From Opitutaceae bacterium (GTDB lineage: Bacteria > Verrucomicrobiota > Verrucomicrobiia > Opitutales > Opitutaceae): a stretch of 46,220 bases of DNA. The stretch covers positions 1-46,220 of the forward strand of contig SXSC01000193.1 in the NCBI GenBank assembly GCA_005792355.1. The letters are read 5' to 3'. Below, in pieces: positions 1 through 46,220 of the stretch. The position numbers and the translations under genes were made by a program. The notes under the pieces were generated by a model. That model was given only the letters and a program-made list of their open reading frames with translations. It was not told the origin of the DNA and did no database searches. How positions within the stretch are numbered: the first letter of the stretch is position 1; every line of letters starts with the position of its first letter.

Positions 1-1538
1 ATGCGGTGCACGTAGTCTTCGGCATTCTCCGGCACGTCGTAGTTGATCACATGGGACACCCCGGCGATGTCGAGACCGCGGGCCGCGATGTCCGTCGCCA
101 CGAGCACCTCGTATTTGCCGGACTTGAAGCCCTGCAACGCCTCGATGCGCTCGCGCTGGTTGCGGTCGGAGTGCATCACCCCGACCGTGTGGCCCTTGCT
201 CAGCAGGCGGTGCGCGATGCGGTCCGCCCCCATGCGTGTACGGGAAAAAATCAGGACACTCTTGAACTCCGTGCGCTCGAGCAGCAGCTGCAACAAATCA
301 AATTTCTGCGCCGCCACCACCGGGTAAAACCCATGCGTGACGGTCTCCGCCGGCGAACGCTGCCGGCCAATCTCCACCGTTACCGGGTCGCGCAGCGCCC
401 ACCCGGCGAGCTGTTCCAGTTCCGGCGGCAGGGTGGCCGTGAAGACAAGGGTCTGCCGCGCCTTCGGGCACTTCTGCACGATGCGCCGCACGTCTGGCAG
501 GAAGCCCATGTCGAGCATCCGATCAACCTCGTCGAGCACGAGGATGTCGACGTCGGCGAGCGAGCAATTGCCCTGCTCCAGGTGGTCGAGCAGACGGCCC
601 GGCGTCGCCGCCAGGATGTCCATCCCGCGCCGCAGATCCTCGGTCTGCTTGCCGTAGCCGACGCCACCATAGACGATGGTGATGCGCAGATCGGTGAACT
701 TGGCGAATTTCTGGAAAGCCTCCTCCACTTGCAACGCGAGTTCGCGGGTCGGTTCGAGAATGAGGCAACGCAGTTTTCCATGGCTCCCCAACCGCTGGAT
801 GATCGGGAGCGCAAACGCCGCCGTTTTGCCCGTGCCGGTCTGCGCGGAACCAATCACGTCGCCGCCCTTCAGCACCACCGGGATCGCCTGCGTCTGAATC
901 GGCGTGGGCGTGACATAGCCCATTTCCTGCACGCCAAACGCGAGGGCGTCGCTCAGACCCAGCGCGGTAAACGCCGTGTCCATCTTGGGGATGTCCACAG
1001 GCGTCGCCGGCTTGATCTCCGCCGTGCGCGGGTGATCGAAAGTCTTGTCGATCATCGGACGCTCGCGCTGGCCGTGGGCCGCGCCGAACGAGCCACCGCG
1101 CCCGCCGCCCCGACCACCGCGGCCGCCAAACCGCGATTGCGATCCGCGGCCGCCAAATTCACCCCCACCGCCACCCGAATCACCACGGTAACTCGAGGGG
1201 ACCCGTTCTCCCCGGTGAGCGGAAGGCCCGCGCTCACCGCGCTCTTCGCGGCGCGGACGCGACTCGTGCGCCCCCGGATGCGAACGCGGCTCGTGCATTC
1301 CGCCCTGCGGTCGCGGTTCCGACGACTGCCCGGCCGGTTTGCCGCCGTGCTGGGGCCCAGGTCCGCGGCCATGGCCGTGACCGTGGCCTTGGCCCTGGCC
1401 GCCGCGGTCGGAACGGCCTTCACCGCGATGCGGCTTGGCGTGGGTGCTGGCAGTGGATTTGGCGGCGGCGGCGGCCGGTTTCGCAGTACGCGAGGGCGAG
1501 ATTTTTTCCCGCAGCTTCGCAAATATTTTCTTCAGCAT
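1..1538 (-). CDS. DEAD-box ATP-dependent RNA helicase (RhlE-like), 3' end cut by window edge
   Basis: The minus strand is open from the ATG at 1538 to the window edge. It encodes a superfamily 2 RNA helicase that would unwind RNA duplexes using ATP. Visible motifs, in order, are a Q motif (PTPIQTQ), motif I (AQTGTGKT), Ia (PTRELALQ), Ib (TPGR), II (DEVD instead of DEAD), III (TAT), IV (LIFSRT) and V (ATDIAARGLDI). The window ends at the start of motif VI (YVHR). About 160 residues rich in Arg, Gly and His (RGG-like) precede the core; they look disordered and RNA-binding, and most relatives carry such a tail at the C-terminus instead. A shorter start at the Met at 1055 is possible, but the long frame is open and coding-like. 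RhlE is the best subfamily guess. Confidence 0.9.
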   Translation of the reverse strand, partial: MLKKIFAKLREKISPSRTAKPAAAAAKSTASTHAKPHRGEGRSDRGGQGQGHGHGHGRGPGPQHGGKPAGQSSEPRPQGGMHEPRSHPGAHESRPRREERGERGPSAHRGERVPSSYRGDSGGGGGEFGGRGSQSRFGGRGGRGGGRGGSFGAAHGQRERPMIDKTFDHPRTAEIKPATPVDIPKMDTAFTALGLSDALAFGVQEMGYVTPTPIQTQAIPVVLKGGDVIGSAQTGTGKTAAFALPIIQRLGSHGKLRCLILEPTRELALQVEEAFQKFAKFTDLRITIVYGGVGYGKQTEDLRRGMDILAATPGRLLDHLEQGNCSLADVDILVLDEVDRMLDMGFLPDVRRIVQKCPKARQTLVFTATLPPELEQLAGWALRDPVTVEIGRQRSPAETVTHGFYPVVAAQKFDLLQLLLERTEFKSVLIFSRTRMGADRIAHRLLSKGHTVGVMHSDRNQRERIEALQGFKSGKYEVLVATDIAARGLDIAGVSHVINYDVPENAEDYVHR

Positions 1539-1666
1539 ATCTATAGAGAGAAACGTGAGCGTCTGCGGTTCACCGGGGTTTGCAACCTTCGATATGCACC
1601 TCCGCTTCGCGCTTGGCTTGGCCCGCGCCGCCCCGCAAGCTCCGCCCCCATGTTCCCCCCACGCGC

Positions 1667-3090
1667 ATGAACAACGACACCCGCTGGCTCGCCCGCCTGT
1701 GCATCGACCAAGGCCTGCTCACGGGCCCGCAATGCCTTCAGGCAACTTCCATCCTCGGAACCGACGTGGATGTCATGTCCTTCGCCCAGGAACTCATCGA
1801 CAGCGGGGTGGTGACCGATGTGGAGACGCTTGAGAAGCTCGCCGGCCTCGCCGTCACCAAGGCGGCCAAAGGCCCGCCAGCAAATGATCCTTTTCTTGAT
1901 GTGCAGGTCGACGCGCCCTTCGTCCAGACCGGTCCCGGCATGGCCACCGGAGTCGCCCGCAAGCCCGTCGGCGTCCTCGGCGCTACCGCCCCCTTCGTGT
2001 TCGAGACGATGCGCACGCTCAGCGAACCGGCGCTCGCCGACGGCATGCGCGCCCTGCTGCGCGCCACCGCCGCCGCCGGGGCCAGCGACCTGCACCTGTC
2101 CACCAACGCGCGGCCGTTCGTCCGCAAGGATCGCGCCTTGTCCTATGTTTCCGAGTACGTGCTCACCGCCGAGGACGCGTTGCGCGCCAACACCGCGCTG
2201 CTGTCCGCCCCCCAGAAAAAGACTTTCCTCGAGACCAAGGACTTCGACTACGCCCTCGCCCTGAGCGGCGCGGATCGCTACCGTGTCAACCTGATGTTCC
2301 ACAAGAACGGGGCGGCCGGCGCGTATCGCATGGTGCCCGCCGAGACGAAAACGCTCGAGGCTCTCGGCTACACCAAGCACCTCGCCACGCTGAAGAAGAT
2401 GCTGTCCTACCACAACGGGCTCATTCTCATCACCGGCCCGGTCGGTTCCGGCAAGACCACCACCCTGGCCTCGATGACCTCAACGAAACACGCACCGACC
2501 ACATCATCACCGTGGAGGATCCGATCGAGGTCGTCCAACCCGCCAAGGGCTGCAACGTCACGCAGCGCGAGGTCGGCCCCCACACGCGGTCATTTGCCTC
2601 GGCACTCAAGGGCGCGCTGCGCGAAGACCCTGATGTGATCATCATCGGCGAACTGCGCGATCTTGAGACGATTGAGATGGCCATCAGCGCCTCGGAGACC
2701 GGGCATCTCGTCATCGGCACGATGCACACGAGCGACGCCGCCACGACCCTCAATCGCCTGCTCGATGTTTTCCCGCCCGCCCAGCAGACGCAGATCCGCT
2801 CCAGCGTCGCCGAGTCGCTGCGCGGCGTGGTCTGCCAGCGGCTGCTGCCCGGCACCGACGGCGGCCTCGTGCTCGCGTGCGAGATTCTCGTCAGCAACAC
2901 CGCGATTCAGAACCTGATTCGCGAGGGCAAGTCCGCCGGCCTGAAAAACACGATGGAAACCGGCGTGAAGGAGGGCATGTGCCTGATGGACAATGTGATT
3001 TTCGGCCTTTGCCAGGAGCGCAAAGTTTCCGCGGAAATCGCCCGCGCCAACATCTCCAACCGCGTGCTGAAGGCGAAAATCACCGGATGA
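1667..3090 (+). pseudogene. PilT/PilB-type secretion ATPase, broken by a frameshift
   Basis: Two frames together give one PilT-like motor ATPase. The first (1667 to about 2476) carries an N-terminal extension of roughly 140 residues, the PAS-like N-domain (GASDLHLS) and the Walker A GPVGSGKTTT. The second carries HIITVEDP, the Walker B region (DPDVIIIGELRD), the His box (GTMHTSD) and the C-terminal domain, ending at 3090. In the neighbouring intact PilT, ten residues separate the Met after Walker A from HIIT. Here only 23 nt lie between the same points, so exactly 7 nt are missing. The repeat TCGATG at the junction fits slippage between two copies. Without the repair, the first frame stops at 2636-2638. 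The gene is either truly broken or hit by an assembly error. It heads a tight run with the next two genes. Confidence 0.85.
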
Positions 3091-3341
3091 CCCCGACCGA
3101 ACAGGAAACGGCCACCCTTGAGGCCGCCTATCGCCGGGCACTTTTCAAAGTGCTGGGCCACCTCGTGTTCGTGGTGGTCTGCTGCGCCGCCGCCTTCGTG
3201 CTCCGGCGCATGTTCGGCCTGCCGCCCGCGTTCCTCTCGATCGTCTTTCTTGTCGCCCTCGTCCTGTTCGGCGGCGACATCTTTCGCTTTCTCCGCCTTC
3301 GCTACCGCGTGCAACGCCGCCGCCTCGACCACCCTTCCTGA
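3087..3341 (+). CDS. Small two-helix membrane protein of the PilT locus
   Basis: An 84-residue protein whose ATG overlaps the TGA of the preceding ATPase gene (ATGA), so translation is probably coupled. It has a charged N-terminus (about 20 residues), two hydrophobic segments (about 24-42 and 48-65) separated by a short Arg-containing loop, and a basic Arg-rich C-terminus. No family is recognised. Its place between two pilus-retraction-type ATPases, with a 2-nt gap to the next gene, suggests a membrane partner of that motor, but this is inference from position only. The intact overlap also argues that the upstream gene was functional until recently. Confidence 0.7.
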   Translation: MTPTEQETATLEAAYRRALFKVLGHLVFVVVCCAAAFVLRRMFGLPPAFLSIVFLVALVLFGGDIFRFLRLRYRVQRRRLDHPS

Positions 3342-3343
3342 CC

Positions 3344-4420
3344 ATGGCCGCCATCGACTCCCTGCTCAAAACCATGCTCGAAAAGGGCGGGTCCGACCTC
3401 CATCTCACCGTCGGGCTCCCGCCCAAGACACGCGCCTCCGGCACGCTCCAGGCGATGAGCGACACCCCGCTCGACACCAAGACCATGGAGGCGCTGCTCA
3501 AGGAAATCTGCCCCGCCAAACGTTGGGCCGATTTCCTCGACCGGAAGGATCTCGACCTCGCGCACGAGATCCCCGGTGTCGCGCGTTTTCGCGGCAATTA
3601 CCTCTACAATCACTGGGGCCAGGCCGCCGTCTTCCGCCAGATCCCCGCGAAAATCCTCTCCTTTGAACAGCTCAATCTGCCGGAGGCGTTGAAAAAGCTC
3701 TGCCACCTCGATCAGGGCCTCGTTGTCGTCACCGGACCGACCGGCAGCGGCAAGTCGACCACGCTCGCCGCGATGATCGACTACATCAATTCCAACCTCG
3801 CGAAGCACATCATCACCATTGAAGATCCGATCGAGTTTGTGCACCCGGTCAAGAAGTCGGTCATCGTGCACCGCGAGGTCGGCGAACACACGGCCTCGTT
3901 CGCCGCCGCGCTGAAGGGCGCGATGCGCCACGACCCCGACATCTTGCTCCTCGGCGAAATGCGCGAGATGGAAACCATCAAGCTCGCCCTCGGCTGCGCC
4001 TCGATGGGCATGCTCGTCTTCGGTACCCTGCACACCAACAACGCCCCGAAGACCGTCGACCGCATCATCAACACCTTTCCGGCGGACGAGCAGAACCAGG
4101 TGCGCGTGATGCTCTCGAGCTGCCTCGCCGGCGTCGTCGCCCAGCTCCTCTGCAAAAAAATCCCCAAGGGCCGCTGCGCCGTTCACGAAATCCTGCTCAC
4201 CCATGAGGCCCTCCCCAACACGATCCGCAGCGGGCAAATCTCGAATATCAAGTCGATCATCGAGAGCGGCGGCACCGACGGCATGATCACGATGGACAAC
4301 AGCCTCATGGCCCGCGTGAAGGACGGCACCATCGAACCAAAGGAGGCTTACATGAAGGCCGCCATCAAGCAGACTTTCGTCTCGCTCCTCAAACCCGGCG
4401 ATCTCGACGGGGGGCACTGA
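3344..4420 (+). CDS. pilT: Type IV pilus retraction ATPase PilT
   Basis: A 358-residue hexameric motor ATPase of the PilT/PilU type, expected at the cytoplasmic base of type IV pili where it drives pilus retraction and twitching. Length is normal for the family. Residues 1-100 form the N-domain (GGSDLHLTVGLPP). Walker A is GPTGSGKST at about 131-139, the Asp box is IEDPIEF, Walker B is DPDILLLGEMRE (about 198-209), and the His box is GTLHTNN. The start ATG at 3344 lies 2 nt after the stop of the small membrane gene. It is a paralogue of the frameshifted ATPase upstream, so this copy may be the one that keeps the function. Whether it is PilT or PilU cannot be decided from sequence alone. Confidence 0.93.
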   Translation: MAAIDSLLKTMLEKGGSDLHLTVGLPPKTRASGTLQAMSDTPLDTKTMEALLKEICPAKRWADFLDRKDLDLAHEIPGVARFRGNYLYNHWGQAAVFRQIPAKILSFEQLNLPEALKKLCHLDQGLVVVTGPTGSGKSTTLAAMIDYINSNLAKHIITIEDPIEFVHPVKKSVIVHREVGEHTASFAAALKGAMRHDPDILLLGEMREMETIKLALGCASMGMLVFGTLHTNNAPKTVDRIINTFPADEQNQVRVMLSSCLAGVVAQLLCKKIPKGRCAVHEILLTHEALPNTIRSGQISNIKSIIESGGTDGMITMDNSLMARVKDGTIEPKEAYMKAAIKQTFVSLLKPGDLDGGH

Positions 4421-4436
4421 GCGCTGCGCGCTCAAT

Positions 4437-4515
4437 CAGTTAACAGTTATCCGTCCGAGGCGGACACCGAAGTGTTCGTCGACTGAATCCTGCTGACTGC
4501 GCACTGATTGCTGGC
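4437..4515. repeat. Degenerate CTGA/CAGT word repeat between convergent genes
   Basis: The gap between pilT and the rhomboid gene consists largely of loosely repeated words (TCAGTTAACAGTTA, GACTGAATCCTGCTGACTG, CTGATTGCTGGCTG). No hairpin with a T tract is obvious. It resembles the other word-like intergenic stretches of this window (8048-8158, 9841-9965, 10906-10976, 12825-12950). Confidence 0.4.
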
Positions 4516-4527
4516 TGCTTTCTTCCC

Positions 4528-5211
4528 CTACTTCCGCCGCACCCACCCCTGGCCTTTCGCCCAGACGGTGAGCACCACGCCCGCGACAAACCCGCCCGCG
4601 GGGGCAAACCAAGCCACGCCGCCACCCGCCTGCGTGCCGTCGAGCAGTGAGCCCAGTCCGTTGTAGGCCTGCAGCACGAACCACAACACCAGAAACAACA
4701 TCGCCGGCACCGGCAGGATCGGCACAATCCACGGCACGAGTGTCCAGACAAAGGCCGTCGGAAACAGCAGCAGGTAGGCGCCCAGCACGCCCGAGATCGC
4801 ACCGCTGGCCCCCACCATCGGCAACACCGATGCCGGACCCGCGGCGACCTGCGCCGCTGCCGCCGCGCCACCCGCGGCCGCGTACAAAGCGAAATACCGC
4901 ACCGCCCCGAGCCGCCCCTCGACGCTGCCGCCGAAGATCCACAGGAACCAGACATTGCCCAGCAGGTGCAGCACCCCCCCGTGCAGAAACATGTGGGTGA
5001 GCACCGTCAGCCATTGCTGCCCGTCGAGCGGATGGCCGACGATGCGCTCCGCGACGAGCGCGTGTTCGGTCACGAAACCCGCCAGGGCGCGTCCACCGCC
5101 CTGAAACGAAAGCCACACCTGCCAGCCGAACACCGCGAAATTGGCGGCGATCAGCAGCTTGGTTACGGCGGCCGGGCCGCTCTGTTTCGCGGTGTCGGCG
5201 AGTGGAAGCAC
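4528..5211 (-). CDS. Rhomboid-family membrane protein lacking the catalytic His
   Basis: A polytopic inner-membrane protein of the rhomboid (S54) superfamily, whose active members cut substrates inside the membrane. The GTG at 5211 gives 227 residues and begins just before the first helix (LPLADTAKQ...). An ATG at 5385 would add 58 Arg-rich, non-rhomboid-looking residues and was not chosen. Visible family marks are the HGGVLHLLGN segment (about 77-86), the GxSG motif with nucleophile Ser136 (VGASGAISG), and the final GGF helix. In that helix the usual Ala-His-x-Gly-Gly-Phe reads Ala-Pro-Ala-Gly-Gly-Phe, so Pro204 (codon at 4600-4602) sits where the catalytic His should be. The Ser-His dyad is therefore incomplete, and it is probably a pseudoprotease. 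The start is uncertain. Confidence 0.8.
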   Translation of the reverse strand: MLPLADTAKQSGPAAVTKLLIAANFAVFGWQVWLSFQGGGRALAGFVTEHALVAERIVGHPLDGQQWLTVLTHMFLHGGVLHLLGNVWFLWIFGGSVEGRLGAVRYFALYAAAGGAAAAAQVAAGPASVLPMVGASGAISGVLGAYLLLFPTAFVWTLVPWIVPILPVPAMLFLVLWFVLQAYNGLGSLLDGTQAGGGVAWFAPAGGFVAGVVLTVWAKGQGWVRRK

Positions 5212-5546
5212 CCCGCCAGCAAGATCGACTCCGGCGGCACGAGGCAAGCCCCGAGCCGGTGAAAACTCCGCCCTTCGCGTGGCCGCCTCTGGCCAGTTTG
5301 CTCGCCGGAGGCGGCGCCAACGGCGACCCGGGCTCCGGGACCTCACGGCGAAACGACCGCGGCGAGAATCGAACTCCTCCTTCACACCGGAAGAAAGGGA
5401 ACCGCCTGAGGAGAATGAAGCCGTCTGCGATTCGACTCCACCACCCGGCCGCCCTTGCCCTTCGGTTCACAACCCAAGCAAACGCCCGATCTTTCACCCG
5501 CCCATTCTCCTCCCGTGGTCACCGCCGCACCTCCCCAGCCCCTGGA

Positions 5547-5573
5547 AGAGTGTCACGTAATACGTGACACTCT
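5547..5573. repeat. Palindrome A (perfect, 27 bp) upstream of the HTH gene
   Basis: A perfect odd palindrome: arm AGAGTGTCACGTA, central A at 5560, then the reverse complement of the arm. It forms a pair with palindrome B, whose centre is 54 bp away. The right arm overlaps a possible -35 element of the HTH gene. It has no T tract and lies upstream of the gene, which argues against a terminator. Confidence 0.93.
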
Positions 5574-5594
5574 GTTATTATCTTACTGTATAAG
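5564..5594 (+). promoter_or_regulatory. Possible promoter of the small HTH gene
   Basis: GTGACA (5564-5569, five of six matches to the -35 consensus) is followed after 19 bp by TATAAG (5589-5594). The -35 lies in palindrome A, and palindrome B (5603-5625) would cover the transcription start, the classic layout of operators for an autorepressor. This is a pattern match only; spacing is slightly long. Confidence 0.35.
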
Positions 5595-5602
5595 CGTCAA
5601 AA

Positions 5603-5625
5603 AGTGTCACTTAATACGTGACACT
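5603..5625. repeat. Palindrome B (23 bp, one mismatched pair)
   Basis: Arms AGTGTCAC and GTGACACT flank the centre TTAATAC, so one pair (T against C) is broken. The whole 23-mer is the exact reverse complement of palindrome G at 21884-21906, 16 kb away, so these are copies of one element. It lies 30 bp before the chosen start of the HTH gene. Confidence 0.9.
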
Positions 5626-5655
5626 GTACCGGGAACACCGCTACAGTGCGACCCC

Positions 5656-6015
5656 ATGACTCCTTCATATTCTGGGCGGATGAAACACCTGATACCGCTC
5701 GTGGAGCTGCTCATTTTCGCAGCTGCGGAGTCCGCCAAGGCGGCCCGGGCCACCTACAAGGAGCACAACCGCAAGCACGTCGGCGCGACGCTCCGCCCCG
5801 GGCCCGCAACCCCATTGTGGAACGAATTGGTGACGGCCGCGCGCGAACAACTGGCCGGTTATGGCGACAAGGCCCGGTTGGCACGGATCCTCGGCGTGCC
5901 GCGCCAGCGCGTGCACCAATATCTGCGCGACGCATCCGCCTGCCCCGACGCCGAACGCACGCTCCTCCTCCTCGCCTGGGTGCAGGCACGTCGCAACGGC
6001 CGCGATCTTCTCTGA
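5656..6015 (+). CDS. Small helix-turn-helix protein flanked by palindrome pairs
   Basis: A 119-residue protein (111 if the ATG at 5680 is used; neither start has a strong ribosome site). The N-terminal half has a hydrophobic stretch (HLIPLVELLIFAAAE) and a basic linker. Residues about 70-110 (KARLARILGVPRQRVHQYL followed by PDAERTLLLLAWV) read as a helix-turn-helix of the Cro/XRE kind, so DNA binding is likely. No exact family is recognised and there are no transposase motifs (no HUH, no DDE). Two palindromes lie upstream (5547-5573, 5603-5625) and two downstream (6041-6067, 6098-6120), each pair with the same 54-55 bp spacing. The simplest inference is that the protein binds these palindromes and controls its own gene. 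A role in spreading them, like REP-associated genes, is the alternative. Confidence 0.7.
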   Translation: MTPSYSGRMKHLIPLVELLIFAAAESAKAARATYKEHNRKHVGATLRPGPATPLWNELVTAAREQLAGYGDKARLARILGVPRQRVHQYLRDASACPDAERTLLLLAWVQARRNGRDLL

Positions 6016-6040
6016 CGCTTTTCCCGGCGCCCGCCAAACC

Positions 6041-6067
6041 AAAGTGTCACGTAATACGTGACACTTT
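6041..6067. repeat. Palindrome C (perfect, 27 bp) downstream of the HTH gene
   Basis: Arm AAAGTGTCACGTA, centre A at 6054, then its reverse complement, which ends in a short T run. It begins 25 bp after the stop of the HTH gene. The core is identical to palindrome A; only the outer two bases differ, and they differ on both sides so pairing is kept. It could also act as a hairpin terminator here. Confidence 0.93.
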
Positions 6068-6097
6068 TCCCAATCTTTCATTCGTGCGCTGCGGAAT

Positions 6098-6120
6098 AAT
6101 GTCACTTATTACGTGACACT
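6098..6120. repeat. Palindrome D (imperfect, 23 bp)
   Basis: Core GTCACTTATTACGTGAC with one broken pair in the centre and one in the outer arm. Its centre is 55 bp from that of palindrome C. As in the other two pairs, the imperfect copy is the right-hand one. Confidence 0.85.
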
Positions 6121-6536
6121 GTGGCGGGAGATTCGGACAGGAACCGCCGACGGAAAGTATCGCAGCCGGAACTGGGGCGCGGATCGAACGATTGGCGGTG
6201 GCATCCGCCGCAACCCGGGATCGGGGAGGTCGGATGGCCGATCTTTCACTTGATGCCGCGCGAAGCCGTTCGCACGCCCCCCTTCGTTACCAGCTGCGCC
6301 CCCGGGCAGCGGCAAACCACCAGAATCCAGCCAACAGCAGTCGCATCCACCAGCTCATCGGCCGGACCATGCCCAATCCCCCGGCCCGCGCAACTCCGAC
6401 CTCCGCCCCCCGGCTCCGCCCGTGAGCCGGCGACCCGGACCATAGCGCAGCCCCGCGATCCAGCACCGGGTGGCTGGGATCATCAACGCGAAATGTAATT
6501 TGCGGGCGGCGACAAGCGTGGTAAAACATCCGCCCG
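6121..6536. other. Intergenic stretch with no supported gene
   Basis: About 415 bp between the palindrome island and the VWA gene. Short open frames exist on both strands. One on the minus strand would encode a short Trp-rich hydrophobic peptide (MSWWMRLLLAGFWWFAA, around 6290-6380), but nothing supports it beyond its look. No repeat, tRNA or clear terminator was seen. The promoter of the five-gene cassette should lie at its right end, where the sequence becomes A+T-richer (about 6490-6530). Confidence 0.4.
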
Positions 6537-7253
6537 ATGTCCCCGCACCCGCGCATCCGTTCCCTCCGCTGGATCTTCGGCGTGCTGGCGCTGTCATGGT
6601 GCCGAGCAGCGGCGGCCGCGGCCGAGGCGTCGGCGCCGGCCGGCGCCTCCCTTGCCCTCGCAGTAGTCTTCGATACCTCGGGCAGCATGAATCAATCGAT
6701 TCCGACCAAGCCCGGCGCGAGGCCCGACACCAAGATTCGAATCGCGCAGCGCGCCTTCGGCAACGTGATCGATCGACTCGAGACGTTCAGTCGGTCACCC
6801 GCGGCAAAACCACTCGCGATCGGTGTCTATGTCTTTCGCGGCAACGAAGGAGCGGTCGCCCGACCGCTCGCCCCGTTCCACGCCGCCGATCTTCGCGCCT
6901 GGCTGCAGAACGTGCGACCCGATGGTCCCACGCCGCTCGGCAGCGCGATGTTCATCGCCGGCCGCGATCTGCTCGCGGCCCCGGCGGCCTCGCGGCATCT
7001 CCTCGTGCTGACCGACGGTGCGAACACCGCCGGTCCCGCCCCGGAGAAAGTCCTCGCGCAAATCAGCGAGGCCGGCTTCCGCAAGCAGACCCCGATCTTT
7101 GTCCATATCATCGCGCTCAACCTCAAACCCGAAGTATTCGCCACCCTGAAGATGCAGGGCGCGACGCTCATCGGTGCCCTGGACGAGGCGCAGCTCAACT
7201 CTCAGTTTGATTTTATCCTCGAAGAGAAGATTCTCGTCGAGGCACCACGCTGA
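6537..7253 (+). CDS. Secreted VWA-domain protein, first gene of a five-gene cassette
   Basis: A 238-residue protein with an N-terminal signal-like segment (Arg-rich start, hydrophobic core, then AAAAAAEA), followed by a von Willebrand factor A domain. The metal-ion-dependent adhesion site is intact: DTSGS at 46-50, a Thr in GPTPLGSAM, and an Asp in LVLTDGAN. VWA domains hold a divalent ion and bind protein partners, often next to AAA ATPases. Here an AAA ATPase lies at the end of the same gene run, with a PspA-like protein next door (35-nt gap). The likely place is the periplasm or outer face of the inner membrane. The function is unknown. Confidence 0.85.
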   Translation: MSPHPRIRSLRWIFGVLALSWCRAAAAAAEASAPAGASLALAVVFDTSGSMNQSIPTKPGARPDTKIRIAQRAFGNVIDRLETFSRSPAAKPLAIGVYVFRGNEGAVARPLAPFHAADLRAWLQNVRPDGPTPLGSAMFIAGRDLLAAPAASRHLLVLTDGANTAGPAPEKVLAQISEAGFRKQTPIFVHIIALNLKPEVFATLKMQGATLIGALDEAQLNSQFDFILEEKILVEAPR

Positions 7254-7288
7254 TTTTCCCGCACCGCAACCTCCAACCGCAACACTCC

Positions 7289-8047
7289 ATGGACTTCGGC
7301 ATCTTCCGCGCTTTCAAACGCATCTTCGTCTACCTCGGCCTGCTGGCTGAACAGGCCACCGAAACCGATGCCATCAACCAGGCGATGGTTGAACGCGGCA
7401 TCCGCGACGCCAAGGCCAAGGCCGAAAAGGCCCACTACGCCAACGGCCAGCTCGCGGGCCAGGTCGCACTGCTCAAGGATCAAGTGAAGCGGCAGGAGCG
7501 CCAGAAGGCCGAGCTGCAAGGCCTCCTCCAAGCCGCCGCCGCCGCCAACGACGAAGGCAACGGCGCGCACTTCGCCGAGGAACTCGGCGCGATCGAAAAT
7601 GAAATCACAGAAAACCGGGCTCAGCTCGAAAACCTCGAGGCCCTCTACAAGCAGAACACCGAGATCATCGCGAACAGCCTGCGCGAGATTCAGAAATTCC
7701 AGCGCGAGTTCGAGGCGGTGAAGGCGAAGGTCGCCGTCGGCCGTTCGCTCGAAAACCTCGCCGGCATGATGAAGGGCTCGATCTCCGAGCTGCAGGGCAT
7801 GGTGGGCGGCGAGTTGGGCCAGTCGATGCAGCAGCTCCGGCAGTCGGCCGCCGGCGGCGAGGGCCAGATGCGCGCCACCCTCGACCTCGCCAAGGAAATG
7901 GGCTCCTCGATCCAGCGCCAGCAGGAGATGAGAAAAGCCCGCGGCGCGATGCTCTTCAAAGAGTATCAGAAAAAAATGGGCATGGTACAGCCCGCCACCA
8001 CCGCGACGCCCGCCGCCGCACCCGAACGCCAGAAAATCGCCGAGTAA
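7289..8047 (+). CDS. PspA/IM30-like coiled-coil protein
   Basis: 252 residues. After a short amphipathic start (FGIFRAFKRIFVYLGLL) comes an almost continuous helical coiled coil (about 25-215) with many Glu, Lys, Gln and Ala, and no signal peptide. This layout matches PspA/Vipp1 proteins, which coat the cytoplasmic face of stressed membranes, although sequence identity to classical PspA cannot be judged by eye. The Pro/Ala-rich tail (PATTATPAAAPE) is unstructured. It follows the VWA gene by 35 nt and is separated from the next gene by a repeat-filled gap. It is probably a membrane-stress scaffold of the cassette. Confidence 0.7.
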   Translation: MDFGIFRAFKRIFVYLGLLAEQATETDAINQAMVERGIRDAKAKAEKAHYANGQLAGQVALLKDQVKRQERQKAELQGLLQAAAAANDEGNGAHFAEELGAIENEITENRAQLENLEALYKQNTEIIANSLREIQKFQREFEAVKAKVAVGRSLENLAGMMKGSISELQGMVGGELGQSMQQLRQSAAGGEGQMRATLDLAKEMGSSIQRQQEMRKARGAMLFKEYQKKMGMVQPATTATPAAAPERQKIAE

Positions 8048-8158
8048 CGCAGCGACCAAAGACCAAAGAACCAAGGGACCAGGAGGCAGCGGACCGCTCG
8101 TCCATTTCTGTCGCCGCCTCATGCCTCATGGTCCCGTGGTCCCTTAGTCCCCTCCTTC
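8048..8158. repeat. Word-like intergenic repeat with inverted halves
   Basis: The gap is built from the words GACCAAA, GAACCAA, GGGACCA on the left and GGTCCC, TGGTCCCTTAGTCCC on the right. AAGGGACCA (8073-8081) pairs perfectly with TGGTCCCTT (8137-8145), so the RNA can form a long-loop hairpin. It lies inside the cassette, between two co-directional genes. Confidence 0.6.
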
Positions 8159-8159
8159 C

Positions 8160-9833
8160 ATGACTGCCCGCGGAAAATTCATCCTCACCCTCGTCATCCT
8201 CGCGATCGCCGGACTTGGTAGTTACAAGTGGTGGTCGCGTTTCATGCCCGCCCAGGCGGGCAAAGCGGCGGCGACCACGGCCGCCACCTCCGGCTCGGCG
8301 ACCACGGCCAAAGCGGCCAAGCTCGATACCGCTGATTTCGTCGCCCCGCTTTCTTCGTGCCCGTTGCTCCCGCCCGCCGGGACTTTCGTGCCCAAGGACA
8401 ACACCCTCGATCTCGAGTTGAGCGAATACCCGGGCTACGCCGGCATCATCGTGGCGAACGGCGGACTCGAACCCACCGAGAACTCCGTGTTCTTCCGCAA
8501 ACACGGCTTCAAGGTGCGCATCAAGCTGAGCGAAGAGGAGAGCTGGCCCGCGCTGAACACCGGCCGCATCGCCGCCGCCGCCACGACGGTCGATGTGCTC
8601 ACCGCGTATTGCCGCAACTTCCAAGTCCTCGCCCCCGTGCAAATTGGTTTCTCGCGCGGGGCGGACGGCATCGTCGTCCGCAAGGAGATCCGCCGGATCA
8701 ACGACCTCAAAGGCCGCACCCTCGTCACCTCGCAATTCAACGAGTCGGATTTTTTCATCCGCTACCTTACCCAGGAGGCCGGGCTCGGCGTGCACATGCT
8801 CGCCACCCCGGGCGAGACGCCGAAACCGGACAAGATCAATCTGCTCTTCGCGGTCGACGCCTTCGTCGCCGGCGATCTTTTCCTCAAGGAACTGAAATCC
8901 GGCGGGCAACGGCTGGCCGGTTGTGTCACCTGGTCGCCCAAGACGACCGATATCGTCGACGCCAGCAACGGCGCCGCGGTGCTGCTGACGACGAACAAAA
9001 ACCTGCTGATCATCGCCGACATTCTCGTCGTGAACAAGGGTCTCGCGCAGGCCAATCCCAAAATGGTCGCCGGCCTTGTCGCCGGCATCCTCGAAGGCAA
9101 TCGCCTCGTGCGCGACAACGCGGAGCCGCACCTCGACCTGATTGGCCGGACGTTCAAGTGGGATCGCGCGAAAACCCAGGGCGGGCTCGCCAAGGTCCAC
9201 CTCTCGAATCTCCCCGAGAATCTCGCGTTTTACTCCGGAGCGATCGACGCCGCCGGCAGTTTCGCCGGCATCTACTCCTCCGCCACCCTCGCCTACGGCT
9301 CGCTCATCGACGTGCCCGTCGACGCCGATCGCTACATGGACGCCACGCACCTCACGGCCTTGCAGGCCGCGGGGGCCTTCGCCGGCCAACAAATCGCCAT
9401 CGTGCCGATTCGCAGCCACGCCCGCGGGGCGCTCGAGGGCGATCCGCTGCTCACGAAAGATATCCGGTTTCTCTTCGAACCCAACTCCACCAAGCTTGAC
9501 CTGTCGCATCAGGCCAACCTCACCGCACTCGAATCGATCCAGCGCCTGCTGAAGGTCAGCCCCGGCTCGACCATTTTGCTGCGCGGCCACGTCGACAACG
9601 CCATGATCGAGAATTTTCGCAAACAGGGCGGCGAGACGTTCGTGCGCCAGATGGCGCTCAAGGCGATGGAGCTCTCGAAAACCCGGGCCACCGAAATCCG
9701 CTCCGTGCTCGTCAGCCGGCTCGCCGTGCAAGCCGCCCGGCTCGAGACCGTCGGCCGCGGCTGGGAAGAACCGGCCGGCACCGATGCGGAGAAGAACCGC
9801 CGCGTCGAAGTCCAGTGGTTTACGGTGGAGTGA
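8160..9833 (+). CDS. Substrate-binding protein fused to an OmpA peptidoglycan-binding domain
   Basis: 557 residues. An N-terminal membrane anchor (FILTLVILAIAGLGSY) is followed by a low-complexity Ala/Thr linker. Residues about 70-420 look like an ABC-transporter-type periplasmic binding domain of the NMT1/PBP type II fold (YPGYAGIIVANGGL, then DLKGRTLVTSQFNESDFFIR). Residues about 435-557 look like an OmpA/MotB domain (FEPNSTKLD, LLRGHVDN, the final KNRRVEVQW), which normally grips peptidoglycan. The fusion would hold a ligand sensor between inner membrane and cell wall. No ABC permease or ATPase lies nearby, so sensing rather than import is the better guess. The ligand is unknown. Confidence 0.8.
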   Translation: MTARGKFILTLVILAIAGLGSYKWWSRFMPAQAGKAAATTAATSGSATTAKAAKLDTADFVAPLSSCPLLPPAGTFVPKDNTLDLELSEYPGYAGIIVANGGLEPTENSVFFRKHGFKVRIKLSEEESWPALNTGRIAAAATTVDVLTAYCRNFQVLAPVQIGFSRGADGIVVRKEIRRINDLKGRTLVTSQFNESDFFIRYLTQEAGLGVHMLATPGETPKPDKINLLFAVDAFVAGDLFLKELKSGGQRLAGCVTWSPKTTDIVDASNGAAVLLTTNKNLLIIADILVVNKGLAQANPKMVAGLVAGILEGNRLVRDNAEPHLDLIGRTFKWDRAKTQGGLAKVHLSNLPENLAFYSGAIDAAGSFAGIYSSATLAYGSLIDVPVDADRYMDATHLTALQAAGAFAGQQIAIVPIRSHARGALEGDPLLTKDIRFLFEPNSTKLDLSHQANLTALESIQRLLKVSPGSTILLRGHVDNAMIENFRKQGGETFVRQMALKAMELSKTRATEIRSVLVSRLAVQAARLETVGRGWEEPAGTDAEKNRRVEVQWFTVE

Positions 9834-9840
9834 CGATGGA

Positions 9841-9965
9841 GCATGACCAGTGTCCAAGGCCCAATGTCCAAGGCCCGAAGCCAAACGTCCAAGGTCCAAT
9901 GACGCATTGCCACCGCGCGGAGGATGCTCATTCATTGGTCATTGGACCTTGGTCATTGGTCATTA
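9841..9965. repeat. GTCCAAGG/ATTGGTC word repeat forming a long hairpin
   Basis: Left half: repeats of GTCCAAGGCCCAAT and related words. Right half: CATTGGTCATTGGACC and TTGGTCATTGGTCATT. The 15 bp at 9889-9903 (CCAAGGTCCAATGAC) pair perfectly with 9938-9952. The final ATTGGTCATTAA word touches the start codon of the next gene, so a hairpin could mask its ribosome site. Confidence 0.75.
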
Positions 9966-9966
9966 A

Positions 9967-10899
9967 ATGCCTCCCAACTACCGCCGCGCTTTTTGGACCA
10001 GCCGCCACCATTTGTGGCTCGCGCTCCTCACCCTCGGCCTCGGCTTCGCCAGTGGTGAGCCGCTCGCGCTGATCGCCGGCGCCACGATCTACGCACTGGG
10101 GCTCGTTTACCTGCCGGACAGCGGATTTTTCCGCCGCGCGATCGATGCACTGGAAGGCGCGACCCGCGACTCGAGCGCCGCCGCCCAACTCGCGGCGTTT
10201 CAGCAGCAGCAGGAATCGCAGCTTGCCCGTCTCTCCACCGGGCGCCAGAGCCGCCACCAACAGCTCGTCGCGGTGTGTCGCGACATCGAGGAGGCCTCCG
10301 CCGAGGCCGAGGGCCCGGCGGCCCTCGATGTTTCGACCCGCGGCCAGAAGCTCTCCGAACTCAGCTGGACCTACCTGCGCATGCTCTCAGTCGAGCAGTC
10401 GCTCGAGGTTTACCTCGAAACCGAGCGCAAGGAAAAGCTGCCCGCCGCCGTGTCCACCCTCGAGTCCGAGGCGCAGACGCTCGCCGCCGAAATCGCCGCG
10501 CTGAAGGCGACCGCCTCGAACCCCGCCATGCTCACGGGCAAGGAGCGCCTCCTCACCTCGCGCCTGGATCGCCTCGACACGTTGCGGCAGCGCCTCCGCC
10601 GCATCGAGCAGGCCGAGACCAACCATGACCTCATCGCCTCGGAGCAGGAACGCCTCGTGGAGCAGGTGAAGCTCATCCGCGCCGACGCGATCGCCTCGAA
10701 GAACGCCGACACCCTCACCGCCCGCATCGATCTCAGCATCGAACATCTCGCCTCGACCAACCGCTGGCTCTCCGAGCTCGCGGACTTCAAGGACCTCACC
10801 GTCCAGATGCCACCCCTGCCGGCACGAGCCGCCGCAGGGCCGCCGGCGGTCCCATCACGCCAGCCGCACCCTGAATCCCGTTCGCGCACGTCGTCCTGA
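9967..10899 (+). CDS. Membrane-anchored coiled-coil protein of the cassette
   Basis: 310 residues. Two hydrophobic segments near the N-terminus (about 14-30 and 33-50: LWLALLTLGLGFASG and LALIAGATIYALGLVYL) are followed by a long helical region rich in Gln, Glu, Arg and Leu (about 60-285), then a Pro-rich tail. The protein should sit in the inner membrane with a large cytoplasmic coiled coil, a natural partner for the PspA-like protein and the AAA ATPase beside it. No named family is recognised. There is no clear Shine-Dalgarno sequence; the preceding bases belong to the ATTGGTC repeat. Confidence 0.75.
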   Translation: MPPNYRRAFWTSRHHLWLALLTLGLGFASGEPLALIAGATIYALGLVYLPDSGFFRRAIDALEGATRDSSAAAQLAAFQQQQESQLARLSTGRQSRHQQLVAVCRDIEEASAEAEGPAALDVSTRGQKLSELSWTYLRMLSVEQSLEVYLETERKEKLPAAVSTLESEAQTLAAEIAALKATASNPAMLTGKERLLTSRLDRLDTLRQRLRRIEQAETNHDLIASEQERLVEQVKLIRADAIASKNADTLTARIDLSIEHLASTNRWLSELADFKDLTVQMPPLPARAAAGPPAVPSRQPHPESRSRTSS

Positions 10900-10905
10900 C
10901 CACGC

Positions 10906-10976
10906 GCCGTCCGCCGTCTGAAATCCCAAATGATAGATGACCGATTCTAGATTCTAGATTTCCGTCCCCGCTCCCC
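10906..10976. repeat. Short GATTCTAGATT word repeat
   Basis: The gap before the AAA gene carries CGCCGTCCGCCGTCTG, then TGATAGATGACC and the tandem GATTCTAGATTCTAGATT. It is of the same word-like kind as the neighbouring gaps but with a different word. Confidence 0.5.
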
Positions 10977-12764
10977 ATGTCTTCCGCCGCCACTCCCCCT
11001 GCCTCCACCCGCGCCGCCCTGCCCGCCTGGGCGGCCGAACTCGCCCGCCTCTGGAATGGCGGCGCCCACAGCCTTTTTCTCCTGCACGGAAACATCTTCG
11101 ACCTCTTCCCGATCCGCCTTGGGGAGCGCGCCGAATTTGCTCCGCTCAACCCGTTCCTCACGCGCCGGCTCTTTCCCGACCGCGGCTGCCTGATGTTTTA
11201 CGACATCGGCGAGGGCCTCACTTTCGCCACGCCCGCGATGCAGACGCGTTTCTTCGAGTGGCTCCGCATTTACGACGAGGTCGAGCACACCGACTTCCAT
11301 CAGCAGGGCCCGCCGCGCGCGTTTGGCCAGCTCGCACCGTTGCTCCGTCGCTTCTTCCTTCACGCCGCCGACGAAAAGAAATCCGCCGATCGCGGCGTCA
11401 CGCTCGTCATCGGATTTCCCGAGAAACTCGTCCCCGCCGCCGAGGAAGCCAGCGCCAGCGTCGATGAACGCATGGCACTCGTCACCCTGCTGCGGTGGTC
11501 CGCCACCCCCGAGTTTCAGCTCGGCGACATCGGCATCATGCTCGTCACCGAGACCGCCGCCGAACTCCACGCCGACCTTGTGCAACATCCGCACATCGCC
11601 AGCGTGCGCCTGCCGCTGCCTGACCTCGCCCAACGCCGGCAATTTCTCGATGCCGACTGGATCGACCAGCAGGCGCGTGGCCCCAAACTCGCCGACCCCG
11701 GCCATCTCCCTCCCGACGATCTCGCGCGCCGCACCTCCGGTCTTTCGCTCCTGCGCATCGAGCAGCTCATCGTCACCGCCCTCCGCGCCGGCGAAAAGCT
11801 CACCGTCGATCTCGTGAGCGCAAGCAAGCGCCGGCTCATCGAGGACTACTGCCAGGGCCTCGTGCGCTTCAAGGATCCGCGCCCCGGCGTCTCGCTCGAC
11901 CACGTCGCCACGCACACCGCAGCCAAGGCCCGCCTGCGCGAGCTTGCCTGGCTCATCCGCCACCAGAAGGACGACGTGCTCGAACGCGGCGTGCTCGTTC
12001 CCGGCCGCGTCGGCGTCGGAAAATCCTTTCTGATCGACTGCTTCGCAAGCGAGTGTGGCCTGCCCGTGCTCGAGATGGGGGAATTTCGCTCCAAGTGGGT
12101 CGGGGAGACCGAGCGTCAGCAGGCGCGCATTCTCCTCACGATTCGCGCGCTCGGCCCCGTGATCGTCGTGGTCGACGAAGCCGACGCCGTCTTTGGCAAC
12201 CGCAGCGCCGACGGCGACAGCGGCGTCTCCAGCCGCGTCTTCGCCGCGTTTGCCGCGCATTTGGGCGACTCCTCGCTGCGCGGCCGCGAGCTCTGGATCG
12301 CGATGACCTCGCGCCCGGACCTGCTCTCGATCGATCTGAAACGCCAGGGTCGCTTCGGCCTGTGCGTGCCACTCTTCGCCGCGCAAAACGCCGAAGAGGT
12401 GGTGGAGCTCTTCACCGTGCTCGCCCGCGTTCGGAAGATCACGTTGACCGCCGAGATTCTCGCCTACGTGCGCACCGAGCTCGGCGCCCGCGCGCTGACC
12501 GGCAGCGACGTCGAGGCCATCATGGTGCGGGCGAAGGAGCGCGCCGTGCTGGCGTCGCGCGACGCCGACGTGCAGCTCGGTGACCTGCGGGATGCGGTCG
12601 ATGCGTTCATCGATCCGCTCGACCCCGATCTCCTCGCGCTGCAGGAACTGGCGGCCGTGCTGGCCTGCTCCGATCGCCGCTTCCTTCCGGAGAAATTCCG
12701 CACCACCGCCCGCGCCGAGCTCAACGCCGCGTACGCTCTGGCCCGCCGCGCCGTGCGGACGTAA
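10977..12764 (+). CDS. AAA+ ATPase, last gene of the cassette
   Basis: 595 residues. The N-terminal half (about 1-280) is a distinct domain beginning with a short motif (LFLLHGNIFDLFP) that recalls AAA proteins acting on envelope or gas-vesicle partners. The classical AAA+ core follows: Walker A GRVGVGKS at about 343-350, Walker B VIVVVDEADAVFG at about 395-407, sensor-type TSRPDLL, and an Arg-finger region (LKRQGRFG). The C-terminus is helical. Such ATPases remodel protein complexes, and a VWA partner is typical of several AAA/VWA pairs. It is probably the motor of this five-gene unit. Likely cytoplasmic, with no membrane segment. Confidence 0.85.
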   Translation: MSSAATPPASTRAALPAWAAELARLWNGGAHSLFLLHGNIFDLFPIRLGERAEFAPLNPFLTRRLFPDRGCLMFYDIGEGLTFATPAMQTRFFEWLRIYDEVEHTDFHQQGPPRAFGQLAPLLRRFFLHAADEKKSADRGVTLVIGFPEKLVPAAEEASASVDERMALVTLLRWSATPEFQLGDIGIMLVTETAAELHADLVQHPHIASVRLPLPDLAQRRQFLDADWIDQQARGPKLADPGHLPPDDLARRTSGLSLLRIEQLIVTALRAGEKLTVDLVSASKRRLIEDYCQGLVRFKDPRPGVSLDHVATHTAAKARLRELAWLIRHQKDDVLERGVLVPGRVGVGKSFLIDCFASECGLPVLEMGEFRSKWVGETERQQARILLTIRALGPVIVVVDEADAVFGNRSADGDSGVSSRVFAAFAAHLGDSSLRGRELWIAMTSRPDLLSIDLKRQGRFGLCVPLFAAQNAEEVVELFTVLARVRKITLTAEILAYVRTELGARALTGSDVEAIMVRAKERAVLASRDADVQLGDLRDAVDAFIDPLDPDLLALQELAAVLACSDRRFLPEKFRTTARAELNAAYALARRAVRT

Positions 12765-12994
12765 CCCGGATATTTCGCACCGCGGCCTGCGGCCGCAACC
12801 GAAGAAATCGAACCGCTGGTCACAAGTTCACTGAGGCCCGGCAGGAGGTCGCAGAGAATACCACCGGAAATGAACGCCCGCTTTTCTGCTCGGTGGCCTC
12901 TCTCTTCTCTCCGTGATCTCTGTGACATTAAATCGTCTCAACCAGGATTAAAGTGGATCTATCGCCGCGCACTGCGGCACGCGGGCCGCAACCA
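12765..12994. other. Intergenic region: hairpin and CTCTGTGA word repeat
   Basis: GCGGCC-TGC-GGCCGC (12782-12796) forms a 6-bp hairpin 18 bp after the AAA stop, but no T tract follows, so it is a weak terminator candidate. From about 12825 to 12950 the words TCACTGAGG, GTCGCAGAGAA on the left and CTCTCTTCTCTCCGTGATCT, CTGTGACATTAAA on the right are loosely inverted copies of each other. No gene is supported here. Confidence 0.5.
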
Positions 12995-13447
12995 TCAGTC
13001 TGGCCGCTTGCGTTCGGTGAGCACCACGGGCTTGGGCGGCACCACCGCCGCCGGTGTCTTGAATTCCAGTCTGCGGCCATCGGGATCGCGCACGAAGAGG
13101 CTCCTGCCTCCGTGGACCCATGTCGTCTCGCGCTCGATCGGCACCGCGCGCTTTTCGAACCACTTCTTCCAAGTGTCGTAGCCTTCGCTCGGAACCGAAA
13201 ACGTGAGGGCCTCCGCGGAATCGCTTTCGGCCGGCGACGTCATCGGCGCGATGGAACCGTCGCGCTTCACGAGCGTCAGCACTCCGCCGTCGCCCGCATC
13301 GAACTCCGCATACCGCCCGGGGTCGCCATCGCGCGCCTCGAGTCGCAGACATTTCCCATAAAATTCGGCCGCCCGCTCCACATCCGCGACCAGCAGGACC
13401 GTCTGAGATCCTCCTTCGATGCGCGGAATTGAGGGGCGTTTTCGCAT
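12995..13447 (-). CDS. VOC-fold (glyoxalase/bleomycin-resistance-like) protein
   Basis: 150 residues from the ATG at 13447. The pattern is that of a single vicinal-oxygen-chelate domain: a start strand ending in QTVLLVADVERAAEFYGKCL, a middle LTFSV, and the typical ending SLFVRDPDGRRLEF. Members bind a metal and act on, or sequester, small organic molecules. The substrate cannot be told from the sequence. Longer upstream frames exist but add no VOC-like sequence. The gene is transcribed away from the TPR gene, with about 200 bp between the two starts. Confidence 0.85.
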   Translation of the reverse strand: MRKRPSIPRIEGGSQTVLLVADVERAAEFYGKCLRLEARDGDPGRYAEFDAGDGGVLTLVKRDGSIAPMTSPAESDSAEALTFSVPSEGYDTWKKWFEKRAVPIERETTWVHGGRSLFVRDPDGRRLEFKTPAAVVPPKPVVLTERKRPD

Positions 13448-13651
13448 GGCGTCCCACCAACGTGCCGACGGCGACCGGCGAAGCAAAATTATTTCCCACC
13501 ACCGGGCCGCTGCCCACGTGCTGCCCCTGCGAGCATTCTTGGACGGATCACGGTATTGCAGTCCGGCCGCGTCCGCGCCAGATTGCCGCATGGCCCCCTC
13601 CCTCCTTCATCTGCTGCACCCGGCGGGACCGTTCGCGCGTAAAATACCCCG

Positions 13652-14422
13652 ATGAACCGCCTCCGTTGCCTCACCACCATCGCCACCGTTCTGCTGGCGT
13701 CGAGCGGTGCGTTCGCCGCCGCGGCTGCCGGCGATCTGATGCGCGAGGGCCTCGTCGCCGAGACCCGGCTCGACACCCGGCGCGCCTTGGAACTCTTTCT
13801 CCAAGCGGAGCAGGCGCGCCCCGACGATCCAGTGCTGCTGCAAAAAATCGCCCGCCAATATTCCGATCTGGTGGTGGACCTGCCGACCGAGGCCGAAAAA
13901 AAGGCCTCCGTCGAACGCGCCCTCGCCTACTCGCGTCGGGCCGTCGTCCTCGCGCCGCGCAACGCGGAAAACGTGATCTCCGTCGCCATTTGTCTGGGCA
14001 AGCTCGCGTTGTACAGTGGCACCAACGACAAGGTGCGGTACTCCCGTCTCATGCACGAGGCGGCCGAGCGGGCCCTCGCGCTCAATCCCAGCTATGCCTG
14101 GGCGCATCACTTGATCGGCCGCTGGCATCATGAAGTCGCCACGCTCGGGGTCGCGTCGCGCCTCGTTGTAAAGATTTTCTACGGCGGCCTGCCGGCGGCC
14201 TCGACCGCCGAGGCCATCCGGCACCTCCGGAACGCGGTCGAGCTCGAACCCGGGCAGCTCGCGCACCATCTCGAACTCGGCTTTGCCTACGCCGCCGCCG
14301 GCCAGCCCGCCGAGGCCCGCGCGGCGTTTGCCACCGGCCTGGCCCTGCCCTCGCGCGAGAAACACGACGAATCGGCGAAGGCGCGGGCGCGCGCGGCCCT
14401 CGCGAAGCTGGAGCAGAGTTAA
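13652..14422 (+). CDS. Secreted TPR protein
   Basis: 256 residues with a signal peptide (MNRLRCLTTIATVLLASSGAFAAAAAG), then helical repeats of the tetratricopeptide kind. Clear repeat-like units include ALELFLQAEQARPDDPVLL, the ALALNPSYAWAHHLIGRWHHE stretch and the AAAGQPAEARAAFATGLAL segment. The conserved NPSYAWAHHLIGRW block resembles bacterial relatives of the 'regulator of microtubule dynamics' TPR family. It should be periplasmic and act in protein-protein contacts. Nothing in the neighbourhood tells the partner. The end lies 59 bp from the convergent TonB receptor gene. Confidence 0.8.
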   Translation: MNRLRCLTTIATVLLASSGAFAAAAAGDLMREGLVAETRLDTRRALELFLQAEQARPDDPVLLQKIARQYSDLVVDLPTEAEKKASVERALAYSRRAVVLAPRNAENVISVAICLGKLALYSGTNDKVRYSRLMHEAAERALALNPSYAWAHHLIGRWHHEVATLGVASRLVVKIFYGGLPAASTAEAIRHLRNAVELEPGQLAHHLELGFAYAAAGQPAEARAAFATGLALPSREKHDESAKARARAALAKLEQS

Positions 14423-14481
14423 ACCAATTCCGATCGGATTGAACTCACCCCGCCGATAGGTTTGAGACACGCCTCGCCGGT

Positions 14482-16965
14482 TCAGAACTTCGCCGTGACC
14501 GACAACACCACGCGGCTCTGATAGCCACGCTGCTGATTCGCCGGGAAGTACTCCTCGTCAGTGATATTCTTCCAGGCGAGGGTCGAGTTAATCGGCGTGT
14601 TGCCCCATTTTCCATCATACCCCACGGTGGCGTCCCACAGGGTGTATTCGGGCATCCTCAACAGCCGGTTATCGACGCGCTGGGCTTTGTCTCCGGTGTA
14701 ATTCACCCCGGCCCCAACCCAGCAGCCTTTCAGCACGCCGGCCGTGAAGGAATATCGGGTCCAGACATTGAAGAGATTCTTGACGGACCCCTCCGGACGC
14801 GCGCCCAGCAGCGGTTCGAGTCCCACCGGGACCTTGCTGAGCTTGGTATCGATGTCGGAGTAACTCAGGTAGACCTGCCAATTATCCAGCGGCGACAGGG
14901 TCGTTTCAATTTCCCAGCCTTTGCTGCGATCCTCCGTGTCCTGCAACTGGGTCGTGAGCGACTGGGTGCCGACGCGTTCGGAGAAGTTGAGCACCCGGTT
15001 GGTCTGATCGATCTGGAAGACGGCAAACGCGGCGGAAATGCGACCGCCGAGCAAGTCCGACTTCAGGCCCGCCTCCTTGCCTTTGGCGAGGCTGGGCACC
15101 GCCTTGGAAGACTGATCGCCCCGGAACAGCAGGAAGCGGTTGTCGACGGAGAACGACTCGCTGTAGGAGGCGTACGCCATCAGCTCCCGGGTAATCTTGA
15201 AACCGCCGCCGCCTTGGTAAATCGTCCGCGAGACCGACGTCCACTGGTTGTTATTCGCCTCGTTGCGTCCGGCCAATGTCGCCGGGTCGGCGGCGACGAG
15301 ATAATTGTCGCCGGACGCCTCCGCCTGGTTGTAGCGCGCACCGCCCACCAGCATCAGCCGTTCGTTGAACAGCGACAGGCTCTGCGCCGTGTAATACGCC
15401 GTATCGCGGCTCCGCGAAATGCTCGCCGAGCTGAGCGGGATCAAGGCGACATTATAGTCACCATTCGGCAGCAAGGCCGGGCTCGCCCGGCCAAACGTTG
15501 ACGGAGTGTCCACCCACGTGGCGGGATTCATCAAATCCCACGGCTGATAAAAATCCGTGAGATTGCGCTGGCGGCTGCGGCCGTTGTTCGCGGTCCGGAA
15601 CGCCCCCAGCAGCGGTTTCCATTTGATCCCGTCGAATTCGTGGCGGCCGGCGAGCTCGGCCTGATACGAGTTGCCCTGGCCGAACTCCTCCTGAATCCGC
15701 GCCCGTCGCGGCAGGAAAATGGAGCCGACCGAGAGGTTGTTCGTCACCGCACCGGTGGCCGGATCGAAGCTGAAGCTCCCGTTCGTCCCCCGGACGGACG
15801 CCACGCCGTTCGTATTCGTCGCCACGTTGCCGGGCCGGGCGCTGAACGCGGTCGCCGTCTGCTGCACGCCACTGGCCCAGATGCGGGCGTCCGCCACCCC
15901 CGTGAGTTTGTTGCGGACCGAGCGGCGATTCCAGTTGTAGTTGGCGCGGGCGGTCCAGCGATCGCCGAGCTTGACCGTGTACTCGGCGTACAGCGACTCG
16001 AAGTCGGCGTTGCGAAAATCATTCCGACCGACGTAATTGAAGTCCGCCGGAAGCGGAAAGAACCCGCCGAAGCCATAATCGATCGGCGTGAACGTCTTGC
16101 CGTCCGGACTGGTGTACGCGGTCGCAAGCCCCTCGATGCGGATGTTTGGTTTCATGAACACCGGCGGATTCTCGCGACGACGGAACCACTGGTAATCCAC
16201 GAGCAGAGAGGAACTGGCGGTCGGCTTGATCAGTACGGTCGGCGAAACCACCCACGTGCGCTGTTGCGACGGGTCGATGTGTTCTGAGCCGTTTTCCCAC
16301 GAGCCGTTGACCCGCACGGCGAACCGCTGGGTGACCGGCAGGTTGGCGTCCACCGTCGACCGCCAGAAATTATCCGTGCCGAATTGCTGGTTCACCGCGA
16401 CAAACTTTTTGGCCGCCGGGGTCTTGGTGATGACATTCACAGTTCCGCCCGGCTGCACCTGGCCGTAGAGGATGGAGGCGGGACCTTTCACGATTTCCAC
16501 GCGCTGGACGTTGACGGTATCCATGTACGCCGTGCCGACAAACCCGTTGCGCTGCGGCATGAGTTGATCGAAACCGCGCAGGCTGAATCGCGTGTTGCCG
16601 GCATTGAATTCGCGCGCCGAGCTCGTAACGCCCGGGGCATATTTCACGACATCGAACAAATCCCGTGCGCCCACGTCGGCGATAAACTGATCGGTAAAGG
16701 CGTTGACGGTAAACGGCAGATCTTTGATGGCCGTTTCAATCCGCGTGGCCGAGATCGAGTTGCCGGCCCGGTAGCCCTTGTCGGCCGAGGCGGTGACCTG
16801 GAACTCGGAGAGCTTGATGACCTCCTGCCCGGCCGCGGCGGCGGCCGGATTCTGCACCTGGGCGCCGGCGCTGGGCGCGGCCGCAAAGGCCAACAGCGCG
16901 CTGACCGCGTGGACAAGAGCGGAACGCACCCGTGCGCCCCGCGAGGGGTTGTTCGATCGATTCAT
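14482..16965 (-). CDS. TonB-dependent outer-membrane receptor (siderophore type)
   Basis: 827 residues from the ATG at 16965, with a signal peptide (ending about SAGAQ). A TonB-box-like segment (EVIKLSEFQVTA) follows at about 50-61, then a plug domain (DLPFTVNAFTDQFIADVGARDLFDVV; later RVEIVKGPASILYGQVQPGGTVN, the classical plug motif), and a 22-strand-type beta barrel ending in aromatic Phe (SVTAKF). Plug and length fit the siderophore receptor subfamily, so ferric-siderophore uptake is likely; other substrates are possible. The frame extends upstream to 17070, but the extra residues are not signal-like. It stands alone, with no TonB, ExbB or transporter genes nearby. Confidence 0.9.
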   Translation of the reverse strand: MNRSNNPSRGARVRSALVHAVSALLAFAAAPSAGAQVQNPAAAAAGQEVIKLSEFQVTASADKGYRAGNSISATRIETAIKDLPFTVNAFTDQFIADVGARDLFDVVKYAPGVTSSAREFNAGNTRFSLRGFDQLMPQRNGFVGTAYMDTVNVQRVEIVKGPASILYGQVQPGGTVNVITKTPAAKKFVAVNQQFGTDNFWRSTVDANLPVTQRFAVRVNGSWENGSEHIDPSQQRTWVVSPTVLIKPTASSSLLVDYQWFRRRENPPVFMKPNIRIEGLATAYTSPDGKTFTPIDYGFGGFFPLPADFNYVGRNDFRNADFESLYAEYTVKLGDRWTARANYNWNRRSVRNKLTGVADARIWASGVQQTATAFSARPGNVATNTNGVASVRGTNGSFSFDPATGAVTNNLSVGSIFLPRRARIQEEFGQGNSYQAELAGRHEFDGIKWKPLLGAFRTANNGRSRQRNLTDFYQPWDLMNPATWVDTPSTFGRASPALLPNGDYNVALIPLSSASISRSRDTAYYTAQSLSLFNERLMLVGGARYNQAEASGDNYLVAADPATLAGRNEANNNQWTSVSRTIYQGGGGFKITRELMAYASYSESFSVDNRFLLFRGDQSSKAVPSLAKGKEAGLKSDLLGGRISAAFAVFQIDQTNRVLNFSERVGTQSLTTQLQDTEDRSKGWEIETTLSPLDNWQVYLSYSDIDTKLSKVPVGLEPLLGARPEGSVKNLFNVWTRYSFTAGVLKGCWVGAGVNYTGDKAQRVDNRLLRMPEYTLWDATVGYDGKWGNTPINSTLAWKNITDEEYFPANQQRGYQSRVVLSVTAKF

Positions 16966-17017
16966 AATTAGGTGGGGCTTGGCAGCAGGCCGGGTTGTCC
17001 AGCCCACAATTACTTGC

Positions 17018-17047
17018 TGATAATTATTAATACCCGGGCAATGCCAA
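17018..17047 (-). promoter_or_regulatory. Possible promoter of the TonB receptor gene
   Basis: On the minus strand TTGGCA (17042-17047) is followed after 18 bp by TTATCA (17018-17023), about 50 bp before the start codon in an unusually A+T-rich patch. No clear Fur box was found, so iron control is not shown by the sequence. Confidence 0.3.
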
Positions 17048-17109
17048 GCGGAATCTTTCGACCGGGCCACGTTTTTGTCCCTGGCTTCAGACCCGGACTT
17101 TCCACGCGG

Positions 17110-17130
17110 TTTTCACGAAATCCGTGAAAA
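17110..17130. terminator. Hairpin downstream of xseA
   Basis: TTTTCACG and CGTGAAAA form a perfect 8-bp stem with a 5-nt loop (AAATC), 26 bp beyond the xseA stop. The stem is A-rich on one side, and a T-rich end can be read on the minus strand. It could be a weak terminator for xseA, or an operator; the sequence does not decide. Confidence 0.35.
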
Positions 17131-17156
17131 TCGCCCTCCGCCCAGCGATCGTCCGA

Positions 17157-18461
17157 TCACTCCGCCCGCACCCGCGCCGTGCCATCGGCGAACTCCGCCG
17201 CCAGCGCCTGGCCGGGCGTGACCGCCGCCCGCCGCGTCACCGGCCGGCCGGCCTCGTCCCGCATCAACACAAACCCGCGGTTGAGCACCGAGACCGGGCT
17301 GGCCGCCTGCAGCCGTTTCCACAGCGAAAGCAGCTGATGCGAGGCGAGCTGCACGCGCGTCTCGGGCGAGACCTGCGCCAGCCGCGCCCGTGCCTCGCCA
17401 TATTCCTGCCGACGCAGCTGCACCGCATGCCGCAGCGCCGCCGCCAACCGGTTGTTCAATTCATCCACCCGTTGAAAACCCTGCCCGATCTGCGCGGCCG
17501 GGGTCAGCAGCCGCAACCGCGACCGCGCGTGATCCAGCGCCGCCGCCGCCCGCTGCAGCGCGGTCCCGACGATCCCGCCCATCACCTCGTCCGCCGCCCG
17601 CACGCGCTCCACGCACCCGACAAACTCGCTCGTGATCAACTCCGCCGCCGCGCTGGGCGTCTCCGCCCGCAGGTCCGCCGCGAAATCGCACAACGTGAAA
17701 TCAATTTCGTGACCCACCGCCGAAATAGTCGGTATCCCGCACGCCGCCACCGCGCGCACCAGCGGTTCCTCGTTGAAGGCCCACAGGTCCTCAAGGCTGC
17801 CGCCGCCGCGCCCGATCACGAGCAAATCGAAGATCCCCATCTCCGCCGCCAGACCCAGCATCGCGACCAGGTCGGCCGCCGCCCCCTCCCCCTGCACTTT
17901 CGCCGGCAGCACCACGATCCGGCCGCGCCAGCCGCGGCGCATGATGATCCGCGCGAAGTCCTGCACCGCCGCACCGGTCGGCGACGTGATGAAACCGACC
18001 GTCCGGGGCATCGCCGGGATCGGTTTCTTCCGCTCCGCCGCGAACAGTCCCTCGGCCGCGAGCCGCGCCTTCAACGCCTCGAATTCGCGCTGCAACCGCC
18101 CCACGCCGTCATCCACCACCACGCGCACGATGAGCTGATACTGCCCGCGCGCCTCGTACACGCTCACCTCGCCGTAGACGATCACCTGCAGACCGTCGCG
18201 CAGCTTCACCGTTTGCCGCAACGCATCGCCGCGGAACAACACCGCGCTGAGCTGCGCCCCGGCATCCTTCAGCGAAAAATAGACGTGCCCGCTCGCCTGC
18301 GCGCGCAGGTTCGACACCTCCCCGCGAATCCACGTCGGTTGCAGGCCGCCCTCCAGCAGCTGTTTCACGCGCCGCGTGAACTCGCTCACGCTCACCGCGC
18401 GCGCGCCGTCGCCCCCGACGGCTTCCGGTTCCCCCACCAGTCCTCCTCCCCGTGTCTTCAT
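17157..18461 (-). CDS. xseA: Exonuclease VII large subunit
   Basis: 434 residues, normal for XseA, which together with the small subunit degrades single-stranded DNA. An OB-fold lies at the N-terminus (SVSEFTRRVKQLLE, WIRGEVSNLRAQASGHVYFSLKD), then the catalytic domain with the conserved blocks VGFITSPTGAAVQDF, VIGRGGGSLEDLWAFNEE and AVGHEIDFTLCDFAADLRAETPSAAAE. A helical region and the short C-terminal domain (PVSVLNRGFVLMRD) follow. The ATG at 18461 overlaps the stop of the VTT gene (ATGA), so the two are probably one operon. No xseB lies in the window. Confidence 0.95.
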   Translation of the reverse strand: MKTRGGGLVGEPEAVGGDGARAVSVSEFTRRVKQLLEGGLQPTWIRGEVSNLRAQASGHVYFSLKDAGAQLSAVLFRGDALRQTVKLRDGLQVIVYGEVSVYEARGQYQLIVRVVVDDGVGRLQREFEALKARLAAEGLFAAERKKPIPAMPRTVGFITSPTGAAVQDFARIIMRRGWRGRIVVLPAKVQGEGAAADLVAMLGLAAEMGIFDLLVIGRGGGSLEDLWAFNEEPLVRAVAACGIPTISAVGHEIDFTLCDFAADLRAETPSAAAELITSEFVGCVERVRAADEVMGGIVGTALQRAAAALDHARSRLRLLTPAAQIGQGFQRVDELNNRLAAALRHAVQLRRQEYGEARARLAQVSPETRVQLASHQLLSLWKRLQAASPVSVLNRGFVLMRDEAGRPVTRRAAVTPGQALAAEFADGTARVRAE

Positions 18462-19159
18462 GCCGTCGTTTTTTTCCGCGCCAGATGCTTGCGCACGAGG
18501 TGCGTGCCCGCCACCAGCGCGGCGAGCAGCCCGATCGAGATCATCGCCATCTTGCCCCGCCCCTGGCTCAGCGCATCGCCAAACAGCATGAACGCCACGT
18601 TGAACGACCACTGCACCGCGCACGAAATCACCAGATACCGGCCGAAGGGCACCTCCGCCAGTCCGAGCAGATAGTTCTGGACGAAAAACGGCGGTCCCGG
18701 CGTGACGCGCAACAGCACGATCAAATCGGTCGCGTCACCGCTCTCCACCTGCGGCATTTTGTAACCCAGCCGGATCAGCAGCCGCGAGAGCAACGGCCGC
18801 AGCCAGCGCCGGGCCAGCCAGTACGTCATCGTCAGGTTGAACGTGATCGCCGCAAGCCCGAGCCCGAGGATGACGGGTGTGCCCAGCCGCGCCCCGAACA
18901 ACGGGGCGGCCGCCAGCGCAAACGGCGACATGGGCACTCCCGCCACCGGGAGCACCGCCATCGCCGCAAAAAACACCACCGGGCCCGCCGCCGCGAGAGT
19001 GTCGAACATCAGCACCCACATTCGACGGACCTCATCCATCGTCGTCTGCCAGCCGATCAGCTTGATCAATACTGCCAGCCCGATGAGTCCCACCGCGCCC
19101 GCGATCGCGAGGGCGGTGAGCGGTAGCTTGCGTTTTTCCACCGGAGCATCGGGCAACAT
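18458..19159 (-). CDS. VTT-domain (TVP38/TMEM64, DedA-like) membrane protein
   Basis: 233 residues from the ATG at 19159, just before the first helix. Several membrane helices are visible (LTALAIAGAVGLIGLAVLI; VVFFAAMAVLPVAGVPMSP; LGTPVILGLGLAAITF; a C-terminal MISIGLLAALVAGT). The VTT marks are the re-entrant LPVAGVPMSPFALAAAPLFG and the later LRVTPGPPFFVQNYLLGL. Family members move or scramble lipids across membranes, including undecaprenyl phosphate carriers in some bacteria. The exact substrate here is not known. It is divergent from the O-antigen ligase-like gene, with about 95 bp between the starts. Confidence 0.88.
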   Translation of the reverse strand: MLPDAPVEKRKLPLTALAIAGAVGLIGLAVLIKLIGWQTTMDEVRRMWVLMFDTLAAAGPVVFFAAMAVLPVAGVPMSPFALAAAPLFGARLGTPVILGLGLAAITFNLTMTYWLARRWLRPLLSRLLIRLGYKMPQVESGDATDLIVLLRVTPGPPFFVQNYLLGLAEVPFGRYLVISCAVQWSFNVAFMLFGDALSQGRGKMAMISIGLLAALVAGTHLVRKHLARKKTTA

Positions 19160-19254
19160 CGGGCCAGCCTGCCCGCCCCCGCGCGTCACCGTCAAGTACT
19201 CGCCACCGCCGCGAGCTTGCCCGTTCCCCGCCCGGGCGCTCTCATGCCGCCCTG

Positions 19255-21225
19255 ATGACGCACTCGACCACACCGACTCGGCTGCTCGCCCGTGGCCTGT
19301 GCTTCGGCGGCCTCGCGTGCCTCGCGGTCATCACCCTCGCGAGCCCCGGGGCAACGCGGATGTTTGCCTGGCCGTGGATCCTCGCTTACGCTGGCGCCCT
19401 CGTCGCCCCGGCGCTCGCGCTGGTCGTGCGCACCCTCGATCGTGAGCAACCGCTCTTCCTGCCCGCTCGTACGTGGTGGGTCGCCGCTCTCGTCTTCGCC
19501 ACCGTCGTGATCGCGTCCGCGCTCACCAGCCCGTATCGCGGCCCGAGCGTGCTCGGGAGCGCGCCTTTGCTCGGCGGTGTCGCGGTGTTCTTCCTGATGT
19601 TTGACTGGCTGCAGCGGGATCACGACCGACGCGATCGACTGATGCAGACCATCCTCGTGGCATCGGCGGTCATCGCGCCGGCGAGCATGATCCTCTGGGC
19701 GGGCCAGGAACACGACGCGGGAAAAATGCTCGAGGCCCGGAATCCGTTTCCCCTCGGTCACTCCAACTATACCGCCGGCCTTGCCCTCCTCATGCTCCCC
19801 GTCGGCGTGGTCGCGGCCGTCCGACGTCGGGGCGCGTGGCGGGGGCTCGCGTTCGCCGTCGTCGCCCTCGCTTTGGCCATGCTGTTTACGAGCGGCAGCC
19901 GCGGCGGCTTCGTCGGCCTCGCCGCGCTCGTCGCCGCGGCCCTGTGGCGGGCGCCGCTCAGCGCCCGGAAAAAGTGGCAGCTCACCGCCGCCGCGGCCCT
20001 CGCCACCGTCGGGTTTGCCTTCGCCCATCCCCGCACCCGGGCCACTCTCCTCGGTGGCGCCGCAGCCCGGCTCGTCGCCGCCAGCGAGGTCCAACGCTCC
20101 GCGATGTTCACCGCCGGCTGGCGCCTGGGCGCCGACCGCCCGCTCCTCGGCTGGGGCCCCGGCACCACGCCCCTCGCGTATCCACGATATCGTGGCGGAC
20201 TGGCCGGCGGCGCCGAAATCGTCCTGCAGCTGCATTCGCTGCCGGTCCAAGTCTGGGCCGAGCTCGGCGCCGGCGGCCTCGCGTGCCTGCTCGCGTTTGG
20301 CGTACTCACGCTGCGCCACGCGGCGCGCCACCCCACCGCCATCGTCACCCTGCTCGGCTACGCCGCGTTCTCCCTCACCGACTGGCAGCTCGACGTCCCC
20401 GTCTTCACCCTCGCCCTCGCCACCCTCGCCGCCCTCCTCGCCCCCCCCGAATCTTGTCACCTATTAGGTGACAAGATTGATCCGCGCCCCCGGCGGGTTG
20501 GCGGGTGGCTGGTCGGCGCGTTGGCGCTGGGCGGCGTGGCGGTGGTGATGCTCGTGGGCCAGCGCGATCCGGCCCCGGAACTCAACGTCCGCGCCCTCGC
20601 CCTCGCTCGCGATTCGGCGCAAGCGGACCGCGCCATTGCCCTTCTGCGCGGCTCGCTGACCCTCAATCCCGACCAGGAGATCGCTCATTTCAACCTCGGC
20701 TGGCTCCTTGTCGTGCGCGATCCGGCATCCGCCGAAAAACACTTCCACACTGCGGCCCGCCTCGTGCCCGACAAGGGCGGCGTCTACTTCGGCCTCGGCC
20801 TCGCCCGTCTCAATCAGGGCCGGGCCGCCGCCGCCGCCCACGCCTTCGCCCTCGAGTGTCTCAACGACCCGCGTTTCCTCACCTCACCTTGGTGGCGTGA
20901 ACCGGCGATCGCCGCCACCCGCGAAGCCAGCTCCGCCGCCTTCGGCGATTTGCTCCGGCGGCTTGCGGGCACCGCCCCGCCGCACGCGTTGGACCCCGGC
21001 CAGCTCGGCCGCGTGCCGGACGGCCCCGGGCTCGCTTATCGTCGCGAGCGCACGGGTTACCCGGTGCTCATGCGCAACCTTGATCTGCCGACCCCGCAGG
21101 ATCTCTACGACGTCCGCGAGTCGACTGCGTCCGCCAACCCGGGAGTCCGTCTCCCGCCGAAAGGCTGGCTGCCGTCGCCGTTATTGCTGACGTTGCTCGA
21201 CACGCCGAATTCCACCAAACCCTGA
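19255..21225 (+). CDS. O-antigen ligase/polymerase-like membrane protein with TPR tail
   Basis: 656 residues. The first 400 hold ten or more membrane helices and the Wzy/WaaL-type blocks NPFPLGHSNYTAGLALLMLP, TSGSRGGFVGL and GWGPGTTPLAYPRYRG, seen in enzymes that join or polymerise lipid-linked glycans on the periplasmic side. A further helix (VGGWLVGALALGGVAVVML) leads to a TPR-like region (about 440-560). A perfect 29-bp palindrome lies in frame in the loop between helices (residues about 399-408, SCHLLGDK), apparently as an insertion. It is followed after 3 nt by the sugar-phosphate transferase gene, so both act in the same polysaccharide pathway. Confidence 0.85.
   Translation: MTHSTTPTRLLARGLCFGGLACLAVITLASPGATRMFAWPWILAYAGALVAPALALVVRTLDREQPLFLPARTWWVAALVFATVVIASALTSPYRGPSVLGSAPLLGGVAVFFLMFDWLQRDHDRRDRLMQTILVASAVIAPASMILWAGQEHDAGKMLEARNPFPLGHSNYTAGLALLMLPVGVVAAVRRRGAWRGLAFAVVALALAMLFTSGSRGGFVGLAALVAAALWRAPLSARKKWQLTAAAALATVGFAFAHPRTRATLLGGAAARLVAASEVQRSAMFTAGWRLGADRPLLGWGPGTTPLAYPRYRGGLAGGAEIVLQLHSLPVQVWAELGAGGLACLLAFGVLTLRHAARHPTAIVTLLGYAAFSLTDWQLDVPVFTLALATLAALLAPPESCHLLGDKIDPRPRRVGGWLVGALALGGVAVVMLVGQRDPAPELNVRALALARDSAQADRAIALLRGSLTLNPDQEIAHFNLGWLLVVRDPASAEKHFHTAARLVPDKGGVYFGLGLARLNQGRAAAAAHAFALECLNDPRFLTSPWWREPAIAATREASSAAFGDLLRRLAGTAPPHALDPGQLGRVPDGPGLAYRRERTGYPVLMRNLDLPTPQDLYDVRESTASANPGVRLPPKGWLPSPLLLTLLDTPNSTKP
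20450..20478. repeat. Palindrome E (perfect, 29 bp) inside the ligase-like gene
   Basis: Arm AATCTTGTCACCTA, centre T, then its reverse complement. The geometry is that of the other copies (TA-N-TA centre), but the arm carries CTTGTCACCTA where others have AGTGTCACGTA. The changes occur on both sides and keep the pairing. It is read in frame. Confidence 0.9.
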
Positions 21226-21228
21226 CCT

Positions 21229-22743
21229 GTGCCCCGCGCCGCCAATCCACTCCGTGAGACGATCGTGCCGCTGACCCTCCTGGGCGGCGACGTGGCCGTG
21301 ACGTTCGCCGGCCTCTCGTTCGGCTACTGGTTGCGCTACACCTCGCCGCTCGCGCGCTTCGGCATCGATGTGCCCGGGGCCACGTTTGGCCGTTACCTGC
21401 CGCTGCTGCTGGTCGGGGTGGCATTGCTGATCGCGGCCTTCGCCCAATTCGGTCTGTACGACACCCGGCTGATCCTGCGCCGTTATCAGAGCCTCAACGC
21501 CATCCTCAAGGGCGCGGCGTTTTGGTTCGCGACTTATCTTGGCGTCTCGCTCGTCCTGAAATTCGACCCGCCGATCTCGCGGCTGTTCGTCGTCGAGGCG
21601 TTTTTCTGTGTCGTCGTGCTGCTTTACGCGTGGCGGACGCTGGTCTACGCCGTGATCACCCGCGCGGGCATCGTCGGCCGCCTGCGCCGCCGCGCGGTGT
21701 TGCTCGGTTGGAACGATCACGCCCGCGCCCTCGCCACCGAGATCAGCAGTGAAGCCGCGCATCCGTTCGACCTCATCGGGGTCGTCACGCTCGATCACGA
21801 CACCGCCTCGCCCCTCGTCGCCCAACCAGAGTGTCACGTATTACGTGACACTTTGCCTCAAACCCAGAGGGGCAACCTCAGCAAGTGTCACGTATTAAGT
21901 GACACTCTTGATGGGCTGCGTGTGCTTGGCGGGGCGGCGGAGCTCGAGGCGGTGCTGGCGCGCGAGGCGGCCGACGTGCTCATCATCTCGCGGCTCGATC
22001 TGCCGCGCGCCGATCTCCAGCGCATCGTCGAGATCTGCGAGCGCGCCTACATCGAGTGGAAAATCGTGCCCGGTGCCTTCGACATTTTTCTCAGCGGCCT
22101 GCACCTGCAGACCATCGGCCGCGTGCCGGTGCTCGGTGTCGAGGAGCTCGCGATCCGCCGCCTGTTCAACCGCACGCTCAAACGCGCCCTCGACGTCGTC
22201 GGCGCCCTCGCCGGGCTTATGCTGTCCGCGCCGGTCGTCGCCCTCCTCGCTGCGCTGATCAAACGCGAGTCGCCCGGCGGCCCCGTGTTATTCCGGCAGA
22301 CCCGCGTGGGCACCGATCACCAACCCTTCAGCGTGTGGAAACTGCGCAGCATGATACCCGACGCCGCGGCGACCGACACGGCACGCCAGAGCACGCCGCG
22401 CGGCGACGCCCGCCTCCTGCGCATCGGGGCCTTCATGCGGCGCTGGAACCTCGACGAGCTCCCGCAGTTCTGGAACGTGCTCCGTGGCGACATGAGCCTC
22501 GTCGGCCCCCGCCCCGAGCGGCCGTATCACGTCGACCGCCTCTCCACCGAAATTCCGCACTACCTGCCGCGACACCTGGCCAAACCCGGCATGACCGGCT
22601 GGGCGCAGGTCAACGGCCTGCGCGGCGAGAGCGACCTCGCGGCCCGCGTGCAGCACGACATCTACTACATCGAGAACTGGAGCGTCTGGCTTGATGTGCA
22701 GATCATCTTGCTCACCTTCGTGCGCTGGAAAAACGCCTACTGA
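21229..22743 (+). CDS. Polyprenyl-phosphate sugar-1-phosphate transferase (WbaP/EpsE type)
   Basis: 504 residues from a GTG at 21229. Four N-terminal membrane helices (to about 150) are followed by a nucleotide-binding-like middle region, then the catalytic bacterial sugar transferase domain from about 318: a membrane helix (KRALDVVGALAGLMLSAP), FRQTRVGTDHQPFSVWKLRSM, the NLDELPQFWNVLRGDMSLVGPRPERP block and the AKPGMTGWAQVNGLRG motif. The enzyme puts the first sugar phosphate on undecaprenyl phosphate and so starts repeat-unit assembly. Residues about 201-226 come from two palindromes (peptides CHVLRDT and CHVLSDT) lying in frame in the middle region, away from the catalytic domain, so activity may survive. 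It ends 8 bp from a convergent GT2 gene. Confidence 0.93.
   Translation: MPRAANPLRETIVPLTLLGGDVAVTFAGLSFGYWLRYTSPLARFGIDVPGATFGRYLPLLLVGVALLIAAFAQFGLYDTRLILRRYQSLNAILKGAAFWFATYLGVSLVLKFDPPISRLFVVEAFFCVVVLLYAWRTLVYAVITRAGIVGRLRRRAVLLGWNDHARALATEISSEAAHPFDLIGVVTLDHDTASPLVAQPECHVLRDTLPQTQRGNLSKCHVLSDTLDGLRVLGGAAELEAVLAREAADVLIISRLDLPRADLQRIVEICERAYIEWKIVPGAFDIFLSGLHLQTIGRVPVLGVEELAIRRLFNRTLKRALDVVGALAGLMLSAPVVALLAALIKRESPGGPVLFRQTRVGTDHQPFSVWKLRSMIPDAAATDTARQSTPRGDARLLRIGAFMRRWNLDELPQFWNVLRGDMSLVGPRPERPYHVDRLSTEIPHYLPRHLAKPGMTGWAQVNGLRGESDLAARVQHDIYYIENWSVWLDVQIILLTFVRWKNAY
21830..21852. repeat. Palindrome F (perfect, 23 bp) inside the sugar transferase gene
   Basis: Arm AGTGTCACGTA, centre T, then its reverse complement. 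Pairs with palindrome G (centres 54 bp apart). Read in frame as CHVLRDT. It has the same 11-nt arm as palindromes A and C. Confidence 0.92.
21884..21906. repeat. Palindrome G (23 bp, one mismatched pair)
   Basis: Arms AGTGTCAC and GTGACACT around the centre GTATTAA. It is the exact reverse complement of palindrome B. The spacer between F and G can itself fold (TTGCC at 21853-21857 against GGCAA further on). Read in frame as CHVLSDT. Confidence 0.9.
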
Positions 22744-22751
22744 GCCCGCCC

Positions 22752-23663
22752 CTACAGCGGCCGCACCCGGCGGTGACCGCGCAGGCGGGCGCGCAGGCGC
22801 GCCACCGCCTTCCACGCCCCGAACGCCACCCCATACTTCCAACGCACCAGCGCCGAGCCCCGCGGGTTGAAATGCTTCAGGTACACGTCGCGGTTCGCGT
22901 CGAAGATCGCCCGCGACATCGCGTCGTAGTCCCGGGCCACGCTCATCCCCTTCAGATGCGTGAGGCTGACACTGCCGTCGTAGACAATCCGCCAGCCCCC
23001 GCGCGCCACCCGGATGCACAGATCAAGATCGTCGCCGTACATGAAGAAGCGCTCGTCAAACACCGCCCCATCGGGTGCGACCGCCGCCAGCACGGCCCGC
23101 GGCGCCAGCATGAAGGCCCCGTTGATCGCGCCGACCTCGTACGTGCCGTCAACCGGGAGGTGCGTGAGGTTGTAGCCGGCAAACAGCGCCCGCCGGGGAA
23201 ACGCCGCCGCCAGCCCGCTCGCCCGGCACATTCCATCCCACAGCGTCGGAATCGATCTCCGGCAAGCCAGGTCCATCGTCCCATCCGCGAGCTCCAGCCG
23301 CGGAGAGAACAGCCCGATTCGCGGATCGGCCCGCAGCCGCGCCAGGCCGTGCGCCAGCGCGGCCTCGTTCGACACCGTGTCGGGATTGAGAAACAGGATA
23401 CAGTCGCCGCGGGCCCGCGCGTAGCCGAGGTTGTTGGCGCGGCCGAAGCCCAGATTCTGCTCCGCCGGCACATAGTCGACCCACGGAAAATCGCGCCGCA
23501 CCAGCTCCCCGGCGCCGGCGCCGGGCGAGTTGTCCACCACAATGACCTCCACGGTACGCTCCCCCAGCCGGCGCGGCAACGAGGCCAGGCACGGCCCGAG
23601 CTCGTCGCGCGACTGGTAAGCGACGATGATAACCGACAGCAGCGGCAACTCCGGCGTGGACAC
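22752..23663 (-). CDS. GT2 family glycosyltransferase (rhamnosyltransferase-like)
   Basis: 303 residues from a GTG at 23663, preceded by GGAG at a good distance. An ATG at 23726 would overlap the divergent gene. The GT-A fold is clear: LLSVIIVAYQSRDEL, VEVIVVDNSPG, NLGFGRANNLGY, the DXD-like LFLNPDT at about 105-111, and FDERFFMYGDDLDLCIR, typical of GT2 enzymes near RfbF/WcaA that add rhamnose or similar sugars. It is likely cytoplasmic and membrane-associated. It is convergent with the sugar transferase gene and divergent from the next GT2 (34 bp between starts), so both GT2 genes share a promoter region. Confidence 0.88.
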   Translation of the reverse strand: MSTPELPLLSVIIVAYQSRDELGPCLASLPRRLGERTVEVIVVDNSPGAGAGELVRRDFPWVDYVPAEQNLGFGRANNLGYARARGDCILFLNPDTVSNEAALAHGLARLRADPRIGLFSPRLELADGTMDLACRRSIPTLWDGMCRASGLAAAFPRRALFAGYNLTHLPVDGTYEVGAINGAFMLAPRAVLAAVAPDGAVFDERFFMYGDDLDLCIRVARGGWRIVYDGSVSLTHLKGMSVARDYDAMSRAIFDANRDVYLKHFNPRGSALVRWKYGVAFGAWKAVARLRARLRGHRRVRPL

Positions 23664-23697
23664 GCGCGGACGCTCCGTGAAGATCGGCCGGAACGCA

Positions 23698-24441
23698 ATG
23701 TCCACCGCGCCGAGCCTCAGTGTCATCGTCGTCTGCAAGAATCCCGGGCCCCGCCTGCACGTGGCGCTCGCCAGCGTCTGGGAGCAACGCCATGTGCACG
23801 CCGAACTGATCGTGGTCGACGGCGGCTCGACCGACGGCTCCGTCGCGTGGCTCGAGTCCCAACGGGCGCGGATCGCCACGCTGGTCTCGGAGCCGGACGG
23901 CGGGGTTTACGACGCGATGAACAAGGCCATCGCACTCGCCCACGGCACCTGGATCTATTTTCTCGGGGCCGACGACCGGCTGGCCGGCGACATGGTGCTG
24001 AGCGAAACCCTGAATTGGATGAAGAAGACCGAGGCGGCGGTGGTCGTCGGCGAGGCGGCCTTTGACGACGGCCGGATCTACAAGCTGCGGTCGAACGTCA
24101 ACGCGGTCGCGCGCAATTTCATCCATCATCAGGGAACATTTTACCGGCGTACCCTCTTCGAGGAGAACGGCGGTTTCGACGCGACGCTCGCGGTGGCGGC
24201 CGACTACGAGTTCAACGTCCGGCTCTGGAAGAGCCACATCCGGTTCAAGCCGATTCCGCTGCGCATTGCCGCGTGTGGCACCGGCGGCGTCAGCGATGGC
24301 GGCGACTGGCGGGTCTACCGGGAGGAAATCGCCGTGCGGCACCGCTACTTTTCCCTCGCCCGCTCGCTCCCGTGGGACGTGCTCTCGGTGGTCCGCTTCG
24401 TGCGCAAACAGCTCGTCCGCACGCTCGGCCGCCCACGGTAG
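23698..24441 (+). CDS. GT2 family glycosyltransferase
   Basis: 247 residues from the ATG at 23698. WcaA-like GT-A domain: SLSVIVVCKNPGPRL, ELIVVDGGSTDGSVAWL, SEPDGGVYDAMNKAIALAHG, and the metal-binding FLGADDRL (Asp-Asp in place of DXD). The later HHQGTFYRRTLFEENGGFD is typical of glycan-assembly GT2 enzymes. Sugar and acceptor cannot be told. Palindrome H starts 9 bp after the stop. Confidence 0.88.
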   Translation: MSTAPSLSVIVVCKNPGPRLHVALASVWEQRHVHAELIVVDGGSTDGSVAWLESQRARIATLVSEPDGGVYDAMNKAIALAHGTWIYFLGADDRLAGDMVLSETLNWMKKTEAAVVVGEAAFDDGRIYKLRSNVNAVARNFIHHQGTFYRRTLFEENGGFDATLAVAADYEFNVRLWKSHIRFKPIPLRIAACGTGGVSDGGDWRVYREEIAVRHRYFSLARSLPWDVLSVVRFVRKQLVRTLGRPR

Positions 24442-24449
24442 CTCTCCGT

Positions 24450-24476
24450 AACATGTAACGTATTACGTTACATGTT
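24450..24476. repeat. Palindrome H (perfect, 27 bp), variant arms
   Basis: Arm AACATGTAACGTA, centre T, then its reverse complement. The inner ACGTA-T-TACGT matches palindrome F, while the outer arm is unrelated but still perfectly paired. It lies between two convergent genes and could serve as a two-way terminator, though no T tract follows. Confidence 0.88.
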
Positions 24477-24651
24477 GCCGGGAATTCAGGTTCGTCGGAA
24501 ACAGCGCCGGAGGCCCGGCGGTTGGAGCGGGTTTATGTCGCGACCTTGGGCCGGCCGGTAAGACCGGTCGCGTTGCTTCTGGTTCGGTGCAAAACGCGTC
24601 TTGCGGTGAGGCCGAATGGTCCCGGCCTGGAGTTGACCAATCCCCGCGATC

Positions 24652-25794
24652 CTACCCGCCCCACAGCCGGCGTCGGGCGACGAGGTGCGCGAGCAGCTCA
24701 CCGATTTTCGTCGCATACGCCTCCGCAGTGTAGCCGGCGACCACCGCGCTCGCGCGTTCGGTCAACGTGCGGCGCAGTTCACCTTCCCTCAGCAAACGCG
24801 CCATGGCTCCGGCCCACGCCGCCGGATCGAGCGGCGCGGCGTAAAGCGCACCATCGCCGAGTTGCTCGCGATGCCCCGCAAGATCGCTCAACACCATCGG
24901 ACACCCGAGCACCGCCGCTTCCTGCGGCGGAAGATTGTTCGGCCCGAGCAGCGACGGGAAGACCAGCCCCGTCGCCCGCCGATACAGCGCCTTGAGTTCA
25001 CCCCGGCTCACGAAGCCCGGAAAGTGGACGTGGTCCGCGACGCCGAGCGCACCCGCCAGTGCCACGAGATGCGCGGCGTTGCCCTTGTTGGCGCCCACAA
25101 AAATCAGGTGCGGCGCCGGTCTCTCACCTCCGGCCAGCGCGAGACGGGCCAGCGCGTGCAGCACGGTCGCGTGATTCTTGTGCGGCCAGAATTGCGCGGG
25201 ATAAACGAAGCACGGCGCCGCGGGCAGCCAGACTGGAGGTTCATCGGTGACACCGGAGAAATCCGGATTGGGAAAGGGCAGCGCGATGACTTTCTCCGCG
25301 CTCAGCCCGTACAACTCCCGCGCCTCCGCCGCGCCCGCGTTGTTCCCCGTCACCACGAAGCTCGCCTGCCCGAGCATGGTCCGGCACAGCGCCTCGCGAT
25401 ACGTCCAGGGATCGCGGCCGGAGCGCATCTCGGGAAACTCCGGGATGGTGCGATGCCCCAGATCCCAGAGCGTGAAAACAAACGGCACGTCGATCCGCGC
25501 AAACGCCGGCGCCGCGAAATACGCCACCTCGATCCGGAACTTCCGACAAATGGGGCGCAGGTCGACCAGCGGCAGCTCGCCACCGAAATACCGCGCCACC
25601 CGGCACCACGCATAACGCAGCGGCCGCCGCCGATGCGACCACGCGCTCCAGGGCACCGGCACGATTTCGACGTCGTCCGCCGCACCCAGTGAGGCCAGGC
25701 GCGCCCCGATCGTCGTGAGCAGCGTATCCGAACCGCCGTCACCCGGCGACGTGCCGCGGCCAAAAACCCCGATGCGATGGCGTCGTGGATGCAT
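24652..25794 (-). CDS. GT4 family glycosyltransferase
   Basis: 380 residues with a GT-B fold of the GT4 kind. The N-terminal acceptor domain begins RIGVFGRGTSPGDGGSD, then comes the donor domain with FVYPAQFWPHKNH, LIFVGANKG, the HFPGFVSRGELKALYRRATG block and GLVFPSLLGPNNLPPQEAAVLGCP, where the conserved Glu of the EX7E-like motif is replaced in part (PPQEA). The donor is a nucleotide sugar; identity unknown. It is the last gene of the minus-strand polysaccharide run and starts 3 bp after the upstream methyltransferase stop. About 175 bp without a gene separate it from palindrome H, with only a small hairpin (CCGGT-AAG-ACCGG, 24555-24567). Confidence 0.9.
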   Translation of the reverse strand: MHPRRHRIGVFGRGTSPGDGGSDTLLTTIGARLASLGAADDVEIVPVPWSAWSHRRRPLRYAWCRVARYFGGELPLVDLRPICRKFRIEVAYFAAPAFARIDVPFVFTLWDLGHRTIPEFPEMRSGRDPWTYREALCRTMLGQASFVVTGNNAGAAEARELYGLSAEKVIALPFPNPDFSGVTDEPPVWLPAAPCFVYPAQFWPHKNHATVLHALARLALAGGERPAPHLIFVGANKGNAAHLVALAGALGVADHVHFPGFVSRGELKALYRRATGLVFPSLLGPNNLPPQEAAVLGCPMVLSDLAGHREQLGDGALYAAPLDPAAWAGAMARLLREGELRRTLTERASAVVAGYTAEAYATKIGELLAHLVARRRLWGG

Positions 25795-25797
25795 GCG

Positions 25798-26559
25798 TCA
25801 CTTCGCCCGCGCGACCACGAGACCATACCACGCCCGCTCATGGAGCGCCTGCTCACTGAGATCGGCTCGCGTGGCCTCGAGCGTAAAACCCGCGCGCGCC
25901 AGCGCCGCCTCGAGTTCCGGCAGGAAGAAATAACGCAGCTGATGCACCTCCCGGACCTGCGCGATCCCGCCCGTGGCGACGTCTTCGATGAACACGTCGT
26001 AGGCCACGTCGATCCGACGTTGGTCCGGCTGGTGCCGGGGCTCCGCGATCCGCGTGGCGCGAATGCGCTCGTCGCTCACGCGCCGCACGCGGACCACCGG
26101 CGGATCGGCGAGCACCCCCGGGCCGTGCCAAAAATCGAAAATGAAGCGGCCGCCCGTCGCGAGATGCCGGCGGACATTGGCCAACGCCCGCTCCGCCTCG
26201 CCCGGCGCCGCCTGATACGACATCACGTGAAAAAGCGATACCACCGCGGCAAACGTCCGGCCGAGCGAGAACTCCGCCGCCGCGCCGGTGGCAAATTCGA
26301 TCTCCGCGGCCGCCGCCGTCTTCAACCGCGCCAGCGCAATCATGTCGCCCGCGAGATCCACCCCCGTGACTTTCCAGCCCAGCGCCGCGAACTCCCGCGC
26401 GTGCGCCCCGGTGCCGCAGCCCACGTCGAGCAGCGCGCCCGGGGCCACGCCGCCCGCCCGCAGCAGCCCGTCGACGAAACGCGCCTCGGCCGCGTAGTCC
26501 TTGTCGCGATAGAGCAGGTCGTAGTACCGCGCGTAGTGGGAAAAGCTTCCGGCGCTCAT
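25798..26559 (-). CDS. SAM-dependent methyltransferase
   Basis: 253 residues from the ATG at 26559, which overlaps the aminotransferase stop (ATGA). A class I Rossmann methyltransferase: motif I LLDVGCGTGAHA at about 42-53, the acidic loop VTGVDLAGDMI, and FAAVVSLFHVMSYQ, followed by FIFDFWHGPGVL. The start YARYYDLLYRDKDY is seen in many sugar or small-molecule methyltransferases next to PLP aminotransferases. It may methylate an amino sugar made by the neighbouring DegT enzyme, or the phosphonate moiety; the sequence does not decide. Confidence 0.85.
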   Translation of the reverse strand: MSAGSFSHYARYYDLLYRDKDYAAEARFVDGLLRAGGVAPGALLDVGCGTGAHAREFAALGWKVTGVDLAGDMIALARLKTAAAAEIEFATGAAAEFSLGRTFAAVVSLFHVMSYQAAPGEAERALANVRRHLATGGRFIFDFWHGPGVLADPPVVRVRRVSDERIRATRIAEPRHQPDQRRIDVAYDVFIEDVATGGIAQVREVHQLRYFFLPELEAALARAGFTLEATRADLSEQALHERAWYGLVVARAK

Positions 26560-27683
26560 ACGAGTGCTTCCCGCAACGCCGCCACGACCCGCGCGACCGT
26601 CGCCTCGGTCAGGGTCAACCCACTCGGCAGGTAGAAACCGAAACGATAAGCGTGGTCGGTGCGGGGATGCGTTGCTCCCGCGAACAGCCCCCGCTCGCGC
26701 AACGCCGGCTGCTGGTGCAGCCCCAGGAAAAACGGCCGCGTGGCCACCCCGCGCGCCTTCAGCCGCTCCATGACGGTCGCGGCCTCGAGCCCGCGCGCCG
26801 GGTCGAGCTCGACCGCGTAAACCCAGTACACCGAACGAGCCCACGGCTGCACCTGCATGAAGCGGACGCCGGGCACCGCGCCGAGCGCGGCGCGGTACCA
26901 CGCGGCGATGCGCGTCTTCATCGCAATGAACTCGTCGATCCGCTCCACCTGCGCCAGTCCCACCGCCGCCTGCAGGTTGGTCATCCGGAAATTGTAGCCA
27001 ATCTCCGTATGGTAGAAACGGCGCTCCGGACGAAAGCAGAGGTTGCGGTAAGATCGCGCGCGCGCGGCGACCGCGGCGTCGTCCGCCAGCACCATGCCGC
27101 CCTCGCCGGTGGTCACGATTTTGTTGGCGTAGAAGCTCGTGGCGGTCGCATCCCCCATCGCGCCGCATTTCATCCAGCGCCCGCCGAGCTGACGGCTGAA
27201 ATATTCCGCCCCGTGCACCTCCGCGGCATCTTCGAGAATCTTGAAACCGTGGCGCTCGCGCAGGCGCAGCAGCGGATCCATGTCGACGGCGTGTCCGAAG
27301 ATATGCACCGGCATCACGACCTTGGTCCGGGGCGTGAGGCTGGCCTCCACCAGCGCCATGTCCATGCACCAGGTCTCCGGATCGATGTCGACCAGCACGG
27401 GCCGCGCTCCCAGCCGGAGGGCCGCGACCGCGCAGGAGATGATCGTGAAGGCCGGCATGATGACTTCGTCGCCCTCGCCGACCCCGAGGGCATAGAGCGC
27501 CGCCTCGAGCGCCGCAGTGCCGTTGCACACCGCCACGCCATGCGCCCGATCCAGGCGGGCGGCAAAGGCCGCTTCAAATTTCGCGACAAACGGCCCCTCC
27601 GAGGAAATCCACCCGGAGTCGATGCACTCCGCCAGATAGCGTTTCTCGTTTCCGTCGAGCAGCGGCTCGCTCACTGGAATCAT
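26556..27683 (-). CDS. DegT/DnrJ/EryC1-type sugar aminotransferase
   Basis: 375 residues, the usual family length. A PLP-dependent enzyme that puts an amino group on a nucleotide-activated keto sugar. Visible: GVAVCNGTAALEAAL (phosphate-binding turn), EVIMPAFTIISCAVA, the cofactor-pairing Asp in ILEDAAEVHGAEY (Asp152), and the Schiff-base Lys188 in SFYANKIVTTGEGG. The closest style is GDP-perosamine synthase (IGYNFRMTNLQAAVGLAQ), so GDP-4-keto-6-deoxymannose is a plausible substrate. The start overlaps the stop of the cupin-like gene by 4 nt (ATGA). Confidence 0.92.
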   Translation of the reverse strand: MIPVSEPLLDGNEKRYLAECIDSGWISSEGPFVAKFEAAFAARLDRAHGVAVCNGTAALEAALYALGVGEGDEVIMPAFTIISCAVAALRLGARPVLVDIDPETWCMDMALVEASLTPRTKVVMPVHIFGHAVDMDPLLRLRERHGFKILEDAAEVHGAEYFSRQLGGRWMKCGAMGDATATSFYANKIVTTGEGGMVLADDAAVAARARSYRNLCFRPERRFYHTEIGYNFRMTNLQAAVGLAQVERIDEFIAMKTRIAAWYRAALGAVPGVRFMQVQPWARSVYWVYAVELDPARGLEAATVMERLKARGVATRPFFLGLHQQPALRERGLFAGATHPRTDHAYRFGFYLPSGLTLTEATVARVVAALREALV

Positions 27684-28126
27684 GATCCGCCTCCAGAAAC
27701 CCGCACGCGGTCGGCCGCGACACTGGCGATGCGCGTCTTGTCTTGGTCGCCGGCAAACGGCCCCTGTTTCACCTCGAACATCTCGACCGGCTCGAGCACC
27801 TCGAAGCCATGCCCGCCCGCGACGAGCAAAATGACATCACCGCCGCCAAGCAGGCGGCTTTCGACGTAGGCTTGCGCCTCGGTGTAGAAGTCCACCCGCA
27901 GCCGGCCCTTGCGCACGAAGAGCACCTCGAGGGTCCGCGTGACGGCGCGGTGCACGATCTTGTGCACGTGCGGCGCGATCTGTTTCCCCGCCGGATGCTG
28001 CATGTAGGCCAGCTGCTGGCTGTAGTCGTTGGGCGTGAAAAACGAAATGCCCGGCCGATCGATCGAGCCGCGCACAATCATCGCCAGCACCACGCCGTCC
28101 GCCAAAACCGTTTCGACTGCATCCAT
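27680..28126 (-). CDS. Cupin-like small protein
   Basis: 148 residues from the ATG at 28126. It looks like a single cupin barrel: HPAGKQIAPHVHKIVHRAV holds the first metal-type motif (His-x-His), and VLFVRKGRLRVDFY, GGGDVILLVAGGHGFEVLE the second half. Cupin enzymes of polysaccharide clusters isomerise or epimerise sugars, or act as oxygenases; which applies here is not clear. The gene overlaps the aminotransferase start by 4 nt and follows the DXD protein gene after 44 bp, so it is surely co-transcribed. Confidence 0.75.
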   Translation of the reverse strand: MDAVETVLADGVVLAMIVRGSIDRPGISFFTPNDYSQQLAYMQHPAGKQIAPHVHKIVHRAVTRTLEVLFVRKGRLRVDFYTEAQAYVESRLLGGGDVILLVAGGHGFEVLEPVEMFEVKQGPFAGDQDKTRIASVAADRVRVSGGGS

Positions 28127-28170
28127 GGCTGAAGTGGCTACCGTCGCGCGGAGGATCCAGCAAGGCGGAA

Positions 28171-29214
28171 TCAGCCCGGAAACACGCCGCGCTCCCACCA
28201 CGCCTCGTCGCGGAACACCGCGCCAAAATCGCCCGTCTCGAAAAACCGCCGGCAAATCGCCGCGCGATCGTACACCCGCCCGCCGGTGAGTTTGCGCAGC
28301 GCGCCGTGGAGGAGTGTTTCCCGATCGCGCGTGCGAAACGTCACGCGACCGGTCCCCGCCAGCTCTCCGAGACGTTCGCGCGCCAGGTGCTTCGCGAGAT
28401 ACCGGCACCAATCCGTCTGCATGTGCCAGAGCGCCACCCGCCGGCCGCCGAGCGTGTCAATGCCGGCCACCCGCCGGTACGCCAACGGACGCTCCGGCAC
28501 GAGTTCGCCGATCAGCAGGGGGTTTTCGAAAAACACCTGCTGCGGCGCACTCGCGAGAAACTCCGCCGGGGACGATTGCGGCAAGCGGTCGGTGTGGATC
28601 AAGTGGCTGATCAAATCCTGATCGCTGGAGATGGTCCGCCGGTCGCGCGTGCCCGCCCATTTGGTCCGCGCGGAATCCTCCCAGCCCGTGCGCTCCGCCC
28701 AAGCCGCGGCGGAATACGCGTCGATGTCCCGCGCGAATCGCTCCAGCTCCGCGGCGTAGCGCACTCCCCAGGCCGCGTCGCCAAGCGCGACCAACGCCGG
28801 ACAGCCCTGGAGCACGAGCGTCCGGCCGGCGCAGAGCTGTGCGAGCTCGGCCGGCGATTCGTTGAACACGACATCACCGTCGAAATGCAGCAACGGCTCG
28901 CCCGCATAGAGGTCGGCGAGCACCAGCCAGCGCAAGAAACAGTTGCGCTCAAATTCTCCGAACCTCCCGAGCGCCGGAAGCCGGGCCGAGTGCGCCCGGA
29001 AGCCCGGCTCCGCATCGTGCATCGCATAACCAGCCTCGCGAAGCTGTGCCACGCAGGTGTCGTCGAGCTCCGCGCGGCCGTGGAGGAAAACGAGATCGAC
29101 CGCGGGCGCGAAGCCGAGGGCGTGCGCCCGCCGGGCGTTGAAGAGGAGCGGCACGCCGGCCTCGAAGCGCGCGCCACCACCAGCCGGCACCCACACGATG
29201 ATAACCGGTCTCAT
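28171..29214 (-). CDS. Putative GT-A-type glycosyltransferase, family not recognised
   Basis: 347 residues with no signal peptide or membrane segment. It starts with MRPVIIVWVPAGGGARFEAG. A DXD-like motif lies at 112-114 in LLHFDGDVVFNESP, preceded by NCFLRWLVLADLY, the layout of GT-A nucleotide-sugar transferases. A later stretch has SSDQDLISHLIHTD, also common in such enzymes, and the C-terminus is rich in Arg and Trp. I do not recognise the exact family. It lies in the phosphonate/polysaccharide run, overlapping the upstream methyltransferase stop by 4 nt (ATGA). It could transfer a sugar or possibly the CMP-activated phosphonate. Confidence 0.6.
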   Translation of the reverse strand: MRPVIIVWVPAGGGARFEAGVPLLFNARRAHALGFAPAVDLVFLHGRAELDDTCVAQLREAGYAMHDAEPGFRAHSARLPALGRFGEFERNCFLRWLVLADLYAGEPLLHFDGDVVFNESPAELAQLCAGRTLVLQGCPALVALGDAAWGVRYAAELERFARDIDAYSAAAWAERTGWEDSARTKWAGTRDRRTISSDQDLISHLIHTDRLPQSSPAEFLASAPQQVFFENPLLIGELVPERPLAYRRVAGIDTLGGRRVALWHMQTDWCRYLAKHLARERLGELAGTGRVTFRTRDRETLLHGALRKLTGGRVYDRAAICRRFFETGDFGAVFRDEAWWERGVFPG

Positions 29215-30041
29215 GCCTTCCGCACCACGCACAGGTGCATGTGATTGTGCCAAAACGGCCGCCGCGCGAGCCACGCATTGAGCCACCGGCCCACGGCGTT
29301 GGGATGAAACTCGAGGTGGCCGAAACGCACGAAGGGCCGGCCGAATTCGATGTAGAGCCCGTCGATCAACGAGGTCGGCACGCTCTCGACGATCGTGAAG
29401 CCCTGCCGCGTCAGCTCGTGTTCAAACTCGGCCTTTGTCAGGCGGTATTCGAAAAACTCTCCGAACATCGGCCAGCGTTTGAACGGCGGCAACGACGCGG
29501 GCTCCGGTTGCGCCGTGAACTGGTGGGGCGGCTTGCCGAAGAGACGCCGCATCCAGTTCCAGCGCTTGGGATACCCGAGCAGCGCGTGCAAATGATAAAT
29601 GCCCGTCGGGTATTTGATCCGCCGGATGAGATTGAAGCTCGGCACAATCACCAACGCCATGCCGCCGGGCTTCAGCACCCGGTGCATCTCGCGAATCGGC
29701 GCCGCCATGCCCTCGTACACGTGCTCGATCACGCCGAGCGAGAGAATCCCCTCGAAGGTGTTGTCGGCATAGGGCAGCGTGCGCACGTCGCCCTCGCGAA
29801 TCTTCAGCTGCGGAAAAACGCGGTGCAACGTCGCCACGGTCTCCGCGCTGATTTCCATTCCCTCGATGTCGTAGCCGCGCGCCGTCAGCCAGTGGACAAA
29901 CCGCCCCGAGCCGCAGCCGGCCTCGAGCAAGCGGGCGTCCGGGGGAAAATATTTGAAGATGAATGGCGTCACCGGCTCGTCCGGGCAGTTCGCGATCAGT
30001 TTTTCGAAATCGGACTGCTTCCACTCGAATACAGGCGTCAT
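29211..30041 (-). CDS. SAM-dependent methyltransferase (UbiE/type 11 fold)
   Basis: 276 residues. Motif I is LLEAGCGSGRFVHWL (about 38-52), followed by IEGMEISAETV, GDVRTLPYADNTFEGILSLGVIEH (motif II-like) and REMHRVLKPGGMALVIVPS. This is the type 11 methyltransferase pattern. A helical insert with basic and aromatic residues (LGYPKRWNWMRRLFGKPPHQ) may contact a membrane or glycan. It begins 21 bp after the flippase stop and overlaps the next gene by 4 nt. The substrate is probably a glycan or its precursor. Confidence 0.87.
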   Translation of the reverse strand: MTPVFEWKQSDFEKLIANCPDEPVTPFIFKYFPPDARLLEAGCGSGRFVHWLTARGYDIEGMEISAETVATLHRVFPQLKIREGDVRTLPYADNTFEGILSLGVIEHVYEGMAAPIREMHRVLKPGGMALVIVPSFNLIRRIKYPTGIYHLHALLGYPKRWNWMRRLFGKPPHQFTAQPEPASLPPFKRWPMFGEFFEYRLTKAEFEHELTRQGFTIVESVPTSLIDGLYIEFGRPFVRFGHLEFHPNAVGRWLNAWLARRPFWHNHMHLCVVRKA

Positions 30042-30062
30042 GGCGGTCGGGGGGACAGGTGG

Positions 30063-31559
30063 CTAGATCGCCGGCGCGTGGCGCGCAAACATTTGCCGCA
30101 GGGCGTTCCCACCCCAGCGCAGTGTCGCGCGGTCCAACAGCCACAGCGTGCCGCCGTAAATCGCCACGCCCGCCAGGATCGCAAGGACCAGCCAGCCCGC
30201 GTGGGTCGCCGGCGTGAGCCGCAGGATCGCCCCCACGCCCAGCGCCAGGCCGAGACACGCCACCAGCGGCAACTTCACCCGGTCCCAGAGGAAACGGCGC
30301 GGCAGCGCCAGAACCCGGCGGGCGAATTGGTAGGCGATCAGGTTGTTGACCTGCGCGGTGAGGAGCCGCGCGCTGCAAAACGCGAGCATGCCGTACGGCG
30401 CCGCCCACACGTAGGCTGGCAGGCTCACGATGACCGCGAGGACGAGCGTCTTGACGTTGAGCTCGGGCCGGCCCACCGCAGAAAACGCCGTCGAGTTGAG
30501 CCCCACGAGCCATTCGAGGCCCATCCGCAGGCCCATCAACTGCACGACCACGCCCGCCGCCAGCCACGGTTCACCCAACACGATCACCGCCGCCCGTTCC
30601 CCGACCAACGCCGCGCCCACACCGATCGGCAGCGCGAGGAGGACGACGATCCGGGTGAGCTTGCCGAGGGTGTCGAGCAGCGCGGGCCGATCGGCCTGCA
30701 GCCGCGAGAACAGCCCCAACGCCACCGGCACCAGCGGGGTGAACACGATGTTGGAGAGATACGCCACGACCATGCTGCCCATCCGGTAGGCCCCGAGCGC
30801 CTCCGGCCCGAGAAAGTGACCGAGCGCGATCGAGTCGCCCCACGAAACGAGCCACGCCAGCATCGACTCGAGCAACACCCATCTCGAGTAGGCGAACATC
30901 CGGCCGAACGCCGCCCCGTCAAAGCGGAACCGGGGCCGCCACGCGCAGGCCGACCAATACAGGATCACCTGCGCGGCGGCGCCCCCGAGGGTGCCCCACA
31001 CGAGCGACCACACGCCGTGGCCCAGCAGCGCGAGGCCAATCGATACCCCGCCCATGACGAGCGCCGGCAGAAACCGCAACAGGAAGAGCGCCTTGAAACG
31101 AATCTCCCGCTGCAGCATCGCGGCATGAACCGAAACGAGGCTCGTCAGCACGACGTGCAGCCCCAGCACGCGCAGCACGGCGGCGCTCTCCGGACTCTGA
31201 AAGAAATTCGCGATCGGCCGGGCAAAAGCAAAAATGGCCGCGTAGAGCGCGAGCGCGACGCCGACACTGATCCAGAACGCGTTGTTCGCGTACGCCTCGA
31301 GGCTGTGGTCGGTCTGGATCAAGGTCTTGCCAAGGCCGAACTCCTGGAAGATCTGCGCCAGCCCGATCGCAATCATCGCGACACCCACCACGCCGAAATC
31401 CGCCGGCGTGAGCAACTTTGCGAGCACCAGCAGCACCACGGGCTGCGCGCCACGCCCGAGCACCTCGGCGAGCGCGCTCCACTTCACCGCGCGCACGGAG
31501 CGCTGCTTTACCCCGGCGTGGTGATCGCACGCGGGGGGCTGGTCCGGCGGCGCCTTCAC
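30063..31559 (-). CDS. Polysaccharide flippase (MOP superfamily, Wzx/WzxC-like)
   Basis: 498 residues from a GTG at 31559 that overlaps the previous stop as GTGA. About twelve to fourteen membrane helices run through the protein. The first block (KWSALAEVLGRGAQPVVLLVLAKLLTPADFGVV) and the QEFGLGKTLIQTDH motif are typical of WzxC-type exporters, which carry lipid-linked repeat units across the inner membrane. It therefore links the cytoplasmic enzymes of this run to periplasmic polymerisation by the O-antigen ligase-like protein. An in-frame start further upstream would add an Arg-rich, unlikely leader. Confidence 0.9.
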   Translation of the reverse strand: MKAPPDQPPACDHHAGVKQRSVRAVKWSALAEVLGRGAQPVVLLVLAKLLTPADFGVVGVAMIAIGLAQIFQEFGLGKTLIQTDHSLEAYANNAFWISVGVALALYAAIFAFARPIANFFQSPESAAVLRVLGLHVVLTSLVSVHAAMLQREIRFKALFLLRFLPALVMGGVSIGLALLGHGVWSLVWGTLGGAAAQVILYWSACAWRPRFRFDGAAFGRMFAYSRWVLLESMLAWLVSWGDSIALGHFLGPEALGAYRMGSMVVAYLSNIVFTPLVPVALGLFSRLQADRPALLDTLGKLTRIVVLLALPIGVGAALVGERAAVIVLGEPWLAAGVVVQLMGLRMGLEWLVGLNSTAFSAVGRPELNVKTLVLAVIVSLPAYVWAAPYGMLAFCSARLLTAQVNNLIAYQFARRVLALPRRFLWDRVKLPLVACLGLALGVGAILRLTPATHAGWLVLAILAGVAIYGGTLWLLDRATLRWGGNALRQMFARHAPAI

Positions 31560-33331
31560 TCGGGGCGATCTCCGCGGATGATCCGGTCGGACAAGTGCCG
31601 CGGCATCCCAGCCCCGCCGCCGCCTTCGACCGCACGCAGCCAACGGCGCAGCCGGGGCTTGAGTTTCACGAACAACGCGCGCAGCGGCGCCAGCGCCGCC
31701 CGCCGCAGGGCGGCCCCGACCCCGCCCGCCACGGCGCGCTCGGAATCGCCCAACGGGGTGAGCGAGCAGTCGAGGCCCAGCGTGAATTTTGCCGCAATCG
31801 GCAAAACCCGCAGCGTCGCGCCGGCCGCCGCGAACTCACCGGCCGGTCGCACCGCGGCATCGTACGCCGCGACGTAATCGCCCACCGGAAAATTCGCAAG
31901 CCGCAGCCCGGCGTCGTACGCCCCGTCCGGTTGCGGCACGACGCGACAGCGGGCGGGCAGCGCGTGGCCGGCGAGATCCTTCGCCACGACATCGATCGAC
32001 GCCTCCGGCAACAGGGTCGCGAGCATCCGCACGAGCGTGACGCACACTTCCGCCGGACACGACTGCAGGCAAAGAATTCGGCCGGCCGAGCCGGCGGGTC
32101 GGAGCCGAGTGGCGAGACCACTTTGTTCGGCATACGTGCGCAATCCAGCCGCGTGGAAATCGAGGATCGCATCGGAGGTCCGCAGCATCTCCGCCCGGCC
32201 GTGGGCGAGCGCCGCGACGACCGCCGGCTCCGTCGAATCCATCAAGTTGCGCAGCTCCTCCGGATCCGCCTCGATGTCGAACAGCTCCTCGTGGCCAAAC
32301 ACCGACGCCCACGGTTCGTGCGTCCGATAGGAGATGTAGGACGAGATCGGATCGGGCCGGCGCACATACTTGAAACGCCCGCATCGCACCGCGGAGATCC
32401 GGCCCTGTTTTTCGCCGATCTGGTAGGGATAGACGTTGTCGTTGCGCACGGTCCGGCCGGCCGGCCGCGTCTCGCCGGACAGCAACGGCAGCACGCTCTC
32501 GCCATCAAGTTGGCCCGGCCACGCGGCGCGCAGGCCGAGCAGTTCAAGCAACGTCGGCGCCAGATCGTAGCCCGCCACAACGTCACCGACCTCACGCGGC
32601 CGGATGCCGGGATACTTCAGATAGAGGAAGACGCGGGTGTTGTGTTCCGTCAGATCCGTGTGGTGCCAGATCGACCAGCCGTCGCGCTCGCCAAGCAGCC
32701 ACTGGCGGCCGAAATTCTTGGGAAAGTAATGATCTGAGGTGAACGCGAAGACCGTGTTTGCCTCCGTCATCCCATGCCGGGCGAACAGCGCCATCAGTTC
32801 GTCCCAGAAATCGAAGACGAAGATCGAGTGCACCATCAGGAACTGCGGCCGGCCGGCCTTAAAGTCGTGCGCGAAGTAGTGCTGCACTGCGGCGAGCACC
32901 GCGTGGTGCGAGTGCGTGTCGCGTTTATGCGAGGGGAAATCGCGGTAGAGTTCGGGTTTGTAGCAGAGGATGCCGGGCATCCAGTTCTCGGCGTTGAGCA
33001 GATAGGAAAACCCGTGCACGTCGTAACCGCGGCCCTGCAGGAAGGTGCTGAGCTGCGGGTGGTCGAGGCGGTCCCAGGCCGGCCACTCGCGCCAGTGCAG
33101 CTTGTGGGTCTTCGCGGCATACAGGCCGGTGAGCATGCTCTCGATCGACATGATCGTCGAGACGGCCGGCGAGATCACGTTGTTGAATTTCGCAAAGCCG
33201 CGCTCGCCGAGCCGCAGCCGCTCCAAGCGCGATCGCAGGTTGCGAAATTCCTCCGTGCCCCAGTCGAGATCACCCGTGTGATGACCGTGCCCGTCGGCGA
33301 TCAGGAGAACAACGTTCAGGGATTCAGCCAT
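31556..33331 (-). CDS. Alkaline-phosphatase-superfamily protein, sulfatase-like, with Thr at the nucleophile site
   Basis: 591 residues from the ATG at 33331. The fold marks of the sulfatase/phosphatase superfamily are present: the metal Asp in NVVLLIADGHGH (Asp13), the nucleophile region followed by LTG (66-70), and FAFTSDHYF with Asp200-His201. The formylglycine motif CxPxR of true sulfatases is absent; Thr59 (AVSTIMSIESMLTG) sits where the Cys would be, as in phosphoglycerol and phosphoethanolamine transferases. After residue about 400 comes a second region of unclear type. There is no membrane segment or signal peptide, so it would act in the cytoplasm. In a run that makes an activated phosphonate, a phosphonate transferase or hydrolase role is plausible. 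Confidence 0.75.
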   Translation of the reverse strand: MAESLNVVLLIADGHGHHTGDLDWGTEEFRNLRSRLERLRLGERGFAKFNNVISPAVSTIMSIESMLTGLYAAKTHKLHWREWPAWDRLDHPQLSTFLQGRGYDVHGFSYLLNAENWMPGILCYKPELYRDFPSHKRDTHSHHAVLAAVQHYFAHDFKAGRPQFLMVHSIFVFDFWDELMALFARHGMTEANTVFAFTSDHYFPKNFGRQWLLGERDGWSIWHHTDLTEHNTRVFLYLKYPGIRPREVGDVVAGYDLAPTLLELLGLRAAWPGQLDGESVLPLLSGETRPAGRTVRNDNVYPYQIGEKQGRISAVRCGRFKYVRRPDPISSYISYRTHEPWASVFGHEELFDIEADPEELRNLMDSTEPAVVAALAHGRAEMLRTSDAILDFHAAGLRTYAEQSGLATRLRPAGSAGRILCLQSCPAEVCVTLVRMLATLLPEASIDVVAKDLAGHALPARCRVVPQPDGAYDAGLRLANFPVGDYVAAYDAAVRPAGEFAAAGATLRVLPIAAKFTLGLDCSLTPLGDSERAVAGGVGAALRRAALAPLRALFVKLKPRLRRWLRAVEGGGGAGMPRHLSDRIIRGDRPE

Positions 33332-34499
33332 GGGAAACAAGCGTCTGACACGCCGGCAGATAGTCGCCGGTGGCCTGCATAATTGCCCGCACGTCGTCGG
33401 GCGTCGCCGGCCGCAGGTTGTTGTCCGCGCGACCCGGGTAAATCATCTCCGGGACCAGGCGGGTGAGTTTTTCCCCGTCGATGCCATGGCGGCGGAGGAG
33501 ATCATCCGTGCCGACGGCGTGGAGCACCGCGACGAGGCTCCGCCGCAGCCCGGCGATCGAGCCGCAGCCCACGGCGACCGCCGCCCGCGCGATCCGGCCG
33601 TCGTCCGCCGCAGCGTTGAAGTCGAGCACGGCCGGCAGCGTGAAGCCGCACGCGAGCCCGTGCGGCAGGCCGTAGTGCGCCGTAAGCGGATACGAGATCG
33701 AGTGCCCCAAGGCGGTGCGGGTGTGGCTGATCGCGAGTCCCGCGAGCAGGCTCGCAAACAGCAGTTCACCGCGTGACGCAGCGTCGGGCCGCTGGCTGGC
33801 GACCAGTGTGGGCAGGGCGGCCAGCGCCAGCCGCACACCGCGCGTTGCGAGGTCCAGCGTGATCGGATTCGCCCAGACGTTCCAGATCGACTCCAACGCC
33901 TGCGACAGAGCGTCGAGCCCGGTCGCGACCGCCAGGTCGGGTGGCACCCCGGCCGTCAGTTCCGGATCAAGATAGGCCACCCGCGGAAACACCCGCGGGG
34001 AACTCAGGCTGTGCTTTTTCCGCGTCCCAGTGTCCCACACCGTGGCAAAGGGCGTAACCTCGCTCCCGGTCCCCGCGATCGTGGGCACGGCGTCCACCGG
34101 CAGCGCGGCGCCGGCCGGCACCGGCGCACCGTCGCGCAGGATCTTTCCCAAATCCGCCGCGTGGTCCGCCAGCAGCACCGCCAGCACCTTCGCCGAATCG
34201 ACCACGCTGCCGCCGCCCAGCGCGATCACGCGGTCGAATCCCGCCGGTCGCAAATCGCGGGCGAGCGACTCGAGCGCGGTGATCTCCGGATTGGGCGTCA
34301 CGCGATCGCAGACGACGATTTCCGCCGCGCCCCCCCAGCCGGCGCGCACGCGTGCCGCCGTGCCCCGCCGGACCAGGCCGGCGGACGTCAGCAGCAAAAG
34401 CTTTTTCTCCGCGACATCCCGGCCCGCGCCACGCCAGCACTCCGCGCCGAAGCGCAGGGCGACGGGATTGAAAAATGACCACGTGTCAGGCCCGGACAT
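33324..34499 (-). CDS. Fe-dependent alcohol dehydrogenase, probable phosphonoacetaldehyde reductase
   Basis: 391 residues from the ATG at 34499. A group III iron-containing alcohol dehydrogenase: the nucleotide-binding GGGSVVDSAK at 95-104, the AGTGSEVT block at 142-149, and metal-site residues Asp196, His266, His280 (TRTALGHSISYP, HYGLPHG). The usual second ligand (Asp-Ala-x-x-His) reads DALSQ here, with Gln200; whether this is a trait of the subfamily cannot be told. Beside a phosphonopyruvate decarboxylase it most likely reduces phosphonoacetaldehyde to 2-hydroxyethylphosphonate, as FomC and PhpC do. It overlaps the decarboxylase gene by 14 nt. Confidence 0.87.
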   Translation of the reverse strand: MSGPDTWSFFNPVALRFGAECWRGAGRDVAEKKLLLLTSAGLVRRGTAARVRAGWGGAAEIVVCDRVTPNPEITALESLARDLRPAGFDRVIALGGGSVVDSAKVLAVLLADHAADLGKILRDGAPVPAGAALPVDAVPTIAGTGSEVTPFATVWDTGTRKKHSLSSPRVFPRVAYLDPELTAGVPPDLAVATGLDALSQALESIWNVWANPITLDLATRGVRLALAALPTLVASQRPDAASRGELLFASLLAGLAISHTRTALGHSISYPLTAHYGLPHGLACGFTLPAVLDFNAAADDGRIARAAVAVGCGSIAGLRRSLVAVLHAVGTDDLLRRHGIDGEKLTRLVPEMIYPGRADNNLRPATPDDVRAIMQATGDYLPACQTLVSHG

Positions 34500-35613
34500 A
34501 GGCCATGAACTCACGCTTGTTGTCCCAGGTCGAGGTCGTCGGTCGGCCCAGATCTTTCCGCGCGCCACGCTTCACGCGCACCTCGAGCAGCGTCGGCCCC
34601 CCGACCGTGCGCAGTTCCCGCAGCGCCCGCGTGAGATCTTCCGGCGTCTCCACGCACCGCGTCCAGCGATAACCGCACGCGGTCGCGATGGCGCAAAAGT
34701 CCGCGGTGAAACCCGCCGTTGGCTGTCCGCCCACGGAGTCGTGCGCGCCGTTGTTGAGCACGACATGCCGAAAATTTTTCGCCCCGCCCGCCCCGATGAT
34801 CGCGAGCGCGCCCAGGTGCATCAGCACCGCGCCGTCGCCGTCAAGACACCACACCTCGCGCCCGGGTTTTTCGCCGGCGATCCCGAGCGCGATTTGCGAC
34901 GCGTGCCCCATGGCCCCCACCGTGAGAAAATCGCGCGCGTGCCCGCTCTGCCGTGCCGCGCGGTGCTCGAAGACCTCGCGTGACGCCATGCCTGTCGTGG
35001 CCACGATGATTTCGTCGCGGTCGAGTTGCTCCAGGATGAGCCCCAGCGCCTCCTCCCGCCGCAACCGCCCGCGGTCGGGCACGCTGGTTTTCAACGCGTA
35101 CGGCGCAAAGGTCCCCTTACGCACCAGCAACGCGTACGGCCCCCGTCGCTCGCGGGCCGACGCCACCGCCGCGGCCACCGTCTGCCCCGCCCCCTCCGCC
35201 TCGTCCGGCAACACGGCGGAGGGAATCTCCAACGCCTCCAGCGTCGCGCCGGTGACGCGGCCCTGTTTTCGATGCTGGGGTTCGTCCGGCACGCCTGGTT
35301 CACCGCGCCAGCCGATCAGGAGCAGCAGTGGAATCGAATAGACCTCGGGATCAACGAGCGACAGCAGCGGATTCACCGTGTTGCCGAGGCCCGAGTTCTG
35401 CAGGTAGACGAGCCCGATCTGGTCCGTCGCCAGATGGTGACCGGTCGCGAGCGCCACCGCCGCACCTTCGTTGGCCGCGATTACGTGGTGCGTCGGCGCC
35501 ACGTGATCGGTGAGGTAGGCGCAGAGGTCCTTGAGTAAGGAATCCGGCACGCCGGCGAAGTAGCCGACGCCCTGCCCTGTGAGGGCGCGGAAAAATTCAT
35601 CACAGGGGATCAT
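34486..35613 (-). CDS. ppd: Phosphonopyruvate decarboxylase
   Basis: 375 residues, the usual length. A thiamine-diphosphate enzyme that splits CO2 from phosphonopyruvate and so pulls the unfavourable PEP mutase reaction forward. Marks: the start FFRALTGQGVGYFAGVPDSLLKDLC, the activating Glu49 (AANEGAAVALATGHH), the QNSGLGNTVNPL block, and the thiamine-binding motif from Gly259 to Asn288 (LDGDGAVLMHLGAL ... VVLNN). The identification rests on these blocks and on the adjoining PEP mutase. A gap of 164 bp to the mutase gene holds no recognised feature; the two may still be co-transcribed. Confidence 0.93.
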   Translation of the reverse strand: MIPCDEFFRALTGQGVGYFAGVPDSLLKDLCAYLTDHVAPTHHVIAANEGAAVALATGHHLATDQIGLVYLQNSGLGNTVNPLLSLVDPEVYSIPLLLLIGWRGEPGVPDEPQHRKQGRVTGATLEALEIPSAVLPDEAEGAGQTVAAAVASARERRGPYALLVRKGTFAPYALKTSVPDRGRLRREEALGLILEQLDRDEIIVATTGMASREVFEHRAARQSGHARDFLTVGAMGHASQIALGIAGEKPGREVWCLDGDGAVLMHLGALAIIGAGGAKNFRHVVLNNGAHDSVGGQPTAGFTADFCAIATACGYRWTRCVETPEDLTRALRELRTVGGPTLLEVRVKRGARKDLGRPTTSTWDNKREFMAYVRA

Positions 35614-35777
35614 GCGGCGAAAAACCTGGCGGGCTGCGACAAGGAAGTTTGTTTTCCGGTCGGTCGTTCAATCGACATCGGATGTGCCGAATCAGCAGCC
35701 GGTCGGGAATTGGCGCCCGAAATCACGCTACAATCCAGAGATTGAAAAGGCATGCGGATTGGAAACCGGACCGGCCG

Positions 35778-37076
35778 CTATCGGGATCCCGGGATGAGGT
35801 TGAGGATCTCCTTGATCGGGATGCAGTCGCCGTCGACCTCCAGCGAGCGGTGCCGGGCGAGGATTTGCTCCGCCGTCCGCTTCATCGCCGGATACGCGCT
35901 GCGCAGAAGATGATTCGCGTAGATCACGATCGAAAAACCCAGCGCGCGCAGCTCGTCCTCCGTGAGGTGATTGTAGGAGGTCGGCACCGCCACCAACGGC
36001 GCGCGCTGTTCGAGCCGTGCATAACGCGCGCAAAACTCGGCAATCTCGCGCCCATCCTTCTCCTTGCTGTGAATCATGATCCCATCGGCGCCGGCGGCGA
36101 TGTAGGCCCGGGCGCGTTGCAGCGCCTCGTCCATGCCCTGGCCGGCGATCAAGCCCTCGATCCGCGCGATGATCATGAAGTCGTCGGTCACCTGCGCCTT
36201 CTTGCCGGCGGAGATTTTCCCGGAAAATCCCTCGACGGTGTCGAGCAATTGCTCGACCTCGGTGCCGAAGAGCGAATTCCGCTTCAGCCCGACCTTGTCC
36301 TCGATGATCACCGCTGAGACCCCGAGCCGCTCAAGGGTCTTCACGAGAAACGTGAAGTGCTCGACCGGCCCGCCGGTGTCGCCGTCGAAGATCACCGGCT
36401 TGGTGGTGACCTCGAGGATCTCGTTCATCGTCTGGAGCCGCGACGTGCGGTCGACGAGCTCGATGTCGGGCCGGCCCTTCGCCGTCGAATCGGTCAGACT
36501 GCTGAGCCACACCGCGTCGAACTCCTCCCGCCGGCCGCCTTCATTGCTGGCGGTGTTCTCGACGATCAACGCCGACAGGCCGTTGTGTGCCTCGAGTACG
36601 CGCACGATCCCCTTCGCCGCGAGCAACCGCCGCAACCGGCGCATCCGCACCTGGGGCGTCGTGCCGATCTCGCGCTGGCCCTGGATCAACTTGGTCGAGG
36701 AAATGCCCGCGGTGTATTCCGGCTCGATCAACTGGCCGCCCCATTCCGCCAGCGCCGCGATCACGCGGGCGCGGGTTTCCTTCTGCGGGCCGGTTTTCCA
36801 GTCGTCGCCGTGGACGACGTAGTCCGGCCGCAGGAAGCGCAGGTTGGGCACGTAGTCGAGCGTCTCCTGGGGCACGACGCTGACGACGCCCTTGATATTC
36901 TCGATGATGGCGCGGCGCTCGTCGAAGCCCAGAAAGGGCAGCCGCTTGTAGCTGGCGATCGCCTGGTCGGTGAGGACGCCCACGGTGACGTCGCCCAGTT
37001 CGCGCGCGACGCGCAGGATATTGAGATGCCCATGGTGCAGCAAATCAGCGCTCATGCCGACGTAGACTTTTTTCAT
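35778..37076 (-). CDS. pepM: Bifunctional cytidylyltransferase/phosphoenolpyruvate phosphomutase (Fom1-like)
   Basis: 432 residues with two domains. Residues 1 to about 135 form a nucleotidyltransferase with HxGH at 14-17 (LHHGHLN) and GISSTKLI at 124-131. Residues about 145-432 are PEP mutase, which makes the C-P bond by turning PEP into phosphonopyruvate: the signature is at 259-268 ([10 protein letters not shown]), with metal-site DGDTGG at 231-236. The same fusion is known in Fom1 of fosfomycin producers, where the N-domain makes CMP-2-hydroxyethylphosphonate. With the decarboxylase and the reductase downstream, CMP-hydroxyethylphosphonate is the likely product. It is the first gene of the minus-strand run; its promoter should lie just above 37076. 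Confidence 0.93.
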
Positions 37077-37154
37077 GCGGGGCGGGAATTCAGCAACACC
37101 GCAGCAACGTGGCGCAATCGCCCGCCTGATGCCATCGCGAAAATGAGGCGGCTC

Positions 37155-37400
37155 GTCCTTTCTTGTAGACGGTCTCCAGCGACGAGCGCGCCGACCTCTG
37201 CTCCGAAAGCGTCGAGGTCATCGCCCGGCTCGGCGTGGCCGACGTGCGTGCCTTCGGCCTCGCGTGGGAAGACTGTGAAGACCTCCTCCGCCAGCTTGGC
37301 TTCTCTCCCGCGTGGAAGTGGTCGCGGTTTGAAGAAGGAACGGAAAACGCGGAAGGTGTTTCCGCCGCGGAGATCCCCGCGCGGCACAGCCGCAACCCGC
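37155..37400 (+). pseudogene. Possible gene remnant between pepM and the GT2 gene
   Basis: In the 484-bp gap, one plus frame is strongly coding-like (third positions nearly all G or C) and reads [19 protein letters not shown] followed by LLRQLGFSPAWKW, but it has no fitting start and soon becomes low-quality. It looks like a broken internal piece of an unknown gene. Further right, the minus strand ending at 37414 reads LFGTVDPHNPKTLILEIHP, another possible piece. Neither is recognised. Confidence 0.3.
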
Positions 37401-37560
37401 CTCCGACGGGCACCTACTGGCTCGGGACACAGACCGCGATTGTCCGCTGGCAGTCGATCGGATGGATTTCCAGGATCAGCGTCTTCGGGTTGTGCGGATC
37501 AACCGTGCCGAAAAGGCTTCCCCCGGCGGAGTCGCGGCCTAACTTTTGCCCCGCGCCCGC

Positions 37561-38250
37561 ATGAAACTCTCCGTCGTCATCCCCTGCTACAACGAAGCCA
37601 AGACCATCCGCCTCATCGTTGAACGGGTGCGCGCCGCGCCGGTCGCCGCAAAGGAGATCATCATCGTCGACGACTGCTCGCGCGACGGGACGCGCGACAT
37701 TCTCCGCACGCAAATCGCGCCGCTGGTGGACAAGATTGTCTATCACGAGGTCAACCAGGGCAAGGGCGCCGCCCTCCGCACCGGGTTCAAAGCCGCCACG
37801 GGGGACATCGTGATCGTGCAGGACGCCGATCTCGAATACGATCCCGAGGAATATCCGCGGCTGATGAAGCCGATCGTGGACGGCAAGGCGGACGTCGTCT
37901 TCGGCTCGCGCTTTCAGGGCGGCCAGCCGCACCGCGTCGTCTATTTCTGGCACATGGTCGGCAACAAGCTGCTCACGCTGCTCTCCAACATGGCCACGAA
38001 TCTCAACCTCACGGACATGGAGACCTGCTACAAAGTCTTCCGCCGCGAGATCATCCAGGGCATCAAGATTGAGGAGGACCGCTTTGGTTTCGAGCCGGAG
38101 ATCACGGCCAAGGTTTCGAAACTCGATGTCGTCATCTACGAGGTCGGCATCGGCTACTACGGCCGCACCTACGCCGAGGGAAAGAAAATCGGCTGGCGCG
38201 ACGGCTTCCGCGCGCTCTGGGCGATTTTCAAATACAACCTCCTGCGCTAG
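37561..38250 (+). CDS. GT2 glycosyltransferase, dolichyl-phosphate-mannose-synthase-like
   Basis: 229 residues. A compact DPM1-type GT-A enzyme: [47 protein letters not shown], the DXD motif in [12 protein letters not shown], and the late block [29 protein letters not shown]. No C-terminal membrane helices, as in the short soluble subgroup. These enzymes load a sugar onto polyprenyl phosphate for use by membrane GT-C transferases, and GT-C-like genes lie just to the right. The start ATG is the only one fitting the family. Confidence 0.9.
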
Positions 38251-38548
38251 CCGACCGGCGGGCGGGCAATGCATCTGGCGTATCCAATTTCAGAATCCGC
38301 CGCGATGACAGACCGCTGCCCCGGCCGGCCGGCCAAGCCGGCACGCGTGCCGGAAAGACGCAACTTCCCCGGCGCCCGCCCGGAAGTTTCACAGCCATGA
38401 AGAGGATTCTCAGAGAAATTTCCGTCCCCCGACTTGTCGGGGGAGCGATCACCTCGCGGTTAGCCCCGACGAAGTCGGCCCGACCGGGCGAAGAACTCAC
38501 CCGTTTGCGTGTGAGATCTTCGGGCTAGGCGCCGGCCCACCTGTCATC
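38251..38548. repeat. Intergenic hairpin cluster
   Basis: Three inverted repeats sit in a gap without a gene: CCGGCACG-CGTGCCGG (38338-38353), CCCCCGAC-TT-GTCGGGGG (38426-38443, an 8-bp stem with a 2-nt loop) and CCGAC-GAA-GTCGG (38466-38478). The last two share the word CCGAC..GTCGG and may be copies of one small palindromic element. They differ in sequence from the TA-N-TA palindromes A-H. None has a T tract. Confidence 0.55.
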
Positions 38549-39590
38549 ATGCGAGCTCAAGCGCGAAGCGACGACGATCCCGAGTCCGCGGTGCGCCTGC
38601 CCCTCGTTTGCGGCCTCGCCGCCGCCCTCGGCTGTCTCGGCTTCGCCGCCCTGACCGGCCACATCTGGGAAGACTACTTCATCACGTTTCGGGCCAGCCT
38701 CAACCTCGCGACCGGTCACGGGCTCGTCTTCCAGCCCGGCGAACGCCTCCACACGTTTACCTCACCCCTGGGTACCTTGCTGCCGGCGCTCTTCGCGCTG
38801 GGCGGCGGCGACGATGTCGCGCTGCGCGCCCTCTGGTGCTTCCGGGTGGTCAGCGCCGGGGCGCTCGGCGGGGCGCTCTGGCTCGCCCTGCGCACCCTGC
38901 GCCGCGATCAACTCGCGCCGCTCGCACTGGGCGCGGCGGGCCTCGCCTGGGCCTTCGATCCCCAAGACGCTGGATTTCGCGATCAACGGCATGGAGACCG
39001 CGCTACTGATCCTCTGCATCGTGGTGACGTGGCGGGCGTTCATCGACGGCGCTCGGCTGTGGCCCTGCGCGCTGGCCTGCGCCGGCCTGCAATGGACCCG
39101 GCCCGATGGCTGCGTATTTTTCGCCGCGCTCGGCATCGCGTGGCTCATCTTCGGTGCGCCGGGCACCCCGGTCACACCGCGGCGGCTCGCGCCAATCGTC
39201 CGCGCCGTCGCGCTGGGCGCGCTGCTCTACCTCCCCTGGATTGCGCTCGCGTGGATCTACTACGGCACGCCCGTGCCGCACACCATTCAGGCCAAGGTCT
39301 CGCACCACGGGCCGGGCGAACTGCTGCCGGCGCTGCTGCTTTATCCCTGGCGCCTGGTGTTCGGGCAGGTGGCGCTGCACGGCGTGTTCATGCCGGCGTA
39401 TTATATTTTTGGTGACTGGCCGCCGCTGCTGACGTGGCTCGCCCGGTTGCTCACCGTCGGCGCCGCTCTCGCGTGGGCGCTGCCCGGCCTGAAGCCGGGC
39501 GGTCGCGTGGCGGCGGCGGCGTTCTTGCTGGGCGGGCTCTATGTCGAGTACATCCCCCGCTCACCGTGGTACTACCCGGGCTGGCAGGCC
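38549..39590 (+). pseudogene. Truncated GT-C-type membrane glycosyltransferase (5' part, frameshifted)
   Basis: Starts with IWEDYFITFRASLNLATGHG and FQPGERLHTFTSPLGTLLPAL, the hallmark of AftB/PMT-like GT-C enzymes (the DYFITFR loop carries the catalytic acidic residue). The frame is lost at a run of four C (38960-38963); with three C it continues as KTLDFAINGMETALLILC. The second frame holds more helices and WIYYGTPVPHTIQAKV, but after SPWYYPGWQ (about 39585) homology-like sequence ends and the frame stops at 39633. What follows is a piece of a different gene. The gene is broken at two places; one may be a sequencing slip, the other a real junction. Confidence 0.75.
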
Positions 39591-40452
39591 CTGGTACCTG
39601 CGCAACTGGTTCCGCACCGGCAACCCGCTCTTTAATCTCAGCGTTGGCGGCCTGTTTCCGGTAAACGAAGTCCATACCTGGCTGAACGCGTGTTTTCAAA
39701 ACGAGTTCGGCTGGTCGCATGTGCCGCCCGAGGCCGCACGGCTCGTGCTCGTCAATGCCGCGGCTGGGATGTTGGGCCTCGCCGCCGGTGCGCTCTTTCA
39801 TTTCTCCCGTGCCCGCAGTTTGCTCGCCGCCGCCGGCCTGGCGATCGTCATCTGGATCGCTTCGGTGGGCTTTACCGCCGCCGGGTTTTTCTACTCCTTG
39901 CGGGTGTTGAGTCCCGCGCTCTGGGTGGGCGCGGTGTTGGGCGGCGCGGTCCTCGCACGCTGGGTTCCCGCCCGGCGCCACCTCGTCGGGGTCGCCGCCG
40001 GACTGACGCTCTTCGCTGCCGATGCCGCACTGCCCGTGCTGCCCCTGCCGGCCAACGTCTACCGCCTGCCGCCCGATCGCTGGCTGACCACCGGGCGCGC
40101 ATTGCACAACTACCATCAGCGTCCGATCTACCCCGAAATCGTCCGCGTTTCCGGCCGCGAGCGCCTGCTGGTTCTCGGCCCCAACGCACTGCTCACGCTC
40201 CTCGGCGCGCGCACCGTGCCACTCTGGAGCCCCGAGGTGCGCTTCGTCTTCGACCCCTCTCTCGCCCCCGCGGAGATCGTCCGTCGCTTGCGCGTCCTTG
40301 GCATCGGCTTTGTCCTGCTCAACTCGGGCCCGGCCAACGAGTGCTTCCTTGCCCGCAGCGGCTGGTTCCGCGAACCCGCGGGCACCCTCGTAAATGTCTG
40401 GTCCGATGGGGACATGGTCCTGCTCAAGATCATGGAGCGCCCCACGTCATGA
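39590..40452 (+). pseudogene. 3' part of a second membrane glycosyltransferase-like gene
   Basis: From about 39590 a third frame gives YLRNWFRTGNPLFNLSVGGL and a series of helices (LVLVNAAAGMLGLAAGALFH; LLAAAGLAIVIWIASV; SLRVLSPALWVGAVLGGAVL), then a soluble C-terminal region ending at 40452 (DMVLLKIMERPTS). RNW-x-x-TGNP followed by GGLFPVN is typical of GT39-like polytopic proteins, just before the middle of the protein. The 5' part is missing, so this is the tail of another gene joined to the preceding fragment, probably by deletion. The ATG at 39541 lies in the neighbouring gene's sequence and is unlikely to be native. Confidence 0.65.
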
Positions 40453-40495
40453 AACACCCCGGGGGACCGTTTGCCTGCCGCGCGCAGCTGCCGCG

Positions 40496-40740
40496 CTAAA
40501 GGCAGAAAGCCTCGGCGAGCACGGCGCCGGTCGGATCGCGCACCACCAGCACCAACGTCCCTACCCCCGGCGCAGGCGCGGGGTCTGACATCCCCATCGA
40601 CAGCCGGTACAGCCCCGACGGCACCTGGCCGGCCGTTGGGCGGATGCATCCACCGATGGTCTGACCTGTCGTGGTAATGCGTTCGGGTTCAACTCGCGTA
40701 GGTTGCCAGGCTGGCGCGCCGACAATCGCCCCCTCATGCC
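40496..40740 (-). pseudogene. Possible C-terminal remnant of a gene
   Basis: In the 579-bp gap before the next gene, the minus strand ending at 40496 reads VPSGLYRLSMGMSDPAPAPG then TLVLVVRDPTGAVLAEAF, which looks like the beta-strand C-terminal domain of some large secreted or membrane glycosyltransferase-like proteins. Upstream of about 40740 the frame becomes Arg-rich and unlike coding sequence, although it stays open to 40984. It is probably a tail fragment. The rest of the gap (40741-41031) holds nothing I can support. Confidence 0.3.
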
Positions 40741-41031
40741 GTCGCCGGCCCGTAAGCAGCGCGGAACACCGTCTGGGTCGGAAGATGTTGTTTATCTTCC
40801 GGCGAGATGTTTCGAGAGCACCGGTCCGCGTCAGCCACTTCTCAGTGGTGCTCATGGCCGCTGCGCCCGGAGGGAGACGAGCGACCCTTCGTTCCCTTTC
40901 CTGTCTTCTGTTCAAATTCCGTGGCTTCAAGCTGCAGGCCGCATTACCTTGTTCGTAAATCTTGTTTTGCTGCGACGAATTCAACGATTCCCTTGATTGC
41001 GACCCTGGCGCATCCTTCCCCCATCCACTTC

Positions 41032-42717
41032 ATGCTGATCGTCACCCTCGCCTGCCTCGCGCTCATCGGCGTCGTGGTCGCACGTTTCGCCCGACCGGTG
41101 ACCGCGCCGCTTTCGCTCGAGACCGCGGAAAAATGGCTCGCGGCGCTCGTGCTTTTCCTGCTCGGCCTCTTTCTCGGCGCTTGGGCGATTTTTGTTTCAA
41201 AGCTGCCCCTCTCCCTCACTTGGGCCGTGCCCGCCGCCGCCGTCACCTGCGGCCTGGCGCTCCATCGCCCCCTCCGCCAGCTCTGGCACGATGCCGCGCT
41301 CCGCGCCCTGCTCGGCTGGCAACTCGTCATCTCGGCGTGGTGCGTTGGCTGGCTCGCGCTCGTCGCCACCTATTCAGGCGGTGGTTGGACCGGCGACTGG
41401 TACGAACACTGGGAACGGGCGCGGTTCTTCGTCGAGGGCGGTCCGCTCGACACCATGTTTATTGGTCACGCCGCGCTCACCGCCCGACCGCCCCTCGCCA
41501 ACGTCGTCACCGCCGCCGGGCTCGCGCTCACGCAGGTGGCGTTCGCGCCGTATCAATTCCTTTCAACCCTCCTCGCGAGCCTCGCATTCGCTCCCGCCGC
41601 GTTGCTCGCGTGGCGTTGGGGCGGCCGGCGGGCGGTGCCCGTGCTCGCCCTGCTGTTCATGGTCAGCCCGCTCTTCGTGCAAAACGCGACGTTCGCCTGG
41701 ACCAAGCTCCCCGCCGCCTGCTTCGTCCTCGCCGCGTTGGTGTTTTTCCTGCGCGCCTGGGACAGCGAACGCCCGGTCGCGCCCGCCGCGCTTTTCGCCG
41801 CAAGCCTCGCCGCCGGCATCCTCACGCATTATTCCGCCGGCATCGCCGGCCTCGTCATGGCGGCGGCGTGGATCGGGCGGGCATGGACACGCCGCGCAGA
41901 TCGTGCGTGGTGGCAGGCCACCGCCGCGGGCGTGCTCGTGGGTGCGACGGTTCTGGCCACGTGGTTTGGCTGGGCGATATCCGCCTTCGGCTCCAAAGGT
42001 ACGTTTCTCGCCAACACGAGCGTGCAGGCTTCCGCTGCCAATCCCGACCAGCAGATCTTGCGCATCGGACTCAACCTCCACGACACCCTCGTGCCGCACT
42101 TTCTGCGGCCCCTCGACGAATCGCTCATCACGCAGACGAACTTCTGGGGAGCGCTGCGCGACTGGTGGTTTCAGCTCTACCAGGTGAACCTCCTCTTCGC
42201 ATTCGGCCTGCTCGGTTGGCTCGTCTTGGGCGCAATCCTCCTGAACGCCGCGCGACGGGCCGCACCCTCCGTGCGGTCCGGCTGGTCGGCGGCAATCGGG
42301 GCCAGTGTTCTTCTCGGCGTCGGAGTGCACGGCGCGCGCGATACGTGGGGCCTGGCCCACATCTGCCTGCAACCGCTCGTGCTCCTTGGCCTGGCCCTGC
42401 TCGCGGCCCGATGGGATTCGCTCGCCCGGCGGTGGCGGATCGTTCTCGTCGCCGGAGCGGTTTTCGATTTGGTGTTCGGCCTCGCGCTGCACTTCGCGGT
42501 GCAGAATCTGGCCTTTGAGCGCTGGGCTGGCCCGCATGGCTTTGTCCGCTGGCAGAATCACAACACCGAAGGCGCGGTGATGAACATGGCCGCCAAGCTC
42601 CAACACCACCTGCAATTCTTCGGCGACACCGCGCCGCCGCCCGGTTCGATCGCGCTAGCCCTGCTCGCACTCCTGATCGGCGCCGTCTGGCGGACGACAC
42701 GGCGCCACCTTCCATAG
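41032..42717 (+). CDS. Polytopic membrane protein, GT39-like
   Basis: 561 residues from the ATG at 41032 with about twelve hydrophobic helices. An acidic loop after the first helices (GDWYEHWERARFFVEGGPLD) carries residues of the type that hold catalysis in GT-C enzymes, followed by FIGHAALTARPPLANVV. LANTSVQASAANPDQQI and the HFLRPLDESLITQTNFWGALRD loop lie in a large extracytoplasmic section. It fits the GT-C glycosyltransferase or Wzy-like class, probably using polyprenyl-linked sugars in the periplasm. Specific activity is unknown. It has no obvious promoter and is followed by 139 bp before the next membrane gene. Confidence 0.75.
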   Translation: MLIVTLACLALIGVVVARFARPVTAPLSLETAEKWLAALVLFLLGLFLGAWAIFVSKLPLSLTWAVPAAAVTCGLALHRPLRQLWHDAALRALLGWQLVISAWCVGWLALVATYSGGGWTGDWYEHWERARFFVEGGPLDTMFIGHAALTARPPLANVVTAAGLALTQVAFAPYQFLSTLLASLAFAPAALLAWRWGGRRAVPVLALLFMVSPLFVQNATFAWTKLPAACFVLAALVFFLRAWDSERPVAPAALFAASLAAGILTHYSAGIAGLVMAAAWIGRAWTRRADRAWWQATAAGVLVGATVLATWFGWAISAFGSKGTFLANTSVQASAANPDQQILRIGLNLHDTLVPHFLRPLDESLITQTNFWGALRDWWFQLYQVNLLFAFGLLGWLVLGAILLNAARRAAPSVRSGWSAAIGASVLLGVGVHGARDTWGLAHICLQPLVLLGLALLAARWDSLARRWRIVLVAGAVFDLVFGLALHFAVQNLAFERWAGPHGFVRWQNHNTEGAVMNMAAKLQHHLQFFGDTAPPPGSIALALLALLIGAVWRTTRRHLP

Positions 42718-42856
42718 GCAAGTCACGCACGCGGCCTCGCCCTGCGACGGCCAGCGGGTCGGGCGGCGGGCACCGGCCCGTACCCGGCCGGTTCGCCGCG
42801 CAAGATCGCTTGCTCGCGCGCGAATAAGTTCTCTCATCGCCCAACGCCCCCCGCTG

Positions 42857-45139
42857 TTGGACCTCCCCGCCTTTCTCCTCCCCGCCCTCCTGGCAACCGA
42901 TGCAGCGCTCGTGGGCGTGGCGGCCTGGCTCGTGGTCGCGGCCTCCGGGCACGCCAGGCGGGGCGCGCTGGAAACCGGCCTGGCGTGGGGGGTGGCGTTT
43001 GCCGCCCTCGTCGCCGGGGCGGGCGTAATCCTGGGCGCAACCGGGGGCTTCGGACCGGGCGGATTCCTCGCGCTTCATGCCCTCGCACTCGTCGGACTGA
43101 TCCTCGCGCGTCGTCCCGTGCTGGCGGCCGATTTCGACGCCGGGCGGCTCCAACTGCGGGAGGTGCGGCGACACCTGGACACCGCCGGCCCGGAACGGGC
43201 CGTGGGCCTCGGTCTGCTGATCGTGCTGGCCGCGCTGACGACGCTCGCGGCCCTCGTCCACGCGACCGTTTTCGACACCCTCACGTATCATCTGCCGCGG
43301 GTCGGGCAGTGGCTGCAGGACGGGCGTATCGGGATGCTGGTTACGGCTGACGCGCGGATGAATTTCGTCTCGGCCATCCCGGAAGTGTTCACCGCGTGGC
43401 TGGTCATGGGCACGGCGGAGGGGTTCCGCCTGGCCGTCGTCCCCCAGGCCCTCGGCGGAATCATGGCGGTGGCGGCGACGGTCGGACTGGCGCGGCAGGC
43501 CGGGCTGGGGCGAACGGCCGCCCTCCTGGCCGGCGCCCTGCTCCTCGGCATGGCCAACGTGGTCGTGCAGTTCACCGCCGCCCAAACCGATCTTATCACG
43601 ACGGGCATTTTTGCCGCGGCGTTTCACCTCTGGCTCGGCGCGTTGCGGCGGGGCGTGGGCTCCAGCTTGGGCGCGGTCGGGGTCGGGCTCGCGCTGGGCG
43701 CCAAGGGCACCCTGTTTTATCTCGCCCCTGCCGCCATCGCGTGGGTGCTCTGGCTGGGCCGGCGCCATCCGCTGGCACCGCGGCAATGGGGCCGCACCCT
43801 GCTCGCGGCCGCCCTCGGCGGGGCGTTGTTCGCCGGGCCGGGCTTCGTCCGCAACTGGCGGGCGTACGGCAGCGCGCTCGGCCCGGGCGAGTGGGTCGGT
43901 CGGGTTCACCGGCCCGCGGAATCGACCGGCGAACTCGCCACCAAGCTCGGCCGCAATCTGGTCGCGTCGCTCGCGCAAAACTGCGAACCGAATTCCCAGC
44001 CCCACAGCTTGCGCGCGGTCGGCCGCAGCCTCGGCACGGCGCTCGCCGCACTCGTGGCCACCGTCGATGGTTTCACCCTGGACGGTCTCAGCCGGAGGCA
44101 GACCCTCCTCACCTCGGTGCTACCGCGGACCAAGCCCGATGCCGACGTGACCACCTTCGGACTCGTGACGCTCGCGTTGTTCGCGAACGGCACGCTCCTC
44201 GCGTTGGTTCGCTTCCGGCGCAGCGCCAGCCGGCTGATTCTGGTTTGGTCCGGCGGCGTGGCGGTGTTTCTGGTTTATTATCACGCCATGCAGCAGTGGC
44301 ACCCCTTCGGGTTTCGATATTTTGTGCTCGTGGCGCCGTGGATCGCGGTGGTGTCCGCCTGGGGGCTCGAACAACTGCCACGGCATCTCCGGTGGATCGG
44401 CTGGGCCGGGGCGCTCGTCGCGGCTGGCGATGTCGGGTGGGCTGTGACCACCCACACGCCTCAGGCCGGCTGGCTGTCCTTCCGCGATCCCGAGCGAGTG
44501 ACCGGCAATTTTGTCAGCCAGGCATGGCGCGAATGGTCGCAGCAACTGGAGCCCGCCGACTCACCGCTGGTGGTGGCGCTGCCGGAAGAGCGGCCGGTCA
44601 CCGGTTTCCACCGTCAATCGCCGGCACGGTGGATTACGTTGCAGCGGCCCCCCGGCGCCCGCTTTGCGACGGCGGAGGAATTTTCGCGCGCGACGCCGGG
44701 CTGGTCGATTGTGCCCGCCACCCGGTTTCTCGGCCGGGAGGGCCGGGTGGCGGCGAAGGTCTGGCTCTTTCAGGGCGACGAACGGCATCCGTTCAGCCTC
44801 GCGGCGTATCGCGAATTGCGGCCGGCAGAAAAACCCACCCCCATCGTTTACCGGCACCTAAGCACGCGGCGCGACACCGCGATCGACCACCATCTACTGG
44901 TCAAATCGTGGCAGCCGGAATTCGTTCGCCTCGCCCTCGACAATCCCGGTCCGGCGGCGGTGACCTACGAAGTCGTCACCCCGCTCCGTCGCGAAACGGG
45001 CCAGCTCACCGCCGGCACCAGCGCCGTGATCGCGGCGGCACTGCCCGCCAATGTCGTGGCGGAGCTGCACGTGATTTTTCGCCCGGGCGACACCCACGCC
45101 ATCGGCCCGGTCGCACCCACGGTCGCACTGGCACCCTGA
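42857..45139 (+). CDS. Large GT39-like membrane protein with soluble C-terminal domain
   Basis: 760 residues if translation starts at the TTG at 42857; no ATG or GTG fits better. About thirteen helices to residue 530. The loop FDTLTYHLPRVGQWLQDGRI after the second third of the N-terminal helices is the well-known 'YHLPR' motif of PMT/GT39 relatives, and FVRNWRAYGSALGPGEWVG matches the RNW..G.P block. The C-terminal 220 residues are soluble and beta-rich (LRRETGQLTAGTSAVIAAAL). It is likely a periplasm-facing glycosyltransferase using a polyprenyl-phosphate sugar, perhaps the one made by the DPM1-like enzyme at 37561. Substrate is unknown. Confidence 0.8.
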   Translation: MDLPAFLLPALLATDAALVGVAAWLVVAASGHARRGALETGLAWGVAFAALVAGAGVILGATGGFGPGGFLALHALALVGLILARRPVLAADFDAGRLQLREVRRHLDTAGPERAVGLGLLIVLAALTTLAALVHATVFDTLTYHLPRVGQWLQDGRIGMLVTADARMNFVSAIPEVFTAWLVMGTAEGFRLAVVPQALGGIMAVAATVGLARQAGLGRTAALLAGALLLGMANVVVQFTAAQTDLITTGIFAAAFHLWLGALRRGVGSSLGAVGVGLALGAKGTLFYLAPAAIAWVLWLGRRHPLAPRQWGRTLLAAALGGALFAGPGFVRNWRAYGSALGPGEWVGRVHRPAESTGELATKLGRNLVASLAQNCEPNSQPHSLRAVGRSLGTALAALVATVDGFTLDGLSRRQTLLTSVLPRTKPDADVTTFGLVTLALFANGTLLALVRFRRSASRLILVWSGGVAVFLVYYHAMQQWHPFGFRYFVLVAPWIAVVSAWGLEQLPRHLRWIGWAGALVAAGDVGWAVTTHTPQAGWLSFRDPERVTGNFVSQAWREWSQQLEPADSPLVVALPEERPVTGFHRQSPARWITLQRPPGARFATAEEFSRATPGWSIVPATRFLGREGRVAAKVWLFQGDERHPFSLAAYRELRPAEKPTPIVYRHLSTRRDTAIDHHLLVKSWQPEFVRLALDNPGPAAVTYEVVTPLRRETGQLTAGTSAVIAAALPANVVAELHVIFRPGDTHAIGPVAPTVALAP

Positions 45140-45230
45140 CCTTCGTCGCCGGCCGGACACCGGATACACCTTTTCCCGGCTCACCACGCTTGCGCCCGCG
45201 GCGCCTCGCGGTCATCACACTCCGACCTGT

Positions 45231-45347
45231 ATGAGACCTCTGGCGCCACGTCCCGGCATCGTCATCGTCACTCCGATCTTATCCAAGAAGGCCGAACTCG
45301 CCAAGGTCTTCCGCACCATTCCCGCGTGCGACGCGCGCGCGCGCTAA
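45231..45347 (+). pseudogene. Truncated N-terminal stub of a glycosyltransferase
   Basis: A 38-codon frame starting PGIVIVTPILSKKAELAKVF and closing shortly after a long alternating CG run (GCGACGCGCGCGCGCGC, about 45327-45343). The start looks like the first strand and helix of a GT-A enzyme. The rest of such a gene is absent; the next ATG, 3 nt after the stop, starts an unrelated membrane protein. It is a remnant or a slipped frame at the CG run. Confidence 0.4.
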
Positions 45348-45349
45348 AC

Positions 45350-46108
45350 ATGTCCGACCCCCTCCCTCCCTCCGCCGTCACCACGCCTCCGGTCCACTCC
45401 GGTCGCTGGTCGCGCGCGCTGGCCTGGGTGACCGGCGGTTCGCGCGCCCGCTGGTTGGTGGCCGGAGTGCTGCTGTGCGGGGTCCTGCCGGCGTTTTTTT
45501 CCTGGCCGGGATTTCCCCTGACGAGCGACGTGCGACGCTCTTGGGAGAGATATTGGGATGGGGTCGTGCAACGCAGGGTGGACAACCCCTGGTACGACTA
45601 CACCGCCGAGTTTTCGCCCGAGAAAAACGAGGCCAAGCGCAACTTCCGCTTCCTGGTGCCGCTCGTCGGTCACCTCACGCACACGGGCGTGCCGGGCGTG
45701 CATGTCACGCGCTTCGCGTTGCATGCCCTGCTGCTGGTGAGTCTAGTGCTCGCCGCGGAACGGGCGTGCGGCGACCGCGGCGCGGCCCTCGCCGCCGCCC
45801 TCGCCATCGCCGGCACCTATGTGGGCACCAGCGTCTGGCGCGACACCTGCCGATGGTTCGATAATTGCGCGCACGCCTTCCTCGCGCTCGCCCTCGTCGC
45901 CCGCTCGCCCTGGCTCGCTGGCGGAGCGGTGCTGCTCGCGGGTTTCACCGACGAGCGCTCGCTGCTCATCGTGCCCCTGCTCGTGCTGTTTCACGTCTTC
46001 ACCGGCAGTCCCCGCGCCACGAGCGTCGGCCTCGCGGCGGCAGTGCCACTCTACCTGATCTCCCGCCTCGCGCTCGGCCAAGCCTCAGACATCCTGACCT
46101 GCACCTGA
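45350..46108 (+). CDS. Polytopic membrane protein of unknown function, possibly truncated
   Basis: 252 residues from the ATG at 45350. Hydrophobic segments are visible at about 38-54 (LVAGVLLCGVLPAFFSW), 122-140 (ALHALLLVSLVLAAERA), 144-160 and 176-225. Between the first and second lies a soluble loop with many aromatic and charged residues (WERYWDGVVQRRVDNPWYDY). The protein ends abruptly after a helix (LISRLALGQASDILTCT), which suggests that the 3' part is missing or frame-shifted. It is not recognised; it resembles small accessory membrane proteins of glycan loci. The last 112 bp of the window (46109-46220) hold nothing I can support. Confidence 0.55.
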   Translation: MSDPLPPSAVTTPPVHSGRWSRALAWVTGGSRARWLVAGVLLCGVLPAFFSWPGFPLTSDVRRSWERYWDGVVQRRVDNPWYDYTAEFSPEKNEAKRNFRFLVPLVGHLTHTGVPGVHVTRFALHALLLVSLVLAAERACGDRGAALAAALAIAGTYVGTSVWRDTCRWFDNCAHAFLALALVARSPWLAGGAVLLAGFTDERSLLIVPLLVLFHVFTGSPRATSVGLAAAVPLYLISRLALGQASDILTCT

Positions 46109-46220
46109 AGCGAAGAGGTGGAGAGAGGAACGAAAAAGAGACCTGAACCTGAGTTGGGCCGGTCCGGGATTGAAGGCGGGAACCAGCCGTGGCAAGGGAG
46201 ACGAATGCCGCAAATTCAAT

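Follow-up and report, generated by a model that had tools for sequence, protein, structure and literature searches.

A short gene for a helix-turn-helix (HTH) protein with a pair of palindromes on either side raises the question of whether it encodes an autoregulator with dispersed operators or belongs to a mobile unit made of a gene and its palindromes, the two readings offered by the first-pass annotation of the locus. The gene lies in a stretch of 46,220 nucleotides from an Opitutaceae bacterium, which was analysed as a whole and is referred to below as the window. REP-type palindromes are common in bacteria, where Y1 transposases are held responsible for spreading them; in the present case a REP-like genomic pattern centres on a protein that is expected only to bind, and the role of binding, separate from that of cutting, becomes directly testable. 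On balance we consider it somewhat probable that the locus represents a two-part, REPIN-like system of the Opitutales, composed of a small HTH protein and a set of palindromic repeats.

The four palindromes around the HTH gene have the positions, lengths and centre-to-centre spacings (54 bp in the upstream pair and 55 bp in the downstream pair) given by the first-pass annotation, and the gene is the 119-residue one that it described, with an ATG at 5656 and a stop codon at 6013-6015 (Table 1). The upstream pair had also been placed over a possible promoter, and there is indeed a promoter-like match at 5618-5647 (9/12; 1 found against 0.2 +/- 0.5 in shuffles) that overlaps P2, its first hexamer, the candidate -35 element, falling in the right arm of that palindrome. 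A search with GTGTCACKTANTACGTGACAC, allowing at most 3 mismatches, returns 12 strand-matches in the window against 0 in 100 shuffles. Overlooked in the first pass were a second doublet of the same family (F1), its centres again separated by 54 bp, as well as two single palindromes belonging to sister families.

Table 1. Positions of the HTH gene and of the palindromes recognised in the window
Feature	Position	Strand	Basis
Palindrome P1 (family F1), perfect 27-mer AGAGTGTCACGTAATACGTGACACTCT, centre 5560	5547..5573		sequence
AT-rich spacer within the upstream doublet	5574..5602		sequence; F1 spacer GC versus flanks
Palindrome P2, 23-mer, one mismatched pair, centre 5614	5603..5625		sequence
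Gene for 119-aa Cro/XRE-like HTH protein, stop included	5656..6015	+	sequence, structure model
Palindrome P3, perfect 27-mer, centre 6054	6041..6067		sequence
Palindrome P4, 23-mer, two mismatched pairs, centre 6109	6098..6120		sequence
Single palindrome, family F5, TTGTCACCTATTAGGTGACAA	20454..20474		pattern match
F1 palindrome, left half of gene-free dispersed doublet, centre 21841	21830..21852		pattern match
F1 palindrome, right half of gene-free doublet, centre 21895	21884..21906		pattern match
Single palindrome ATGTAACGTATTACGTTACAT, type flanking the C109 paralog	24453..24473		pattern match

AlphaFold2, run on 71 family members, yields an all-helical model (pLDDT 84.8, pTM 0.57) with helices at residues 7-10, 13-33, 53-65, 71-79, 83-92 and 99-113, of which residues 83-92 constitute the predicted recognition helix. 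Among the best 50 of 296 Foldseek matches, lambda-type repressors and antitoxins stand at the top (HigA2, P22 c2, C-proteins), with weak E-values throughout (none at or below 0.001), and no transposase occurs among these 50. Every Pfam family matched by the 71 members at E<=0.01 is of the HTH type, namely YdaS in 31, HTH_3 in 10 and four others in 1 or 2 each. The likeness to YdaS (PF15943) is a weak similarity of the HTH, whereas the window protein itself stays under the curated cut-off of that family (19.3 bits against 30, over residues 70-97 only). Neither the structure model, nor the best 50 of 296 Foldseek matches, nor Pfam disclosed an HUH/Y1 tyrosine transposase or a recognisable nuclease domain, and no defence family or curated NCBI family matched the protein convincingly. 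In its fold, in the position of its recognition helix and in the palindromes near its start, the gene is comparable to the Cro/XRE (lambda-type) repressors and the HigA/HipB-type antitoxins; unlike these, it has sites on both sides and dispersed repeat families, the palindrome-bounded unit of the window contains no second gene, and the window protein bears an N-terminal extension of about 50 residues. A phage or plasmid origin was rejected, as searches of viral contigs, of phages and of plasmids yielded no relative; the strict core palindrome is present in 2 viral contigs.

In the genome from which the window comes (G000; 8.4 Mb in 416 contigs) the strict palindrome pattern has 23 forward and 21 reverse matches, and the relaxed pattern TNACNTAWTANGTNA has 145 sites, the control giving 0 in both cases. 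All 145 sites were read and grouped by arm sequence, which assigned 144 of them to five families, F1 (GTGTCACGTA, 29 sites), F2 (ATGTAACGTA, 44 sites), F3 (TTGTCACGTA, 45 sites), F4 (TTTTCACGTA, 19 sites) and F5 (TCACCTA or TAACCTA, 7 sites), and left 1 other. This number is a lower bound because a further type, TTGTCATCCA, associated with the C230 paralog, cannot match the relaxed pattern. Pairs about 54 bp apart recur elsewhere in the genome, contrary to the absence of further pairs that the first-pass annotation had named as a refutation: F1 is laid out as 13 doublets and 3 single loci, with neighbour spacings (n=13) of 53, 54 (nine times), 55, 55 and 57 bp. Its description of this interval as about five helical turns holds for F1 and fails as a general rule, since the other families prefer about 43-44, 57, 76-79 or 88-91 bp (42-46 bp in 11 of 18 F3 spacings, three of these from one tandem array; 57-58 or 76-79 bp in 6 of 7 for F4; 56-57 or 88-91 bp in 5 of 6 for F2, which is mostly single, at 33 of 38 loci).

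The spacers of the F1 doublets are barely alike (mean identity 0.40 versus 0.34 when shuffled), so that recent copying of whole F1 doublets is unsupported, a point against the REPIN-like account. They are, all the same, AT-rich in 13 of 13 doublets (50.6% GC versus 68.7% in the outer flanks, p=0.0002), as are the F3 spacers when averaged over 11 doublets (53.0% versus 63.3%, p=0.024), and compared with their flanks they look element-derived rather than like host target DNA. When genes were called around the sites with a home-made hexamer gene caller, 76 of the 98 placed loci (of 99) proved intergenic, 3 lay at gene edges and only 19 fell inside predicted genes, even though 84.5% of the fetched stretches is coding. 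The genes next to the palindromes are in tandem in 46 cases, divergent in 15 and convergent in 15, against a background of 102, 24 and 30; this is no departure, and a terminator or operator role judged by gene orientation was dropped. At the copies of this genome we found no target-site duplications, a further point against the REPIN-like account; their flanks have no apparent terminal repeats, and no constant GTAG or CGTC tag was seen on reading the aligned sites. Covariation between the outer arms of the 145 dispersed sites is near the column expectation, with a modest excess at a few positions (F2 7-9, F3 4-5), and arms of gene-flanking sites are only slightly longer than those of dispersed ones (13.2 versus 12.2, p=0.049); a hairpin or RNA structure is accordingly given no weight. 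At two loci (L202 on contig C193 and L216 on C342) units that contain a palindrome are repeated in tandem, with periods of 44 bp and 69 bp. The F5 palindromes (TTGTCACCTAWTAGGTGACAA) have no matching paralog among those found in this genome, and their gene may have been lost or may be missing from the assembly.

Besides the window gene, G000 encodes four further paralogs with 46-56% identity to its product (alignment A1), a sixth match at E=0.097 being treated as noise. The palindromes of the five differ: paralog C109 has ATGTAACGTA and C230 has TTGTCATCCA on both sides, C347 has TTGTCAC(G/T)TA upstream, and C160, a partial copy at a contig edge, has TTTTCACGTA downstream. A profile search detected 132 relatives in species genomes, and the titles of the best 80 of these 132, which were kept, are all from Verrucomicrobiota and mostly from Opitutae. 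Around the 80, palindromes sought de novo (arms of at least 9 with no more than 1 mismatch) number 135 in 94 kb, or 1.43 per kb, up to 600 bp from the gene, against 21 in 240 kb, or 0.088 per kb, beyond 1200 bp, a 16-fold difference in density. By reading, a family-type palindrome accompanies 59 of the 80 genes, whereas 3 are next to unrelated palindromes only and 18 lack any. Under a looser rule a half-site could be assigned in 79 of 101 homolog sequences (some of them duplicated via two collections), lying upstream in 69, downstream in 69 and on both sides in 59; with start codons assigned in this analysis, the upstream site stands at a median of 28 bp before the start. The 22 of 101 sequences with no recognised palindrome count against the REPIN-like account, as do syntenic homologs of this kind (e.g. 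L070, L081 and L086). The homologs at shared loci that have no recognisable palindromes are L070, L081 and L086 together with L089, L099 and L101, and these are perhaps domesticated copies.

The relationship between protein and palindrome extends to matched sequence changes. In a set of 67 sequences made non-redundant at the 90% level, the distance between half-sites correlates with that over residues 81-96 when the rest of the protein is controlled for (partial Mantel r=0.318, 0/5000 permutations), and with the rest of the protein, given residues 81-96, at 0.144 (42/5000 permutations). The strongest association links position 3 of the half-site to residue 83, with which the predicted recognition helix begins: G accompanies R in 60 cases and K in 2, and T accompanies P in 4 and A in 1 (67/67), although this switch may be one event because the tree unites all five P/A sequences in a single clade. 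Position 1 is associated with residue 69 (Fisher p=5e-12), where Y or F goes with 26 purines and 0 T, R or H with 7 purines and 33 T, and one sequence has L. Of 17 independent contrasts for this pair 12 agree, 0 oppose and 5 are without change, the seven R/H69 proteins with a purine being counter-examples. Residues outside the HTH (e.g. A107 and S26) also rank high in the association list, which implies that shared ancestry contributes to the signal. Within a group of loci that have common flanks the palindromes are lineage-specific (TTGTCACCTA in L075, GTGTAACCCA in L096, TTGTAACCTA in L097, AAGTAACCCA in L108 and GAGTAACCTA in L128), and L075, L096 and L097, which have palindromes on both sides of the gene, each show the same type on either side. 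This family-specific co-variation, like the repeats and the linkage of gene and palindromes, was computed directly; we regard the co-variation between HTH residues and site as strong indirect evidence that the protein would bind the palindromes.

Across genomes, too, gene and palindromes go together, and the lack of co-occurrence that the first-pass annotation had named as a refutation is not observed (Mann-Whitney p=1.3e-8 over 57 genomes and p=7e-7 within the family, a statistic that ignores genome kinship). The gene is present in 13 of the 57 genomes, that of the window included, with at most 79 candidates scored per genome, and these 13 have 145, 10, 29, 1, 87, 51, 35, 5, 3, 43, 43, 7 and 14 palindrome sites. 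At least 3 sites are found in 12 of the 13 gene-bearing genomes versus 3 of the 44 gene-lacking ones, namely G030 (8), G026 (4) and G044 (4, with 5 in its control). G030, where 8 sites occur and no gene was detected, speaks against the REPIN-like account; in the low-count bearer G010 the gene (L066, identical to L118) belongs to the TCATCTA type, and that type lies beyond the reach of the pattern. The closed genome G029 (5,957,605 bp) has 43 relaxed-pattern sites and 36 exact TTTCACGTAATACGTGAAA sites, the latter reduced to 20 loci after manual grouping (L238-L267). The exact sites of this one closed genome are absent from 2.54-4.66 Mb, a 2.13-Mb gap (p=0.0045 under uniform placement). GC skew, followed over 20 sampled stretches, changes sign at 0.9-1.2 Mb and at 4.2-4.5 Mb, and since the gap spans the latter change it covers the likely terminus.

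Comparison of loci bears on the edges of the unit. Among 935 pairs of homolog loci whose alignment overlaps the gene, 68 have flanks in common, in 211 the flank is too short, and 656 align in the gene only, most of these last stopping inside the gene and being uninformative on unit edges. In pairs where both members have a site, the alignment reaches it in 5 cases upstream and 19 downstream (some share members), and in none of them does it extend over 25 bp past the centre of the outermost palindrome. The longest alignment, between the window and L031 (73% over 586 columns), stops on either side where the outer palindrome does. Homologous units occur at unrelated loci, and differences are also seen between the close genomes G057, G058 and G059, of which G057 and G058 are 94-98% alike at shared sites. 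Here 11 of 16 fetched TTG-type loci of G057 have a match in G058, which indicates that movement is slow or old, and 11 of 14 fetched from G058 have one in G057. Two of the unmatched loci were followed. At one of them a single palindrome, of GTG type in G058 and TTG type in G059 and thus differing symmetrically, corresponds in G057 to an array built of 105-bp units; a stretch of this array including the spacer resembles another palindrome locus of G059 (86% over 65 bp). At the other, a 45-bp palindrome-containing stretch is found in G058 only. Palindromes around positions 1500 and 3000 of L298 and L319 apparently lie in frame within an ORF conserved in the three genomes, a placement judged by eye, and the G058-specific 45-bp stretch is located there. 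L043 and L044 differ by a 61-bp indel bordered by a direct repeat of 5 bp, which was set aside as an insertion candidate since it may also be a deletion.

Some copies have a recognisable carrier. A 113-bp element with terminal inverted repeats AGTATTACTCGGTTA, CTAG-like 4-bp duplications and a palindrome near its centre is present in G058 and G057 where G059 has an empty site, and copies are dispersed in G060 and G061 too (L338:2812-2922, L339, L340, L346-L348, L350-L354, and copies in L371-L389); by reading, 10 of 15 fetched GTG-type sites of G058 are inside it. In 20 aligned copies, which are the best-scoring fetched ones and no random draw, the palindrome is 96.9% conserved versus 80.6% for the interior (p=1.7e-6), the terminal repeats standing at 82-84%. 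No autonomous partner was seen in the fetched loci, which give one end match per locus. In that sister clade, then, a conventional miniature transposon carries the palindromes, which show better preservation than the carrier sequence, which suggests that movers are borrowed. The sole clean empty site belongs to this terminal-repeat element, and an unrelated transposase may be the driver. The 113-bp element of G057, G058, G060 and G061 resembles a MITE in its terminal repeats and CTAG-like duplications, whereas the copies in the window's genome have neither target duplications nor apparent terminal repeats.

Several other explanations have to be weighed. The dispersed palindromes could be operators of a plain autoregulated global regulator, kept by selection with nothing selfish or mobile about them, and such a regulator would accord with the Cro/XRE fold, sites so close to the start codon, an HTH that co-varies with the site, a near-fixed 54-bp spacing around unrelated spacers and a palindrome whose conservation exceeds that of its carrier. 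We nevertheless consider this rather unlikely: the orientation of neighbouring genes at the sites equals the background, copies are also located on the downstream side of the gene and in the gaps that separate convergent genes, the distribution is patchy, one genome has five paralogs with unlike palindromes, and arrays as well as differences among close genomes are observed. If the HTH protein instead read position along the chromosome, as part of a chromosome-organising or nucleoid-occlusion-like system for which SlmA, Noc and MatP sites are the models, the site-free gap over the likely terminus of G029 would find an explanation. However, the gap is off-centre and concerns the exact sites of G029 alone, a core organiser should not be absent from most relatives, as this gene is, and several palindrome families coexist per genome, all of which makes this idea improbable.

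The palindromes might also be ordinary REP/REPIN sequences moved by a true RAYT encoded elsewhere, with the HTH gene as a bystander. REP/REPIN populations are described as extragenic palindromes with doublets and poorly conserved spacers (PMC3116915), much as here, and O. terrae is reported to be rich in GTAG REPs (PMC3733652). Yet the present palindromes flank the HTH gene and co-vary with it, and by reading they have no constant GTAG or CGTC tag, so that, judged by the tag, the O. terrae REPs are a different family; we regard a bystander role as highly improbable. Of slightest probability is that transcription terminators or RNA hairpins flank the gene by chance. P1 is terminator-like (1 found against 0.7 +/- 1.0 in shuffles), and some gene-flanking arms are long, the palindrome that precedes the gene in G029 having 21 perfect pairs, but convergent positions are not in excess, the outer arms of dispersed copies covary about as expected, and such structures would not co-vary with the HTH of the neighbouring protein.

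Returning to the REPIN-like system, the simplest account would be that of a Cro-like protein which regulates its own gene and whose binding sites became a REPIN-like repeat population, and the evidence supports the two readings of the first-pass annotation, autoregulator and gene-plus-palindrome mobile unit, together rather than one of them. One part would be the small Cro/XRE-type HTH protein, the other a 21-23-bp palindrome that it would bind directly, probably as one dimer per palindrome. Palindromes near the start codon, with P2 overlapping the candidate -35 element, would render the gene autoregulated. The palindromes appear to have multiplied genome-wide, F1 mostly in the form of palindrome, AT-rich spacer and palindrome, and, as each paralog has a palindrome of its own, several gene/site families are found side by side in one genome. 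From the presence of the unit of palindromes, gene and palindromes at unrelated loci in different genomes we infer that it is mobile. A stronger version, which we offer tentatively as a possibility, is a selfish gene-repeat system in which a small, non-catalytic Cro-like protein takes the place of a transposase in defining the palindrome family, protein and site diverge as pairs through matched changes at a few recognition residues, several such pairs coexist in a genome, and the palindromes spread as host or foreign enzymes are recruited to the bound sites. A selfish repeat is tentatively favoured over a transposon-spread regulon because the placement is intergenic and orientation-blind, the presence is patchy and the families are parallel.

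The present system works in the manner of REPIN-RAYT systems (PMC3116915), with short extragenic multi-copy palindromes, doublets of preferred spacing, spacers of low conservation, palindromes on both sides of a linked gene and several gene/repeat families per genome, but its linked gene does not recognisably encode a Y1 transposase, their defining feature. Its gene product is instead a Cro/XRE-like HTH protein with no recognisable HUH/Y1 nuclease, there is no constant GTAG or CGTC tag, and the palindromes are near-perfectly symmetric and resemble double-stranded operators. No published account of these palindromes or of this gene family was found among the literature matches listed, which comprise titles and abstract openings with subscription literature mostly outside. 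The matched changes suggest a specificity code, with R83 for G3, P83 for T3, Y69 for a purine at position 1 and R69 mostly for T1, and in the coexisting pairs nature may offer a ready set of repressor/operator parts that work independently of one another. A separate feature was noted upstream of the gene in G029, where the palindrome at L115 1447-1489 is perfect over 43 nt (21 perfect pairs) and has GGAGG at its right end, directly before the ATG; judging from these letters, a hairpin formed by it could mask the ribosome-binding site.
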